The position numbers and the translations under genes were made by a program. Positions 1 through 51,863 of a DNA stretch of 51,863 nucleotides are shown here, one piece after another. The stretch comes from Bacteroidaceae bacterium (GTDB lineage Bacteria; Bacteroidota; Bacteroidia; Bacteroidales; Bacteroidaceae), in contig JAGAYH010000047.1 in NCBI GenBank assembly GCA_017940565.1, positions 1 through 51,863 of the forward strand. The letters are read 5' to 3'. Within the stretch, counting starts at the first letter, position 1. Every line of letters begins with the position of its first letter. Under the pieces are notes generated by a model. That model was not told the DNA's origin and ran no database searches. It saw nothing but the letters and a program-made list of their open reading frames with translations.

Positions 1-205
1 CGGGGCTTGCGGGGTTCAGGCGCAGGGCTTCCATGTAGTCTTCCATGGCCTGTTGCCAGCGGCCTGCCCTGTAGTGGGCCTTGCCGCGCAGGTAGTAGAG
101 GCTGTCGTCGGCCCCTCTTGCGGCGATGAGGCGGTCGAGCGCGGCGAGCGCCCCGAGGGTGTCTCCCGCGGCCAGCATCTGTTCTATGTCGTGCCTCTCG
201 CTCAT
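1..205 (-). CDS. TPR repeat protein, N-terminal part (gene runs off the window edge)
   Basis: The first 68 codons of a minus-strand gene whose 3' end lies outside the window. The protein begins MSERHDIEQMLAAGDTLGAL and continues with the helix-turn-helix spacing of tetratricopeptide repeats: a YYLRGKAHYRAGRWQQAMED stretch around residues 41-60, followed by ALRLNP, is a textbook TPR repeat, with the G/A/Y positions and the final proline in place. TPRs are protein-protein interaction modules; no function can be assigned from this fragment. There is no signal peptide, so a cytoplasmic location is likely. The start was chosen because a TAnnTTTG promoter lies about 20 bases upstream and no earlier in-frame ATG follows it. 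Confidence 0.75.
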   Translation of the reverse strand, partial: MSERHDIEQMLAAGDTLGALAALDRLIAARGADDSLYYLRGKAHYRAGRWQQAMEDYMEALRLNPASP

Positions 206-225
206 GCGCCGGTCGTTGTCGTTTG

Positions 226-233
226 CAAAGTTA
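226..233 (-). promoter_or_regulatory. -7 promoter element for the TPR gene
   Basis: Read on the minus strand this is TAACTTTG, an exact match to the Bacteroidetes -7 consensus TAnnTTTG, ending about 20 bases before the ATG of the TPR gene. No clear -33 element is visible. Confidence 0.6.
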
Positions 234-344
234 ATTTATTAAAGGTGGGCCGGGGGGCGTCTGCGGGAATTAAAGGTTTATTAACGCGATTTTTTTCGAC
301 TTTTTCGCGCTGTCTGATTTAAGTTTCTGTGAAAGAACAACAAG

Positions 345-394
345 AAGAGGCCGGCCGTGAGTTTCTACTGAAACAAACAGTCGGACCTCTTTTT
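345..394. repeat. Imperfect inverted repeat between the HU-like gene and the TPR gene
   Basis: Positions 345-353 and 382-391 can pair as a 9-bp stem with one bulged base. On the plus strand it ends in a run of T, like a terminator, but no plus-strand gene precedes it. On the minus strand it would sit between the HU-like and TPR genes and lacks a T run. The rest of the 258-bp gap (206-463) holds only the TPR promoter. Its role is uncertain. Confidence 0.3.
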
Positions 395-463
395 GCGCAG
401 TCGGCGCGGAATGTGCACGTTGGTTCTTCCTGTTGTGCACTCATCCGAAATTTAGCGTCCGGC

Positions 464-877
464 TTATGCCCCGGTGCCGTCGGCGGCCGCCTTTTTGGGG
501 GCGAGGAAACGGAGGTTGGGGTTGGTGAGCTGGAACTGTCCGAGCATGCGGCGCGACTTGCGGAAGCGCACCATGACGGCCTTGATGTTTTCGCTGGTCA
601 CCTTGTCCTCCGATTCGCTGGGGCGCGACTTGAGGGTGACGTGGAAAGAGCCCAGCTGGCCCAGGCGCACGGAGTTGCCGGCCTGCAGGTTGCTGATGAC
701 CTGTTCCTCGAGCGTGGCCAGCACGGCGAGGATGTCGGCGCGGTGTACGGTGCACTCGGCTTGGATGGCGTCGGCAATCTGGTCGAAGCCCACACTCTTC
801 TCGTTCTCTACGGCTGCATAGTAAGCGATCCGGCCGTTCTTCGGATTCTTGCGCTTCATGGCTTTGTACTTAATCAT
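464..877 (-). CDS. HU-like DNA-binding protein (Bacteroidetes HU-related family)
   Basis: A 137-residue protein of the histone-like HU/IHF fold, in the divergent form common in Bacteroidetes (about 120-160 residues, longer than the 90 residues of classic HU). Visible features are a basic N-terminus (MIKYKAMKRKNPKNGR), a helical dimerisation part (residues about 28-70), and the beta-arm region around RLGQLGSFHVTLKSRPS, which matches the GxGxF-type turn of HU proteins. The C-terminus is a basic/Ala tail. It probably binds and bends DNA in the nucleoid. It is a monocistronic gene with its own promoter just upstream. M7 is an alternative start; the first ATG fits the usual N-terminus of the family. 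Confidence 0.8.
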   Translation of the reverse strand: MIKYKAMKRKNPKNGRIAYYAAVENEKSVGFDQIADAIQAECTVHRADILAVLATLEEQVISNLQAGNSVRLGQLGSFHVTLKSRPSESEDKVTSENIKAVMVRFRKSRRMLGQFQLTNPNLRFLAPKKAAADGTGA

Positions 878-904
878 AGTATTAGTTTTATTGGTTAGAC
901 AATG

Positions 905-912
905 TAAAGTTA
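905..912 (-). promoter_or_regulatory. Probable -7 element for the HU-like gene
   Basis: Minus-strand TAACTTTA, one mismatch from TAnnTTTG, placed about 28 bases upstream of the HU-like start codon. Confidence 0.4.
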
Positions 913-1006
913 CGAAATTTCAGCGGGAAATGCAAGTTTTCCGCCCGTTTTTTTGCACTGCCGGTGCCACTTTTTTTCCTTCTCCCGCGCAGGCAAAATT
1001 CACCGT

Positions 1007-1027
1007 GTGGTCGGTCCGACCGACCAC
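1007..1027. repeat. Perfect 21-bp dyad upstream of the ATPase gene (site A)
   Basis: The arms GTGGTCGGTC and GACCGACCAC are exact complements around a single central base. The dyad lies about 130 bp upstream of the -7 box of the ATPase gene, in a 396-bp gene-free stretch (878-1273). The same two 10-bp arms recur at the 3' end of that gene (site C). It looks like an operator, but the protein that binds it is unknown. Confidence 0.7.
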
Positions 1028-1066
1028 CTGTTTTCGCCTCTATCCGTCTGATAATAAATCCGTAAA

Positions 1067-1089
1067 GGTGGTCGGCAGGGTGGTCGGCA
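1067..1089. repeat. Tandem direct repeat GGTGGTCGGCA (site B)
   Basis: Two exact 11-bp copies, at 1067-1077 and 1079-1089, with a 12-bp period. They share the GTGGTCGG half-site with the dyads at 1007 and 2390 and lie 40-60 bp upstream of the -33 element of the ATPase promoter, where an upstream regulator could bind. Confidence 0.65.
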
Positions 1090-1129
1090 AAATTTTTCCT
1101 TTTTCCGTGGAAATTGCTGCGCTGTCTGC

Positions 1130-1160
1130 TTGCATCGCTCTGCGGAATTTTGTAACTTTG
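1130..1160 (+). promoter_or_regulatory. Promoter of the RecA-type ATPase gene
   Basis: TTGC at 1130-1133, a spacer of exactly 19 bp, then TAACTTTG at 1153-1160. This is the Bacteroidetes -33/-7 architecture. It predicts a 5' leader of about 105 bases, which ends with a direct repeat TTAACCATT (1242-1250 and 1253-1261) just before the start codon. Confidence 0.7.
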
Positions 1161-1273
1161 TAGGTACATAACACGAGGAAAATCGACGTTTTTTCTCACT
1201 GTGGCAAACACGTGGGTGGGGATGTCCGAGATTCTGAGTTGTTAACCATTCTTTAACCATTAAGTGCTTTAAA

Positions 1274-2470
1274 ATGAACAAAGAGAAAGAGAAAGCCGCC
1301 GTTGAGCGGCCTGCGGGCGATGTGCCCGCAGTGAAGAAAATTCCCCGGATACCTGTGCTGGGGAGAGTGATTGAACGTCTGGAAGGCTGCGCCGGCGGCG
1401 GTCGCGGCGATTCGGGGCACGAGGGCTACTTCGGGCTGCTCCATGCGCAGAACATGCAGGAGATGCTCGGCGAGACGGCGATGGAACCCTCGGAGGACCT
1501 TTACCGGGGGCTGTGGTACCGCGGCACGGTGAGCATCCTCTTCGGCGACAACGGCATCGGAAAGTCGGTGCTCGCCATGCAGATGGCCCTCCACGTGGCC
1601 AAGGCCCATCCCGGCGAGGTGCTGCTCTATCTGGACATGGAGATGACGCGCAAGCAGATGAAGCGGCGCTATCACGACGCGCTGGAGAACCGCGACGCCG
1701 AGTTCCCTCCCAACTTCATCTACGTCGGTCCCCAATGGGACGAGCTCGACACCCTCCAGGGCGCGCGCAGTGCCAGCAAGAACATGGAGGGGCTCTTCCG
1801 CATGAGCCTCCAGAAGGTGATCGACAGCGACTCGAGAGGCCAGGACGTCTCCTTTGTGGTGATAGACAACCTCACGTCGCTGCTTCCCGACGGCGAGAAA
1901 GGCGAGGTGGTCACGCCCTTCATGCTCTGGCTGAACCAGATGAAGCAGGCGCGCGGCATGAGCTTCCTGATGCTGGCCCACACGCCGAAGGTGCTCGACT
2001 GCGAACCGCTCCACAAGAACCACCTCTCTGGCAGCAAGCGCATCAGCAACGCCGCCGACCTGCTGGTGGGCATGAAGCGCGTGTGGAAGTCGAAGGACGT
2101 CTACGTCAAGATGCTCAAAAACCGCGAGGCAGCCGTGGAGCGCGACGACGACGAGGTGGTGCGCCTGCGTATGGCCCGCCACGGCGCCCTGCTGGAGTTT
2201 GAAGAAGTGGGCGTGGTCAAGGAGAGCGACTGCCTGCCCGAGCTGGTGGTCACTGAAGCCCGCCGAGCCCAGGACACCTCCGACCGCGACCGCCAGGTGG
2301 CCGAGATGCTGCGCCAGGGAATGAGCGAGCGCAAAATCAGTCAGGCACTGCACATTTCACACTCCACCGTCAACGCCATCAAGCGCAGGGTGGTCGGTCG
2401 GTCGGACCGACCACACGATGAAAAAAATGCGCCCGCCGCTGCCGCCGCCGCGACACAGCCCGCGCCCTGA
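1274..2470 (+). CDS. RecA-like AAA family ATPase with C-terminal helix-turn-helix
   Basis: 398 residues. A P-loop (GDNGIGKS, about residues 93-100) and a hydrophobic Walker B strand ending in Asp (VVIDN, about 195-199) define a RecA/RepA-type ATPase domain like the AAA_25 group. The middle contains LLYLDMEMT, typical of hexameric RecA-like folds. From about residue 340, EMLRQGMSERKISQALHISHSTVNAIKRR reads as a LuxR/sigma-type helix-turn-helix, so the protein probably binds DNA. The last 25 residues are low-complexity Ala/Pro. The gene stands alone, with its own promoter and terminator. Related proteins handle plasmid replication or DNA repair, but the exact role here is not known. The final helix is encoded partly by a GGTCGGTC repeat (site C). 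Confidence 0.75.
   Translation: MNKEKEKAAVERPAGDVPAVKKIPRIPVLGRVIERLEGCAGGGRGDSGHEGYFGLLHAQNMQEMLGETAMEPSEDLYRGLWYRGTVSILFGDNGIGKSVLAMQMALHVAKAHPGEVLLYLDMEMTRKQMKRRYHDALENRDAEFPPNFIYVGPQWDELDTLQGARSASKNMEGLFRMSLQKVIDSDSRGQDVSFVVIDNLTSLLPDGEKGEVVTPFMLWLNQMKQARGMSFLMLAHTPKVLDCEPLHKNHLSGSKRISNAADLLVGMKRVWKSKDVYVKMLKNREAAVERDDDEVVRLRMARHGALLEFEEVGVVKESDCLPELVVTEARRAQDTSDRDRQVAEMLRQGMSERKISQALHISHSTVNAIKRRVVGRSDRPHDEKNAPAAAAAATQPAP
2390..2414. repeat. Dyad inside the 3' end of the ATPase gene (site C)
   Basis: The same arms as site A, GTGGTCGGTC (2390-2399) and GACCGACCAC (2405-2414), here separated by GGTCG instead of one base. It equals the reverse complement of site A with one extra GGTC tetramer. 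It encodes the VVGRSDRP segment after the helix-turn-helix. In RNA it would form a 10-bp hairpin with a 5-base loop. Confidence 0.7.
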
Positions 2471-2503
2471 CCGGCCATCACCAAGTCTAATACCATGAAT
2501 TGA

Positions 2504-2545
2504 GGCCTTTCCCAAGTCAAAAACAGCCGGAAAGGCCCTTTTTTT
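2504..2545 (+). terminator. Intrinsic terminator of the ATPase gene
   Basis: A perfect 9-bp stem (GGCCTTTCC at 2504-2512 with GGAAAGGCC at 2529-2537), followed by seven T residues. Confidence 0.85.
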
Positions 2546-2620
2546 ACCCCGAAAACAGGAAAAATGGCCCCGCAAGGCGAAAAAATTGCCGGAAAATGCA
2601 TCTGAATGATTAAAAATAAG

Positions 2621-2628
2621 TAATTTTG
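2621..2628 (+). promoter_or_regulatory. -7 element of the rplM-rpsI promoter
   Basis: TAATTTTG, an exact Bacteroidetes -7 match. It predicts a transcript start near 2634 and a leader of about 120 bases before rplM. No convincing -33 element is seen. Confidence 0.65.
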
Positions 2629-2633
2629 CACGC

Positions 2634-2756
2634 CGATTATTATCAACCGGCCCAAAAAGCCGGTCAGCGCGAGGAAGCACGCCGCCGTTTTTGGCCGAAC
2701 GCGGCGCGGCCCGGACGCAAAAAAAACTTAGTAGTAACAAAATTAAAACGTAAAAA
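2634..2756 (+). promoter_or_regulatory. Structured rplM leader, candidate ribosomal-protein autoregulatory RNA
   Basis: The leader holds a hairpin ACCGGC (2646-2651) / GCCGGT (2659-2664) with a 7-base loop, then a second stem CGCCGC (2680-2685) / GCGGCG (2701-2706) with a 15-base loop, then an A-rich single-stranded stretch up to the GTG start. Ribosomal protein leaders that bind their own product are common, and one has been proposed for uL13 in Bacteroidia. Whether this leader belongs to that class was not tested. Confidence 0.5.
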
Positions 2757-3218
2757 GTGAACACATTAAGTTACAAGACCAATTCCGTCAATCAGGAAAC
2801 GGCACAGAAAGAGTGGGTCGTAGTAGACGCCACCGACCAAGTGCTTGGCCGCCTTTGCACCAAAGTGGCAAAACTCCTGCGCGGCAAGTACAAACCGACA
2901 TTCACCCCGCACGTTGACTGCGGCGACAATGTGATTATTATCAACGCCGACAAGGTGGTTCTCACCGGCAACAAGTGGAACGACCGCGTTTACCTGCGCT
3001 ACACCGGCTACCCCGGAGGCCAGCGCGAAAGCACTCCCGCCAGCATCATGGCAAAACCCAACGGCGCCGACCGTCTGGTGCGCCGCGTGGTGAAAGGCAT
3101 GCTCCCCAAGAACAAGCTGGGCGCCCGCCTGCTCGACAACCTCTACATCTACGCCGGAGCCGAGCACAAGCAGGAAGCGCAGAAGCCCAAAACAATTGAT
3201 ATTAATCAGTATAAATAA
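2757..3218 (+). CDS. rplM: 50S ribosomal protein L13 (uL13)
   Basis: 153 residues, full length for the family. It shows the L13 core: WVVVDATDQVLGRLCTKVAKLLRGKYKPTF near the N-terminus, then HVDCGDNVIIINADKVVLTGNKW, and GMLPKNKLG near the C-terminus. L13 is an early assembly protein of the large subunit. The start is a GTG at 2757. It gives the N-terminus MNTLSYKT, which matches the MDTLSYKT-type start of relatives, so the GTG is credible. rpsI follows after 8 bases, the conserved L13-S9 pairing. Confidence 0.97.
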   Translation: MNTLSYKTNSVNQETAQKEWVVVDATDQVLGRLCTKVAKLLRGKYKPTFTPHVDCGDNVIIINADKVVLTGNKWNDRVYLRYTGYPGGQRESTPASIMAKPNGADRLVRRVVKGMLPKNKLGARLLDNLYIYAGAEHKQEAQKPKTIDINQYK

Positions 3219-3226
3219 TCAGCAGC

Positions 3227-3613
3227 ATGGAAACTATCAATGCATTAGGTCGCCGCAAAAGTGCCGTGGCACGCGTGTACGTCACCGAAGGCAGCGGAAA
3301 GATCATCATCAATAAGAGAGAATTGGCAGACTACTTCCCCTCTGAAATCCTCCAGTATGTCGTAAAGCAACCCCTGGAGACCCTCGGCGTCGCCGACAAG
3401 TACGACATCAAGCTCAACATCTTCGGCGGCGGCTTCACAGGCCAGTCGCAAGCCGCGCGCCTGGCTATCGCCCGCGCCTTGGTGAAGATCAACGAGGAAG
3501 ACAAGAGCACCCTGCGCGCCGCAGGCTTCGTCACACGCGACCCCCGCGAGGTGGAGCGCAAGAAGCCCGGACAGCCCAAGGCCCGCCGCAGATTCCAGTT
3601 CAGCAAACGTTAA
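3227..3613 (+). CDS. rpsI: 30S ribosomal protein S9 (uS9)
   Basis: 128 residues, normal length. The N-terminal NALGRRKSAVARVYV and the C-terminal basic tail KKPGQPKARRRFQFSKR are diagnostic; the last Lys-Arg reaches the P-site tRNA in ribosome structures. It is transcribed with rplM. The next gene, rpsB, starts 150 bases downstream with no terminator between, so the four ribosomal/translation genes probably form one operon. Confidence 0.97.
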   Translation: METINALGRRKSAVARVYVTEGSGKIIINKRELADYFPSEILQYVVKQPLETLGVADKYDIKLNIFGGGFTGQSQAARLAIARALVKINEEDKSTLRAAGFVTRDPREVERKKPGQPKARRRFQFSKR

Positions 3614-3763
3614 TTCCTGGATTGGAAATATAACGTTTAGTATCTAAATCGCCGGGATTCCCTGCCGACAGCCCCAATGCGGACTATATATAATAAGGTA
3701 TAGACTACCCGGAGATTGGTTTAAGAAACACAAAAGAAAGTAAACGAAAAAATTATCACGACA

Positions 3764-4642
3764 ATGTCAAGAACAAATTTTGAACAACTTCTCGAAGCCG
3801 GCTGTCATTTCGGCCACATGAAAAGAAAATGGAACCCGGCAATGGCTCCCTATATCTATATGGAGCGCAACGGCATCCATATCCTCGACCTCCACAAAAC
3901 CGTCGCCAAAATCGACGAAGCCGCCGAGGCTATGAAACAAATCGCCAAGTCAGGAAAGAAAATCCTGTTTGTTGCTACTAAAAAACAGGCCAAGGAAGTG
4001 GTCGCCCAAAGAGCCACCTCCGTAGGCATGCCCTACGTCATCGAACGCTGGCCGGGCGGCATGCTCACCAACTTCACCACCATCCGCAAGGCCGTGAAGA
4101 AGATGGCCAACATCGACCGCATGACGGCCGACGGCACCTACGCCAACCTCTCCAAAAGAGAAATACTCCAGATCTCGCGCCAGCGCGCCAAGCTCGAAAA
4201 GAACCTCGGCAGCATCGCCGACCTCACACGTCTGCCCTCCGCACTCTTCGTAGTCGATGTCTATAAAGAATACATCGCCGTGCACGAGGCCAACCGTCTG
4301 GGCATACCCGTATTCGGCATCGTCGACACCAACAGCGACCCGCGCAATGTCGATTTCGTCATCCCCGCCAACGACGACGCCACCAAGAGCATCGACGTTA
4401 TCCTGGGCGCCTGCTGCGAAGCCATCAGCGAAGGCCTCGAAGAGCGCAAGGTAGAAAAGGCTGACGCCGAAGCCGCCGAAGCTCAGGCCGAGGCAGAGGC
4501 TCCTGAAGCCGAAGACAAGCCCCGCCGCCGCCGCACACAGCGCGCCCGCGTGGAGAAGAGCGAAGAGAAAGCCGCCGACGAAGCTCCCGCTGAGGAACCG
4601 GCCGAAGAAACGCCGGCCGAAGAGGCTCCCGAAGCAGAATAA
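3764..4642 (+). CDS. rpsB: 30S ribosomal protein S2 (uS2) with a long charged C-terminal tail
   Basis: 292 residues, against about 240-260 for typical S2. The core is clear: LLEAGCHFGHMKRKWNPAM at the N-terminus, then the KKQAKEVV and ERWPGGMLTNF motifs, and FGIVDTNSDP near residue 185. From about residue 225 the protein becomes a tail rich in Glu, Ala and Pro, with a central Arg cluster (KPRRRRTQRAR). Such extensions occur in Bacteroidetes S2 and are probably disordered. Its partner tsf follows after 31 bases, the widespread rpsB-tsf pair. Confidence 0.96.
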   Translation: MSRTNFEQLLEAGCHFGHMKRKWNPAMAPYIYMERNGIHILDLHKTVAKIDEAAEAMKQIAKSGKKILFVATKKQAKEVVAQRATSVGMPYVIERWPGGMLTNFTTIRKAVKKMANIDRMTADGTYANLSKREILQISRQRAKLEKNLGSIADLTRLPSALFVVDVYKEYIAVHEANRLGIPVFGIVDTNSDPRNVDFVIPANDDATKSIDVILGACCEAISEGLEERKVEKADAEAAEAQAEAEAPEAEDKPRRRRTQRARVEKSEEKAADEAPAEEPAEETPAEEAPEAE

Positions 4643-4673
4643 TCTTAATTTCAATATCCTAAAAAACAAAACT

Positions 4674-5672
4674 ATGGCAGTAACAATAGCAGACATCACC
4701 AAACTGCGCAAACTTACCGGCGCCGGTTTGGCCGATTGCAAAAAGGCTCTCGAAGAGTCTGACAACAATATCGACGCCGCCATCGAAATCATCCGCGCCA
4801 AGGGACAGGCTGTCGCAGCCAAGCGTTCCGACCGCGATGCCTCCGAAGGCTGTGTGCTCGCTAAGTACGAAAATGGCTTTGCCGCCATCATCGCCCTGAA
4901 GTGTGAAACCGACTTCGTGGCCAACAATGCTGATTTCGTGAAGCTTACCCGTGACATTCTCGACCTTGCCGTAGCCAACAAGTGCAAAGACCTCGAGGAA
5001 GTCAAGGCTCTCACCCTCGGCGGCGTATCCGTGGCTCAGGCCGTCGTTGACCGCAGCGGCATCACCGGCGAAAAAATGGAGCTCGACGGCTATATGACCA
5101 TCGAAGGCGAAAATGTTGCCGTCTATGACCACATGGGCAAGCACACTCTGGCCACTATGGTACAACTCAGTCAGGACAACCCCGACGCAGCCCACAAAAT
5201 CGCCATGCAAGTGGCCGCCATGCGTCCCGTAGCCCTCGACGAAGCTTCCGTTCCCCAGCAGATTAAGGACCAGGAGCTTGAGGTTGCCATCCAGAAGACG
5301 AAGGAAGAGCAGGTCGAGAAGGCTGTAGTGGCCGCTCTGAAGAAGGCCGGCATCAATGCAAACCTTGTTGACAGCGACGACCACATTGAATCGAACATGG
5401 CAAAGGGCTGGCTTACTCAGGAAGAGGCTGACCGCGCCCGCCAGATTAAGAAGGAAACCGCTGAACAGAAGGCAGCCAACCTGCCCGAGCAGATGATTCA
5501 GAACATCGCTCAGGGACGTATGGCCAAGTTCTTCAAGGAAAACTGCCTGGCCGAGCAAGAGTTCCAATTTGCCGACTCTGCCGAGAAAGTCACCGTCACA
5601 CAGTGGCTCCAGCAGCAGGATAAGGACCTGAAGGTGCTTGACTTCAAGCGCTTCACCCTGCGTTCGGAATAA
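4674..5672 (+). CDS. tsf: Translation elongation factor Ts
   Basis: 332 residues. The N-terminal UBA-like domain carries the signature LRKLTGAGLADCKKALEES. It is followed by the TDFVANN motif (around residue 80), which in EF-Ts contacts EF-Tu and displaces the Mg/GDP. EF-Ts recycles EF-Tu-GDP in the cytoplasm. The gene is last in the rplM-rpsI-rpsB-tsf run and is followed at once by a strong terminator. The length is somewhat longer than the E. coli protein (283), as in other Bacteroidetes. Confidence 0.96.
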   Translation: MAVTIADITKLRKLTGAGLADCKKALEESDNNIDAAIEIIRAKGQAVAAKRSDRDASEGCVLAKYENGFAAIIALKCETDFVANNADFVKLTRDILDLAVANKCKDLEEVKALTLGGVSVAQAVVDRSGITGEKMELDGYMTIEGENVAVYDHMGKHTLATMVQLSQDNPDAAHKIAMQVAAMRPVALDEASVPQQIKDQELEVAIQKTKEEQVEKAVVAALKKAGINANLVDSDDHIESNMAKGWLTQEEADRARQIKKETAEQKAANLPEQMIQNIAQGRMAKFFKENCLAEQEFQFADSAEKVTVTQWLQQQDKDLKVLDFKRFTLRSE

Positions 5673-5702
5673 TAGTAACTGAGATTTTTTACACATTTTT
5701 TT

Positions 5703-5738
5703 AAGTGGCCGCCGAAGTGATTCGGTGGCCACTTTTTT
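5703..5738 (+). terminator. Strong intrinsic terminator after tsf
   Basis: A 14-bp stem (5703-5716 with 5721-5734) with one G-T pair and a GTGA loop, followed by TTTT. It closes the ribosomal protein operon. The rest of the 308-bp gap (5673-5980) is AT-rich and holds only the padR promoter. Confidence 0.92.
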
Positions 5739-5876
5739 GTTGCCTTTATATTTTTGTGCTGTCGCTGCATGGCTGCGTGAATATTTTTTCTGTTTTTTCT
5801 TACATACTAATTCATCGATAATGAGCGTGTTGAAGAAAATCTGTTGAAAAAGTTGAAAAATTTTTAGTCCTATGTA

Positions 5877-5907
5877 TTGCAAGGTATATAAGAAATGTGT
5901 AATTTTG
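5877..5907 (+). promoter_or_regulatory. Promoter of the padR-pspC operon
   Basis: TTGC at 5877-5880, a 19-bp spacer, then TAATTTTG at 5900-5907. The leader would be about 70 bases. PadR regulators often repress their own promoter, so an operator may lie nearby, but no clear dyad was found. Confidence 0.7.
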
Positions 5908-5980
5908 CATTGTCCAATAGAACTTATGTGTAAACTGAGTTCTGGACGAAATCGGATTTATTAACCAATCATGTAGGACA

Positions 5981-6343
5981 ATGAACGTAGAAAACGCGAA
6001 ATCGCAAATGCGCAAAGGGATGTTGGAATATTGCATCCTGTTGCTCCTGCGCGCGGAAGCGTCGTATGCCAACGACATCATCGAAAAGCTCAAAGAAGCT
6101 CAGCTGCTGGTGGTGGAGGGCACGATTTACCCGTTGCTGACGCGCCTGAAGAACGAAGGCCTGCTGGCCTACAACTGGATAGAGTCGCCCCGCGGGGCGC
6201 CACGCAAGTACTACACGCTCACACCCAAGGGCAGCGAATGGCTGGTGGGTCTCAACGCGGCGTGGAGTGAACTGTCGAACACGGTGGCCCGGCTCAAGGA
6301 TTTGAAAGTAACCATTCCTGAAAACGAAAATATTAATTTATAA
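5981..6343 (+). CDS. PadR family transcriptional regulator
   Basis: 120 residues, the size of small (subfamily 2) PadR proteins: a winged helix-turn-helix plus one dimerisation helix. Visible motifs are QMRKGMLEYCILLLLR (helix 1), EGTIYPLLTRLKNEGLL (recognition helix, with the conserved YPLL-RLxxxGLL pattern) and RKYYTLTPKGSEWL (wing). PadR proteins are ligand- or stress-responsive repressors. The next gene starts one base after the stop codon, so this regulator and the PspC protein are translated from one message, and the regulator probably controls its membrane partner. Confidence 0.93.
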   Translation: MNVENAKSQMRKGMLEYCILLLLRAEASYANDIIEKLKEAQLLVVEGTIYPLLTRLKNEGLLAYNWIESPRGAPRKYYTLTPKGSEWLVGLNAAWSELSNTVARLKDLKVTIPENENINL

Positions 6344-6344
6344 G

Positions 6345-7616
6345 ATGAAAAAGAATATAACCATCAATCTCTATGGCTCGCTTTACGCCATAGATGAGGA
6401 CGCTTACGAACTGCTGAAGCGTTACGAGGACAATTTGCGCGCCTATTTCTCGCGCCAGGCCGACGGCCAGGAGATTGCCGACGACATTGAGCGCCGCGTG
6501 GCCGACCTGTTTGAGGAACTGAAGGCCCAGGGCGTGGAGGCCATCACCATTGAGCATGTGCAGGACATTATTACGCGCCTGGGCAAGCCGGAAGAGATGG
6601 CCGGTGAGGCCGAAGATGGCGCCCAGGAGGCTTTCGGCGGTGGCGAGGCTGCGGAGGGCGGCGGACAACCGAAGAAAAAGTTCTTCCGTGACCCTAACGA
6701 CAAGATGCTCGGCGGTGTCATGTCGGGCTTTGCCCACTATTTTGGCGGCGATCCGCTGGTCTGGCGTTTGCTTGTCGTGGGTCTGTGCCTCTTGTCCTTT
6801 GGTACGACGCTGCTGGTCTATGTGGTGCTGTGGCTGCTCATGCCTGAGGCACGCACGGCGGAAGACAGGCTGCGTATGAATGGACAGCGTGTGACGCCGG
6901 AGAACCTTGCCCAGACTGTTGTTGACGAGTCGAACGCCCAAGGGGCGCAACCGGCCGTCGAGCGCGGTGGCGTGAACCGCCTGCTCAGCATCTGCATGGG
7001 CATTCTCAAGGTCATTCTCTACATCATCGGAGCGTTCTTCATCCTTGGCTTTGCTCTGGCCTTGCTGGTCACGCTCGGGGTGGCTTGTTTCGGGCTGGCC
7101 GGCTTCATTGTGGGCGGCCATGCGCTGTGGAACTTCGGTTACGACAGCACGGACCTGGTTCAGGCTCTCCCGGCCGGCACGCAGTGGGCCTTCTGGGGCC
7201 TCATACTGGCCGTTGTGCTGGTGTGCGTGGTGCCCATCTACTGTTTCGTCCACCATTTGCTTCATGAAACGCACAAGGTGCAGCCCATGTCGGCCGCGCA
7301 GCGCGCCCTGTGGATTGTCCTGTGGTTCCTGGCCATTGCCGGCACCATCGTGGCCGGTACGGTGCTGGCGCGTAACATTGACAAGATTCCCTTCCCGCCA
7401 CGCGCTCCCGAGGTGGAAGAGGTCGAGTGGGCTACCGACGATGAGGAGATGCCCGCCGACACGTGCCTGTTCGACATCGATTCCATCGATGCTGCTGCCG
7501 CTGCCGATGTGCCCGACAAGGTGCCGTCCGTGAATGAGGAAGAGCTGAAGAAGGTCGTTACGGAGAGCGTCAGGAAAATGGTTGACGTGGTCATTGACCA
7601 GATGGAAAAGGAGTGA
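6345..7616 (+). CDS. PspC domain membrane protein
   Basis: 423 residues. Residues 1-90 form a DUF1700-like helical domain (YAIDEDAYELLKRYEDNLRAYF, then a run of acidic helices). A PspC domain follows at about 110-170 (FFRDPNDKMLGGVMSGFAHYFGGDPLVWRLL, then a membrane segment ending VVLWLLMPEA). Three or four more membrane segments lie at about 220-350, and an acidic C-terminal tail faces away. PspC proteins sense envelope stress or damage at the inner membrane. Pairing of PadR with this kind of protein is common in Bacteroidetes. The start ATG follows the PadR stop by one base. Confidence 0.88.
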   Translation: MKKNITINLYGSLYAIDEDAYELLKRYEDNLRAYFSRQADGQEIADDIERRVADLFEELKAQGVEAITIEHVQDIITRLGKPEEMAGEAEDGAQEAFGGGEAAEGGGQPKKKFFRDPNDKMLGGVMSGFAHYFGGDPLVWRLLVVGLCLLSFGTTLLVYVVLWLLMPEARTAEDRLRMNGQRVTPENLAQTVVDESNAQGAQPAVERGGVNRLLSICMGILKVILYIIGAFFILGFALALLVTLGVACFGLAGFIVGGHALWNFGYDSTDLVQALPAGTQWAFWGLILAVVLVCVVPIYCFVHHLLHETHKVQPMSAAQRALWIVLWFLAIAGTIVAGTVLARNIDKIPFPPRAPEVEEVEWATDDEEMPADTCLFDIDSIDAAAAADVPDKVPSVNEEELKKVVTESVRKMVDVVIDQMEKE

Positions 7617-7659
7617 ACGTCATAAAATTTTTCGCACATAGTTATCGTTATCTATCAGA

Positions 7660-7692
7660 GCGGGTCTGGCGTGAGCCAGGCCCGCCTGTTTC
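7660..7692 (+). terminator. Terminator after the PspC gene
   Basis: An 11-bp stem (7660-7670 with 7675-7685, one G-T pair) with a GTGA loop. The T tract is short and interrupted, so efficiency may be moderate. Confidence 0.7.
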
Positions 7693-7788
7693 TCTGCCGG
7701 AAGCGATGTGGCCGGTGCGTGGAGGCGGGTGGCTTGCATGGCCGTGGCGATAAAAAATGGCGTGTCATCAAAAAAAACTGTCATTTCC

Positions 7789-7820
7789 TTTGCCGGAAAA
7801 CGGGAAAAGTGCTAACTTTG
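7789..7820 (+). promoter_or_regulatory. Promoter of the tRNA-Val pair
   Basis: TTTGC at 7789-7793 and TAACTTTG at 7813-7820; from the TTGC (7790-7793) the spacer is exactly 19 bp. It ends 19 bases before the first tRNA. Confidence 0.75.
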
Positions 7821-7839
7821 CATCGCTTTTGAGGAAATC

Positions 7840-7914
7840 GGGCGCTTAGCGCAGCTGGTTTAGAGCATCTGCCTTACAAGCAGAGGGTCGGCGGTTCGAA
7901 TCCGTCAGCGCCCA
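7840..7914 (+). tRNA. tRNA-Val (anticodon TAC), copy 1
   Basis: 75 bases without an encoded CCA. The acceptor arm GGGCGCT pairs with AGCGCCC, discriminator A. The anticodon stem TCTGC/GCAGA holds the loop CTTACAA, giving anticodon TAC, which reads GTA/GTN valine codons. The T arm contains GGTTCGAATCC. Confidence 0.96.
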
Positions 7915-7944
7915 CAGATAACGGAAGTTTTCCTCACTGAGCAC

Positions 7945-8019
7945 GGGCGCTTAGCGCAGCTGGTTTAGAGCATCTGCCTTACAAGCAGAGGGTCGGCGGT
8001 TCGAATCCGTCAGCGCCCA
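7945..8019 (+). tRNA. tRNA-Val (anticodon TAC), copy 2
   Basis: Identical over all 75 bases to the copy 105 bases upstream; only the 30-base spacer between them differs. The two copies share one promoter and one terminator. Confidence 0.96.
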
Positions 8020-8026
8020 CACAAAG

Positions 8027-8059
8027 AAGGAAGCATCTTGCAGAGGATGCTTCCTTTTT
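8027..8059 (+). terminator. Terminator after the tRNA pair, probably bidirectional
   Basis: An 11-bp perfect stem (8027-8037 with 8046-8056) followed by T residues. On the minus strand it is also followed by a T-rich stretch, so it could stop transcripts from the facing Gfo/Idh gene. Confidence 0.85.
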
Positions 8060-8093
8060 CTTATAGCCTTTTTCTTGCGTCAGACACAGAGGT

Positions 8094-9068
8094 TCAGTAG
8101 TGTATTCCGGCGTCGGCCAGAGCCGCTTCGGCCACTTCGGCCACGAGCACGGAGTGGTCCAGATAGTGCGTCATGGCAGCGTAGTCGCCCTTGCGGTAGA
8201 TGGTCTCAAAGGCGCGGAATTCGTCCACCATGCGGTGTTCGTCCTGAACGAGGCTGAGCGTCTCCTGTCCTTCGGGTGTGTGAATCTGGAGCGATTGGAA
8301 GTCGTCCGGCGTGCCCTCTATGCGCATCCATCCCTTTTCGCCCTGTATGCTGATGCTGCCTGGGCTGAACGAGTCTTTGGCTGCGGCGCACTGGGCCACG
8401 AATCCGTCGTAGCGCAGGGTGACTATGCCGGAGATGTCCACGCCGTTGAAGCCCTGGTTGGCGACGTAGCTCACGCCGAGTGGCCTGCCGAAGAGGTAGA
8501 GGGTGAAGTTGAGGTTGTAGATGTTCAGGTCGAGCAGGGTGCCTCCCGCACGTGCCGGGTCGAAGACGGGCTCTACGATGCCCTGAAGGTATTTGTCGTA
8601 GCGTGTGGAATATTTTGAGTAGTTGCAAAGCACGAGCCGTACCGGTCCGAGTTTGGGCAGTGCGCCGGCCAGGTGCTTGAAGAAGGGGGCGTGGAGGAAG
8701 GTGAGGGCTTCGAAGAGGTAGAGCCCTTTCTCCTTGGCCAGCTGTGCCAGCCGCCGGGTCTGTGCGGCGTTGACGCACATGGGCTTTTCCAGAATGACGT
8801 GTTTGCCGGCCTCGAGGGCTTGGCGGGCGTAGTCGTAGTGGACCAGATTGATGTTGCCTATATATACGAAGTCGGCGCCGGCATGGTTGAGCAGGCTGGC
8901 GTAGTCTGTGTACACCTGCGGGATATGGTGCTCGCGGGCGATGGCTTCGCCTTTGTCGCGGCTCTGCGGTCGGGCGTAGATGGCGTTGACCTCTATCTGC
9001 GGCACGTCGGCCAGGGCTTTGAGGGCGCTGTGGACGATTTTGCCGGTTCCTATGATGGCAAGTTTCAT
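8094..9068 (-). CDS. Gfo/Idh/MocA family NAD(P)-dependent oxidoreductase
   Basis: 324 residues, the normal size. The N-terminal Rossmann fold begins MKLAIIGTGKIVHSALKAL, with the GxGxxx dinucleotide motif. The EKPMCVN sequence around residue 95 carries the family's catalytic lysine (EKP motif). The C-terminal half is the alpha/beta substrate domain (DLNIYNLNFTLYLFGRP). These enzymes oxidise or reduce sugars and related cyclic polyols; the substrate cannot be told from the sequence. It is the last gene of the apt - patatin - lipoprotein - oxidoreductase run, separated by 16 bases from the lipoprotein. Confidence 0.88.
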   Translation of the reverse strand: MKLAIIGTGKIVHSALKALADVPQIEVNAIYARPQSRDKGEAIAREHHIPQVYTDYASLLNHAGADFVYIGNINLVHYDYARQALEAGKHVILEKPMCVNAAQTRRLAQLAKEKGLYLFEALTFLHAPFFKHLAGALPKLGPVRLVLCNYSKYSTRYDKYLQGIVEPVFDPARAGGTLLDLNIYNLNFTLYLFGRPLGVSYVANQGFNGVDISGIVTLRYDGFVAQCAAAKDSFSPGSISIQGEKGWMRIEGTPDDFQSLQIHTPEGQETLSLVQDEHRMVDEFRAFETIYRKGDYAAMTHYLDHSVLVAEVAEAALADAGIHY

Positions 9069-9084
9069 GCGTAAGTATGTTTTA

Positions 9085-10008
9085 TCAGTTGAAATAATCG
9101 GGATAAGTGGCTTTATATGCCTCGAGCAAAGCGAGATTCCATTGCTGTGTCTCGTCGGGTTGCTTCACGTCCTGCAGTTGTGCGAGCATGCGCTTGAGGT
9201 CGCGGGGAAAGTAGTACATCAGCGAGGCCCAGTCGATGGCTTCGCTGTGGAGCCACGGTGTTTCGACCGTTCCGTCGCGGTGGAGGTAGTAGATGGCGCG
9301 GTCGATGATGAGGCCGTCGGTGGGGTGCAGGCGCGTGGCATAGATTACGAGGGGACATTCGGCGGCGTGCTCGAACATGTAGTGGCGGCCGTCGTAGTCG
9401 GAGCGGATGATGGGGGCTATCTGTCCGAAGGCGTCGCGTGCGAAGCTGAAGGTTGTGCCGGCCGGAGCCTCGCGCAGCCCTTTGAGGGTTTTGTCGGGAT
9501 TGAACTGGACGCGCGTTTGTTTGCCGGCCTTGTAGCGGCCTGCAAGCAGGCGCATGTAACAGCGTTCACGGTAAGCGTCGTAGTGGTCGCATCCGGTGAG
9601 GGTGAAGAGTATGTGTCCCGTCAGGCCCGAGCGGCAGACGAGTTTGGTCTCGTTGCCTATTTTCCCGAGGTACCACGTGCTTCCGTAGCCTATGTCGGGG
9701 GCGTCCATGGGCGGTGTCACTTCGCGGTAGCGGTTTTTGCCCTCGCGCACGAGGCGGTAGGTGAAGAATCCGCCGAATGGCTGGTCGGCCATCTCGAGTG
9801 TGACGGTGTCGCTGACGACGGTGTCGGTGATGATGGCGCGGTGCTCCATGTCCACGTAGGCCGTCTGGCTGCGCAGGTCAATCTCGGGCTGCCGTTGGTC
9901 GCTCCAAGGCTCTCCGCCGCGGGTTGCCGCGGGGTCTTGGCGGTTGTTGCCGGTGCAGGAGAGCATCAGCAGGGCGAGCATAAGGGCTGGGGCGGGGCGC
10001 AGGTTCAT
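9085..10008 (-). CDS. Lipoprotein of unknown function
   Basis: 307 residues. The N-terminus MNLRPAPALMLALLMLSCTG is a lipoprotein signal peptide with Cys at residue 18. The mature part contains repeated beta-like segments and several conserved-looking motifs (GYGSTWYLGKIGNETKLVC, GDHYDAYRERCYMRLLAG-type). It may belong to one of the Bacteroidetes DUF lipoprotein families (DUF4738 is a possibility), but that is a guess. It is the third gene of a tight run: it starts 11 bases after the patatin stop and ends 16 bases before the oxidoreductase. Confidence 0.75.
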   Translation of the reverse strand: MNLRPAPALMLALLMLSCTGNNRQDPAATRGGEPWSDQRQPEIDLRSQTAYVDMEHRAIITDTVVSDTVTLEMADQPFGGFFTYRLVREGKNRYREVTPPMDAPDIGYGSTWYLGKIGNETKLVCRSGLTGHILFTLTGCDHYDAYRERCYMRLLAGRYKAGKQTRVQFNPDKTLKGLREAPAGTTFSFARDAFGQIAPIIRSDYDGRHYMFEHAAECPLVIYATRLHPTDGLIIDRAIYYLHRDGTVETPWLHSEAIDWASLMYYFPRDLKRMLAQLQDVKQPDETQQWNLALLEAYKATYPDYFN

Positions 10009-10019
10009 GGCCAGTGGAC

Positions 10020-11006
10020 TTAGAGCGGGTGTTGGGGTTTGACTCCTTTATATATCAGTTTGCGGAGTTTCTTGAGGGTTTTCAGGCGTGCCTTGCCGGC
10101 GGCTTCGCCTATGGCTATCATTTCGCTGATTTTGTCTCCGTTGAAACTGGTGGCGCTGTAGCCTTTCAGTTGTGGGTTGATATAGACGTCGGCCCGCTTG
10201 ACGTTCTCGTTGTATTTTTTCAGGTCGGGCCGCGATACGACCCAGTTCAGCAGTCCGCCGATGCCGGTGGCCTCTCTGAGGTCGAAGTCGCGCGTCTCGT
10301 GCTTGTTCTGCGTCAGGTCTATGGCAATGACGACGTCGGCTCCCATTTCGAGCGCCACATCGACGGGCAGATTGTTGAGCAGTCCGCCGTCGTAGAGCAC
10401 ATACGGCCCTATGGCCACCGGCTTGTAGGCTCCGGGTATGGCCATGCTGGCGCGCATGGCTTGCGAGAGCTTTCCGCGGTCGAGCACCACTTCTGTGCGG
10501 CTTTTGGCGTCGGTTGCCACGCAGCGGAAGGGGATGGCGAGACTGTCGAAGTTGGTGGAGTCGCAGAATTCGATGAGGCTGTCGAGAAACTCCATGATGT
10601 TGTCGCCGTGGAAGACGCCCGGTCCCGAGGTGTTGTCGTGTTTTTTCTTGCGCGAAACGGGATATCCGAAGACGTATGTCACGCCTTCTTCTTTGGCAAT
10701 GGGTTTAGCGCGGTGGCGTTGTTTGCGGTCGCCGAGCAGGTCGAGCCATTCCTGTGAGCGGAAGAGCGAGTCGAGCGTGGCGGCGCGGTATCCGTTGGCG
10801 TACAGGCCGCCTATGATGGAGCCTATGCTGGTGCCGGCGATATAGTCGATGGGAATGCCGGCTTCTTCAATGGATTTGAGCACACCCACCTCGGCGGCTC
10901 CCTTGGCCCCACCGCCTCCCAGCACGAGCCCGACCTTGAGTCGTTGGCTGCCGGTGGCGCCTGTGCAGAGACAGACGAGGGCTAGTAGTGTCAGTATGCG
11001 TCGCAT
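10020..11006 (-). CDS. Patatin-like phospholipase, secreted
   Basis: 328 residues from the chosen start. A signal peptide (MRRILTLLALVCLCTGATG) precedes the patatin core. That core has the oxyanion motif VLGGGGAKGAAEVGVL, the nucleophile GTSIGS (G-x-S-x-G, about residue 75) and the catalytic Asp in YDGGLLNNLPVD. Patatin enzymes hydrolyse acyl lipids through a Ser-Asp dyad. The open frame extends 42 codons further upstream, into the end of apt; that part is not credible, and the ATG at 11006 is the one that opens a signal peptide. It starts 19 bases after apt. Confidence 0.88.
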   Translation of the reverse strand: MRRILTLLALVCLCTGATGSQRLKVGLVLGGGGAKGAAEVGVLKSIEEAGIPIDYIAGTSIGSIIGGLYANGYRAATLDSLFRSQEWLDLLGDRKQRHRAKPIAKEEGVTYVFGYPVSRKKKHDNTSGPGVFHGDNIMEFLDSLIEFCDSTNFDSLAIPFRCVATDAKSRTEVVLDRGKLSQAMRASMAIPGAYKPVAIGPYVLYDGGLLNNLPVDVALEMGADVVIAIDLTQNKHETRDFDLREATGIGGLLNWVVSRPDLKKYNENVKRADVYINPQLKGYSATSFNGDKISEMIAIGEAAGKARLKTLKKLRKLIYKGVKPQHPL

Positions 11007-11025
11007 GGCGGTCGGTGTGTCTCCC

Positions 11026-11544
11026 TCAGATGTGCATGAGCGAGCGGTAGGGATGTTCAATGAGTTTGCCGCCCTGCAGGTCGTCCAGTTCGAGGAAAAA
11101 GAGGTTTTCAATCTCTCCGGTGATGTTCTCAATCATTTTGTTGGCCGCTCTCATGGTGCCTCCCGTGGCCAAAAGGTCGTCTACGATGAGCACGCGGTCG
11201 TCCTTCCCGATGGCATCGGCCTGTATCTCGATGGAGGCGGTGCCGTACTCCAAGGCGTAGGAGCGGGCCAGGCATGTGCCGGGCAGCTTGCCCTTCTTGC
11301 GTATGGGCACAAAGCCTGCACCGAGCCTTTGGGCAATGGGTACACCGAGCAGGAAGCCTCTCGATTCGAGACCGGCAATTTTGGTGAACGTTTTGCCGTC
11401 GTTGGGAATGAGAGCGACGAGGTCGTCGATGAGGTCGTTGAAGCTGGCGGGGTCTTTGAGCACTGGCATCCAGTCTATAAACTCGATGCCGGGTTTTGGA
11501 AAGTCGGGAAATGTGCGGATGAGCCGCTTGTAGGATTCTTTCAT
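11026..11544 (-). CDS. apt: Adenine phosphoribosyltransferase
   Basis: 172 residues, the usual length. The PRPP-binding motif VLIVDDLLATGGTM lies at about residues 117-130. The N-terminal FPDFPKPGIEFIDWMPVL and the GLESRGFLLG stretch are typical of Apt. It salvages adenine with PRPP to AMP in the cytoplasm. It is the first gene of the minus-strand run and has a -7 element close upstream. Confidence 0.95.
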   Translation of the reverse strand: MKESYKRLIRTFPDFPKPGIEFIDWMPVLKDPASFNDLIDDLVALIPNDGKTFTKIAGLESRGFLLGVPIAQRLGAGFVPIRKKGKLPGTCLARSYALEYGTASIEIQADAIGKDDRVLIVDDLLATGGTMRAANKMIENITGEIENLFFLELDDLQGGKLIEHPYRSLMHI

Positions 11545-11573
11545 GTTCTTGTGGTCTTTAGAGTTCGGTGTGA

Positions 11574-11581
11574 CAAAGGTA
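11574..11581 (-). promoter_or_regulatory. -7 element of the apt operon promoter
   Basis: Minus-strand TACCTTTG, an exact match to TAnnTTTG, about 30 bases upstream of apt. The leader would be only about 25 bases. Confidence 0.65.
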
Positions 11582-11618
11582 ATGATTTATTCTGAAAAAC
11601 GGCGGTTCGGCCTGATGA

Positions 11619-12857
11619 TTAGTTTATCTGGAACACTGAGTCGTCGGGCGAGAGTGATGCGTCGCGACGTGTGAACCGGTTCTTCTTGGTGGCCCTTTCG
11701 GGGGTGGTGTGCAAGTCTGGCGTGGCGGGCAATCCGCCTCCGGCCAGTCCGCTGAAGTTTCGCCAGTGCGACATCACGGCATAGACGTAGTCGTGGGTTT
11801 CCCGTCCGATCATGTAGCCGTTTCGCACCACAGGATCTTGATAAAAGCGTGGCTCGCTCAGTCGCAGCACGAAGGGTGCCACGCGGTCCCAGCTCTGTGT
11901 CGGAGCCTTGTTCTTTGCGGCCAGACGTATGGCGTCGCGCACGTGACCCGGTCCGCCGTTGTAGGCCGCCAGTGCAAACTTGATGCGCTCCATGGGGCTG
12001 CCTATGTCGCTGAAGTCGGCGTAGAGCTGTTTCAGATAGGCCGAAGCGCCGCGTATGCTGGCTTCAGGCTCGTTGAGTTGTTCGGGTGTCAGTCCCAGGC
12101 GTGCGCCAGTGGCCGGCATGATCTGCATCAGGCCGCGTGCGCCGGCCCAGGAACGTGCCGTGGGGTCGAAGGCCGACTCCTGCCAGGCTATGGCTGCGAG
12201 CAGGCGCCAGTCGAGGCCGGCTTTGGCGGCATAGGTCTTGAAGTGACTGTCGTAGGGCGAGAGCTGGCCTTTCACGCGGGGCACATAGCCGGAGCGTATG
12301 ACCGGTGTGGGCGAAACCTTCTCGTTTGTGGGCAGGGCTGTCTCCTTCATGATGTCGTCGGGCAGGGATGGATTCCACCATGTGATGAGCGCGCTGGCCA
12401 GTTGGGGCGACGTGGGGCGCACGGCCCAGGCTTTGCGCCCTTTGCCCTGCGGTGCTGCCGGGATGAGGCGGAGCTTTTCAATCGTTTTGCGGGGCAGGGG
12501 GCAGGCTATGAGGTCGGCTTTGGCCTGTAGGAGCATGTTGACGAGTTCTGTCGTGTCGTGGGCTATCTCCATGCGCAGTCCCAGCCCCAGGCTCTTTGTG
12601 AAATGCTCTGCCAGGAGGTATTGCAGCCCCATCTCTTGCCCGCGGTAGGTGTAGTAGGTCTCTGGTCCGCTGAGCGTGACGGCAATCAGTTCTCCGGCAT
12701 TCTCAATGTCGGTGAGGTCGAAGGTCTGTAGGTCTGCCGAGTCGCCCTGCGGCGCGCCGGCGGTGGCTCCGTGGCGGCATGAGGTGGCTACCGCAAGCAG
12801 CGTAGCGGCGCACAGGAGGATTTTTGTGAATTTGTTGGCGATATATGTGGCCCGCAT
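11619..12857 (-). CDS. MltF-like membrane-bound lytic murein transglycosylase
   Basis: 412 residues. A lipoprotein signal (about residues 12-27, ending in SCRHG) is followed by a periplasmic binding-protein-like segment (about 45-160, EIAHDTTELVNMLLQAKADLIACPLP). That segment looks shorter than in E. coli MltF. The C-terminal SLT domain begins at about 215: LDWRLLAAIAWQESAFDPTARS carries the catalytic Glu, then GARGLMQIMPATG and AAYNGGPGHV. It cleaves peptidoglycan with 1,6-anhydro ends and probably sits in the outer membrane. The tail (300-412) adds a low-complexity region. It is transcribed from its own promoter; apt starts 74 bases downstream. Confidence 0.86.
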   Translation of the reverse strand: MRATYIANKFTKILLCAATLLAVATSCRHGATAGAPQGDSADLQTFDLTDIENAGELIAVTLSGPETYYTYRGQEMGLQYLLAEHFTKSLGLGLRMEIAHDTTELVNMLLQAKADLIACPLPRKTIEKLRLIPAAPQGKGRKAWAVRPTSPQLASALITWWNPSLPDDIMKETALPTNEKVSPTPVIRSGYVPRVKGQLSPYDSHFKTYAAKAGLDWRLLAAIAWQESAFDPTARSWAGARGLMQIMPATGARLGLTPEQLNEPEASIRGASAYLKQLYADFSDIGSPMERIKFALAAYNGGPGHVRDAIRLAAKNKAPTQSWDRVAPFVLRLSEPRFYQDPVVRNGYMIGRETHDYVYAVMSHWRNFSGLAGGGLPATPDLHTTPERATKKNRFTRRDASLSPDDSVFQIN

Positions 12858-12870
12858 GAAATATTATAGT

Positions 12871-12878
12871 TAATTTTG
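12871..12878 (+). promoter_or_regulatory. Candidate -7 element for the Dabb gene
   Basis: TAATTTTG on the plus strand, about 70 bases before the Dabb start. No -33 element is clear. On the minus strand the mltF promoter is probably near 12885-12892 (TACCTTTA). Confidence 0.4.
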
Positions 12879-12949
12879 GCGGTGTAAAGGTACAAATAAG
12901 TTGTTTAATACGGGTCATCCTGACCGAAAGATAAGGAGGAAAACGTAAA

Positions 12950-13249
12950 ATGATCAAGCATGTGGTGATGTTTCGCTTCCGTGACGACGTCGATGTGGCC
13001 ACGCGGCGAATGGTGAGAGAAACCTTCCGCGACCAGATACTGGCCTTGCGCGACCGGCTGTCCATTATCCGCTCCATCGAGGTGGGTTTCAATGTGAACG
13101 AGCAGGAGTTGTGGGACATTTGTCTTGTGGGCGAATTTGACACGCTCGACGATGTGCGCGCCTACAGCGTCTTTCCCGACCACATGGCCGCGGCAGGGGC
13201 GCTGAAACCCTATTTGCAGGGCCGCAGCTGCGTGGATTATGTGGTTTAG
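12950..13249 (+). CDS. Dabb family (stress-responsive A/B barrel) protein
   Basis: 99 residues, the size of a single Dabb domain. It begins MIKHVVMFRFRDDV, the family signature, and ends in the usual hydrophobic VVDYV-type strand after a YSVFPDHMAAA region. Dabb proteins are small dimeric barrels of varied or unknown function. The gene has an unusually strong ribosome binding site for this genome, AAGGAGG at 12933-12939, 10 bases before the ATG. It stands alone between mltF and the his operon. Confidence 0.85.
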   Translation: MIKHVVMFRFRDDVDVATRRMVRETFRDQILALRDRLSIIRSIEVGFNVNEQELWDICLVGEFDTLDDVRAYSVFPDHMAAAGALKPYLQGRSCVDYVV

Positions 13250-13280
13250 ACAGCAAAAAGCTAAAATATAGGCCGGAAAT

Positions 13281-13311
13281 TTGGCACATTGACAGATTTT
13301 TCTTATTTTTG
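13281..13311 (+). promoter_or_regulatory. Promoter of the his operon
   Basis: TTGG at 13281-13284 (with TTTGG from 13280), a 19-bp spacer, and TATTTTTG at 13304-13311. The predicted start of transcription lies only a few bases before the leader peptide ATG at 13320. Confidence 0.65.
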
Positions 13312-13319
13312 CAATCGTA

Positions 13320-13364
13320 ATGAAACAGATGGCAGCCCATATTCATCATCATAAAACCAAATGA
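13320..13364 (+). CDS. hisL: His-rich leader peptide of the his attenuator
   Basis: A 14-codon open frame, MKQMAAHIHHHKTK, then TGA. It carries four His codons (CAT) within five codons at 13338-13352. It starts right after the his promoter and ends 51 bases before an intrinsic terminator, which in turn precedes hisG by 14 bases. The layout is that of a classical histidine attenuator: low His-tRNA stalls the ribosome on the CAT run. The peptide has no ribosome binding site and is nearly leaderless. It is too short to have been detected as an ordinary gene. Confidence 0.85.
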   Translation: MKQMAAHIHHHKTK

Positions 13365-13446
13365 CGGAATCATTCGGCGGGTGATGTTGTGGATGCAACG
13401 GAATATAAAAAACGGGAGACTTGCCGAAACGGGCAGGTCTCTTTTT
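13344..13446 (+). promoter_or_regulatory. his operon attenuator: 1:2, 2:3 and 3:4 pairings
   Basis: Three alternatives can be drawn. 1:2: CATCATC (13344-13350, the His codons) pairs with GGTGATG (13380-13386), with one G-T pair. 2:3 antiterminator: 13373-13382 pairs with 13419-13428 over ten positions, two of them G-T. 3:4 terminator: 13416-13425 with 13432-13441. Segments 1:2 and 2:3 share 13380-13382, and 2:3 uses the 5' arm of the terminator, so each excludes the next. Stalling at the CAT codons would free segment 2, form the antiterminator and let transcription reach hisG. Confidence 0.75.
13416..13446 (+). terminator. Attenuator terminator before hisG
   Basis: A 10-bp stem (GAGACTTGCC at 13416-13425 with GGCAGGTCTC at 13432-13441, one T-G pair) with a 6-base loop and TTTTT at 13442-13446. 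hisG starts 14 bases later. Confidence 0.9.
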
Positions 13447-13460
13447 GATAATACGCAACT

Positions 13461-14312
13461 ATGTTGAGATTAGCAGTACAATCCAAAGGACGCCTCTACG
13501 AAGATACGATGGCGTTGCTCGGCGAAGCCGACATCAAAGTGAGTAAATCAGTGCGCGGCCTCCTGGTAGAAGCCAAAGACTTCCCCATGGAGGTCCTCTT
13601 CCTGCGCGACGACGACATACCGCAGACGGTAGCCAGCGGTGTGGCCGATTTGGGCATCGTAGGCGAAAACGAATTCCTTGAGCGCGGCGAACGGGCCGAC
13701 ATCGTGCGCCGTCTGGGCTTCAGCCGCTGCCGCTTGTCGCTGGCCGTGCCAAAGAGTGAGGACTACCGCGGCCTGGAGTGGTTCCAAGGCAAAAAGATAG
13801 CCACTTCTTATCCCAACATCCTGGGCCGCTTCCTCTCCGAGAATGGCATCCGGGCCGAGGTACACGTCATAACCGGCAGCGTCGAGGTATCTCCCGGCAT
13901 CGGCCTGGCAGATGCCATTTTCGACATCGTCAGTTCCGGCTCCACACTTGTAAGCAACAATCTGCGCGAAGTGGAAACGGTGGTCCAGAGCGAAGCCCTG
14001 CTCATCGGCTACCCGCATATGTCAGCCGAGAAACGCGACGTGCTCGCCCAGCTCCTCTTCCGCCTGCAGGCTGTCAAGGATGCTGAAAACAAGAAATATG
14101 TCCTGATGAACGTGCCCCGCTCCAAGGTTGACGACATCGTGCGCGTGCTGCCCGGAATGAAGAGTCCCACCATCATGCCGCTGGCTGACAAGGAATGGTG
14201 CAGCGTTCACACCGTGCTCGACAAAGACCGCTTCTGGGAAATCATAGGTCAGCTTAAGGACAACGGTGCCCAGGGCATACTGGTGCTGCCTATAGAAAAA
14301 ATGATACCATAA
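13461..14312 (+). CDS. hisG: ATP phosphoribosyltransferase, long form
   Basis: 283 residues, the size of the long HisG with an extra C-terminal ACT-like domain that binds histidine for feedback inhibition. The N-terminus LRLAVQSKGRLYEDTMALL and the GVADLGIVGENEFLE stretch are diagnostic. The PRPP-binding region is at about residue 150 (DAIFDIVSSGSTL). The C-terminal GAQGILVLPIEKM closes the ACT-like domain. It catalyses the first, committed step of histidine synthesis (ATP + PRPP). It is the first structural gene after the attenuator, and hisD starts three bases after its stop codon. Confidence 0.97.
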   Translation: MLRLAVQSKGRLYEDTMALLGEADIKVSKSVRGLLVEAKDFPMEVLFLRDDDIPQTVASGVADLGIVGENEFLERGERADIVRRLGFSRCRLSLAVPKSEDYRGLEWFQGKKIATSYPNILGRFLSENGIRAEVHVITGSVEVSPGIGLADAIFDIVSSGSTLVSNNLREVETVVQSEALLIGYPHMSAEKRDVLAQLLFRLQAVKDAENKKYVLMNVPRSKVDDIVRVLPGMKSPTIMPLADKEWCSVHTVLDKDRFWEIIGQLKDNGAQGILVLPIEKMIP

Positions 14313-14315
14313 ACT

Positions 14316-15608
14316 ATGGAATTGAAAGTCGTAAGATATCCTAATGTCGAAGATTGCGACGCCCTTCTCAAACGTCCGGCCTTCGATGTCACACAACTTT
14401 TCGCCACCGTCGGAGCTGTGGTCGACGCCGTGCGCCGCGAAGGCGACACAGCCCTGCGCCGCTACGAGCTACAATTCGACCGCGTGGCCCTGGACAGCCT
14501 TTTGGTAAGCGACGAGGAGTTTTACGAGGCCATGCATCTGGTTGACGCCCCGTTGAAAGAGGCTGTCCGCCTGGCCAATGCCAATATCGAGCGCTTCCAT
14601 CGCGCCCAAACCTTCAGCACCATTCGTGTGGAGACCAGTCCGGGCGTGGTGTGCGAACAGAAGTCAGTGCCCATAGAGCGGGTAGGGCTCTACGTTCCCG
14701 GCGGCACGGCTCCGCTGTTTTCCACCGTGCTCATGCTGGCCACGCCGGCCAAGATAGCCGGTTGCAGTGAGATTGTGCTTTGCACGCCGCCCGACTCCGG
14801 GGGCCGTATCAACCCTGCTATCCTCTTCGCAGCCAGGCTGGCGGGTGTCAGCAAGGTATTCAAACTTGGCGGTGCCCAGGCTGTGGCAGCCATGGCTTGC
14901 GGTACGGAGAGCGTGCCTCGGGTTGACAAAATCTTTGGCCCCGGCAACCAGTACGTCATGGCCGCCAAGCAGCTCGTAAGTCTCACTGACGTGGCTATAG
15001 ACATGCCTGCCGGACCGAGCGAAGTCGAGGTGCTTGCCGACAGTTCGGCCAATGCGGCCTTCGTAGCCGCCGACCTGTTGAGCCAGGCCGAGCATGGTGC
15101 CGACAGTCAGGTAGTTCTCGTCTCCACTGACGAAGATTTGCTCCGCCAGGTTCAGCAAGAGCTGGCACAGCAGCTGGCTGAACTGCCGCGTCGCGAACTG
15201 GCCGAAAAAGCTCTCAGCCACAGCGTGCTCATCCTTGTCCGCAATATGGACGAAGCCGTGGCTCTGACCAACCGTTACGCTCCTGAACACCTCGTTGTGG
15301 CCACGGCCGACTACCGCAAGGTGGCTGAGCGCATCACCCATGCGGGTTCCGTATTCCTCGGCCCATACAGTTGCGAGAGTGCCGGCGATTATGCCTCCGG
15401 TACCAACCATACGCTGCCCACCAAGGGCTATGCCCGTGCCTACAGCGGGCTGTGCCTGGACAGTTTTATGCGTAAGATGACGCTGCAGGAGCTCTCGGCT
15501 GAGGGAGTGGCCGGCATCGGTCCCGCCGTGGTGGCCATGGCCCGGGCCGAGCGGCTTGATGCCCACAGCAAGGCAATGGAAATCAGGTTGAATCACATAA
15601 ACCGATAA
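14316..15608 (+). CDS. hisD: Histidinol dehydrogenase
   Basis: 430 residues, normal length. The motif [24 protein letters not shown] and the [32 protein letters not shown] stretch are characteristic. The Zn-ligand and catalytic positions (the QAEHG and EH regions, around residues 255-330) are present. It performs the last two steps, histidinol to histidine, with two NAD. It follows hisG by three bases and precedes hisC by one base, so translation is tightly coupled. Confidence 0.97.
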
Positions 15609-15609
15609 T

Positions 15610-16656
15610 ATGAAACCGCTCAAGGAGTTGGTCCGCCCCAACATTTGGGCTCTCAAGCCCTACAGCTCGGCCCGTGATGAGTATCACGGCAAAGCCGCGC
15701 ACACGTTTCTCGATGCCAACGAGAGTCCTTACAACGTGCCTCTCAACCGTTATCCTGACCCTTTGCAAGAAGAGCTGAAGCAGGCCATAGCCCCTCTGAA
15801 GGGGGTGGAACCCCCGCAGATCTTTCTCGGCAACGGCAGCGACGAAGCCATTGACCTTGTATTCCGTGTCTTTTGTGTGCCACAGCGCGACAATGTCGTG
15901 GCCATCGAGCCCACCTACGGCATGTACCAGGTCTGTGCCGACATCAACAATGTGGAATACCGCAAAGTGCTTCTCGGACCTAATTTCGAATTGGAGCCAC
16001 ACAGACTCCTCGAAGTGGTCAACGAGCGCACCAAGGTGGTCTTCCTCTGCTCGCCAAACAATCCCACCGGCAACTGTCTCGACCCTGATGCCGTCGAAAC
16101 CATCGTACGCCAGTTCCAAGGCATTGTTGTCGTGGATGAAGCTTATAGCGATTTTTCAACAAAGCCACAGTTCCGTCTCAGACTCAATGAATTTCCAAAC
16201 CTCATTGTGCTCAATACCTTCTCCAAGGCATGGGCCAGCGCGGCCATCCGTCTGGGCATGGCCTTTGCTTCGCCCGACATCATCAGCCTCTTCACTAAGG
16301 TGAAATATCCCTACAATGTCAACGCCCTGACCATGCAAGCCGCCGCCGACATCCTCGGCCGCCGTTTTGAAGTAGACCGTTGGGTGAAACAGATACTTCA
16401 GGAGCGCACCGCGCTCCTTGCTGCCGTCAGCGAGCTCCCCATTTGCCAGCGCGTGTTCCCCACCGATGCCAACTTCTTCCTGGCCCGCATCGACCAGGCC
16501 GGCCGTGTCTACGAACACCTCGTCAGCCAGGGCATCATTGTACGCAACCGCTCGGGCGTAACCCTATGCAACGACTGTTTGCGCATTACTGTGGGCTCGC
16601 ATACCGAAAACAACCGTCTCCTGGCGGCACTGCGCCAGTACAGGCCCCAATCGTAA
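15610..16656 (+). CDS. hisC: Histidinol-phosphate aminotransferase
   Basis: 348 residues. A class I/II fold, PLP-dependent aminotransferase: [21 protein letters not shown] at the N-terminus, [10 protein letters not shown] (residues about 76-85), SPNNPTGN for the phosphate region, VVDEAYSDF, and the PLP lysine in [15 protein letters not shown]. It converts imidazole-acetol phosphate to histidinol phosphate using glutamate. It is one base after hisD. Confidence 0.96.
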
Positions 16657-16709
16657 GTCCCCGGTCGCGACTCCCCGAGACAGCAGTTCCAATGTATGAA
16701 TCATAAATC

Positions 16710-17786
16710 ATGAATAACAGATTGAAAAAAGCCATCTTCATCGACCGCGACGGCACCCTGATAGCCGAACCGGCCGACGAACAGATCGACAGCTTCGCCA
16801 AGCTCCGTTTCATGCCAGGCGCCCTGACCCAACTCGCCCTCGTGCGGCAGCGCACAGACTTTGAACTCGTCATGGTCTCCAACCAAGACGGCCTCGGCAC
16901 CGAGACCTTTCCCGAAGAAACCTTCTGGCCCGTCCACAACTTCATTCTCGACACCTTCAGGAGCGTTGGCGTCGAGTTTGACAACATCCTCATCGACACT
17001 ACACGGCCTGCCGACGGCGCTCCCACGCGCAAGCCCGGCACAGCCATGCTTGCCGGCTACACCTCCGGCGGCTACGACCTCGCCAACAGCTACGTTGTCG
17101 GTGACCGCGACAGCGATGCCCTCCTGGCCCGCAATCTTGGCTGCCGCTTCATCAGAATCGGTAACGGCCACACTTGGCAACAGGCCGCCGAAACCCTGCT
17201 CCTCGGCCAGCGCACCGCCCATGTCCGCCGCCAGACCGGTGAAACCGACATCGATCTCACCCTCTGTCTCGACGGCAGCGGACAAGCCGACATCCACACC
17301 GGTATCGGCTTCTTCGACCACATGCTCATGCAGCTGCCGCGCCATGGTGGGTTCGACCTTACCCTCCGTTGTCGTGGCGACCTCCATGTCGACGAGCACC
17401 ACACCGTAGAAGACGTGGCCATCGTCCTGGGCACCGCCCTCCGTCAGGCACTTGGCACCAAGCTCGGCCTGTCGCGCTATGGCTTTGTCCTGCCCATGGA
17501 CGACTGTCTCGCGCGTGTTGCCGTCGATCTCGGCGGCCGTCCGTGGCTTGTCTGGCGCGCCACGTTCAGACGCGAACGTGTGGGCGACCTGCCCACGGAA
17601 CTCTTTCCCCATTTCTTCCATAGCCTCGCCGACGCCGCACAGATGAACCTCCATGTCCGCGCCACCGGAGACAACGAGCACCATAAAATCGAGGCCATCT
17701 TCAAAGCCCTGGCGCGAGCCCTGCGCATGGCCCTGCGGCGTGACCCCTGCAGCCTCACGCTCCCCACAAGCAAAGGCCTCCTATGA
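16710..17786 (+). CDS. hisB: Bifunctional histidinol-phosphatase / imidazoleglycerol-phosphate dehydratase
   Basis: 358 residues in two domains. Residues 1-160 form an HAD-type histidinol-phosphatase ([16 protein letters not shown], with the DxD nucleophile; [21 protein letters not shown]). Residues 165-350 form the IGP dehydratase: [28 protein letters not shown], then [14 protein letters not shown], ending with the second metal motif [23 protein letters not shown]. This HisNB fusion, as in enterobacteria, supplies the sixth and eighth pathway steps. It is 53 bases after hisC. The following lipoprotein overlaps its stop codon. Confidence 0.96.
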
Positions 17787-18427
17787 ACCTCCTGCGCTGC
17801 CATAGCCGCCTGTTGACGCCGATTCTGCTCCTGATGCTCCTAACAGCCTGCGACGAGCCGCTCAGCCTTGATGCACCGCCCGAGACGCCGCCGGCCGACT
17901 CCACCGAAATCGTCATTCCCGACGACGGGGCCGACACCGTCAGCCACACCGTTTCAGAAGCGCAGGCCATCTACACCGGCGGTTCCCGCGGTCCCTGTGC
18001 CGTGCAGGGCTACATTGTCGGATGCGTGGACGGACTTGATATTGACCGCGCACAGTTTGACCCGCCTTTCCGCGTGCCCAGCAACCTGCTGCTGGCGGAC
18101 GACAGCACGGAGCGCAGGCCTGGGCATTGTTTTGCCGTGGCGCTTAAAAACGGTTCGGCCCTGCGAAATGCACTGAACTTAACGGATCATCCGGAGCTGT
18201 GGCATTGCCGTCTCATGGTTTACGGTGAGCTTGGCATTTATTTCGGTCAGGTTGGCATGCGCACGCCCGACTATTGGCAACTTCTTGACGGTCCTGCGGA
18301 AGGTGGGGACGGCGGTGGCCGCGACGACGGCGGTGACGGACGGGACGATGAGGAGTATGCGACACTGCCTGTGGACGATGGGGAGACGCTGGTGGCGGGT
18401 GGACGCGGGGTAAATGTGTGCAGATAG
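17783..18427 (+). CDS. DUF6359-like lipoprotein, translationally coupled to hisB
   Basis: 214 residues. The start ATG overlaps the hisB TGA (ATGA at 17783-17786). The N-terminus has a lipoprotein signal ending in LTAC. The middle resembles the OB-fold DUF6359 domain of Bacteroidetes: [22 protein letters not shown], then [34 protein letters not shown] and [13 protein letters not shown]. The last 45 residues are Gly/Asp-rich ([13 protein letters not shown]). Such lipoproteins are usually surface proteins of unknown role. Its attachment to a biosynthetic operon is odd: it would be controlled by histidine levels. Confidence 0.75.
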
Positions 18428-18458
18428 TTGCGATTGCGGTGGAAAATGTGTAATTTTG
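18428..18458 (+). promoter_or_regulatory. Promoter of queD-queE
   Basis: TTGC at 18428-18431, a 19-bp spacer, TAATTTTG at 18451-18458. It begins right after the lipoprotein stop codon. Confidence 0.75.
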
Positions 18459-18483
18459 CAGGTGAAAGGAGTAAAAACTGACG

Positions 18484-18819
18484 ATGTATTACGTAAAGAA
18501 AACGGTTGAGGTGGCCATGGCGCACCGGCTGGCGCTTGACTACGAGAGCAAGTGTACGGGGCTGCACGGCCACAATGCTGTGGTGACGGTGTGGTGCCGC
18601 GCGCGGGAGCTGGACCGCAACGGCATGGTTGTGGACTTCAGCGAGCTGAAGCGTGTGGTGAAGGGGGCGCTCGACCACCGGTTTGTAAACGAGGTGGTGG
18701 ACTTTAACCCTACGGCCGAGAATCTGGCGCGCTGGTTGTGCGAGAGGATACCCAACTGCTATAAGGTGAGCATCCGCGAGTCGGAGCACAACGAAGCCAC
18801 TTACGAGCGCGACGAATGA
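18484..18819 (+). CDS. queD: 6-carboxytetrahydropterin synthase
   Basis: 111 residues, the usual small QueD size. Zn-binding His are in VAMAHRLALDY and GLHGHNAVV; the Cys of the catalytic site is in SKCTGLHGHN; Asp-His lie in the ALDHRFVNE region and Glu in RESEHNEA. It converts dihydroneopterin triphosphate to 6-carboxy-tetrahydropterin, the second step of queuosine precursor synthesis. It overlaps queE by four bases. Confidence 0.95.
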   Translation: MYYVKKTVEVAMAHRLALDYESKCTGLHGHNAVVTVWCRARELDRNGMVVDFSELKRVVKGALDHRFVNEVVDFNPTAENLARWLCERIPNCYKVSIRESEHNEATYERDE

Positions 18820-19394
18820 AGCGGGTGAACGAAATTTTCCGTTCGCTTCAGGGCGAAGGCTACTGGACGGGCCGCGCGGCGGTGTTCGTGAGGTTTTCGG
18901 GGTGTAACCTGCGCTGCAGGTTCTGCGACACTGACCACGGCCGGGGCGTGCTGATGGGAGATGAGGAGATAGCGCGCCGTGCAGCGGAGGGGGGTACGGG
19001 TTTCGTGGTGCTGACGGGCGGCGAGCCGGCCTTGCAGGTTGACGGGCCGCTTGTGGCGGCGCTGCATGCAAGGGGCCTGACGGTGGCGATTGAGACGAAC
19101 GGCACGAGGCGGCTGCCAGAGGGGATAGACTGGGTGACGTATTCGCCGAAGTGGGAGTTCTGCAACGGTGCCGAGCCGCAGATAGCGCGTGCGGATGAAC
19201 TTAAGGTGGTGTGGACGGGCCAGGATGTGGAGCATCATTTGGATTTTCCGGCGCAGCATTATTTTTTACAGCCCTGCGACTGGGGTGACGCCGAGCGCAA
19301 CCGTGAGTCGCTGGCAGCGTGTGTGGCCTATGTGGAGACGCATCCGCGATGGCGGCTGTCGGCGCAGATGCACAAACTGATTGGGGTGAGATAG
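18816..19394 (+). CDS. queE: 7-carboxy-7-deazaguanine synthase (radical SAM)
   Basis: 192 residues. The N-terminal FRSLQGEGYWTGRAAVFVRFSGCNLRCRFCDTD has the radical SAM cluster C-x3-C-x2-C. The GGEPALQ motif that contacts SAM follows. It makes the deazapurine ring from the QueD product in a SAM- and Mg-dependent step. It overlaps queD by ATGA, and the two form a transcription unit. queC is not in the window. Confidence 0.95.
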   Translation: MKRVNEIFRSLQGEGYWTGRAAVFVRFSGCNLRCRFCDTDHGRGVLMGDEEIARRAAEGGTGFVVLTGGEPALQVDGPLVAALHARGLTVAIETNGTRRLPEGIDWVTYSPKWEFCNGAEPQIARADELKVVWTGQDVEHHLDFPAQHYFLQPCDWGDAERNRESLAACVAYVETHPRWRLSAQMHKLIGVR

Positions 19395-19427
19395 GGGGAT
19401 TTCGGTCTGATTTAATTGCTACAATAT

Positions 19428-20714
19428 ATGATACGCTGGTTTTTAGGATTGATATGTCTGTTCTTTTGCGCGGCAAACGGCGCGGCCGAGGTGGTTTTCG
19501 ATGAATGGTTTGAGGAGCGTACGCTGCGTGTGGACTATATGTTCTCCGGTGACTCGGTGGCGCAGTCGCTGAGTTTTGACGAGGCCATGAGCATGCCCGT
19601 CTGGGCAGGTCGTCGGCGCCATTTGGACTCACTGTATGTGGAGGGCAACGGTCAGATATCGATGATTGACGCTGCTACGGGCCGTCGGATATATGCGCAC
19701 TCGTTTTCGACGCTGTTTCAAGAGTGGCAACACACGGACGAGGCGCGGATGAGACGGCGGAGCTTCGAGAACAGTTTCCTGTTGCCCATGCCCAAGCGCC
19801 CGGTGAAGGTTGTGGTGGAGCTGCGTAACAGCCATAGGGCGGTGACCAGCCGTACGGTGACGCCCCTTGACCCGTCTGACATACTGATTCGCCGGCTTGA
19901 CGGGGTGGTAGCGGCTCCTCACCGCTATCTGGAGAAACATGGGGATGTGTCGAAGTGTATTGACATTGCCATAGTGGCAGAGGGTTACACGGCCAAGCAA
20001 CGTAAGCTGTTTTACCGCGACGCACAGCGCTTTGCAGATGCCTTGTTTGAGCATGAACCCTTCACCTCGCTGCGGCATCGTTTCAATATCGTGGCGGTGG
20101 CTCCGGCTTCGCGCGACGAAGGTACGAGCGTGCCCCGTCAAGGTCTGTGGAAGGAGACGGCAATAAGTTCTAATTTCGATACTTTCTACAGCGACCGCTA
20201 TCTGACGACGCTTCATCTGAAACGCTTGCAGGATGTGCTGACGGGCATAGCCCACGAACATGTGGTGGTGCTTGTGAACAGCGATGTTTACGGCGGTGGC
20301 GGCATTTATAACCTATACATGCTCTCGTCGGCGCACCACAAGTATTCTCTGCCGGTGATGATACATGAGTTCGGCCACAGTTTTGCCGGTCTGGGCGACG
20401 AATATGCCTATGGCGAGGCCGAACCTTACTATCATCAGGGTGTGGAACCGTGGGAGCCCAACCTGACTACTTTGGCCGATTTCAGGTCAAAGTGGGCCGA
20501 CATGGTGCCTGCCGGCGTGGCGGTGCCTACTGCCGTGTCTGAAAACGGTGGCAAGGACACGGAGAGCGTGGGTGTCTACGAGGGGGCGGGTTATCTGACG
20601 AAGGGAGTCTATCGTCCGGCGCCCGAATGCCGCATGAAGGTGAACGATGTGCAGCAGTTCTGCCCCGTGTGCCGACGTGCCATAGCGCGTGCGGTAGCGT
20701 TTTACACGGAGTAA
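19428..20714 (+). CDS. M64 family zinc peptidase, secreted
   Basis: 428 residues from the ATG at 19428. A signal peptide (MIRWFLGLICLFFCAANG) leads to a propeptide-like beta region (about 25-170), then the peptidase domain. The zinc site is HEFGHSFAGLGDEY (about residue 310), the HExxHxxxGLxDE form of IgA-peptidase-type M64 enzymes. The third ligand is probably the Asp after the GLG. The substrate cannot be told. The open frame also has a TTG four codons earlier; the ATG gives the better signal. It follows queE by 33 bases and may be cotranscribed. Confidence 0.85.
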   Translation: MIRWFLGLICLFFCAANGAAEVVFDEWFEERTLRVDYMFSGDSVAQSLSFDEAMSMPVWAGRRRHLDSLYVEGNGQISMIDAATGRRIYAHSFSTLFQEWQHTDEARMRRRSFENSFLLPMPKRPVKVVVELRNSHRAVTSRTVTPLDPSDILIRRLDGVVAAPHRYLEKHGDVSKCIDIAIVAEGYTAKQRKLFYRDAQRFADALFEHEPFTSLRHRFNIVAVAPASRDEGTSVPRQGLWKETAISSNFDTFYSDRYLTTLHLKRLQDVLTGIAHEHVVVLVNSDVYGGGGIYNLYMLSSAHHKYSLPVMIHEFGHSFAGLGDEYAYGEAEPYYHQGVEPWEPNLTTLADFRSKWADMVPAGVAVPTAVSENGGKDTESVGVYEGAGYLTKGVYRPAPECRMKVNDVQQFCPVCRRAIARAVAFYTE

Positions 20715-20759
20715 CCGTTTGTTTCTGAGAAAACTTTTTGTGTTTAGCGCAAGGCGGGC

Positions 20760-23189
20760 TTAAATGTTTGCCACGCGCATGATGTCGGCGAACACACCGG
20801 CTGCCGTGACTTCGGCACCGGCTCCGTAGCCTTGTATAATCATGGGATAGCGGCGGTAGCGCTCCGTGGTAAGCACAACGACGTTGTTGGAGTCTTCAAG
20901 CTTGTAGAACGGGTGGTTTTCGTCCACTTCGACAAGCGACACAGTGGCTTCCCCGTTGGCCCATCTGGCTACGAAGCGCAGGCGGTGACGGGCCTGGGCC
21001 ACGCTTTGCCGGCGTTGCTCAAACTGGGCGTCGAGCTGGCTGACGCTATCCATGAAGTCGGCGGTAGTGCCTTCGAAGTATTCCTGTGGTATGAAGGGTT
21101 CGATGTGCACATCCTCCTGATTGATGCGTTCTCCCGCCTCTCTGACAAGGATGACGAGCTTTCTGAGCACATCTTTGCCGCAGAGGTCGATGCGTGGGTC
21201 AGGCTCGCTTATCTTCAACTCCTTTGCCTGGCGGATAACGGTGCTCAGCGGTCGGTCGGCCGCAAGGTTGTTGAAGATGTAGTTGAGCGTGCCGCTGAGC
21301 ACAGCCTGTATTTCGATGACGCGGTCGCCGCTGGCGCGGAGGTCGTCAATGGTTTTTATGATGGGAAGGCCTGCGCCGACGTTTGTCTCGTAGAGAAATT
21401 TCACGCCGTGGCTCAAGGCAGTGTTCTTGAGGGAGGCGTAGGTGTCGTAAGGCGCTGAAGCAGCTATTTTGTTGGCCGTCACCACCGATATGTTGTGCTC
21501 CAGCAGGGTTTGGTAGGTTGAGGCTATATCGCTGCTTGCTGTGCAATCTACGAAGACGGAGTTATAAAGATTCATGTCAAGTATAGCTTGCAGCAAGTGG
21601 TCTTTGTCACAAGGCGATGCCTGTTTCAATGTGTCGAGCGCGCCGTCCATGTCAAGTCCTTCTGCATTGAAGATGGCACGTTTACTGTTGGCCAATCCCA
21701 CGAGATTGAGTTTGAGGCGGCGGGTGTCCATCAGTTCCTGCCGCTGCTCCTGCAGCTGGCTGAGCAGGCTTGAGCCTACGCCGCCCACGCCGCATAGGAA
21801 GAGGTTTATCACCTGGTAGTCGCTCAGGAAGAAACTGTCGTGGATGACGTTGCTGGCTTTGCGCAGGTGCTGTTTGTCGATGATGGCCGATATGTTGGTC
21901 TCCGATGCGCCTTGGGCCACTGAGAGCACGCTGATGCCGTTCCTGCCCAGCACGCTGAAGAGCTTGCCGGCTATGCCCTGCGTGTTCTTCATCTGTTCGC
22001 CGACGATGGCGATGGTTGAGAGCCCGTCAATGCGCTGCATGGGGTTCATGGCGCCGGTGGCAATTTCTTTGGCAAATTCCTGGTCGAGCACGCGGCAGGC
22101 CGTCTCGGCGTCGCGGGGCGTCAAACAGATGGTTGTGCTAGTTTCTGACGAAGTCTGTGCCACCATGAACACACTTAGCCCGTGCGCTGCCAAAGTTGAG
22201 AAGATACGACGGTTGACACCGATGACACCGACCATGGACATACCCGAGACGTTGACCAATGACGTGTCCTTGATGGCCGACAGTCCGCGTACGGCTTGCC
22301 TACCTGCGGGTGCTTCACTCGTAATAAGGCTGCCGGGAAATTCGGGACGGAAGGTGTTGCGTATGTATATAGGTATGTTCTTCTTGCGGACGGGATAGAT
22401 CGTGGGGGGGTAAACCACCTTTGCACCGAAGTTGCACAACTCCATGGCCTCGTTGTACGACAAGGTTTCAATGGTGTAGGCATTAGGCACAATTCTGGGG
22501 TCTGCCGTCATGAACCCGTCAACATCGGTCCATATCTCGAGCGTCTCCACGTCGAGCGCGGCAGCCACGATAGCCGCTGTATAGTCCGAGCCACCGCGAC
22601 CCAGAGTGGTGGTAATGCCGCTTGTGGCGTCCGATGCTATGAAACCGGGGATGACAGCTATGGTCTGAAGGTTGGCAAAGCGTTCCTGGATGAGGCGGTT
22701 GGTAAGTGTATAATTCACCATAACCTTCTCTTCGCGCTTTTCCGTCTTTATGAACTCGCGCGAGTCGTAGCGCACGGCACCTTCAATCAATGCCTCCACG
22801 CACAGCGAGGAGCAGCGCTCGCCGTAACTCAGTATGGCATCGCTCGTGCGCGGTGTGACGTCTTGGATGAGGCATACGCCGTGGAGCAGGTCCGACATCT
22901 CGCTGAAGAGGCTTTGTAGTTTCTCTTTCAGCTCTGTCCGCTGCTTTTCCGAGCCAATTACGGCATCTATCAGGTCGTGATGGGCGGCTACGATCTCTTT
23001 AACCAGCCGCTTGTAGTCGGCGTTGCCTTCGCTGGCCAGCCGTGTGGCTTCGATCAGGTTGTCGGTCACAGTCTTCAAGGCCGATACGACTACAATTACA
23101 GGTCCTCTTCCGGCTTCTGCAATGCGTTTGATATTTTGTATTCCAATGATGGAGCCAACCGAAGTGCCTCCGAATTTAAGTACTTTCAT
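20760..23189 (-). CDS. thrA: Bifunctional aspartokinase / homoserine dehydrogenase
   Basis: 809 residues. The N-terminal half is an aspartate kinase (MKVLKFGGTSVGSI; RGGSDYTAAIVAA near residue 215), followed by ACT domains (around 320-460) that bind Thr or Lys in relatives. The C-terminal half is homoserine dehydrogenase: NLFLCGVGGVGSSLLSQLQ (dinucleotide site), VDCTASSDIASTYQTLLEHNISVVTANK, then the catalytic Lys region in the middle (FLYETNVGAGLP). It makes the first and third steps towards threonine and methionine. Its leader is long and structured (23190-23377). It ends 45 bases from the convergent M64 gene. Confidence 0.95.
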   Translation of the reverse strand: MKVLKFGGTSVGSIIGIQNIKRIAEAGRGPVIVVVSALKTVTDNLIEATRLASEGNADYKRLVKEIVAAHHDLIDAVIGSEKQRTELKEKLQSLFSEMSDLLHGVCLIQDVTPRTSDAILSYGERCSSLCVEALIEGAVRYDSREFIKTEKREEKVMVNYTLTNRLIQERFANLQTIAVIPGFIASDATSGITTTLGRGGSDYTAAIVAAALDVETLEIWTDVDGFMTADPRIVPNAYTIETLSYNEAMELCNFGAKVVYPPTIYPVRKKNIPIYIRNTFRPEFPGSLITSEAPAGRQAVRGLSAIKDTSLVNVSGMSMVGVIGVNRRIFSTLAAHGLSVFMVAQTSSETSTTICLTPRDAETACRVLDQEFAKEIATGAMNPMQRIDGLSTIAIVGEQMKNTQGIAGKLFSVLGRNGISVLSVAQGASETNISAIIDKQHLRKASNVIHDSFFLSDYQVINLFLCGVGGVGSSLLSQLQEQRQELMDTRRLKLNLVGLANSKRAIFNAEGLDMDGALDTLKQASPCDKDHLLQAILDMNLYNSVFVDCTASSDIASTYQTLLEHNISVVTANKIAASAPYDTYASLKNTALSHGVKFLYETNVGAGLPIIKTIDDLRASGDRVIEIQAVLSGTLNYIFNNLAADRPLSTVIRQAKELKISEPDPRIDLCGKDVLRKLVILVREAGERINQEDVHIEPFIPQEYFEGTTADFMDSVSQLDAQFEQRRQSVAQARHRLRFVARWANGEATVSLVEVDENHPFYKLEDSNNVVVLTTERYRRYPMIIQGYGAGAEVTAAGVFADIMRVANI

Positions 23190-23377
23190 TTTTGTGTAGG
23201 GTAGAATAAATGTGCAGGGATTTGCACGGTTGAAAAGTAAATGATAAAGAGTCTAATGACATTTGGAGTCGCATACATTCAGCCCGTCAGGGCATCAAAC
23301 CCTGGCGACGCGCATCGCATGGCGAATAATCGCTGTGGAAAGAACGTTTTTTGTCCATAATGCTACTTTTCAAAAGG
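23190..23377 (-). promoter_or_regulatory. Structured leader of thrA, candidate RNA regulatory element
   Basis: The minus-strand leader (about 180 bases) has a nested structure: GTCGC/GCGAC (23305-23309 with 23268-23272) enclosing CAGGG/CCCTG (23300-23304 with 23288-23292), 7-base loop, with a 15-base single-stranded bulge between the two 3' arms. A second hairpin, GTGCA-N6-TGCAC, lies just upstream of the thrA ATG (about 23209-23224). No T run follows either, so it is not a plain terminator. A 23-codon open frame in the leader contains no Thr or Ile codon. No known riboswitch class was recognised. Confidence 0.45.
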
Positions 23378-23385
23378 CAAAAGTA
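23378..23385 (-). promoter_or_regulatory. -7 element of the thrA promoter
   Basis: Minus-strand TACTTTTG, an exact TAnnTTTG match, giving a leader of about 180 bases. Between it and the tRNA-Leu terminator (23386-23574) nothing else was recognised. Confidence 0.55.
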
Positions 23386-23574
23386 CAAAGTTTTTCCCAT
23401 TCTGCTATTCTTTCCCGCTCTTTTTCTGCTTCTCATAGCTCGCCAAAGGCCGTTTTACCCGTTTCCTGATTGTTTCAAAGCTGTTTTTATCAATCCTATG
23501 ATCCATTTGGAATCGTCCAAGTGCTTTTTCGGAAAAACCAAGTCTGACTTGTTCCGTCATATGGCGGTTACTCC

Positions 23575-23613
23575 AAAAAACAGAGACATTCGGAATGACT
23601 CCAAATGCCTCTG
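23575..23613 (-). terminator. Terminator of the tRNA-Leu gene
   Basis: On the minus strand a 14-bp stem (23600-23613 with 23581-23594, two G-T pairs), a 5-base loop and six T residues. It stands five bases downstream of the tRNA and keeps the tRNA transcript separate from thrA. Confidence 0.88.
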
Positions 23614-23617
23614 AATG

Positions 23618-23698
23618 TGCGCCTGACAGGACTCGAACCTGCACGTCACAGACACCAGATCCTAAGTCTGGCGCGTCTACCAATTCCGCCACAAGCGC
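23618..23698 (-). tRNA. tRNA-Leu (anticodon TAG)
   Basis: 81 bases without encoded CCA. The acceptor arm GCGCTTG pairs with CAGGCGC (one G-T), discriminator A. The anticodon stem CCAGA/TCTGG holds CTTAGGA, giving TAG for CTA/CTN leucine codons. A long variable arm is present, as expected for leucine. Confidence 0.95.
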
Positions 23699-23711
23699 GT
23701 AAAATCGGATG

Positions 23712-23719
23712 CAAAGTTA
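23712..23719 (-). promoter_or_regulatory. -7 element of the tRNA-Leu promoter
   Basis: Minus-strand TAACTTTG, 13 bases upstream of the tRNA 5' end. No -33 match is evident. Confidence 0.65.
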
Positions 23720-23769
23720 ACGATTTTATAGCATAAATGTGGGTTAGTCTGCAAAAAAGAATGTTTCGC

Positions 23770-24804
23770 CTAAGGCTTTTCCCCTGTTTTCAAGTAGGCA
23801 CGTGCTGCCTCGATCATCGTGTCAAAACCCTGGCGGAAGTCCTCTTCGGTGAGTTCGACCCGCAAGTCAGGTTCAATACCTTCTTCCACGCAGTTCATAT
23901 CCTTGTCGAACATGGGGCAAGCTGAGAACCGCACAGACCAACCGTTGGGTAATTCGCTGTGAAAAGGCATTCCGCCGCCGCCGCCGGTGGGTGTGCCCAT
24001 GAGTGTGACGTTCTTGCACGCCCGCATGTACATGGCAAAGGTGTTGGCGGCGCTATATGTGCTACGGTTAGTCAGCACTACGGTCTTGCGTTGCCAGCGC
24101 ATGCCCTCGGCAGGTTTCACTTTGAGAGGTTCTGGCTTTGACATGGCGTCGTGGGCAGGCCCTGTCTTGTGTGCCATGTAGCCTCCCGTGATTTCTTCAT
24201 TGGTGAAACAGCCCGCCAGGTTTTGCGCCTCGGAGAGCATGCCGCCTTCGTTGTTGCGTATGTCAACGATCAGCCCGTTGCACATGGCCAGTTTGGTGAA
24301 CACTGCGTTGAGGTTGCCGCTGCCGTAGGCGTGGTCGAACGAACCGCAATAGATGTAGCCGATGTTATCGTCGAGAATGCGGTAGCGCAGTCCGGCAGAG
24401 ATGGCGTAGTCTTTGCCCAAGTAGCGGCGAAGCAGGCTGTCGCTGAAATTGGCAGGATAGTTTTCGAACCAATCCCAGTAGCGCGCCACATTGAATGAGG
24501 AGGTGAGGTTGACATGTCCGTCGCGGAGCTCGCGAAGCATGTGCGAGCACACCTCAAAAAGCTGTTCGCTGTTCATGGTGGGCACTATCTTCTGCCGGTA
24601 TCTTTCGTGCACCTCGTTCCAGTCGAGCTGGTGGGCGGCAGCCTTTTCTGGGAAGAAACAATAGTGCTCGTCCAGCGTGCGCCACAGGGCTTCGAAGTTG
24701 CCGGAGGGGGTGTTGTCGAACTCGTCTTCGGTTATGCAGCCGGCAAGGAGCCATGTCATGGCGGCCATGAGGCACAAACGTAGGATGGTGGCCGTTTTAT
24801 TCAT
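23770..24804 (-). CDS. S41 family peptidase, lipoprotein
   Basis: 344 residues. The signal ends in LLAGCITED, so the mature protein is lipid-anchored. An N-terminal helical domain (about 35-120, WRTLDEHYCFFPEKAAAH) resembles the tricorn-core N-terminal part. The peptidase core follows: GYIYCGSFDHAYGSG, then IVDIRNNEGGML, and NRSTYSAANTFAMYMR, which carries the catalytic Ser of S41 proteases. There is no PDZ domain visible. It probably degrades envelope proteins. It overlaps the upstream DUF3316 gene by four bases (ATGA). Confidence 0.85.
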   Translation of the reverse strand: MNKTATILRLCLMAAMTWLLAGCITEDEFDNTPSGNFEALWRTLDEHYCFFPEKAAAHQLDWNEVHERYRQKIVPTMNSEQLFEVCSHMLRELRDGHVNLTSSFNVARYWDWFENYPANFSDSLLRRYLGKDYAISAGLRYRILDDNIGYIYCGSFDHAYGSGNLNAVFTKLAMCNGLIVDIRNNEGGMLSEAQNLAGCFTNEEITGGYMAHKTGPAHDAMSKPEPLKVKPAEGMRWQRKTVVLTNRSTYSAANTFAMYMRACKNVTLMGTPTGGGGGMPFHSELPNGWSVRFSACPMFDKDMNCVEEGIEPDLRVELTEEDFRQGFDTMIEAARAYLKTGEKP

Positions 24805-25634
24805 AGTTCTGATGTGCGGTAGCGTGGTTTTACGAGTTGAAACGTTTTGACGTATCCGACCAGGAACGTGTGAGTCCAGTCGTGGGTTTTAAGATGATTG
24901 ACGTGGCTCTGGCGTATGCCGCACTGGTAGCCCACACGCACCACATGGGTGCCGACAGGCAGGTCCAGCGAGAGCATCTGGTTGAGATTGAAGGCCTGAA
25001 CGGGGTTTGTGACGCACACATTGTGGTCGTAGTGGCCGAGCGAAAAGATTTCGTAATACGATTGCGTGTAGTTAGGTGAAAACATGAGGCCTATAAGTGG
25101 CACTTCTATTTGATATCGTGCGCTCCATGTCCGATTTAGTAAACGGAAATCACAGATAGCGGCGGCCGAAAGTCCGATGTCGACGGCGGCGCGTGCTTGT
25201 GCCGGGTTGTTTCCGTTGCGTGTGTTGTAAACAAAGCCCAGGTGAGCGGCTGCCATAGGGCCAGCGAGCACTTTCAGGTTGGTTCTTGGCGACCATTGGT
25301 AGCGCCATGCGATGGTCCAGTCGACGCCTCCGGCAATGTCTTTGGCATCTTCCGTGGGCGAATTGCAGTATGCCAGGTTTCCTTGCAGGCTGTTCTGCAT
25401 GGCAATGTTGCCTTTCATCAGACGGGTGTGCCGGTTGTGCTCGCGCAGGATGCGCACGGTGGTACCGGTATATTCAGATGGTGAGAGGTAAGTGTCGAGC
25501 AGATTGTGGTAGCCCACGCCAAAGAGGGTGGCATGTGTGCGCAGGCGTGTCATAGGGCCGGTGTCCTGTGCCGGGGATGCGTTGTGCATTGTCAGGCACA
25601 GTATAAGGACGAGGGTCAGTTTGAGCCGTTTCAC
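24801..25634 (-). CDS. DUF3316-like outer-membrane-associated protein
   Basis: 277 residues with a signal peptide (MKRLKLTLVLILCLTMHNASPAQ). The remainder alternates short beta segments with aromatic ends (TIAWRYQWSPRTNLKVLAG, WSARYQIEVPLIGLMFSPNY, HVVRVGYQCGIRQ), typical of a small outer-membrane beta-barrel; it resembles DUF3316 proteins of Bacteroidetes. Function unknown. It sits between parC (27 bases upstream) and the S41 lipoprotein (overlapping), so the three probably share a transcript. Confidence 0.7.
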   Translation of the reverse strand: MKRLKLTLVLILCLTMHNASPAQDTGPMTRLRTHATLFGVGYHNLLDTYLSPSEYTGTTVRILREHNRHTRLMKGNIAMQNSLQGNLAYCNSPTEDAKDIAGGVDWTIAWRYQWSPRTNLKVLAGPMAAAHLGFVYNTRNGNNPAQARAAVDIGLSAAAICDFRLLNRTWSARYQIEVPLIGLMFSPNYTQSYYEIFSLGHYDHNVCVTNPVQAFNLNQMLSLDLPVGTHVVRVGYQCGIRQSHVNHLKTHDWTHTFLVGYVKTFQLVKPRYRTSEL

Positions 25635-25661
25635 GTGGGCAGCGGTGTATGGTGACTATAA

Positions 25662-28355
25662 TCAGAACAAGCGGCCCTGACCGAGGATTTCGTCTTTCAG
25701 TTCGTCGTCGCTCTTGTTGATGTCTGCGTCCATGTTTTCGTCAGGCTCAGTCTCCTCCTGTCTGTCCGCAGCCACTTCCTGTTCAGGTTCGGGCTGGCGC
25801 AGCGGAGGCAGTTCTTCCACCTGTCCGAGGGTGTATGTGGTCAGCCGCTTGCCCTTGGCCTTGAAACTTTTGATGCCGACAAACTGTTCTACGTCGATTT
25901 CTTCTTCTCCCCGGAAGGCATCATCGCCGCCGTAGGTCAGGCGAAGTCGGGGATAAGTCTCTTGTGTGAGCAGCAGCAAGCGGTTTTCGGCGTTCTCGCC
26001 CAAGAAAGAGTGAGGCTTGCTCGAGTCTGGCAGGCTAAAACGTTTGAGATAGGGGTAGCCGTTGTTGTCTGCGTCAACGAGTACAGCGCTCCATATCGTG
26101 GCGGCGTGGTATTTGCCGATATATTTCACGTTGGTTTCGTAATGGTTGTTCGGGTCAACGTCGGTCATATAGTAGTTGCCGTTTTCCAGGATTACCATAA
26201 TGCGGTCGTCGGCGGCAAATTCGCCCAGATATTGCCCGTGGTCGTCGAAGTTAAGCCGTTGTGTGTCGTTGTCAAACCAGACCTTGCGGCCGCCAAGTGT
26301 TGATGCGCCGTGGCTTTTCAGCACGATGCGATACACAGGGTTCTTGGTAACCAGATTTCCCTGGCTCTGGCGCCCCTTTATCTTAAGGTCGGCAAAATCC
26401 AGGTCAAAGGAGATCTTCTTTAACTTCGGTTGAGGTTTCAGCATCACCTTCACCACTTCGGCTTCACCGTTCGGATTGGCAGTGAAGTACACCACGCGGC
26501 TGCCCGGGGTGCCTATTGTGACGTCATACTCGTGGTCTCGTGTGATGCTTGTCACGTTAAATCGCTTCTGAAAGTAACTTCCTTTGCGCCCGTCGTGATA
26601 TATCAGATTGTATATCGTACGCTTGTCATTCTTTTTGAATACAGCCACGTGGATAACTTCGGCTTTGCGCCCCTCACGTTTTGATTTCTCTGTCTCACCT
26701 ATGAACAGTTTCTCCTGAATGCGGGTCACCTTGTACGTACCGTCGCGATAGAAGAGAATAATGTCGTCCAGGTCGGAGCAGGGACCGATGAGTTCGTCTT
26801 TTTTAAGGGCAGTGCCTATGAAACCTTCGTCATGGTTGATGTAAAGTTTCTGATTGGCTTCAGCTACTTTGGCTGCCTCAATCGTATCAAAGGATGCAAT
26901 CTCCGTGCGTCGGGGATGCTGTGCGCCATATTTTGACTTTAGCAGTTCAAACCAGTTGCACGTCACCTCAATCATGTTTTTGAGGTCCTTTTCAATCCGA
27001 GCCATTTCCTCGCGAAGCCGCACCATGGCTTCCTCGGCTTTGTCCTTGTTAAACCTGGCTATGCGTTGCATCTTGATTTCAAGGAGTCGCAGTATGTCAT
27101 CCTTCGTTACCTCCCGTACCATTTGCGGATAGAAGGGCGTGAGCCGCTCGTCGATGTGCTCACACAGCTCGTCGGTTGACGCAGCATTCTCAAAGCCTTT
27201 GTCTTTATAGATTCGTTCGTTGATGAAAATACTTTCCAGCGACGCATAGTGAAGCTGTTCCAGCAGTTCGGCGTGTTTAATCTCCAGTTCCTTTTGCAAA
27301 AGCGCCTTTGTATTGTCCACCGAATGGCGCAACACGTCGCTCACCGTCATGAAGACCGGCTTGTTGTCTTCAATCACGCAGCAGTTGGGCGACACACTCA
27401 CTTCGCAATCCGTGAAAGCGTACAAAGCATCAATTGCTTTGTCACTACTGGTGCCCGGAGTCAGATGTACCACAATCTCTGCTTGAGATGCCGTGTTGTC
27501 ATCCACACGTCGCGCGGCTATCTTGCCTTTTTCAATCGCCTTCAGAATGGAGTCAATCAGTGTCGGGCTTGTCTTGCCGTAGGGCATGTCCGTTATGACC
27601 AGTGTCTTGTTGTCCAGTTTACTAATCTTTGTTCGGATGCGAAGCGAGCCGCCTCGGGCTCCGTCGTTGTATTTTGAGACATCCATGCGCCCGCCTGTGA
27701 GAAAGTCGGGATAGAGCTTGAACGGCTCGCCTTTTAGATAGGCTACTGCCGCGTCACACAGTTCACCCAAATTATGAGGCAGGATTTTCGCGCTCAGACC
27801 AACGGCTATGCCTTCCGCTCCCTGCGCCAAAAGCAGCGGGAACTTTACCGGTAGTGTCACCGGTTCCTGATTCCGGCCGTCGTATGACAACTTCCATTCC
27901 GTTGTTTTTGCGTTAAACATCACGTCAAGCGCCAGTTTCGACAGCCTGGCCTCAATGTATCTCGGCGCAGCGGCGGCATCGCCTGTCAGAACGTTGCCCC
28001 AGTTCCCCTGACAGTCTACCAACAGCTCTTTTTGTCCCAGTTGCACCAGCGCACCGTAGATTGACGCGTCGCCGTGGGGGTGAAACTGCATCGTATGGCC
28101 CACGATGTTCGCCACCTTGTTGTAGCGGCCGTCGTCCATGCGCTTCATGGAGTAAAGGATGCGCCGCTGCACTGGTTTCAGGCCGTCGGCCAGATGAGGC
28201 ACGGCGCGGTCAAGAATCACGTAGCTCGCGTAGTCAAGAAACCAGTTGCGGTACATACCCGGCAAACGCCACCTGCCGCCACCGCTCGTGGCTGCCGGCG
28301 CATCTTCGGGACGGTAAGAGGCATGAGCCTCGGGGATTGTCGTCTGTTCGTCCAT
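25662..28355 (-). CDS. parC: DNA topoisomerase IV subunit A (ParC/GyrA family)
   Basis: 897 residues from the chosen start. The winged-helix core begins at GMYRNWFLDYASYVILDRAVPHLADGLKPVQRRILYSM; the catalytic Tyr is in AAAAPRYIEARLS. The C-terminal half contains beta-pinwheel blades, with GRQSQGNLV where gyrase would carry QRRGGKG. The absence of a true GyrA box favours topoisomerase IV, which decatenates replicated chromosomes with ParE. The acidic tail is typical. The frame is open 23 codons further upstream, but the promoter -7 box (28391-28398) lies inside that part, so the ATG at 28355 is the real start. Confidence 0.9.
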   Translation of the reverse strand: MDEQTTIPEAHASYRPEDAPAATSGGGRWRLPGMYRNWFLDYASYVILDRAVPHLADGLKPVQRRILYSMKRMDDGRYNKVANIVGHTMQFHPHGDASIYGALVQLGQKELLVDCQGNWGNVLTGDAAAAPRYIEARLSKLALDVMFNAKTTEWKLSYDGRNQEPVTLPVKFPLLLAQGAEGIAVGLSAKILPHNLGELCDAAVAYLKGEPFKLYPDFLTGGRMDVSKYNDGARGGSLRIRTKISKLDNKTLVITDMPYGKTSPTLIDSILKAIEKGKIAARRVDDNTASQAEIVVHLTPGTSSDKAIDALYAFTDCEVSVSPNCCVIEDNKPVFMTVSDVLRHSVDNTKALLQKELEIKHAELLEQLHYASLESIFINERIYKDKGFENAASTDELCEHIDERLTPFYPQMVREVTKDDILRLLEIKMQRIARFNKDKAEEAMVRLREEMARIEKDLKNMIEVTCNWFELLKSKYGAQHPRRTEIASFDTIEAAKVAEANQKLYINHDEGFIGTALKKDELIGPCSDLDDIILFYRDGTYKVTRIQEKLFIGETEKSKREGRKAEVIHVAVFKKNDKRTIYNLIYHDGRKGSYFQKRFNVTSITRDHEYDVTIGTPGSRVVYFTANPNGEAEVVKVMLKPQPKLKKISFDLDFADLKIKGRQSQGNLVTKNPVYRIVLKSHGASTLGGRKVWFDNDTQRLNFDDHGQYLGEFAADDRIMVILENGNYYMTDVDPNNHYETNVKYIGKYHAATIWSAVLVDADNNGYPYLKRFSLPDSSKPHSFLGENAENRLLLLTQETYPRLRLTYGGDDAFRGEEEIDVEQFVGIKSFKAKGKRLTTYTLGQVEELPPLRQPEPEQEVAADRQEETEPDENMDADINKSDDELKDEILGQGRLF

Positions 28356-28390
28356 TTCGGCTATATCTATGGGTCGGTTAAAATCAACAG

Positions 28391-28398
28391 CAAAGTTA
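28391..28398 (-). promoter_or_regulatory. -7 element of the parC promoter, which fixes the parC start
   Basis: Minus-strand TAACTTTG. Transcription would start near 28385, downstream of two in-frame ATG codons (28424, 28418) that would otherwise be chosen. The remaining start is the ATG at 28355. Confidence 0.65.
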
Positions 28399-28512
28399 CG
28401 ATTTTTTTTTGAAGCCATGTCCAAAACGGCGGGTCTGATATAAATTTTCTTATCTCAAACCTATTTTTTGCTTTTTCCCACTCCAAGAGAGGCAGGAGTG
28501 CGGGAAATTTCG

Positions 28513-28520
28513 TATTTTTG
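28513..28520 (+). promoter_or_regulatory. -7 element of the glyS operon promoter
   Basis: TATTTTTG, matching TAnnTTTG, 43 bases upstream of glyS. No clear -33 element. Confidence 0.6.
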
Positions 28521-28563
28521 CACGTAAAACAGTTAATGTCTATCTAAAAACAAAAAACGAACG

Positions 28564-30108
28564 ATGGCACAACAAGAAGATGTGTTTAAGAAGATTGTCT
28601 CGCACTCTAAGGAGTACGGCTTCGTGTTTCCCTCAAGTGAAATATACGACGGGCTGGGCGCAGTGTACGACTACGGTCAGCTGGGCGTGGAGCTGAAAAA
28701 CAATATAAAGCAATACTGGTGGCAGTCGATGGTGCTGCTCAACGACAACATCGTCGGTCTCGACTCTGCAGTGTTCATGCACCCCACGGTGTGGAAGGCA
28801 AGCGGCCACGTGGACGCTTTCAACGACCCGCTGATTGACAACCGCGACTCGAAGAAGCGCTACCGCGCCGACGTATTGATTGAAGACCAGATTCAAAAGT
28901 ACGAGGACAAGGCGCAGAAGGAGGTGGACAAAGCCCGCAAGCGTTTTGGCGAGAGTTTTGACGAGACGCTGTTCCGCCAAACGAACCCGCGCGTTCTCGG
29001 ACACATGGAAAAACGCGATGCCCTGGAGATGCGCTACAAGAAAGCCATGGAAGCAAACGACCTGGCCGAGATACGTCAAATTATCGTGGACGAGGAAATT
29101 GTCTGCCCCATCAGCGGTACGCGCAACTGGACTGACGTACGACAGTTTAACCTGATGTTCAAAACGGAGATGGGCTCAACGGCCGACGGGGCGATGACAG
29201 TGTATCTGAGACCCGAGACGGCGCAGGGCATCTTCGTGAATTATCTGAATGTGCAGAAGACCGGGCGCATGAAGGTACCCTTTGGCATCGCACAGATAGG
29301 CAAGGCGTTCCGCAACGAAATAGTTGCGCGCCAATTTATCTTCCGTATGCGAGAGTTTGAGCAAATGGAGATGCAGTATTTCGTAAAACCGGGAACGGAA
29401 ATCGAATGGTTCAACTACTGGAAGGCACAACGGATGAAGTGGCACCAAGCTTTGGGCTTCGGAACGGAGAATTATCGCTTCCATGACCATGAGAAACTGG
29501 CGCACTACGCGAATGCAGCGACAGATATCGAATTCCGCATGCCCTTTGGCTTTAAGGAGGTGGAAGGAATCCATTCCCGCACCGACTTTGACCTGCGTCA
29601 GCACGAGAAATACAGCGGTAAGAGCATCAAATACTTTGATCCGGAAACGAATGAAAGTTATACACCGTACGACATCGAGACCTCCATTGGCGTGGACCGT
29701 ATGTTCCTCACTGTGATGTGCCACTCGTTCGAAGAACAGACGCTTGAAGGCGGCGACACACGCACGGTGCTGCATCTGCCAGCGCCATTGGCTCCAATCA
29801 AGTTGGCCGTGCTGCCGCTCGTAAAGAAAGACGGGCTGCCGGAGAAGGCACGTGAGATTGTCAACAACCTGAAATTCCATTTCAACACCAAATACGACGA
29901 GAAAGACTCCATAGGCAAGCGCTACCGTCGTCAAGATGCGATAGGCACTCCCTATTGTGTCACCGTGGACCACGATACATTGCAGGACAATCAGGTGACT
30001 CTGCGCGACCGTGACACGATGGAGCAGCGCCGGGTTCCCATCAGCGAGTTGCAACATTTGCTGGAAGAGCGCGTAAGTCTGACATCGTTGCTGAAAAAAT
30101 TGGTATAA
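28564..30108 (+). CDS. glyS: Glycyl-tRNA synthetase, class II alpha2 type
   Basis: 514 residues. The homodimeric, eukaryote-like type found in Bacteroidetes. The N-terminus FVFPSSEIYDGLGAVYDYGQLGVELKNNIKQYWW, motif 2 around FRNEIVARQFIFRMREFEQMEMQYFV, and motif 3 with the catalytic Arg near SIGVDRMFLTVM are present. The anticodon-binding domain lies at the C-terminus. It charges tRNA-Gly. An FKBP lipoprotein, folP and cdaA follow on the same strand. Confidence 0.95.
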   Translation: MAQQEDVFKKIVSHSKEYGFVFPSSEIYDGLGAVYDYGQLGVELKNNIKQYWWQSMVLLNDNIVGLDSAVFMHPTVWKASGHVDAFNDPLIDNRDSKKRYRADVLIEDQIQKYEDKAQKEVDKARKRFGESFDETLFRQTNPRVLGHMEKRDALEMRYKKAMEANDLAEIRQIIVDEEIVCPISGTRNWTDVRQFNLMFKTEMGSTADGAMTVYLRPETAQGIFVNYLNVQKTGRMKVPFGIAQIGKAFRNEIVARQFIFRMREFEQMEMQYFVKPGTEIEWFNYWKAQRMKWHQALGFGTENYRFHDHEKLAHYANAATDIEFRMPFGFKEVEGIHSRTDFDLRQHEKYSGKSIKYFDPETNESYTPYDIETSIGVDRMFLTVMCHSFEEQTLEGGDTRTVLHLPAPLAPIKLAVLPLVKKDGLPEKAREIVNNLKFHFNTKYDEKDSIGKRYRRQDAIGTPYCVTVDHDTLQDNQVTLRDRDTMEQRRVPISELQHLLEERVSLTSLLKKLV

Positions 30109-30138
30109 GTTTTTTTATGTGAAAGATAAGAGGTGGAC

Positions 30139-30798
30139 ATGAAACATATAGTCAAGACATTTTGCCTGTTGGCCTTGGGCATGCTTGGTCTGTGGGCTTG
30201 CAGCGACGATGACGGAGCTACGGACGAGTACTCCGACTGGCAGGCACGCAACGAGGCTTATTTTGCCTCGCAGATGGCAACGGCACGTACAGCCATTGCT
30301 GCCGCAAAACAGGCACATGGCGCGGCGTGGGAGGAGCATTGCGGCTGGAAAACGTTCGTTTCGTTCCGCCACGACGAGAATCAACCGACGAAAGCCGGCG
30401 ACAGCATCGTGGTAGAGGTGCTTGAAAAAGGCGAAGGTCGTGTTACCCCGTACATCAACGACTCTGTGCGCATCTTTTACCGCGGCCGGCTGATTCCAAG
30501 TGCGAGCTATCCCGAAGGAATGGTGTTTGCCTACAGCGGACAGTCGTCGAAGTATGAGGACATCTTCAATGTGGCCACCGCCGTGCCCACAACACGGCGT
30601 GCCTACTCGTTTGTTACGGGCTTTTCGACGGCTTTGCTGCACATGCACACGGGCGACCGTTGGCGTATCTACCTGCCGGCGGCACTGGGCTACGGCAAAG
30701 TGGAGCAGGGGAGCATTCCGGCTTACAGTACCCTCGTGTTTGAGGTGAAGATGCTGGCCTTCTTCCGGAGCGGAGCCGTGGTAACGCCGTGGAACTGA
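30139..30798 (+). CDS. FKBP-type peptidyl-prolyl isomerase, lipoprotein
   Basis: 219 residues from the ATG (a GTG lies two codons earlier). The lipoprotein signal ends in LGLWACSDDD. The FKBP domain covers about 90-215: GDSIVVEVLEKGEGRVTPYINDSVRIFYRGRLI, then VTGFSTALLHMHTGDRWRIYLPAALGYG and IPAYSTLVFEVKMLAF, the strands that form the proline-binding cavity. It probably assists folding in the periplasm or at the surface. folP starts 9 bases after its stop codon. Confidence 0.9.
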   Translation: MKHIVKTFCLLALGMLGLWACSDDDGATDEYSDWQARNEAYFASQMATARTAIAAAKQAHGAAWEEHCGWKTFVSFRHDENQPTKAGDSIVVEVLEKGEGRVTPYINDSVRIFYRGRLIPSASYPEGMVFAYSGQSSKYEDIFNVATAVPTTRRAYSFVTGFSTALLHMHTGDRWRIYLPAALGYGKVEQGSIPAYSTLVFEVKMLAFFRSGAVVTPWN

Positions 30799-30807
30799 TT
30801 TAAGCCT

Positions 30808-31644
30808 ATGCTGTCAATCAATGTAAACGGACGTCTGTTGGACTTGTCCTCGCCGAAGGTGATGGGCATAGTGAACGTGACGCCCGATTCTTTTTATACG
30901 TCAAGCCGCGTTGGCGACGAAGCGGCCCTTCGTTGCCGCGTGGAGCAGATGAGAGCCGAGGGTGCCGACATGATTGACATCGGAGCCTGTTCCACACGTC
31001 CCGGAGCCGATACGGTGGCGCCAGATGAGGAGATGAAACGCTTGGAATGGGCTTTGAAAACCGTTTGCTCGGAGTGGCCCGAAGCCATCATTTCCGTAGA
31101 CACGTTCCGCAGCGAGGTGGCGAAGATGAGTGTTGAGGAATATGGTGCAGCAATCGTCAATGACATTTCGGCAGGTGACTTGGACGGAAATATGTTTGAC
31201 ACGGTGGCGCGTATGCGCGTTCCTTATATTATAATGCACATGAAAGGCCGGCCTGCCACCATGCAACAGGCTCCGAAGTATGATGACGTGGTGAGCGAGG
31301 TGGTGATGTATCTGGCCGGAAAGGTTGCGGCGTTGCGGGAGAGGGGCGTTGCCGACATTATCATTGACCCTGGCTTCGGTTTCGGCAAGACGCTTGAACA
31401 CAACTACGAGTTGCTGGCCCACTTGTCGGCCCTGCACGAACTGGAGTGCCCTCTGCTGGTCGGCATGTCGCGCAAGAGCATGGTTTATCGCCTTTTGGAG
31501 CAAACACCGGAGGAGGCGCTCAACGGTACCACGGTGGTAAACACGATGGCCTTGTTGCAAGGAGCCAACATATTGCGCGTGCACGACGTCAGAGCCGCTG
31601 TGGAGGCGGTGCGTATCTGTGAGAAAATGAAAGAACAACAATAA
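30808..31644 (+). CDS. folP: Dihydropteroate synthase
   Basis: 278 residues. Signatures: VMGIVNVTPDSFYTSSR at the N-terminus, GADMIDIGACSTRPGAD, and INDISAGDLDGNM; the pterin-binding Lys/Arg are near SRKSMVYRLL, with DPGFGFGKTLEHNYELL before it. It joins pterin pyrophosphate and pABA to dihydropteroate, the step blocked by sulfonamides. cdaA begins 12 bases downstream; the folP-cdaA neighbourhood is seen in Bacteroidetes. Confidence 0.96.
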   Translation: MLSINVNGRLLDLSSPKVMGIVNVTPDSFYTSSRVGDEAALRCRVEQMRAEGADMIDIGACSTRPGADTVAPDEEMKRLEWALKTVCSEWPEAIISVDTFRSEVAKMSVEEYGAAIVNDISAGDLDGNMFDTVARMRVPYIIMHMKGRPATMQQAPKYDDVVSEVVMYLAGKVAALRERGVADIIIDPGFGFGKTLEHNYELLAHLSALHELECPLLVGMSRKSMVYRLLEQTPEEALNGTTVVNTMALLQGANILRVHDVRAAVEAVRICEKMKEQQ

Positions 31645-31656
31645 AAGACAGAACAT

Positions 31657-32424
31657 ATGATTTCTTTCGGCATCAAAGACGTGATTGACATTCTGCTGGT
31701 GGCTTTCTTGCTCTACTACATCTATCGTCTGATGAAGCGTTCCAGTGCTGCCAACATTTTCACGGGTATCATTATTTTCATTCTCGTTTGGATTGTCGTT
31801 TCCCAGATTTTTTCGATGCGCCTGCTTGGAACTATTCTCGACAAACTGGTGAGTATGGGAGCGCTGGCCCTGGTTGTGCTGTTCCAGGAAGAGATTCGCC
31901 GTTTCTTTTCTTCAATTGGCACGCGCAGTTCCCGACTTTCGTTCCCCGGTCTTTTCCGTTCGCGGCGCCATGACCCGCATCGTGAAGAATATCTCCCAGT
32001 TGTCATGGCCTGTAAAAACATGAGCCGCGATAAAGTGGGCGCACTCATCGTTTTGGAACAAAACGTAGGGCTGAGTGAATACATTGGTTCTGGCGACCTG
32101 ATCAACGCTGACATTTCGCAGCGCCTCATTGAAAACTTGTTTTTCAAGAACAGCCCGCTCCATGACGGGGCTGTCATCATCCGCGGAGGACGTATTGCCG
32201 CCGCTGGCTGTATTCTGCCGGTTTCTCACAATGCAGACATTCCCAAAAGCCTTGGTCTGCGCCACCGTGCCGCTCTCGGCATCTCGCAAAAAACAGATGC
32301 CGTCAGCATCATTGTATCTGAAGAGACCGGTAGCATATCCGTGGCGCGCGGAGGCCAATTCCGTCTGGCCATTACCGCTGACGAGCTGGAGAATTTCCTG
32401 AACAATCCCGACCTGTTGGAATAA
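31657..32424 (+). CDS. cdaA: Diadenylate cyclase (c-di-AMP synthase), CdaA type
   Basis: 255 residues. Three membrane segments occupy about 1-80 (VIDILLVAFLLYYIYRL, NIFTGIIIFILVWIVV, LVSMGALALVVLFQEE). The DAC domain follows: NSPLHDGAVIIRGGRIAAAGCILPVS carries the DGA motif, and LGLRHRAALG the RHR motif of the ATP site. It makes c-di-AMP, which controls potassium and osmotic balance. In Gram-positive relatives cdaA sits next to glmM; here it follows folP, while a GlmM-type gene is 17 kb away. Confidence 0.95.
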   Translation: MISFGIKDVIDILLVAFLLYYIYRLMKRSSAANIFTGIIIFILVWIVVSQIFSMRLLGTILDKLVSMGALALVVLFQEEIRRFFSSIGTRSSRLSFPGLFRSRRHDPHREEYLPVVMACKNMSRDKVGALIVLEQNVGLSEYIGSGDLINADISQRLIENLFFKNSPLHDGAVIIRGGRIAAAGCILPVSHNADIPKSLGLRHRAALGISQKTDAVSIIVSEETGSISVARGGQFRLAITADELENFLNNPDLLE

Positions 32425-32455
32425 GCCGCGACGTATGTCCGATTTATAATGAAAT

Positions 32456-32498
32456 AACTCCGATTTGAAAAAAGACAAATCGGAGTTGCTTTGTTTTT
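32456..32498 (+). terminator. Terminator after cdaA
   Basis: A perfect 12-bp stem (32456-32467 with 32476-32487) with an A-rich loop, then a T-rich tail. Its T tail overlaps the stop codon of the convergent MFS gene, and it may act in both directions. Confidence 0.88.
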
Positions 32499-33672
32499 AT
32501 CTCAACCTGTTCCGCAGATAATTGCCCTTGACCTGCCAGAAGAAGTAGATGACGCCAAACACATTTACCATGGCGGCAGAATAGAAGGCCGCCCCGTAGC
32601 CCATAGCCTCGCTGAGCGCACCGCCCACAACGATGCCGAGCCCCATGCCCACGTCCCAACTGGTCAGAAGCGTTGAATTGGCCGTGCCGCGCTGGCTGTG
32701 TGGCGCCAGGTTGATGAACATGTTCTGAAAGGCGGGAAACATATGGCCGTTGCCCAAACCTATGATGAGCGCAGAGCCATAAAAAGCCCACGGCTTGGCC
32801 ACTGAGGCGAAGAGTATATAGCCAAAGACTGAAATACATATGCCCAACGCGGCATTGTGAACAATCTTGCCCTGCCGCAAAGTGCGTGTGCCGATGAGCC
32901 GGCTCAAGATAAGGCCGGCTGAAAGTATCATAAAGAAAAGTCCACTGCCCCCAATGATGCCCAAACGCTCTTTGCCGTAAATGGCAAGGTAAGTGGCAAG
33001 CACGCCGTATGAGTAAGCGTAGCACACCATGGCGATGCTTTCGCGCCAACCCTTGACAAGGAAAAAACGGTCGAGCGACAGTTTCTGCGACTTTGTCTGA
33101 AGTTCCCTGGGAGCCAACTTGAGCGTGGCGTTGATGCACACGCCAAGGGCTGAAGCCAACAAAGCAATCAGAAAAATCAAGTTGTAGTTCCCCGTAAGCT
33201 CGTAAATGTAAAGGCCAACCGACGGGCTCAGCGCTGTAGCGATGTTGTTGCTCAGCCCATAGTATCCGATGCCTTCTGCACGCCTTGTGGGGTGGAGCAC
33301 ATCAATGGCTACGGTGGAATTGGCCACGGTTGCGGCGCCGAAGGGGGCACCATGGAGCGTGCGAATCAGGGCAAAGAGCACCAGACTCCAACCTGTGACG
33401 AAATATCCTGCAAAGAAGAAGGCGAACAGGCCGTAACAAACCATCAGAACCAGTTTGCGGGGCCGGCTGTCCACGAGATAACCGCTGACACTGCGCATCA
33501 TGAGCGCCGTCAAAGTGTATCCCGACAGTATCAGGCCTATTGTGTGCTTGCCCGCCCCAAATGTATCGCTCAGATAGAGCGGCAACAGCGGCGTCAGCAC
33601 CATGAAAGAGAAGAACAGCATGAAGTTTGCCGTCCATACCTTCATATAATTCCGGTTCCAGAGGCGTTCCAT
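32497..33672 (-). CDS. MFS family transporter
   Basis: 391 residues with about 12 membrane segments. The N-terminus WNRNYMKVWTANFMLFFSFMVLTPLLPLYL begins helix 1. The segment VDSRPRKLVLMV, between helices 2 and 3, is the loop position of the MFS signature. Substrate is not clear; the protein resembles drug/metabolite exporters of the DHA1 group. It follows the esterase on the minus strand after 72 bases that contain a hairpin. Confidence 0.85.
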   Translation of the reverse strand: MERLWNRNYMKVWTANFMLFFSFMVLTPLLPLYLSDTFGAGKHTIGLILSGYTLTALMMRSVSGYLVDSRPRKLVLMVCYGLFAFFFAGYFVTGWSLVLFALIRTLHGAPFGAATVANSTVAIDVLHPTRRAEGIGYYGLSNNIATALSPSVGLYIYELTGNYNLIFLIALLASALGVCINATLKLAPRELQTKSQKLSLDRFFLVKGWRESIAMVCYAYSYGVLATYLAIYGKERLGIIGGSGLFFMILSAGLILSRLIGTRTLRQGKIVHNAALGICISVFGYILFASVAKPWAFYGSALIIGLGNGHMFPAFQNMFINLAPHSQRGTANSTLLTSWDVGMGLGIVVGGALSEAMGYGAAFYSAAMVNVFGVIYFFWQVKGNYLRNRLR

Positions 33673-33694
33673 CGTGGCTTATGTTGCATAAAGG

Positions 33695-33720
33695 GGGGCC
33701 GAACATTTCAGTGCGGCCCC
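33695..33720 (-). terminator. Weak hairpin between the esterase and MFS genes
   Basis: A 7-bp GC stem (GGGGCCG/CGGCCCC) with a 12-base loop, followed on the minus strand by a short T-rich tail. It may be a weak terminator or a processing site between the two genes. Confidence 0.4.
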
Positions 33721-33744
33721 TCTATGTCGCATTAAATCCTATAA

Positions 33745-34605
33745 TTATTTGCCGAAGTTTCTGGAAACAAAGGGCAGGCTCCAGCGGAGTCCCGTGTGCC
33801 AGTATTCCCAATTGTGAACGCCGTTGCGCACTCGGAATTCGCAGGGAATACCTGCGCGACGCATCTCGCGGTGGAAGTCTTCGTTGAACTCAAGCAGGAA
33901 GTCGTCGTCGCCACAGTCGATAAACCAGCGCACAGTGCGGAGTTTCTGCTTCGTAGCATCGTCAGCCTTGCGTAGGAATTCGATGGCGGAGTGGTCATGT
34001 ACGCTGCAGGACACGATGGCATGTTTGCTGGTCGTGTTTTTCCTCATCTCATCCGACACAGCTTGGTCCAGCCAGCCGCTGAGTGCGTAGCAGGAGGAGA
34101 ACATTTCGGGATGGCGCTGACAATAGACCACACTGCCGCCGCCACCCATGCTTAAGCCGCTGACAGCCCGGTGCTCCTTGTCGCCAATAATGCGATATTT
34201 CTTCTCAACATGGGGAAGGAATTCCTCAAAAAAGAAACGTTCGTAAGGCCATCCCTCCATGTTGAAATAACCATTCCATACGGTGGACGTAGGTTGGCCT
34301 CCGGCTTCGGGCATAATGACAATCATGGGCACACATTCGCCGGAGCCGATCAGTTCATCGATAACGATTTTCATACGTCCGTTCTTCTCCCATCCGGTGT
34401 GGGTGTCGCTCAGTCCGTGCAAGAGGTAGAGCACGGGGTATTGGCGGTCGGTTTCCTTTTCATAGCCGTTGGGCAGATAAACATTGTAGTGGCGCACGGC
34501 GCCGAGCACCTGGCTTTGCAGGCTGTCGGTCACGAGGCGTCCGGCATGGCCCGAGCCGAGGCCCATGAGCAGGACGCTTGCCAACAGAACGAGTTTTTTT
34601 CTCAT
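33745..34605 (-). CDS. Secreted esterase of the putative-esterase (D) family
   Basis: 286 residues with a signal peptide (MRKKLVLLASVLLMGLGSGHAG). The alpha/beta-hydrolase fold has the nucleophile GLSMGGGGS (about residue 150), with the Asp in WFIDCGDDDFLLEF and the His in VRNGVHNWEYW. The N-terminal YPVLYLLHGLSDTHTGWEKNG carries the oxyanion region. Related enzymes release acetyl or feruloyl groups from plant polysaccharides or act as S-formylglutathione hydrolases. The secretion signal favours the former. It starts one base upstream of the DUF1893 stop codon's partner gene, so the pair is coupled. Confidence 0.88.
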   Translation of the reverse strand: MRKKLVLLASVLLMGLGSGHAGRLVTDSLQSQVLGAVRHYNVYLPNGYEKETDRQYPVLYLLHGLSDTHTGWEKNGRMKIVIDELIGSGECVPMIVIMPEAGGQPTSTVWNGYFNMEGWPYERFFFEEFLPHVEKKYRIIGDKEHRAVSGLSMGGGGSVVYCQRHPEMFSSCYALSGWLDQAVSDEMRKNTTSKHAIVSCSVHDHSAIEFLRKADDATKQKLRTVRWFIDCGDDDFLLEFNEDFHREMRRAGIPCEFRVRNGVHNWEYWHTGLRWSLPFVSRNFGK

Positions 34606-34606
34606 A

Positions 34607-35023
34607 TTACTTGTGATTTAGAGTTTGAAATTTCTGTTTAATTTTTTCCACTGCGTCTTCGGCCGTAGCGGCATCCAATGCAGCGGCCTCCATGGGGCAC
34701 AGCCCCGAGTTTTCGCGGTTCATGATGCAGGGCACAGTCTCTTTGTATTCATATTCCACCGTCGAGCGTTTCAGCAAATCGATGGCCGTGAGGCTCAGGA
34801 TGGGGGTGAAGAGGCGTCTGACGCCGCCTGTAATCATCAATGCTGCGGCTGCGCGCCCCACTATCTTGTCTGCCACTTCGGCGCTTTGAAGAAAGTCCGG
34901 TTCAGTGGCCAATAGGTAGAGCAAATCGCGGATGCCGCGTCCGTCAAACGTGCGGACGTCGTTGCCGTGGCGCACAACGAGCGAGTGATGGCCCTCTTGG
35001 AGCAGGCGATACATGTCTTCCAT
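34607..35023 (-). CDS. DUF1893 protein
   Basis: 138 residues. It carries the pattern of DUF1893 (a cytidine-deaminase-like fold): LVVRHGNDVRTFDGRGIRDLLYLL, ADKIVGRAAAALMITGGV, and the Cys-containing NRENSGLCPMEAAALD near the end. The function is not established. The promoter sits so close to the ATG (see promoter) that the message may be leaderless; M4 (35014) is the alternative start. The esterase begins one base after its stop codon. Confidence 0.85.
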   Translation of the reverse strand: MEDMYRLLQEGHHSLVVRHGNDVRTFDGRGIRDLLYLLATEPDFLQSAEVADKIVGRAAAALMITGGVRRLFTPILSLTAIDLLKRSTVEYEYKETVPCIMNRENSGLCPMEAAALDAATAEDAVEKIKQKFQTLNHK

Positions 35024-35027
35024 GCCG

Positions 35028-35035
35028 CGAAGTTA
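35028..35035 (-). promoter_or_regulatory. -7 element of the DUF1893-esterase promoter
   Basis: Minus-strand TAACTTCG, one mismatch from consensus, with TTTGC 18 bp further upstream. It ends only four bases before the ATG at 35023. Confidence 0.45.
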
Positions 35036-35112
35036 CGAATAATTCGCCTGACGGCAAACACTGCGGCCGTAGTTTTTGAGAAAATAATCGGCAGCCTTTC
35101 GTCAGTTTTCAC

Positions 35113-35120
35113 TACCTTTG
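35113..35120 (+). promoter_or_regulatory. -7 element of the ABC-F operon promoter, which fixes its start
   Basis: TACCTTTG, an exact match. It lies inside the 57-codon N-terminal extension of the longest open frame, so translation must start downstream, at the GTG at 35138. Confidence 0.65.
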
Positions 35121-35137
35121 CACTAAAATTCAGCACC

Positions 35138-37075
35138 GTGATTTCAGCCGAACATATCAGCGTGTCCTTTGGCGCGCGGCCGCTTTTCTCTGATGTCTCC
35201 TTTGTGATTAACGCGAAGGAGCGCTTGGCGTTGGTGGGTAAGAACGGCGCGGGCAAAAGCACCTTGCTGAAAATACTTGCCGGAGAGCAGATGCCCACTT
35301 CAGGAACCGTCAGCCGTCAGTCGGAGCTGACCATAGGCTATCTGCCGCAAGTGATGCGTTTGGCTGACTCCACTACGCTCATGGAGGAAGCGGAGAAAGC
35401 GTTCGACCATATCCGAGATACAGAAAAGCAACTCGAACATACGAATTTTTTACTCGGACATCGTTCCGACTATAATTCATCAGAGTATGCCCAGCTCATA
35501 GAGCGCAGCGCCTGGCTCACGGAACGCCTTCAGATGATGGGCTCTCAGAACCGCCGTGCCCAGGTTGAACGCACGCTGTTGGGATTGGGCTTCCGTGAGG
35601 ACGATTTTTCACGTCCCACGGCCGAATTTAGCGGCGGCTGGCGCATGCGTGTGGAGCTGGCCAAGCTACTTCTGTTGCGTCCGGACCTGCTTCTGCTCGA
35701 CGAACCCACAAATCATCTCGACATAGAAAGTATTGCGTGGCTCGAAGACTTTCTTGGCCGCCATGGAGGGGCACTTGTGCTGGTCAGTCACGACCGTGCA
35801 TTCGTCAACAACGTCACTACGCGCACGCTGGAACTTTCATGCGGAAAACTCATCGACTATCGTGTGAAATACGACCAATATGTGCAACTGCGTGAGCAGC
35901 GTCGTGCCGCCCAACTCCGTGCTTGGGAAAACCAGCAGAAGGAAATGGCCGACATACGCGAGTTTGTCGAGCGCTTTCGCTATAAACCGACAAAAGCAGT
36001 TCAGGTGCAGCAGCGCCTGCATCAGTTGGAGAAGATGGTTCCCATTGAGATAGACGAGGTGGACAACGCCATGCTTCACCTGAAATTCCCTCCCACAGAG
36101 CGCAGTGGCGATTTCCCGCTGATATGTGAGGGAGTTGGCAAAACATATGGCGAACACAACGTGTTTCATGACGTCAACCTCACCATCCGTCGTGGAGAAA
36201 AGGTTGCTTTCGTCGGACGTAACGGCGAGGGAAAGACAACTCTGGTAAAGTGTATCATGGGTGAGACAGACTATGACGGAAGTCTGCGTGTCGGTCACAA
36301 TGTCAAGATCGGCTATTATGCACAAAACCAGGCGCAGCTGCTGGATGATACGCTCACAGTCTATGATACGATAGACCATGCTGCACGTGGTGAGGTGCGT
36401 ACCAAGATACGCGATATTCTGGGTGCCTTCATGTTCGGCGGTGAAGCCTCTGAAAAGCGCGTATCCGTGCTTTCGGGCGGCGAACGCAGCAGATTGGCGA
36501 TGATCAGGTTGCTTTTACAACCTGTCAACTTCCTCATACTCGATGAACCGACCAATCATTTGGACATGCGTACCAAAGATGTGCTGAAGGAGGCCATACA
36601 AGCTTTCGACGGAACGGTAGTTGTCGTCAGCCACGACCGGGATTTTCTCGACGGTCTCGTAAATAAAGTCTACGAATTTGGAGACGGAAAGGTGCGTGAG
36701 CATCTTGGAGGCATCTACGACTTTCTTGAAAAAAAGAAAATAGCATCTCTGCGCGAGTTGGAAGCAGTTAAACCCGCTCCGGCGGCACCTAAAGCCACGG
36801 GGCAGCCATCTGCCGCATCGTTGTCCTATGAACAGCAGAAGGAGTACCGACGTCGTCTGAAACAAGCCGAAGGTCAGGTAGAACAGAGCGAACAAACCAT
36901 CGCCCAACTCGAAGCGGCCCTTCGCATTGTCGAGGAAAGCCTGTCTGCACCTCAATCCGGAGCCGACATGGATTTGGTTAATAAGCACCAGTCCTTGACT
37001 AAACAATTGGAGGAAGCCATGGCGCAGTGGGAACAATGGAGTGAAATGCTGGAAACTTTGAAATCAGAGAAATAA
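35138..37075 (+). CDS. ABC-F family ATPase, ribosome-associated type
   Basis: 645 residues from the GTG at 35138. Two ATP-binding cassettes without membrane segments: P-loops GKNGAGKST (residue about 38) and GRNGEGKTT, signatures TAEFSGGWRMR and VSVLSGGERSR, Walker B LLLLDEPTNHLDIES and LILDEPTNHLDMRT. The linker between cassettes and a charged helical tail (EQSEQTIAQLE) are typical of the Uup/YdiF-like group. ABC-F proteins act at the ribosome. It opens a run of five genes, with the M13 peptidase starting 8 bases after its stop. Confidence 0.93.
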   Translation: MISAEHISVSFGARPLFSDVSFVINAKERLALVGKNGAGKSTLLKILAGEQMPTSGTVSRQSELTIGYLPQVMRLADSTTLMEEAEKAFDHIRDTEKQLEHTNFLLGHRSDYNSSEYAQLIERSAWLTERLQMMGSQNRRAQVERTLLGLGFREDDFSRPTAEFSGGWRMRVELAKLLLLRPDLLLLDEPTNHLDIESIAWLEDFLGRHGGALVLVSHDRAFVNNVTTRTLELSCGKLIDYRVKYDQYVQLREQRRAAQLRAWENQQKEMADIREFVERFRYKPTKAVQVQQRLHQLEKMVPIEIDEVDNAMLHLKFPPTERSGDFPLICEGVGKTYGEHNVFHDVNLTIRRGEKVAFVGRNGEGKTTLVKCIMGETDYDGSLRVGHNVKIGYYAQNQAQLLDDTLTVYDTIDHAARGEVRTKIRDILGAFMFGGEASEKRVSVLSGGERSRLAMIRLLLQPVNFLILDEPTNHLDMRTKDVLKEAIQAFDGTVVVVSHDRDFLDGLVNKVYEFGDGKVREHLGGIYDFLEKKKIASLRELEAVKPAPAAPKATGQPSAASLSYEQQKEYRRRLKQAEGQVEQSEQTIAQLEAALRIVEESLSAPQSGADMDLVNKHQSLTKQLEEAMAQWEQWSEMLETLKSEK

Positions 37076-37083
37076 TAATAGTT

Positions 37084-39150
37084 ATGATGAAATCAGTAAT
37101 AACAATGGGAACGGCTGTCCTTGTGATGCTCAATCCCATCTTTACACAAGCGAAAGTGAAAAAAGAGACAAGTCATCCTCATGGCATTGATGTGACCAAC
37201 ATGAACCGTGAGGTTCGTCCCGGAGCGGACTTTTTTGAATACGCCACGGCACGTTGGAACGAGAAACACCCGCTTCCGGCAGACCAGTCGCGTTACGGCG
37301 CGTTCAACCTTCTGGCAGATGAGAACGACAAACGTATCCGCGAAATCATTGAGGGAGCTGCCGGGCCACGTGGTGCATCCACGGCTCCGGCAAGCGAAGT
37401 TGAGGAAAAAATAGGTTTGCTTTTCAGTCAGTATTGCGACAGTGTGCGGCTGAACAAAGAGGGTATAGCTCCGCTGATGAAGTATGTCCGCCAACTGGAG
37501 ACGCTTACTGCGAATGATTTATCCTATGCGCTGGGGCTGATGTCGCGTTTCGGCGTAAACTGCTTTTTCCTTGTAGGTACTGAAGCCGATGCCAAGGACA
37601 GCAAGATGAACCTGGTGCAGGTGGTACAGGGAGGTTTGTCGATGGGTCAGCGTGATTATTATCTGGACAACGATGAACCGACAGCCAAAATCCGTGAAGC
37701 GTTCAACGAATTCGGTACAAAAGTATTTGCCAAACTGTATCCCGACAAAACTATGTCGGACTTGAAAAAAAACATGTCGGATGTGCTTCGCATTGAAACG
37801 CATTTAGCTCGTTCGTTTAAGACGAATGCAGCGTTGCGTGTGCCAGAAGACAATTACAACAAGGTATCTTTCAGTAGTCTCAAGCAGACGTATCCGGCTA
37901 TTGACTGGGATAAGTACTTCGAAGCGTGCAAATACCGTCAGTTTTCTGAAATCAATGTCGGCCAACCTGAGGCATTGAAAGAGGTGAACCGTATTTTGAC
38001 CGAAGAATCGTTTGATGCCATTCGCCATTACCTGATTTTCCGTGCCAGCGTAAAAGCTCTGAACTATCTGTCGGACGACCTGCGGAGGCTCAGTTTTGAC
38101 TTTTACGGAAAGACAATGGCAGGTATTGAAAAGGAACAGCCACGTTGGAAGGACGGAGTGAACCTTTGCAATTCGCTCATGGGAGAAGCTATCGGCAAAC
38201 TCTATGCTGCCAAATTCTTTCCCGAAGCTGCCAAACAGCGTATGAAAGAATTGGTGGGCAATCTGCAGGTTGCTCTTAAAGAACGCATACTTGCGCAGGA
38301 CTGGATGAGCGATGAGACCAAACAAAAAGCTTTGGAAAAGCTCAGTACATTCTATGTGAAAATCGGTTATCCCGACAAGTGGCGCGATTGGTCGGACCTG
38401 CACATCAGCAAATCCCTCTCTCTGCTCGACAATGTGCTTGTCACTACAGCCTATAATGAGGACTACTACTCACAAAAAACCGTTAACCGTCCCGTAGATC
38501 GCGATGAATGGTACATGACACCGCAGACGGTGAATGCATACTACAACCCTCCGACGAACGAGATCTGTTTTCCTGCCGGCATACTCCAATATCCTTTCTT
38601 CGACATGGAAGCTGACGATGCGTTTAACTATGGTGCCATCGGCGTAGTCATAGGTCATGAGATGACGCATGGATTTGACGACCAGGGACGCAAATATGAC
38701 AAAGACGGAAACATGGTTGAATGGTGGTCGGCCGATGATAGCCGCCGCTTTAACGAACGTGCACAAGTAATAATCGACTTTTTCAACAACATAAGTGTGC
38801 TTCCCGACTTGAAAGGTAACGGACCGTTGACCGCAGGTGAGAATTTGGCTGACCATGGCGGGCTACAGGTGGCCTATACGGCGCTTATGAATGTTTCTAA
38901 AAACAAGTCATCACGCAAGATATCGGGCTTTACCGCCGCGCAACGGTTCTTCATTGCTTATGCAGGCGTTTGGGCGGGAAGCATACGCGAGGCTGAAATA
39001 CGTAAACGCACCAAAATGGATCCCCATTCCTTAGGTCGTTGGCGTGTTAACGGAGCTTTGCCGCACATTGACGCTTGGTATGATGCCTTCAATATATCTA
39101 AGGATGATCCGCTCTTTGTTCCGAAAGAGCAACGTGTGACCATTTGGTAG
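37084..39150 (+). CDS. M13 family metallopeptidase (PepO-like), secreted
   Basis: 688 residues, the usual length of neprilysin-like M13 peptidases. A signal peptide (MMKSVITMGTAVLVMLNPIFTQA) precedes the helical N-terminal domain. The zinc motif VIGHEMTHGFDDQGRKYDKDGN (about residue 520) supplies HExxH; the third ligand, Glu, is in GENLADHGGL (ENLAD). It probably cuts oligopeptides in the periplasm. It follows the ABC-F gene by 8 bases; metA follows it by 32. Confidence 0.93.
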   Translation: MMKSVITMGTAVLVMLNPIFTQAKVKKETSHPHGIDVTNMNREVRPGADFFEYATARWNEKHPLPADQSRYGAFNLLADENDKRIREIIEGAAGPRGASTAPASEVEEKIGLLFSQYCDSVRLNKEGIAPLMKYVRQLETLTANDLSYALGLMSRFGVNCFFLVGTEADAKDSKMNLVQVVQGGLSMGQRDYYLDNDEPTAKIREAFNEFGTKVFAKLYPDKTMSDLKKNMSDVLRIETHLARSFKTNAALRVPEDNYNKVSFSSLKQTYPAIDWDKYFEACKYRQFSEINVGQPEALKEVNRILTEESFDAIRHYLIFRASVKALNYLSDDLRRLSFDFYGKTMAGIEKEQPRWKDGVNLCNSLMGEAIGKLYAAKFFPEAAKQRMKELVGNLQVALKERILAQDWMSDETKQKALEKLSTFYVKIGYPDKWRDWSDLHISKSLSLLDNVLVTTAYNEDYYSQKTVNRPVDRDEWYMTPQTVNAYYNPPTNEICFPAGILQYPFFDMEADDAFNYGAIGVVIGHEMTHGFDDQGRKYDKDGNMVEWWSADDSRRFNERAQVIIDFFNNISVLPDLKGNGPLTAGENLADHGGLQVAYTALMNVSKNKSSRKISGFTAAQRFFIAYAGVWAGSIREAEIRKRTKMDPHSLGRWRVNGALPHIDAWYDAFNISKDDPLFVPKEQRVTIW

Positions 39151-39182
39151 CCAGTTTGACACGTTAACGAAAGAAACAGACC

Positions 39183-40103
39183 ATGCCGTTGCTATTGCCC
39201 GAATCGCTACCTTGTATCCCTGTCTTGAAGTCGGAAGGGTTTGATGTTTCCGACACTGTTTCCAGTTCGCTCCCAGCTGAAGTGCATCCGCTGCGGCTTT
39301 TGCTGCTTAATCTGATGCCTCAGAAAGAGGAAGCGGAGATGGAATATTATCGTATGCTGTCGCATCATGACCTTTGGGTGGAGATAACGCTGGTTAAGAT
39401 GAGCGGTCTCACGTATAAAACGACACCGCAGGCGTATGTGGACACCTATTATAAGGATATTGCCGACATAATGGCAGGCGGGGAGTGTTACGACGGCCTT
39501 ATCATCACGGGAGCTCCGGTTGAGCAAATGCCATTTGAAGATGTGAGGTATTGGAAGCAACTTCTTGATATCTACTCTTGGATGCAAGTGCACGTGAATG
39601 CCATTTTGCACATCTGTTGGGGGGCACAGGCCGCATTATACGGGTTATTCGGCATACCTAAGTACGATTTGCGTGAAAAGATGTTTGGTATATTTGAACA
39701 GAAGATTGAGATAAGTTCACTTCCAATCTTCAAAGGATTCTCCAACACCTTTTTCATGCCACACAGCCGGCATACCGAAATACGCCGGTCGGACATGTCG
39801 TCTTGCAAGGCGCTTGAGATAGTTGCCAGCTCTCCGGTAGCGGGCGTTTCAGTGGTACAAACGAAGGATTGGCGTCAGCTTTTTGTGACCGGACATCTGG
39901 AATATATGCCCGGACGTCTGGCTTTCGAATACCGACGTGACCTAAAGAAACACCTTCCAATCCATATACCGTACAACTACTTTGAGAATGACGACCCGAA
40001 TGGGGCCATCATTGATTCTTGGCGCAATGACGCACGCCGTTTCTACAAGAACTGGTTGGAAAACTACGTGAACAATCATTCCCTGTCGCATGTGAAACCA
40101 TGA
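39183..40103 (+). CDS. metA: Homoserine O-acyltransferase, MetA family
   Basis: 306 residues. Active-site residues: Cys in ILHICWGAQAALYGLFGI (about residue 142), His in FFMPHSRHTEIRR (about 200) and Glu in GHLEYMP. The segment GLIITGAPVEQMPFEDVRYW aligns with E. coli [20 protein letters not shown], with Glu at the position (111) that in characterised MetA proteins distinguishes acetyl-CoA from succinyl-CoA users. The sequence therefore predicts O-acetylhomoserine formation, even though the family name is O-succinyltransferase. It overlaps the U32 gene by four bases. Confidence 0.9.
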   Translation: MPLLLPESLPCIPVLKSEGFDVSDTVSSSLPAEVHPLRLLLLNLMPQKEEAEMEYYRMLSHHDLWVEITLVKMSGLTYKTTPQAYVDTYYKDIADIMAGGECYDGLIITGAPVEQMPFEDVRYWKQLLDIYSWMQVHVNAILHICWGAQAALYGLFGIPKYDLREKMFGIFEQKIEISSLPIFKGFSNTFFMPHSRHTEIRRSDMSSCKALEIVASSPVAGVSVVQTKDWRQLFVTGHLEYMPGRLAFEYRRDLKKHLPIHIPYNYFENDDPNGAIIDSWRNDARRFYKNWLENYVNNHSLSHVKP

Positions 40104-41911
40104 AAATCGCTCCCCGTCGCATAGAACTGCTGTCTCCGGCCAAGGATCTGGCCTGTGGCATCGAAGCCATCCGTTGTGGTGCCGACGCCGTCTATATTGG
40201 CGCGCCCCATTTCGGTGCACGTGCTGCGGCTGGCAATTCTGTTGACGACATAGCCCAACTTGTTGCCTATGCCCATCAATATGGTGTGCACGTATATGTG
40301 ACAATGAACACGATCATCTTTGACGATGAACTTGAAGAAGCCCGCATGCTGGCTCTAAAGTTGCACGAAGTCGGTGTCGATGCCCTCATAACGCAGGATA
40401 TGGCGCTCCAGCAAATGAACTTGCCCATTCCGTTAAACGCCAGTACGCAGATGGACAACCGTACGCCTGAACATGTCAACGCCCTGGCCGCGCTTGGTTT
40501 CAAGCGTGTCATTCTTGCGCGTGAGTTGTCTTTGGATGAGATAAAGAAAATCCGTCATGCCACCGACATCGAACTGGAAGTGTTCGTCCATGGGGCACTC
40601 TGTGTGAGCTATAGCGGACGTTGCTACGCTTCGCAGCATTGTTTCGGGCGCAGTGCCAATCGTGGAACGTGCGCTCAGGTATGTCGTCTGGCATATGATT
40701 TGGTTGATGTCGACGGCAACGTGCTTGTCAGGCAAAAACACCTGCTTTCGCTCAAGGATCTCAATCGCAGCCGTTCGCTTGAGGCACTTATGGATGCCGG
40801 TGTAGCCTCATTCAAGATAGAAGGTCGCCTTAAGGACGTGGCATACGTGAAGAACGTCACGGCTTTCTACCGTCAGAAAATAGACGAAATCCTATCCCGT
40901 CGCCCGGAATACCGACGTGCATCGTACGGGCACGAACACATAGACTTCCAACCTTGTCTTGAGAAATCGTTTAACCGCGGTTTCACCGACTATTTCCTTC
41001 GTGGTCGTACCGAAGATGTTTCTGCCCCCGATACACCCAAATCTGTGGGCGAGCCTGTAGGACATGTGAAGGCCGTGCGCGGCCGTGAGATAAAAGTGGG
41101 GGGACTTACGACATTCCACAATGGTGATGGTCTGTGCTATTTCGACTCTAAAGGCCGCCTGCAGGGCTTTCGTGTCAACCGTGTCGAAGGCAATGTGCTC
41201 CATCTCTCTGAAGCCATGCCCGAAGTGCCGCTCCACGCACCCCTTTACCGCAACTACGACGCCCAGTTCGTCAACTTGGTTTCAAAGAAGTCCGATGAGC
41301 GTACGATTATGCTTGACATAGTGCTGACTGAGTCTGACATAGGTTTCCTCTTGTCCGGCACCGATGAAACCGGACGCCATGTGCAGCTCGCTTTCCCCGA
41401 CGAAAAACAAACGGCACGCACCCCGCAGCGCGACAGAGTGGTGAAAGAACTCTCCAAGTTGGGTGGCACGTGTTACGAAGCGGGCTCAGTTAATGTGGAG
41501 TGGGAGATGGACTACTTCTTGCCCGCAGCCCGTGTGGCCGGGTGGCGACGTGCTTTGGTCGAAAAACTGCTCAGCCTGTCCCAACCGCCGCTTGTTTTGC
41601 CAGAATGCCCTTCTGCGGATATTTCCGCGCTTGATCCGGTCAATGTAGCCAATCGTTTGGCGCGCCAGTTCTATGAAAAAATGGGCGACAAGCCCGTTCT
41701 GCCGGCTTATGAATTGCAAGAACCAAAACAAGGGGCACTGCTTATGACTTGCAAACACTGTGTACGCTACAGTCTCGGGGCTTGCAACCGCCATCTGCAT
41801 AACCGTCGTTATCTGCCCGAACCTCTGTATTTGCAAATGGCAGACGGGCGGCGTTTCCGTCTGTCGTTCGATTGCCAACAATGCGAAATGCACGTCTATG
41901 ATGCGGACTGA
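40100..41911 (+). CDS. U32 family peptidase-like protein, RlhA type
   Basis: 603 residues. The N-terminal TIM-barrel-like part starts RIELLSPAKDLACGIEAIRCGADAVYIG. The Cys-rich region FVHGALCVSYSGRCYASQHCFGRSANRGTCAQVCRLAYDL (about residues 170-205) holds the iron-sulfur ligands of the U32 family. The length and the DUF3656-like C-terminal half place it near RlhA (YdcP), which hydroxylates 23S rRNA C2501, more than with the shorter tRNA-hydroxylating TrhP. Activity as a peptidase is doubtful. It overlaps metA by ATGA. The last codons overlap the next gene. Confidence 0.85.
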   Translation: MKIAPRRIELLSPAKDLACGIEAIRCGADAVYIGAPHFGARAAAGNSVDDIAQLVAYAHQYGVHVYVTMNTIIFDDELEEARMLALKLHEVGVDALITQDMALQQMNLPIPLNASTQMDNRTPEHVNALAALGFKRVILARELSLDEIKKIRHATDIELEVFVHGALCVSYSGRCYASQHCFGRSANRGTCAQVCRLAYDLVDVDGNVLVRQKHLLSLKDLNRSRSLEALMDAGVASFKIEGRLKDVAYVKNVTAFYRQKIDEILSRRPEYRRASYGHEHIDFQPCLEKSFNRGFTDYFLRGRTEDVSAPDTPKSVGEPVGHVKAVRGREIKVGGLTTFHNGDGLCYFDSKGRLQGFRVNRVEGNVLHLSEAMPEVPLHAPLYRNYDAQFVNLVSKKSDERTIMLDIVLTESDIGFLLSGTDETGRHVQLAFPDEKQTARTPQRDRVVKELSKLGGTCYEAGSVNVEWEMDYFLPAARVAGWRRALVEKLLSLSQPPLVLPECPSADISALDPVNVANRLARQFYEKMGDKPVLPAYELQEPKQGALLMTCKHCVRYSLGACNRHLHNRRYLPEPLYLQMADGRRFRLSFDCQQCEMHVYDAD

Positions 41912-42887
41912 CAAAATCCTTGTTTTGACACTGTTCACACTGACTCTTGTCTCGTGTGACCGAAGACCCGTCAATGACGAACCATTGTGGACCATGACGG
42001 CAGAACAGCGCGATTCGGCCACCTTTGCCCGCACACGCCATTTCCAAACTGGCTATAATTTTCTGGTTACATCCGACAGCCTGCCTCTCTATGCCGAAAT
42101 ACCGTCGTTCCCGTCGGGTTTCATATCAGCCGACAGCGTCATGGTCTATGCCAAAGAGCCCCTGGTGGTGGCTGAAGTGCGCAGAGTTCCTGCCGAAGGC
42201 CATCCGGCGTATTGGATAAAGGTTGCGCGCGATCAAAGCTCCATGGGTTGGACATCCGAGTCGCATTTGATGCGCAGTGTAGTGCCTGTCGATCCCATTT
42301 CGCGCTTCATTCATGCATTCAGCAACCGCCGTCTTGTTGCCGGAGCGGTTATTCTGGCCTGTATGTCCGTCGTTATGTTTTACAGAAAGGTCCGTCGCGG
42401 ACAGATGCGCATGGTGCTTTTCCGTGACATCCGTTCGTTTTATCCCACAGCCCTTTGTCTTGCCACTGCAGTGGCTGCCGTGTTGTACCGTAGCGTACTT
42501 GCCTTTTCGCACGATGCGTGGACGGCGTTCTATTACGAACCCTCGCTCAATCCCTTCCTGTGGCCGCCCCTGTTGGGTGCTTTCCTGGCATGCGTATGGC
42601 TATGGCTAGTGCTGCTGTTGGCGGCATGCGACGACATACGTCGGCAGCTTGCGCCATGGCCATCGATTATCTATTTCCTGGGTCTCATGTCTGTCTGTCT
42701 GTTTCTGTACTTGTTTTTCTCCATATTGCCATCGGTCGGTTTATGCTATTTCTGTTTGCCGCCGTGTGCCGCATGTTTCGTCTGGCAGTGGCACAAACAT
42801 GCCTATTCGGGCTACGTGTGCGGCCATTGTGGCCAACCTATGGAGGGCAAGGGCCGGTGTCCGCGTTGCGGGGCGGTGAATACTTAG
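41898..42887 (+). CDS. Membrane lipoprotein with SH3-like and zinc-ribbon parts, unknown function
   Basis: 329 residues from the ATG at 41898, overlapping the U32 gene by 14 bases (41901 is equally possible). A lipoprotein-like signal ends in TLVSCDRR. The periplasmic part (30-150) contains a compact beta domain (GFISADSVMVYAKEPLVVAEVRRV, SSMGWTSESHLMR), reminiscent of a bacterial SH3 domain. Four or five membrane segments follow (about 155-300). The C-terminus carries YVCGHCGQPMEGKGRCPRCG, a four-Cys zinc ribbon. No known family was recognised. The run of ABC-F, M13, metA, U32 and this gene is probably one transcript. Confidence 0.75.
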   Translation: MMRTDKILVLTLFTLTLVSCDRRPVNDEPLWTMTAEQRDSATFARTRHFQTGYNFLVTSDSLPLYAEIPSFPSGFISADSVMVYAKEPLVVAEVRRVPAEGHPAYWIKVARDQSSMGWTSESHLMRSVVPVDPISRFIHAFSNRRLVAGAVILACMSVVMFYRKVRRGQMRMVLFRDIRSFYPTALCLATAVAAVLYRSVLAFSHDAWTAFYYEPSLNPFLWPPLLGAFLACVWLWLVLLLAACDDIRRQLAPWPSIIYFLGLMSVCLFLYLFFSILPSVGLCYFCLPPCAACFVWQWHKHAYSGYVCGHCGQPMEGKGRCPRCGAVNT

Positions 42888-43077
42888 AACTAAGTAGGAT
42901 TTGTTTTTGTCTATAGCCGATATAGCCGTTTTTATATTGGACACAGTCAAACGTATATTCCCCCTCCAGTAATCGGTAAAGGCCAAAAAGGCGTTCATTG
43001 CGGATAATGTGGCTGTTGGTTACGACAAAAATGAAAATACCCACAAAATAGGGATTTTTTAGTGCCGTGGAAATGCG

Positions 43078-43085
43078 TAATTTTG
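43078..43085 (+). promoter_or_regulatory. -7 element of the TonB-dependent receptor promoter
   Basis: TAATTTTG, 20 bases upstream of the receptor ATG. TTTT at 43055-43058 sits 19 bp upstream as a weak -33. The 217-bp gap before it (42888-43104) has no other recognised feature; no cobalamin riboswitch was seen. Confidence 0.65.
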
Positions 43086-43104
43086 CACTGTAATTTTCAA
43101 GATA

Positions 43105-45573
43105 ATGAAGCAATCGGTATTTATTATGGTGTGCTTGTCGGGCATGTGCCTTTTTGGCCATGCTGAAAACAAGCGTGGGACAATCAATGAGGGCGAAGGG
43201 GTGGCGGCAGCCGATACTTCGCGCGTGGTTGATTTGGAAGAGGCTGTCGTTGTGGCTTCTCCGAAACAGACGGACAAACTTCGGAACCAGGCTGTCTCGT
43301 CAACGGTGATGGTTTCCGGAGAAAACATGCCGCTAAATTCACCTACATTGAACGACATCTCCGGCTGTGCCGCCAATTTCATTATGCCGGCGTACGGAAG
43401 TTCACAATCGGCCGCTATTTATATACGTGGCGTGGGGTCACGTCTGAATACGCCTGCCGTAGGTCTGTATGTTGACAACGTACCTACCGTAGAGCGCAGC
43501 GCATATAGTTTTAATCTTCTCGGAGTAAACCGTATCGACGTGCTTCGTGGCCCTCAGGCTACGCTATATGGGCGCAATGCTATGGGAGGTCTTATCCGTC
43601 TCTATACGATAAACCCCTTGCGTCGGCAGGGCACTGACATTGCCACCGGTTTCTCCTCGCGTGATGCACGCTGGTACGGTTCGGTCAATACCAATCAAAA
43701 GTTGAATGCCCGGACGGGCCTTTCGCTGGGCGCATACTACGACGGCAATCATGGCACGTGGCGCAACGTTACCACCAAGGAGCGCACGGGCGGAAAAACA
43801 CAGGGTGGTGTGCGCGGCAGATTGGTTTATAAAAAAGACAGATGGAACTTCGACTTCACGGCATCGTATGAACACACCGACGAAGATGCCTATCCCTACT
43901 TCTATGACGGAACTGTCAGCGGCCCTGAAGCGCTTCCCGAGGCCATAGGCCGGATAACGGCAAACCGCAACAGCAGCTACCGCCGCCATTTGTTGAACAC
44001 AGGATTGACGGCTGCCTACACGGCTCCACTTTTCACCGTCAGCAGCGTGACCGGATACCAGTTGCTGGCCGACAGAATGGTTATGGATCAGGATTTCTTG
44101 GCTCTTGACTACTATACGCTCAAACAAAAGCAAAACGCCAACACACTTACAGAAGAAATAGTCCTTAAAAGTTTGGCCGGAAAGCGGTGGGAATGGACCG
44201 GTGGCCTATATGGCATGTGGGAAGCCGTGCGTACTCACGGCCCCGTGCGGTTTTATGAGGACGGTGTGGGAATGATAAACTCCAATATCGCATCTCATAT
44301 TCCGACTCCCAGCATTACGATTGTCAATCCACGCACTGGTCGGCCGGTGACGCAATCCATGCCGATGTACCTCCAACTTACTGACGCCTCATTCGAGGTT
44401 CCCGGCTATTTCAGGGCACCTGTGATGGGCGGAGCCGCATTTTTCCAGAACACTCTCCACGATTGTCTCATTCCACGTTTGGGATTGACGCTCGGATTGC
44501 GGCTTGACTATGAACATCAACAGTTCCATTACGTCTCAGGTGGCCCCGTTGATTATCATTTCTCGATGCCGACCCACAGCGTGTCGGCTGATATGGCGAC
44601 TACGACCGTTCTGCGCGGGAATTTGCGCAATGATTATACGCATTTGTTGCCCAAAGCTGCCTTGCAATACGATTTCCCGCGCGGCAAGGGCAATGTGTAT
44701 CTTTCCGTATCAAAGGGTCTGCGTGCCGGAGGCTATAACGGCCAGATGTTTTCTGACTTGATGAACACTGTGATGCAGAATGACATGATGACGGGCGTAC
44801 GTGATTACTGCTATGATGTGATGACGCAGCACGCTGAGCGGATTCCGGCGATGAAGGATATGTTTTTGTCGATACGACAAGCCATTGTTGACAATATACC
44901 TCTGACTGAACTTCCGAGCGTGTCTGAGACGGTGACCTACAAGCCTGAATATTGTTGGAATTATGAGGCAGGTGCGCATCTCAATCTCTTTGATAATGCA
45001 CTTGCTGCCGATGTTTCGGTTTTTTATACCGATACTCACGACCAGCAAATCGCTCGATTCTCTCCGTCAGGTTTGGGACGTATGATGGTAAACGCAGGCC
45101 AAAGCCATACATGTGGTGCCGAAGTGGCTCTTAACAGCCGGTTGTTTGACAATCGTCTGTCCTTGTCGGCCAATTATGGCTATACGCATGCCATATTCTA
45201 TAGATACAACGCAGGAAACGGGATTGATTACACCGACAACCGCGTGCCCTTCATTCCAGAACACACTATGGGCATCATGGCTGACTTCTGCCAGCCCGTA
45301 AGCGGCTCTTTCCTGAACGCCATTACGATTGGTGCCAACGCAAGTGGCTTCGGCCGTATGTATTGGACGGAATCGAACGACGCCTATCAGAATTTCTATG
45401 CCGTAATTGGCGCTCACATGGCGCTGGATTTCGGTAAGGTCAGCATAGATTTGTGGGGAAAGAACCTGAATCAAAGAAGCTACAAAACATTCTATTTTGA
45501 GTCAATCAGCCGTGGCTTCTACCAGAAAGGAATGCCCATGCAGCTTGGCGTGGACCTGAGATTCCGCCTATAA
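43105..45573 (+). CDS. TonB-dependent outer-membrane receptor
   Basis: 822 residues. A signal peptide (MKQSVFIMVCLSGMCLFGHA) and a TonB-box-like VVDLEEAVVVAS precede the plug (about 60-170): LNDISGCAANFIMPAYGSSQSAAIYIRGVGS, GLYVDNVP, NRIDVLRGPQATLYGRNAMGG. The rest is a barrel of aromatic-ended strands. No SusC-type carboxypeptidase-like N-terminal domain or SusD partner is present, so a small iron or cofactor ligand is more likely than a glycan; the ligand cannot be told. It is a single-gene transcript with its own promoter and terminator. Confidence 0.92.
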   Translation: MKQSVFIMVCLSGMCLFGHAENKRGTINEGEGVAAADTSRVVDLEEAVVVASPKQTDKLRNQAVSSTVMVSGENMPLNSPTLNDISGCAANFIMPAYGSSQSAAIYIRGVGSRLNTPAVGLYVDNVPTVERSAYSFNLLGVNRIDVLRGPQATLYGRNAMGGLIRLYTINPLRRQGTDIATGFSSRDARWYGSVNTNQKLNARTGLSLGAYYDGNHGTWRNVTTKERTGGKTQGGVRGRLVYKKDRWNFDFTASYEHTDEDAYPYFYDGTVSGPEALPEAIGRITANRNSSYRRHLLNTGLTAAYTAPLFTVSSVTGYQLLADRMVMDQDFLALDYYTLKQKQNANTLTEEIVLKSLAGKRWEWTGGLYGMWEAVRTHGPVRFYEDGVGMINSNIASHIPTPSITIVNPRTGRPVTQSMPMYLQLTDASFEVPGYFRAPVMGGAAFFQNTLHDCLIPRLGLTLGLRLDYEHQQFHYVSGGPVDYHFSMPTHSVSADMATTTVLRGNLRNDYTHLLPKAALQYDFPRGKGNVYLSVSKGLRAGGYNGQMFSDLMNTVMQNDMMTGVRDYCYDVMTQHAERIPAMKDMFLSIRQAIVDNIPLTELPSVSETVTYKPEYCWNYEAGAHLNLFDNALAADVSVFYTDTHDQQIARFSPSGLGRMMVNAGQSHTCGAEVALNSRLFDNRLSLSANYGYTHAIFYRYNAGNGIDYTDNRVPFIPEHTMGIMADFCQPVSGSFLNAITIGANASGFGRMYWTESNDAYQNFYAVIGAHMALDFGKVSIDLWGKNLNQRSYKTFYFESISRGFYQKGMPMQLGVDLRFRL

Positions 45574-45594
45574 AGCGCACGATAGCTATGCGAA

Positions 45595-45635
45595 CGGGCC
45601 AGATGAAAAATCATTCTTCTGGCCCGCTCTTTCTT
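45595..45635 (+). terminator. Terminator after the TonB-dependent receptor
   Basis: A 9-bp perfect GC-rich stem (45595-45603 with 45618-45626) followed by a T-rich tail. Confidence 0.8.
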
Positions 45636-45703
45636 ATCCCGGATATACCATATTCCAAGTGGGACTTGTGCCGTTTTATGCCCGACAGGGGAGAGGGCAG
45701 GTC

Positions 45704-46339
45704 CTATATGATTTCTTCCGGACGCACCAGGCCGTGAGTCACAGCGTAGATGACCAGTTTCGTGGCCGAGTGCGCATCGAGTTTTTCCATGATGCTTTTG
45801 CGGTGGCTGATGACAGTCGAAGGACTGACGCCCAAACTTTCGGCAATCTCTTTGCTGGAACGTCCCAAAGCTACCTGTTTCAGCACTTCAACCTCTCTGC
45901 GCGTGAGCTTCTCCGTCTCTGCGCGTTCACGGGCCTTCATGGCTACCGCCCCGGCGGCCCGGGCAGGCTGCATCTGGGCGTGACCCTGCTGCATAAGCAT
46001 CAGAATTTCCTTTAACAGCACGTTGGCAGGCACGTTGACGTTGACGGTGTGAAATCCGTGGGGCCGGACGGGCGCGTTATTGCAGCCGTCTTCCTCGCCA
46101 TGCGTCATGACGATGGTCTGACGGGCGATGGGGGCAAACGGCGTGGGGTTGTCTCGGACTATCTCGGAAGAAACAAAGTAATGGACAAACCGGTGGCTCA
46201 CCTGTGCCGACAGCTCTTCGGCGCTGTAGTATATGTAAACCTCAGCCTTCGGCGCAAGTTTTTCGAGAAGGCTTTTCATGCCGATGCTCTGCAAGGCATT
46301 GGTGCTTACAATGGCAAATTTCGGTTTCATTCCGTTCAT
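45704..46339 (-). CDS. LuxR-type transcription factor with a pseudo-receiver domain
   Basis: 211 residues from the ATG at 46339 (46330 is the alternative). The C-terminal LuxR helix-turn-helix is clear: LTRREVEVLKQVALGRSSKEIAESLGVSPSTVISHRKSIMEKLDAHSATKLVIYA. The N-terminal domain has the beta-alpha pattern of a response-regulator receiver (KFAIVSTNALQSIGMKSLLEKL, ARQTIVMTHG). It lacks acidic residues at the start of strand 1, and the phospho-acceptor Asp is replaced by Ser (HYFVSSEIV). It is probably controlled by something other than phosphorylation. No sensor kinase is adjacent. The frame is open further upstream, but the promoter lies in it. Confidence 0.85.
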   Translation of the reverse strand: MNGMKPKFAIVSTNALQSIGMKSLLEKLAPKAEVYIYYSAEELSAQVSHRFVHYFVSSEIVRDNPTPFAPIARQTIVMTHGEEDGCNNAPVRPHGFHTVNVNVPANVLLKEILMLMQQGHAQMQPARAAGAVAMKARERAETEKLTRREVEVLKQVALGRSSKEIAESLGVSPSTVISHRKSIMEKLDAHSATKLVIYAVTHGLVRPEEII

Positions 46340-46348
46340 GGACGCTTG

Positions 46349-46356
46349 CAAAATTA
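46349..46356 (-). promoter_or_regulatory. -7 element of the LuxR-type gene
   Basis: Minus-strand TAATTTTG, ending nine bases before the ATG. It fixes the start and predicts a very short leader. Confidence 0.6.
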
Positions 46357-46443
46357 CGAAGAAAACTCCGAAAATGAGGTATGACAAGTGCGGTTTTGGA
46401 CAAATATCCAAGCAAAAAGCGGGGTTATGTGCGGAAAAAGGGA

Positions 46444-46451
46444 TAAATTTG
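46444..46451 (+). promoter_or_regulatory. -7 element of the DUF2520-kdsC-maf-glmM promoter
   Basis: TAAATTTG, matching TAnnTTTG, on the plus strand about 35 bases before the DUF2520 gene. It is divergent to the LuxR-type gene, with about 90 bp between the two boxes. Confidence 0.6.
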
Positions 46452-46485
46452 CAGTGTGTTTCAGTTTACGCGCGTCAGGAAGCGG

Positions 46486-47265
46486 ATGAAAGTGGTATTG
46501 ATAGGTTCAGGCCGTTTGGCATGGAGTCTTGGGCCGGCGATGACGGAGGCGGGCCACAGCGTGCTTGCCGTGTGGAGCCGCAGCCGGGCATCGGCGGAGG
46601 CGTTGGGCCGGACGTTGCATGCCGAATGGGAAACGGCGGTGGAGCATCTCCCCCGCCATGCCGACCTGTATGTGATTGCCGTCAGCGACAGCGGGGTGAA
46701 AGACGTTGCAAGCCGGCTATTCGTTCCGGAAAATGCCCTTTGCGTACATACGGCGGGGAGTTTGCCCATGTCGCTGTTGGCACCGGCGGCCGAATGCTAT
46801 GGTGTGTTTTACCCCATGCAGACATTCTCGAAGGAACGTCGGGTGGATTTCAAAGATGTGCCGTGTTTCCTGGAAGCCTCTTCGCCAGAAACCATGACAC
46901 GTTTGCGGAAATTTGCCGGGTCTCTGTCTTCTAAAGTATATGAATTGACAGGCGAGGGCAGAGGCCGGTTACATGTTGCGGCCGTCTTTGCATGCAATTT
47001 TGCAAACCATTGTTATGCATTGGCAGATGAATTGTTGAAGACGACAAACCTGCCGTTCGACCTGCTCGTGCCCCTGATAGACGAAACGGCGGTGAAGGTG
47101 CACGGGCTTTCGCCGCTGATGGCGCAAACAGGGCCTGCCGTACGTGGCGACGAGGCCGTGATGGCTATGCACAGGAAGGCGTTGGCCGATTTTCCGGAGG
47201 CTTTACGTCTGTATAAGATGATGAGCGACGATATTGTGCGAATGAAAAAAGACAGTGAACAGTAA
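46486..47265 (+). CDS. Rossmann-like / DUF2520 protein
   Basis: 259 residues from the ATG at 46486, which opens the dinucleotide-binding motif MKVVLIGSGRLAWSLGPAM. The N-terminal domain resembles F420/NADP-binding oxidoreductases; the helical DUF2520 part begins around residue 125 (VYELTGEGRGRLHVAAVFACNFANHCYALADELL). The substrate is unknown. The frame runs ten codons further upstream, but that portion starts with a TTG and does not continue the fold. It leads the run with kdsC, 18 bases downstream. Confidence 0.85.
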   Translation: MKVVLIGSGRLAWSLGPAMTEAGHSVLAVWSRSRASAEALGRTLHAEWETAVEHLPRHADLYVIAVSDSGVKDVASRLFVPENALCVHTAGSLPMSLLAPAAECYGVFYPMQTFSKERRVDFKDVPCFLEASSPETMTRLRKFAGSLSSKVYELTGEGRGRLHVAAVFACNFANHCYALADELLKTTNLPFDLLVPLIDETAVKVHGLSPLMAQTGPAVRGDEAVMAMHRKALADFPEALRLYKMMSDDIVRMKKDSEQ

Positions 47266-47283
47266 ATACATGGCCGGAGATTT

Positions 47284-47802
47284 ATGATAGACTACGATTT
47301 AAAACAGATACGTGCGGTGATGTTTGACGTTGACGGCGTCTTGAGCCGTGAAACGGTGACATTGTCAGCCGAAGGCTTGCCGATGCGCACGGTAAACATA
47401 AAAGACGGGTATGCCATTCAGCTGGCGGTGAAGTTAGGGCTCACGGTGTGCATTATATCGGGTGCCACGTGCGAGGCGGTGGAAAAGAGATACCGCGGTC
47501 TGGGCGTTAAAGACGTTTGCATGGGCAGCAGCGTGAAGATAGAAGTATTCAAACGCCTGCTGGTGAAACATGAGTTGATGCCAGACAATGTAATCTTTGT
47601 CGGTGACGACATTCCGGACTATGAAGTGATGAAAGCCAGCGGATGTGGGTGCTGCCCAAGCGATGCAGCGCCGGAGATACGCGAAGTTGCCCGCTACGTG
47701 TCGCCATATAGAGGTGGCGAAGGCTGTGCCCGTGACGTGTTGGAGCAGGTTTTGCGCGCCCAAGGTAAATGGCAGATGGACGAGAAAGCGTTTGGATGGT
47801 AG
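47284..47802 (+). CDS. kdsC: KdsC-like HAD phosphatase (3-deoxy-D-manno-octulosonate 8-phosphate phosphatase)
   Basis: 172 residues, the size of tetrameric KdsC. HAD motif I is in VMFDVDGVLSRETV, the Ser of motif II in IISGATCEAV, and motif III/IV in NVIFVGDDIPDYEVM. The tail VSPYRGGEGCARDVLEQVL is typical. It releases phosphate in Kdo synthesis for lipopolysaccharide. maf starts two bases after its stop. Confidence 0.93.
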   Translation: MIDYDLKQIRAVMFDVDGVLSRETVTLSAEGLPMRTVNIKDGYAIQLAVKLGLTVCIISGATCEAVEKRYRGLGVKDVCMGSSVKIEVFKRLLVKHELMPDNVIFVGDDIPDYEVMKASGCGCCPSDAAPEIREVARYVSPYRGGEGCARDVLEQVLRAQGKWQMDEKAFGW

Positions 47803-47804
47803 TT

Positions 47805-48398
47805 ATGGAGATTTTGAAAAACCTTGACGGCTACAAGATCTTATTGGTAAGCCACTCGCCCCGCCGGCAATCGCTATTGCGCAGCCTCGGAATAGAGTTT
47901 TCTGTGGGTGAATCGGCTGTGGACGAATCTTACCCTGATGATTTGGACGTGATGACCATTCCGGTATATCTCTCACAGCAGAAAGCCCGTCACTGTGTGC
48001 CTGCTGCCGATGCGCAGACGCTGGTTATTGCCGCCGATACTATCGTCTGTCTTGACAATGTCGTTTTTGGAAAGCCATCAAGTCCTGCCGAAGCAAAAGA
48101 AATGTTGAGACGTCTGAGCGGAAAAATGCATCAAGTGATTACGGGTGTGACCTTGTTGACAGCTAAAGAGGAAAAGTCGTTCTCAGTTACTTCGGACGTC
48201 ACGTTTGCTCCCTTGTCGGAGAATGAAATAGAATACTATGTGACACGATACGCGCCTTTGGACAAAGCGGGTGCCTATGGCGTTCAGGAATGGATCGGGA
48301 TGATAGGTGTGAAGAGCATCAGCGGTAGCTTCTATAATGTGATGGGGTTGCCCATGCACCGCCTGTATCAGGAGATGAAACAACTGCTGCCATTATAA
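47805..48398 (+). CDS. maf: Maf family nucleotide pyrophosphatase
   Basis: 197 residues from the ATG at 47805. The family pattern LVSHSPRRQSLLRSLGIEF (S-x-R-R-x-x-L) is at the N-terminus; the catalytic Asp region is AADTIVCLDNVVFGKP; LSGKMHQVITGVTLL and KAGAYGVQEWIG follow. Maf proteins hydrolyse non-canonical nucleoside triphosphates (dTTP/UTP or pseudo-U/m7G type). It is two bases after kdsC; an upstream extension of the frame overlaps kdsC and is not credible. Confidence 0.93.
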   Translation: MEILKNLDGYKILLVSHSPRRQSLLRSLGIEFSVGESAVDESYPDDLDVMTIPVYLSQQKARHCVPAADAQTLVIAADTIVCLDNVVFGKPSSPAEAKEMLRRLSGKMHQVITGVTLLTAKEEKSFSVTSDVTFAPLSENEIEYYVTRYAPLDKAGAYGVQEWIGMIGVKSISGSFYNVMGLPMHRLYQEMKQLLPL

Positions 48399-48439
48399 TA
48401 AAATGTAGAATGTAACGTTTAGAATAAAAACAGATTGAA

Positions 48440-48922
48440 ATGAAACAGATTAGTCTCTTATTACTGGGTATGATGTTTGTAGCCAGTTTTTCGGCTTGCT
48501 CAGACGATGATGACAAGTATCAGTCGCAACTTCCGATTTTCAGCGACATTTCCTTCAGTGAGGAAAGGATTTGTATTGATCAGAAAGTGACGGCTACGGC
48601 AGTGCAAAACCAAAAAGGCGTGCTGCTTGACCGGACAGAGTACGAATGGAGCGCAGACATGTACGTGCCTGACGATTCTACGATGTCGTATGTCAGTGGT
48701 GTTCTCTACACAAAAAACTCTACGAATCCCACATGTACCTTCCAGACCCCGCATTATCCTGGAATATACCACATCACGTTCCATGCCCGCTATAACATAT
48801 CGGGACAGGCGACCAACAAGACCATTAACGGTTCGTTTCCCAAGGGATATGCCACCTACACATACACTCCTCTGATGGGTGAAGTGACGGTCGTGAAGAG
48901 TTTTACGGTTTATGACCGCTAA
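48440..48922 (+). CDS. Hypothetical lipoprotein
   Basis: 160 residues. The signal (MKQISLLLLGMMFVASFSAC) and the acidic SDDDDK after the Cys are those of an exported Bacteroidetes lipoprotein. The rest is predicted beta-rich, with an Ig-like or fibronectin-like look (EYEWSADMYVPDD, GIYHITFHARYNISGQ). No known domain was recognised. It sits between maf and the mutase on the same strand, but 41 and 89 bases separate it from them. Confidence 0.7.
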   Translation: MKQISLLLLGMMFVASFSACSDDDDKYQSQLPIFSDISFSEERICIDQKVTATAVQNQKGVLLDRTEYEWSADMYVPDDSTMSYVSGVLYTKNSTNPTCTFQTPHYPGIYHITFHARYNISGQATNKTINGSFPKGYATYTYTPLMGEVTVVKSFTVYDR

Positions 48923-49011
48923 TATGTGGGTGATGGTTGCCACTATGTCCGAGTAAAAACAGTACAAGTCCAATATAGAAAACAGTTATAAATTAGGTAA
49001 AAGAAAAGAAT

Positions 49012-50400
49012 ATGACTCTGATTAAAACAATTTCCGGCTTCCGTGGAACTATCGGGGGCCACACTGGCGACACACTCAATCCGCTTGATGTGGTAAAGTT
49101 CGTAACAGCATACGCAATCCAACGCAGGCGCAAGTGTCAGGCAGCAGGAAACACCATAGTCGTAGGCCGTGACGCCCGTATTTCAGGTGAAATGGTTTCG
49201 CAGGTTGTTTGCGGCACGCTGATGGGTTGCGGCTACGACGTTCTCAACATTGGTCTGGCTTCAACGCCAACTACGGAACTCGCAGTGACGATGGCAAAAG
49301 CCTGTGGCGGACTTATTCTGACTGCCAGCCATAATCCCCGCCAGTGGAACGCGCTGAAAATGCTTAATGAAGACGGTGAATTCCTTAACAAAGCAGAAGC
49401 CGAGGAGGTGATAGCACTTGCCGAGCAGACTGAGGCCTTTGACTATGCCGATGTAGACCATGTCGGCAAATATACTGAAGACTTCACATACGGACAGAAA
49501 CACATCGACCTGGTAAAGTCACTTGAGCTGGTCGATGTGGAAGCTATAAGCAAGGCAGACTTTCATGTGGCACTCGACTGTGTGAATTCTGTCGGTGGAA
49601 TCATACTGCCGCAACTCTTGGAACAACTTGGCGTGAAGCATGTGACCGGTCTGTACATGGAGCCCACGGGTGATTTCAAGCACAATCCTGAACCGCTCGA
49701 AAAAAATTTGGGAGACCTGAAAGCATTAATGCAGAAAGGTGGACAGGATATCGGTTTCGTCGTAGATCCCGACGTTGACCGTCTGGCCTTGTTCTGCGAA
49801 GACGGAAGCATGTACGGCGAAGAATACACTCTGGTGACTGTAGCCGACTACATATTGCAGCATACTCCCGGCAACACCGTCTCAAACCTGAGTTCCACCC
49901 GTGCACTGCGCGATGTAACCGAAAAACATGGCGGCAAATACACGCCTGCCGCTGTCGGAGAGGTGAATGTGGTTACAAAAATGAAGGAAGTCGGTGCCGT
50001 CATCGGCGGCGAAGGCAACGGAGGCGTCATATTTCCTGCTGCACACTATGGACGCGACGCCCTCGTCGGCATTGCTCTGATATTGACCTATCTGGCCAAA
50101 ACTGGCAAAAAGACCAGCGAAATGAGAGCCACCATGCCCTCTTACGTCATTTCTAAAAACCGCATTGACCTGCAGCCTGGCACTGATGTGGACGGCTTGC
50201 TCCTGAAAGTTAAGGAGGCTCATCGTGGCGAACAGATTACCGACATCGACGGCGTGAAGATAGACTTCCCCGACAAGTGGGTGCACCTGCGCAAGAGCAA
50301 CACCGAGCCCATCATCCGCGTCTATACCGAAGCTGCAACGGAGGAAGCTGCCGAAGCATTGGCGAAAGCCATGATTGACGAAGTGTACGGTTTGCTCTAA
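49012..50400 (+). CDS. glmM: Phosphoglucosamine mutase-type phosphohexomutase
   Basis: 462 residues. The phosphoserine loop is LTASHNPRQWNALKM (about residue 102). The Mg-binding loop is FVVDPDVDRLALFCEDG, the sugar-binding loop GEGNGGVIFP, and the phosphate-binding C-terminal RKSNTEPIIRVY. Bacteroidetes often have this family in place of PgcA/ManB as well; the sugar (glucosamine-6-P or mannose-6-P) cannot be decided, but GlmM is the best match. It follows envelope-related kdsC and maf. Confidence 0.88.
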   Translation: MTLIKTISGFRGTIGGHTGDTLNPLDVVKFVTAYAIQRRRKCQAAGNTIVVGRDARISGEMVSQVVCGTLMGCGYDVLNIGLASTPTTELAVTMAKACGGLILTASHNPRQWNALKMLNEDGEFLNKAEAEEVIALAEQTEAFDYADVDHVGKYTEDFTYGQKHIDLVKSLELVDVEAISKADFHVALDCVNSVGGIILPQLLEQLGVKHVTGLYMEPTGDFKHNPEPLEKNLGDLKALMQKGGQDIGFVVDPDVDRLALFCEDGSMYGEEYTLVTVADYILQHTPGNTVSNLSSTRALRDVTEKHGGKYTPAAVGEVNVVTKMKEVGAVIGGEGNGGVIFPAAHYGRDALVGIALILTYLAKTGKKTSEMRATMPSYVISKNRIDLQPGTDVDGLLLKVKEAHRGEQITDIDGVKIDFPDKWVHLRKSNTEPIIRVYTEAATEEAAEALAKAMIDEVYGLL

Positions 50401-50479
50401 CCGCATATTTTTAGAAATTTTTTGACAAACCGCTGCCTGAGGTCCCGTTTCGGCGATTACAAGTGGGACTTCGGCGCGC

Positions 50480-50520
50480 AGAAGCGGCGTTTCAAAATTC
50501 CGAAGCGCCGCTTCTGTTTG
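50480..50520 (+). terminator. Terminator after glmM
   Basis: A 14-bp stem (50480-50493 with 50502-50515, one T-G pair) followed by a short T-rich tail. A weaker GTCCC/GGGAC hairpin lies just before it (50442-50469). The stretch 50401-50567 also holds a diverged AATTTTTTGACA direct repeat partner to 50576. Confidence 0.8.
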
Positions 50521-50567
50521 ACTATATCTAAGAATAGATGAAAATCAGCGGATTATAAAACGCCTGA

Positions 50568-51592
50568 AAAAGTACAAAAATTTTTGACATTTCCGCTACC
50601 GCCATTTTTAAGGGCAGAAACGTTGTCAAGGGTGCCTGCAAATTGCAGAACGCCATGTTTGATTCGGGCTATTATATATTGTTGTTGAGCGAGCCACTCA
50701 TGTCGTGGGAACACCCGCAGATACCTTGTACATGGAAGGTGGTTTGGGACTTTGTACAAGGGCAAATCTATCAAAACTATCATACGACGGCGACAGCAAC
50801 CTATACCTTGACTCACTCACGCTTGATATTGATCTCCATTGGGCGCATTGTCTCTCCGCTTATGATGGCGCAAAAATCCATATAAACCGGGCCTCTATCA
50901 TAATTCGTCAAATGAGTGAATTGTCATACGCAGATTACGATTGTCTGGTGTTCAGCGACGGATGGGGCTTCGTCTATCCCGAAGGCATACATTACGAAGA
51001 AGGGAAAGGCTATGTGGATAAAGACGGGAATTCCCCTGTATCAGCATTTTACGGTGGCAAGCATCTACCCAACCCCATCACTGCCATCATCCGCAGCCTG
51101 GACGACCCGTTCCAGCAGCACGACATCTGGATAGAGACCCAGCGGCTGAACGAGCTCAACCGGAGCGACATCAAGAGCAACGTCGAGGCCATCTTCGACT
51201 CCGGCACAAACGACACGCTGACCATCGGCGGTGCCGTGACGGTGGAGGCCGAGGGCACCATCTACGGTTACAGCCGCTATATGCCTGGCCGGGAGCGCAT
51301 CTATTACAATTCGTTGTTCATTAAGGACAATGCCCTGGTGAAAGCCAAGAGCAGCGGCTCTCCCATCCTCAACTGGAAAGAACTGATGCTCGAAGACGGC
51401 TTCGCCATCACGGAGCCGGAAGGCGCCTACTGGGATGCAGAGCAACACCGCCTGTTCCATGCCGACAGCAGCGAGGTGGACAACGAATGGGTGACAATAC
51501 GGAGGATTAAGAGCTACAATCGCGCCGACGTCAACCGCGACGGTACGGTGGACTCGGCCGACATCGTGGCGGTCATCAAGGCGATGAAATAA
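50568..51592 (+). pseudogene. 3' fragment of a dockerin-like secreted protein, frameshifted
   Basis: From 50568 the first frame reads a protein-like segment (DISATAIFKGRNVVKGACK, LQNAMFDSGYYILLLSE). Near 50690-50705 coding passes to another frame that runs open to 51592 (VVGTPADTLYMEGGLGL...). The C-terminus carries RADVNRDGTVDSADIVAVIKAMK, a dockerin/EF-hand Ca-binding repeat (D-x-N-x-D-G-x-x-D). Middle parts (KIHINRASIIIRQ, LVFSDGWGFVYPEG) resemble beta-helix repeats of large Bacteroidetes surface proteins. No signal peptide and no upstream frame exist. It is best read as the decayed end of a larger gene. Confidence 0.65.
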
Positions 51593-51622
51593 GCATATTC
51601 AAGGTTATTATAATAATAAGAG

Positions 51623-51655
51623 GAAGGGTCATGCTCCTGCTTGATCCTTCTTTTT
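51623..51655 (+). terminator. Terminator after the dockerin-like fragment
   Basis: A 9-bp stem (51623-51631 with 51642-51650, one G-T pair) followed by TTTTT. Confidence 0.85.
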
Positions 51656-51777
51656 GTACTTGTTTTTATTCCTCCCGTGAAAAATTATTGTTCTGTTTTA
51701 TAGGGCTTTTGTTCCGGTCTTAGAAAAAACTTGTAAAAAAGTTGGTTTAAGATTTGGTTTGTGTTGTGTAAAGTTTG

Positions 51778-51785
51778 TAATTTTG
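51778..51785 (+). promoter_or_regulatory. Promoter for a gene beyond the right edge
   Basis: TAATTTTG, with TTTG 21 bp further upstream (51753-51756). It points out of the window; no start codon was identified in the remaining 78 bases. Confidence 0.55.
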
Positions 51786-51863
51786 CATCCGTTTTCGGGC
51801 AGTTTCGGCGCCGCCGCAGTCCCGCAGACAGAGAATCGATCTTTGGAAGACTTACATACACAA

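Follow-up and report, generated by a model that had tools for sequence, protein, structure and literature searches.

A predicted ribosome-mediated histidine attenuator with a near-leaderless leader peptide upstream of the his operon of a Bacteroidaceae bacterium

The stretch of DNA analysed here (the window) comprises 51,863 nucleotides of contig JAGAYH010000047.1 from the assembly GCA_017940565.1 of a Bacteroidaceae bacterium. It carries histidine biosynthesis genes in the order hisG-hisD-hisC-hisB downstream of a putative attenuator; the four genes were identified with NCBIfam models, the curated cutoff of each model being exceeded. The features considered in the following paragraphs are:

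12950-13249, + strand: upstream ORF, on the same strand as the leader, ending 70 bases 5' of it
13280-13283, + strand: -33 promoter element TTTG, read from the sequence, with a 20-nt spacer to the -7 box
13304-13311, + strand: -7 box TATTTTTG (TAnnTTTG, Bacteroidota primary sigma factor), the sole strict box within 45 nt of the leader ATG
13316-13317, + strand: predicted transcription start, 4-5 nt past the -7 box, placed by Flavobacterium offsets
13320-13364, + strand: His leader ORF MKQMAAHIHHHKTK with its stop codon TGA (sequence, conservation)
13332-13364, + strand: region 1, 5' side of a composite 1:2 stem (fold)
13338-13352, + strand: regulatory codons CAT ATT CAT CAT CAT (sequence; the His cluster is conserved)
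13370-13396, + strand: 3' side of the composite 1:2 stem, overlapping region 2 (fold)
13373-13382, + strand: region 2, 5' strand of the 2:3 antiterminator, TTCGGCGGGT (sequence, fold, covariation)
13414-13446, + strand: 3:4 intrinsic terminator (stem 13414-13425 with 13432-13443) and T-run 13442-13446 (T5) (fold, covariation)
13419-13428, + strand: region 3, 3' strand of the antiterminator, ACTTGCCGAA (sequence, fold, covariation)
13461-14312, + strand: hisG, ATP phosphoribosyltransferase (TIGR00070, above cutoff)
14316-15608, + strand: hisD, histidinol dehydrogenase (TIGR00069, above cutoff)
15610-16656, + strand: hisC, histidinol-phosphate transaminase (TIGR01141, above cutoff)
16710-17786, + strand: hisB, bifunctional histidinol-phosphatase/imidazoleglycerol-phosphate dehydratase (NF003937, above cutoff)

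Read directly at 13320-13364, the leader consists of the codons ATG AAA CAG ATG GCA GCC CAT ATT CAT CAT CAT AAA ACC AAA TGA, that is, 14 codons including four CAT, and this agrees base for base with a preliminary description made from the sequence of the window. It contains a second in-frame ATG (Met4) at 13329, and it is separated from hisG by 96 nt. The same description had proposed a 10-bp antiterminator and a 10-bp terminator followed by T5, and both were recovered: the 2:3 pair is 10 bp long, two G-U pairs included, and the terminator core is formed by the arms GAGACTTGCC and GGCAGGTCTC (13416-13425 with 13432-13441), which the fold lengthens to a stem of 12 bp with -20.3 kcal/mol (z -5.7 against dinucleotide shuffles). 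A generic scan for sigma-70 promoters and terminators did not list this 3:4 terminator, its sole terminator-like site being on the - strand.

The third proposed element, a 7-bp 1:2 pair made by the His codons themselves, was found in part. CATCATC (13344-13350) does pair with GGTGATG (13380-13386), but in the centroid fold this piece lies within a longer, 22-bp composite stem of five pieces, whose 5' sides are 13332-13334, 13337-13341, 13344-13350, 13357-13358 and 13360-13364; the three outer pieces join leader codons to 13380-13396, and the remainder is an inner hairpin over the stop codon. The whole leader folds as the 1:2 stem plus the terminator (-41.0, z -3.3, none of 200 shuffles being as stable). 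Two fragments that mimic covered His codons before region 4 is made, 13353-13430 and 13362-13430, fold into the 10-bp antiterminator (-17.0; 9 and 6 of 200 shuffles, respectively, as stable), and when region 4 is present and the leader is left out (13366-13448) the terminator wins (-28.4). In the fragment 13338-13430, where the His codons are present and both region 4 and the outermost 1:2 strand are missing, the 2:3 antiterminator forms as well (-18.9; 15 of 200 shuffles as stable). Consequently, the 1:2 structure needs its entire 5' side to compete, and without the outer strand it does not clearly beat 2:3.

These features are consistent with a ribosome-mediated transcription attenuator of the his operon at 13304-13446, a reading to which we assign a probability of about 0.8. 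RNA polymerase would start a few bases 5' of 13320, and a ribosome would load at the nearly 5'-terminal AUG. With ample His-tRNA the ribosome would reach the stop codon at 13362, where it would either cover the start of region 2 or leave and allow 1:2 to form; in both cases region 3 would pair with region 4 and transcription would end at 13442, in the U-run. Under a shortage of His-tRNA, the ribosome would wait on the CAU codons at 13344-13352, breaking 1:2 and freeing region 2, which could then pair with region 3 before region 4 is made, allowing read-through into hisG. General footprint values place the edge of a ribosome with CAU 13344-13352 in the A site at about 13357-13363, and that of a ribosome at the stop codon at about 13375, the start of region 2. 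Shine-Dalgarno (SD) sequences are mostly absent in Bacteroidota, and initiation at a nearly 5'-terminal AUG fits such a phylum.

His leaders are frequent in front of hisG in Bacteroidota. A short ORF with a His cluster lies within the last 220 nt upstream of hisG at 100 of 195 loci and is absent from that interval at the other 95. Dinucleotide shuffles of the same 195 upstreams gave a mean of 0.95 (maximum 4 in 20 rounds) and the reverse strand gave 1/195, so that a chance origin of the leader was rejected; the same cluster test with 18 other amino acids gave 0-15 of 195. A search of the family found hisG in 246 of 301 genomes. Leaders were called at 47 of 113 loci, two of them doubtful (L053, L070), in a set made of the best 80 of 554 confirmed candidates from named relatives (L002-L081), a sample of kin and the genus. 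Across the order, 41 of 53 readable loci had a leader, one of them doubtful (L134, with no box and far from hisG); this sample was drawn as 60 upstreams from among the higher-scoring of 150 genomes with a match, and 7 of the 60 had no recognisable hisG start and were left uncounted. Outside the order, leaders were found at 25 of the 29 best-scoring loci of 103 genomes with a match, with a slightly looser leader caller. The leaders contain 3-9 His, with a median of 5 (n=83).

No leader was found at the remaining 66 of the 113 loci, which include those named Prevotella or Xylanibacter and also 10 of the 16 hisG loci of the genus of the window, L110 being one of the 10, with only 133 nt upstream present. 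Several upstreams are cut by the contig end (L065, L074 and L110 among them), so absence is partial there. In L089 (genome G007) about 295 nt separate the leader stop from hisG, the extra DNA carrying short ATTGATAATTGATAG-like repeats.

The stems were also followed in the relatives. A survey restricted to leaders at 60-200 nt from hisG kept 83 of 88 loci (L089 was dropped), and 80 of the 83 have a terminator-like hairpin, with at least 9 pairs in 75. The 2:3 complementarity, measured as the strongest pairing that the sequence downstream of the His codons can make with the 5' arm of the terminator, beats mononucleotide shuffles with a mean z of 2.0 over 80 loci; z is below 1 in 15 of these 80, and the combined z of 18 would hold only for independent loci, which they are not. 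The 1:2 structure was weakly better than shuffles (mean z -1.6) over 56 loci selected for 2:3 p ≤0.1.

Covariation was examined in an alignment (A1) of the 75 loci, out of the 80 with a terminator-like hairpin, in which this has at least 9 pairs; four rows were re-gapped by script in region 2 for one analysis, and the 3:4 and 2:3 covariation used A1 as aligned. It is strong in the 3:4 stem, which is 94.5% paired, against 85.1% in shuffles and 30-60% in slid controls, with double changes at 9 of 12 pairs. In the 2:3 stem it is weaker: 80.2% paired against 75.2% shuffled and 29-46% slid, and 48 double-change cells against 28.5 shuffled. Two of its five measures are weak, being equalled in 61 and 35 of 500 shuffles, and the stem slid by -1 gives 7 pairs with double changes against 6 observed. 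The window provides a compensatory set of its own, since the common G-C pair beside the core (GGCTT) is A-T here (GACTT) and the change is matched on both the antiterminator and the terminator sides. Conservation of the His codons and of compensatory stems had been set beforehand, in the preliminary description, as the comparison on which the attenuator should be judged; the outcome favours the attenuator, as the codons recur at the loci counted above in all three sets and the stems covary in the relatives, strongly in 3:4 and less so in 2:3. As a separate observation, most rows of A1 show a core GGYRRGY / RCTTRCC in regions 2 and 3 (columns 47-54 and 119-125), which is perhaps kept more than pairing alone requires.

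These comparisons bear on two other explanations of the hairpin. It could be a mere terminator of the upstream gene at 12950-13249, which shares the strand of the leader and stops 70 bases short of it, the His-rich ORF being incidental; however, chance would give His clusters at about 1 of the 195 loci where 100 have them, none of the other amino acids tested exceeds 15, and the 3:4 and 2:3 stems covary, so this explanation was rejected as extremely improbable. It could also be thought that the leader governs translation of hisG, or recruits some other factor, instead of acting through termination. The short distance of 96 nt between leader and hisG would suit such a role, as would L237 and L239, two loci of other orders with His leaders of 27 codons and 9-nt spacing, where no clear terminator with a T-run was seen by eye upstream of hisG and which for that reason may act differently. 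Nevertheless, the U-run terminator-like hairpin at 80 of 83 leader loci and the antiterminator that competes with it make this alternative very unlikely, and favour attenuation by termination.

Regarding the start of the message, the leader ATG (M1) lies 8 nt after the -7 box in the window. A generic sigma-70 scan gave one promoter-like site on the + strand, at 13281-13309 (9 of 12). In Flavobacterium johnsoniae, the available text deems probable those promoters with 4-5 nt from the -7 element to the transcription start (PMC6847099), and in F. psychrophilum the -7 box is given as spanning -12 to -5 in the portion consulted (PMC9723704). Taken together, the 8-nt spacing and these Flavobacterium offsets predict a 5' UTR of 3-4 nt, with the start at 13316 or 13317.

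The spacing is not peculiar to this genome. Exactly 8 nt was found at seven Bacteroidales loci: the window, four loci of its genus (L082, L084, L089, L090) and two from named metagenome-assembled genomes (L074, L079); outside the order, six loci have 7-10 nt (L237, L239, L243, L244, L256, L258). The idea that the 8-nt spacing is private to the genus was dropped because of L074, L079 and these six. A strict -7 box is present in 97 of 112 leaders. Taking as start the last ATG before the His cluster, the 97 fall into a group of 12 at 7-10 nt and one of 85 at 17 nt or more, with 11-16 nt empty; the window itself falls at 17 nt by this rule because of Met4. When the upstream-most ATG is taken instead, the window is at 8 nt, L102, L118 and L130 at 11-13 and L161 at 1, and the last-ATG rule moves these four loci to 19-26 nt; L031, at 7 nt by the upstream-most ATG, was kept out of the near class. 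Position -3 also sets the two classes apart: 62% of the 84 leadered leaders have A there, as against 23% of the 13 near ones.

Near loci belong to six family codes (f1, f115, f117, f118, f121 and f135), whereas the named records L074 and L079 carry no code. A HisG tree of 62 loci requires 8 changes of the near/leadered state, and supported branches force at least 6 of these; the tree was a quick one with some long branches, it omits the order sample (60 nt of hisG there), L256 is uncertain in it and the window was scored as near. The predicted near-leaderless arrangement recurs across the phylum.

Two further alternatives concern this start. According to the first, the attenuator is real and translation begins at Met4 (13329), 17 nt past the -7 box, so that the message is short-leadered and M1 is unused. 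Met4 falls within the leadered spacing class (17 nt or more) and retains all the His codons, and it would give a UTR of 12-13 nt, at the edge of that class. Against it, Met4 is missing from the closest relative, L082, whose hisG is 90% identical and in which M1 still lies 8 nt from the box (MKWTEAHIHHHKTK), and this makes M1 the likelier start; L074, L079 and L090 have the near ATG only, and in L084 and L089 the extra in-frame ATG sits upstream of the box. Initiation at Met4 is considered rather unlikely on these grounds. The second alternative, a different promoter further upstream that would give the leader an ordinary 5' UTR, finds some comfort in the weak -33 match of L090, and is unlikely given that the window and the 12 other near loci each have a single strict TAnnTTTG no more than 45 nt from the start, that the -33 box of the window sits at spacer 20 and that the -7 box is retained between the window and L082. 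The near-leaderless start advanced in the preliminary description is upheld by computation as far as the box spacing, the shared 8 nt and the two spacing classes are concerned; it is still a prediction, of 3-4 nt before the AUG, with Met4 as a possible alternative.

Ordinary genes and other leaders provide a background for this spacing. In a 679.6 kb sample of the same genome, 215 ORFs with free upstream regions (longest ORFs with the upstream-most ATG, used as gene proxies in place of annotation) had a box at 4-9 nt 10 times, at 10-16 once, at 17-30 39 times and at 31-50 36 times. A congener (G010, 45 genes) gave 2 at 4-9, 0 at 10-16 and 8 at 17-30 nt, and a member of the same family (G545, 55 genes) gave 2, 3 and 11, respectively. 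It seems that a near-leaderless class is present among ordinary genes of this genome too. A general empty zone at 10-16 nt was rejected, as it fits the genome of the window (1/215) and the congener (0/45) but not the other family member (3/55). According to the available text of two other reports, about 3.7% of the 5' UTRs of Bacteroides thetaiotaomicron are shorter than 10 nt (PMC7366714) and 87% of those of F. johnsoniae are longer than 10 nt (PMC6847099).

No near-leaderless attenuator besides that of his was found in the 679.6 kb. Another contig of the genome (C21, L194:2177-2322) carries a Phe/Tyr-rich leader, MYQSAVFSFYFYYFTPVTE, whose -7 box lies 29 nt upstream; a strong terminator stands between it and a gene resembling prephenate dehydratase (E 3e-56, short of the curated cutoffs), and the element is likely a Phe attenuator. 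In the congener G010 (L232:731-935) there is a Trp leader, MTNSFANFWWWQSSELKNCE, also with its box 29 nt upstream and with a terminator, before an ORF that reads like trpB. Neither leader matches Rfam at gathering.

Related to Rfam, the window gave only tRNAs at the gathering thresholds, with no His_leader, and a search of 13200-13520 at E values up to 10 gave two unrelated sub-threshold matches and again no His_leader; a T-box riboswitch or another known Rfam family was rejected for the copy in the window because of this lack of a match. Two tRNA genes, at 7840-7914 and 7945-8019, stand in tandem with equal Rfam scores and are possibly a recent duplication. The closest known system is the his operon attenuator of enterobacteria (hisL), which we take to be the Rfam family His_leader, RF00514. 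In hisL a leader peptide with a run of His precedes alternative 1:2, 2:3 and 3:4 pairings and a terminator before hisG, and the putative attenuator of the window resembles it in the His-run leader, the terminator and the competing 2:3 stem, with a 1:2 stem in the whole-leader fold. The Bacteroidota leaders differ from it in their 3-9 His, in the GGYRRGY / RCTTRCC core and, in the window, in the predicted near-leaderless start. Judged on sequence, this is probably a classical ribosome-mediated His attenuator, and a common one in Bacteroidota.

As for earlier work, our literature search found no his attenuator described for Bacteroidota. On the question of priority, a comparative survey of 2010 by Lopatovskaya et al. 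may include Bacteroidetes. In the accessible part of an article of the same year, leader-peptide systems are given as unknown outside Proteobacteria and Actinobacteria (PMC2965389). A study of F. psychrophilum, in the sections available, already reports structured 5' regions before amino-acid operons and clues from which leader-peptide attenuation in Bacteroidota is inferred, and its main text does not contain the word "histidine" (PMC9723704); a work on the his genes of Bacteroidota mentions attenuation once in its available text, for enterobacteria (PMC8305728). A leaderless attenuator peptide is known from Sinorhizobium meliloti, where the available account of trpL (rnTrpL) describes an attenuator peptide of 14 aa with its ORF beginning right at the transcript's 5' terminus (PMC7298713), a position like that predicted for the leader in the window. 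That case concerns Trp and the Alphaproteobacteria, whereas the window concerns His, with 3-4 nt predicted before the AUG, in an SD-poor phylum. Initiation on leaderless mRNA is likewise discussed, in the part consulted, for the ilvBNC attenuator of Corynebacterium glutamicum (PMC11857589), which responds to other amino acids and belongs to another phylum. Hence the kind is known and the near-leaderless his form would be a new variant.

A broader reading is offered tentatively, as a possibility somewhat short of an even chance. Bacteroidota may have two designs for the 5' end of the his attenuator, one leadered (17 nt or more from the box, with an A-rich UTR) and one near-leaderless (7-10 nt, a UTR of 2-6 nt and no room for the A-rich stretch), between which lineages would switch repeatedly; attenuation would then be tied to 5'-AUG initiation or to SD-less leadered initiation depending on the lineage, the Phe and Trp leaders of the same genus being leadered. 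The choice of design may tune the speed of ribosome loading behind the polymerase. With these results the Bacteroidota, including the gut genera Bacteroides and Phocaeicola, gain a well-supported his attenuator, and the natural near-leaderless and leadered pairs of one element provide a way to ask how ribosome loading without SD sequences is matched to RNA polymerase.
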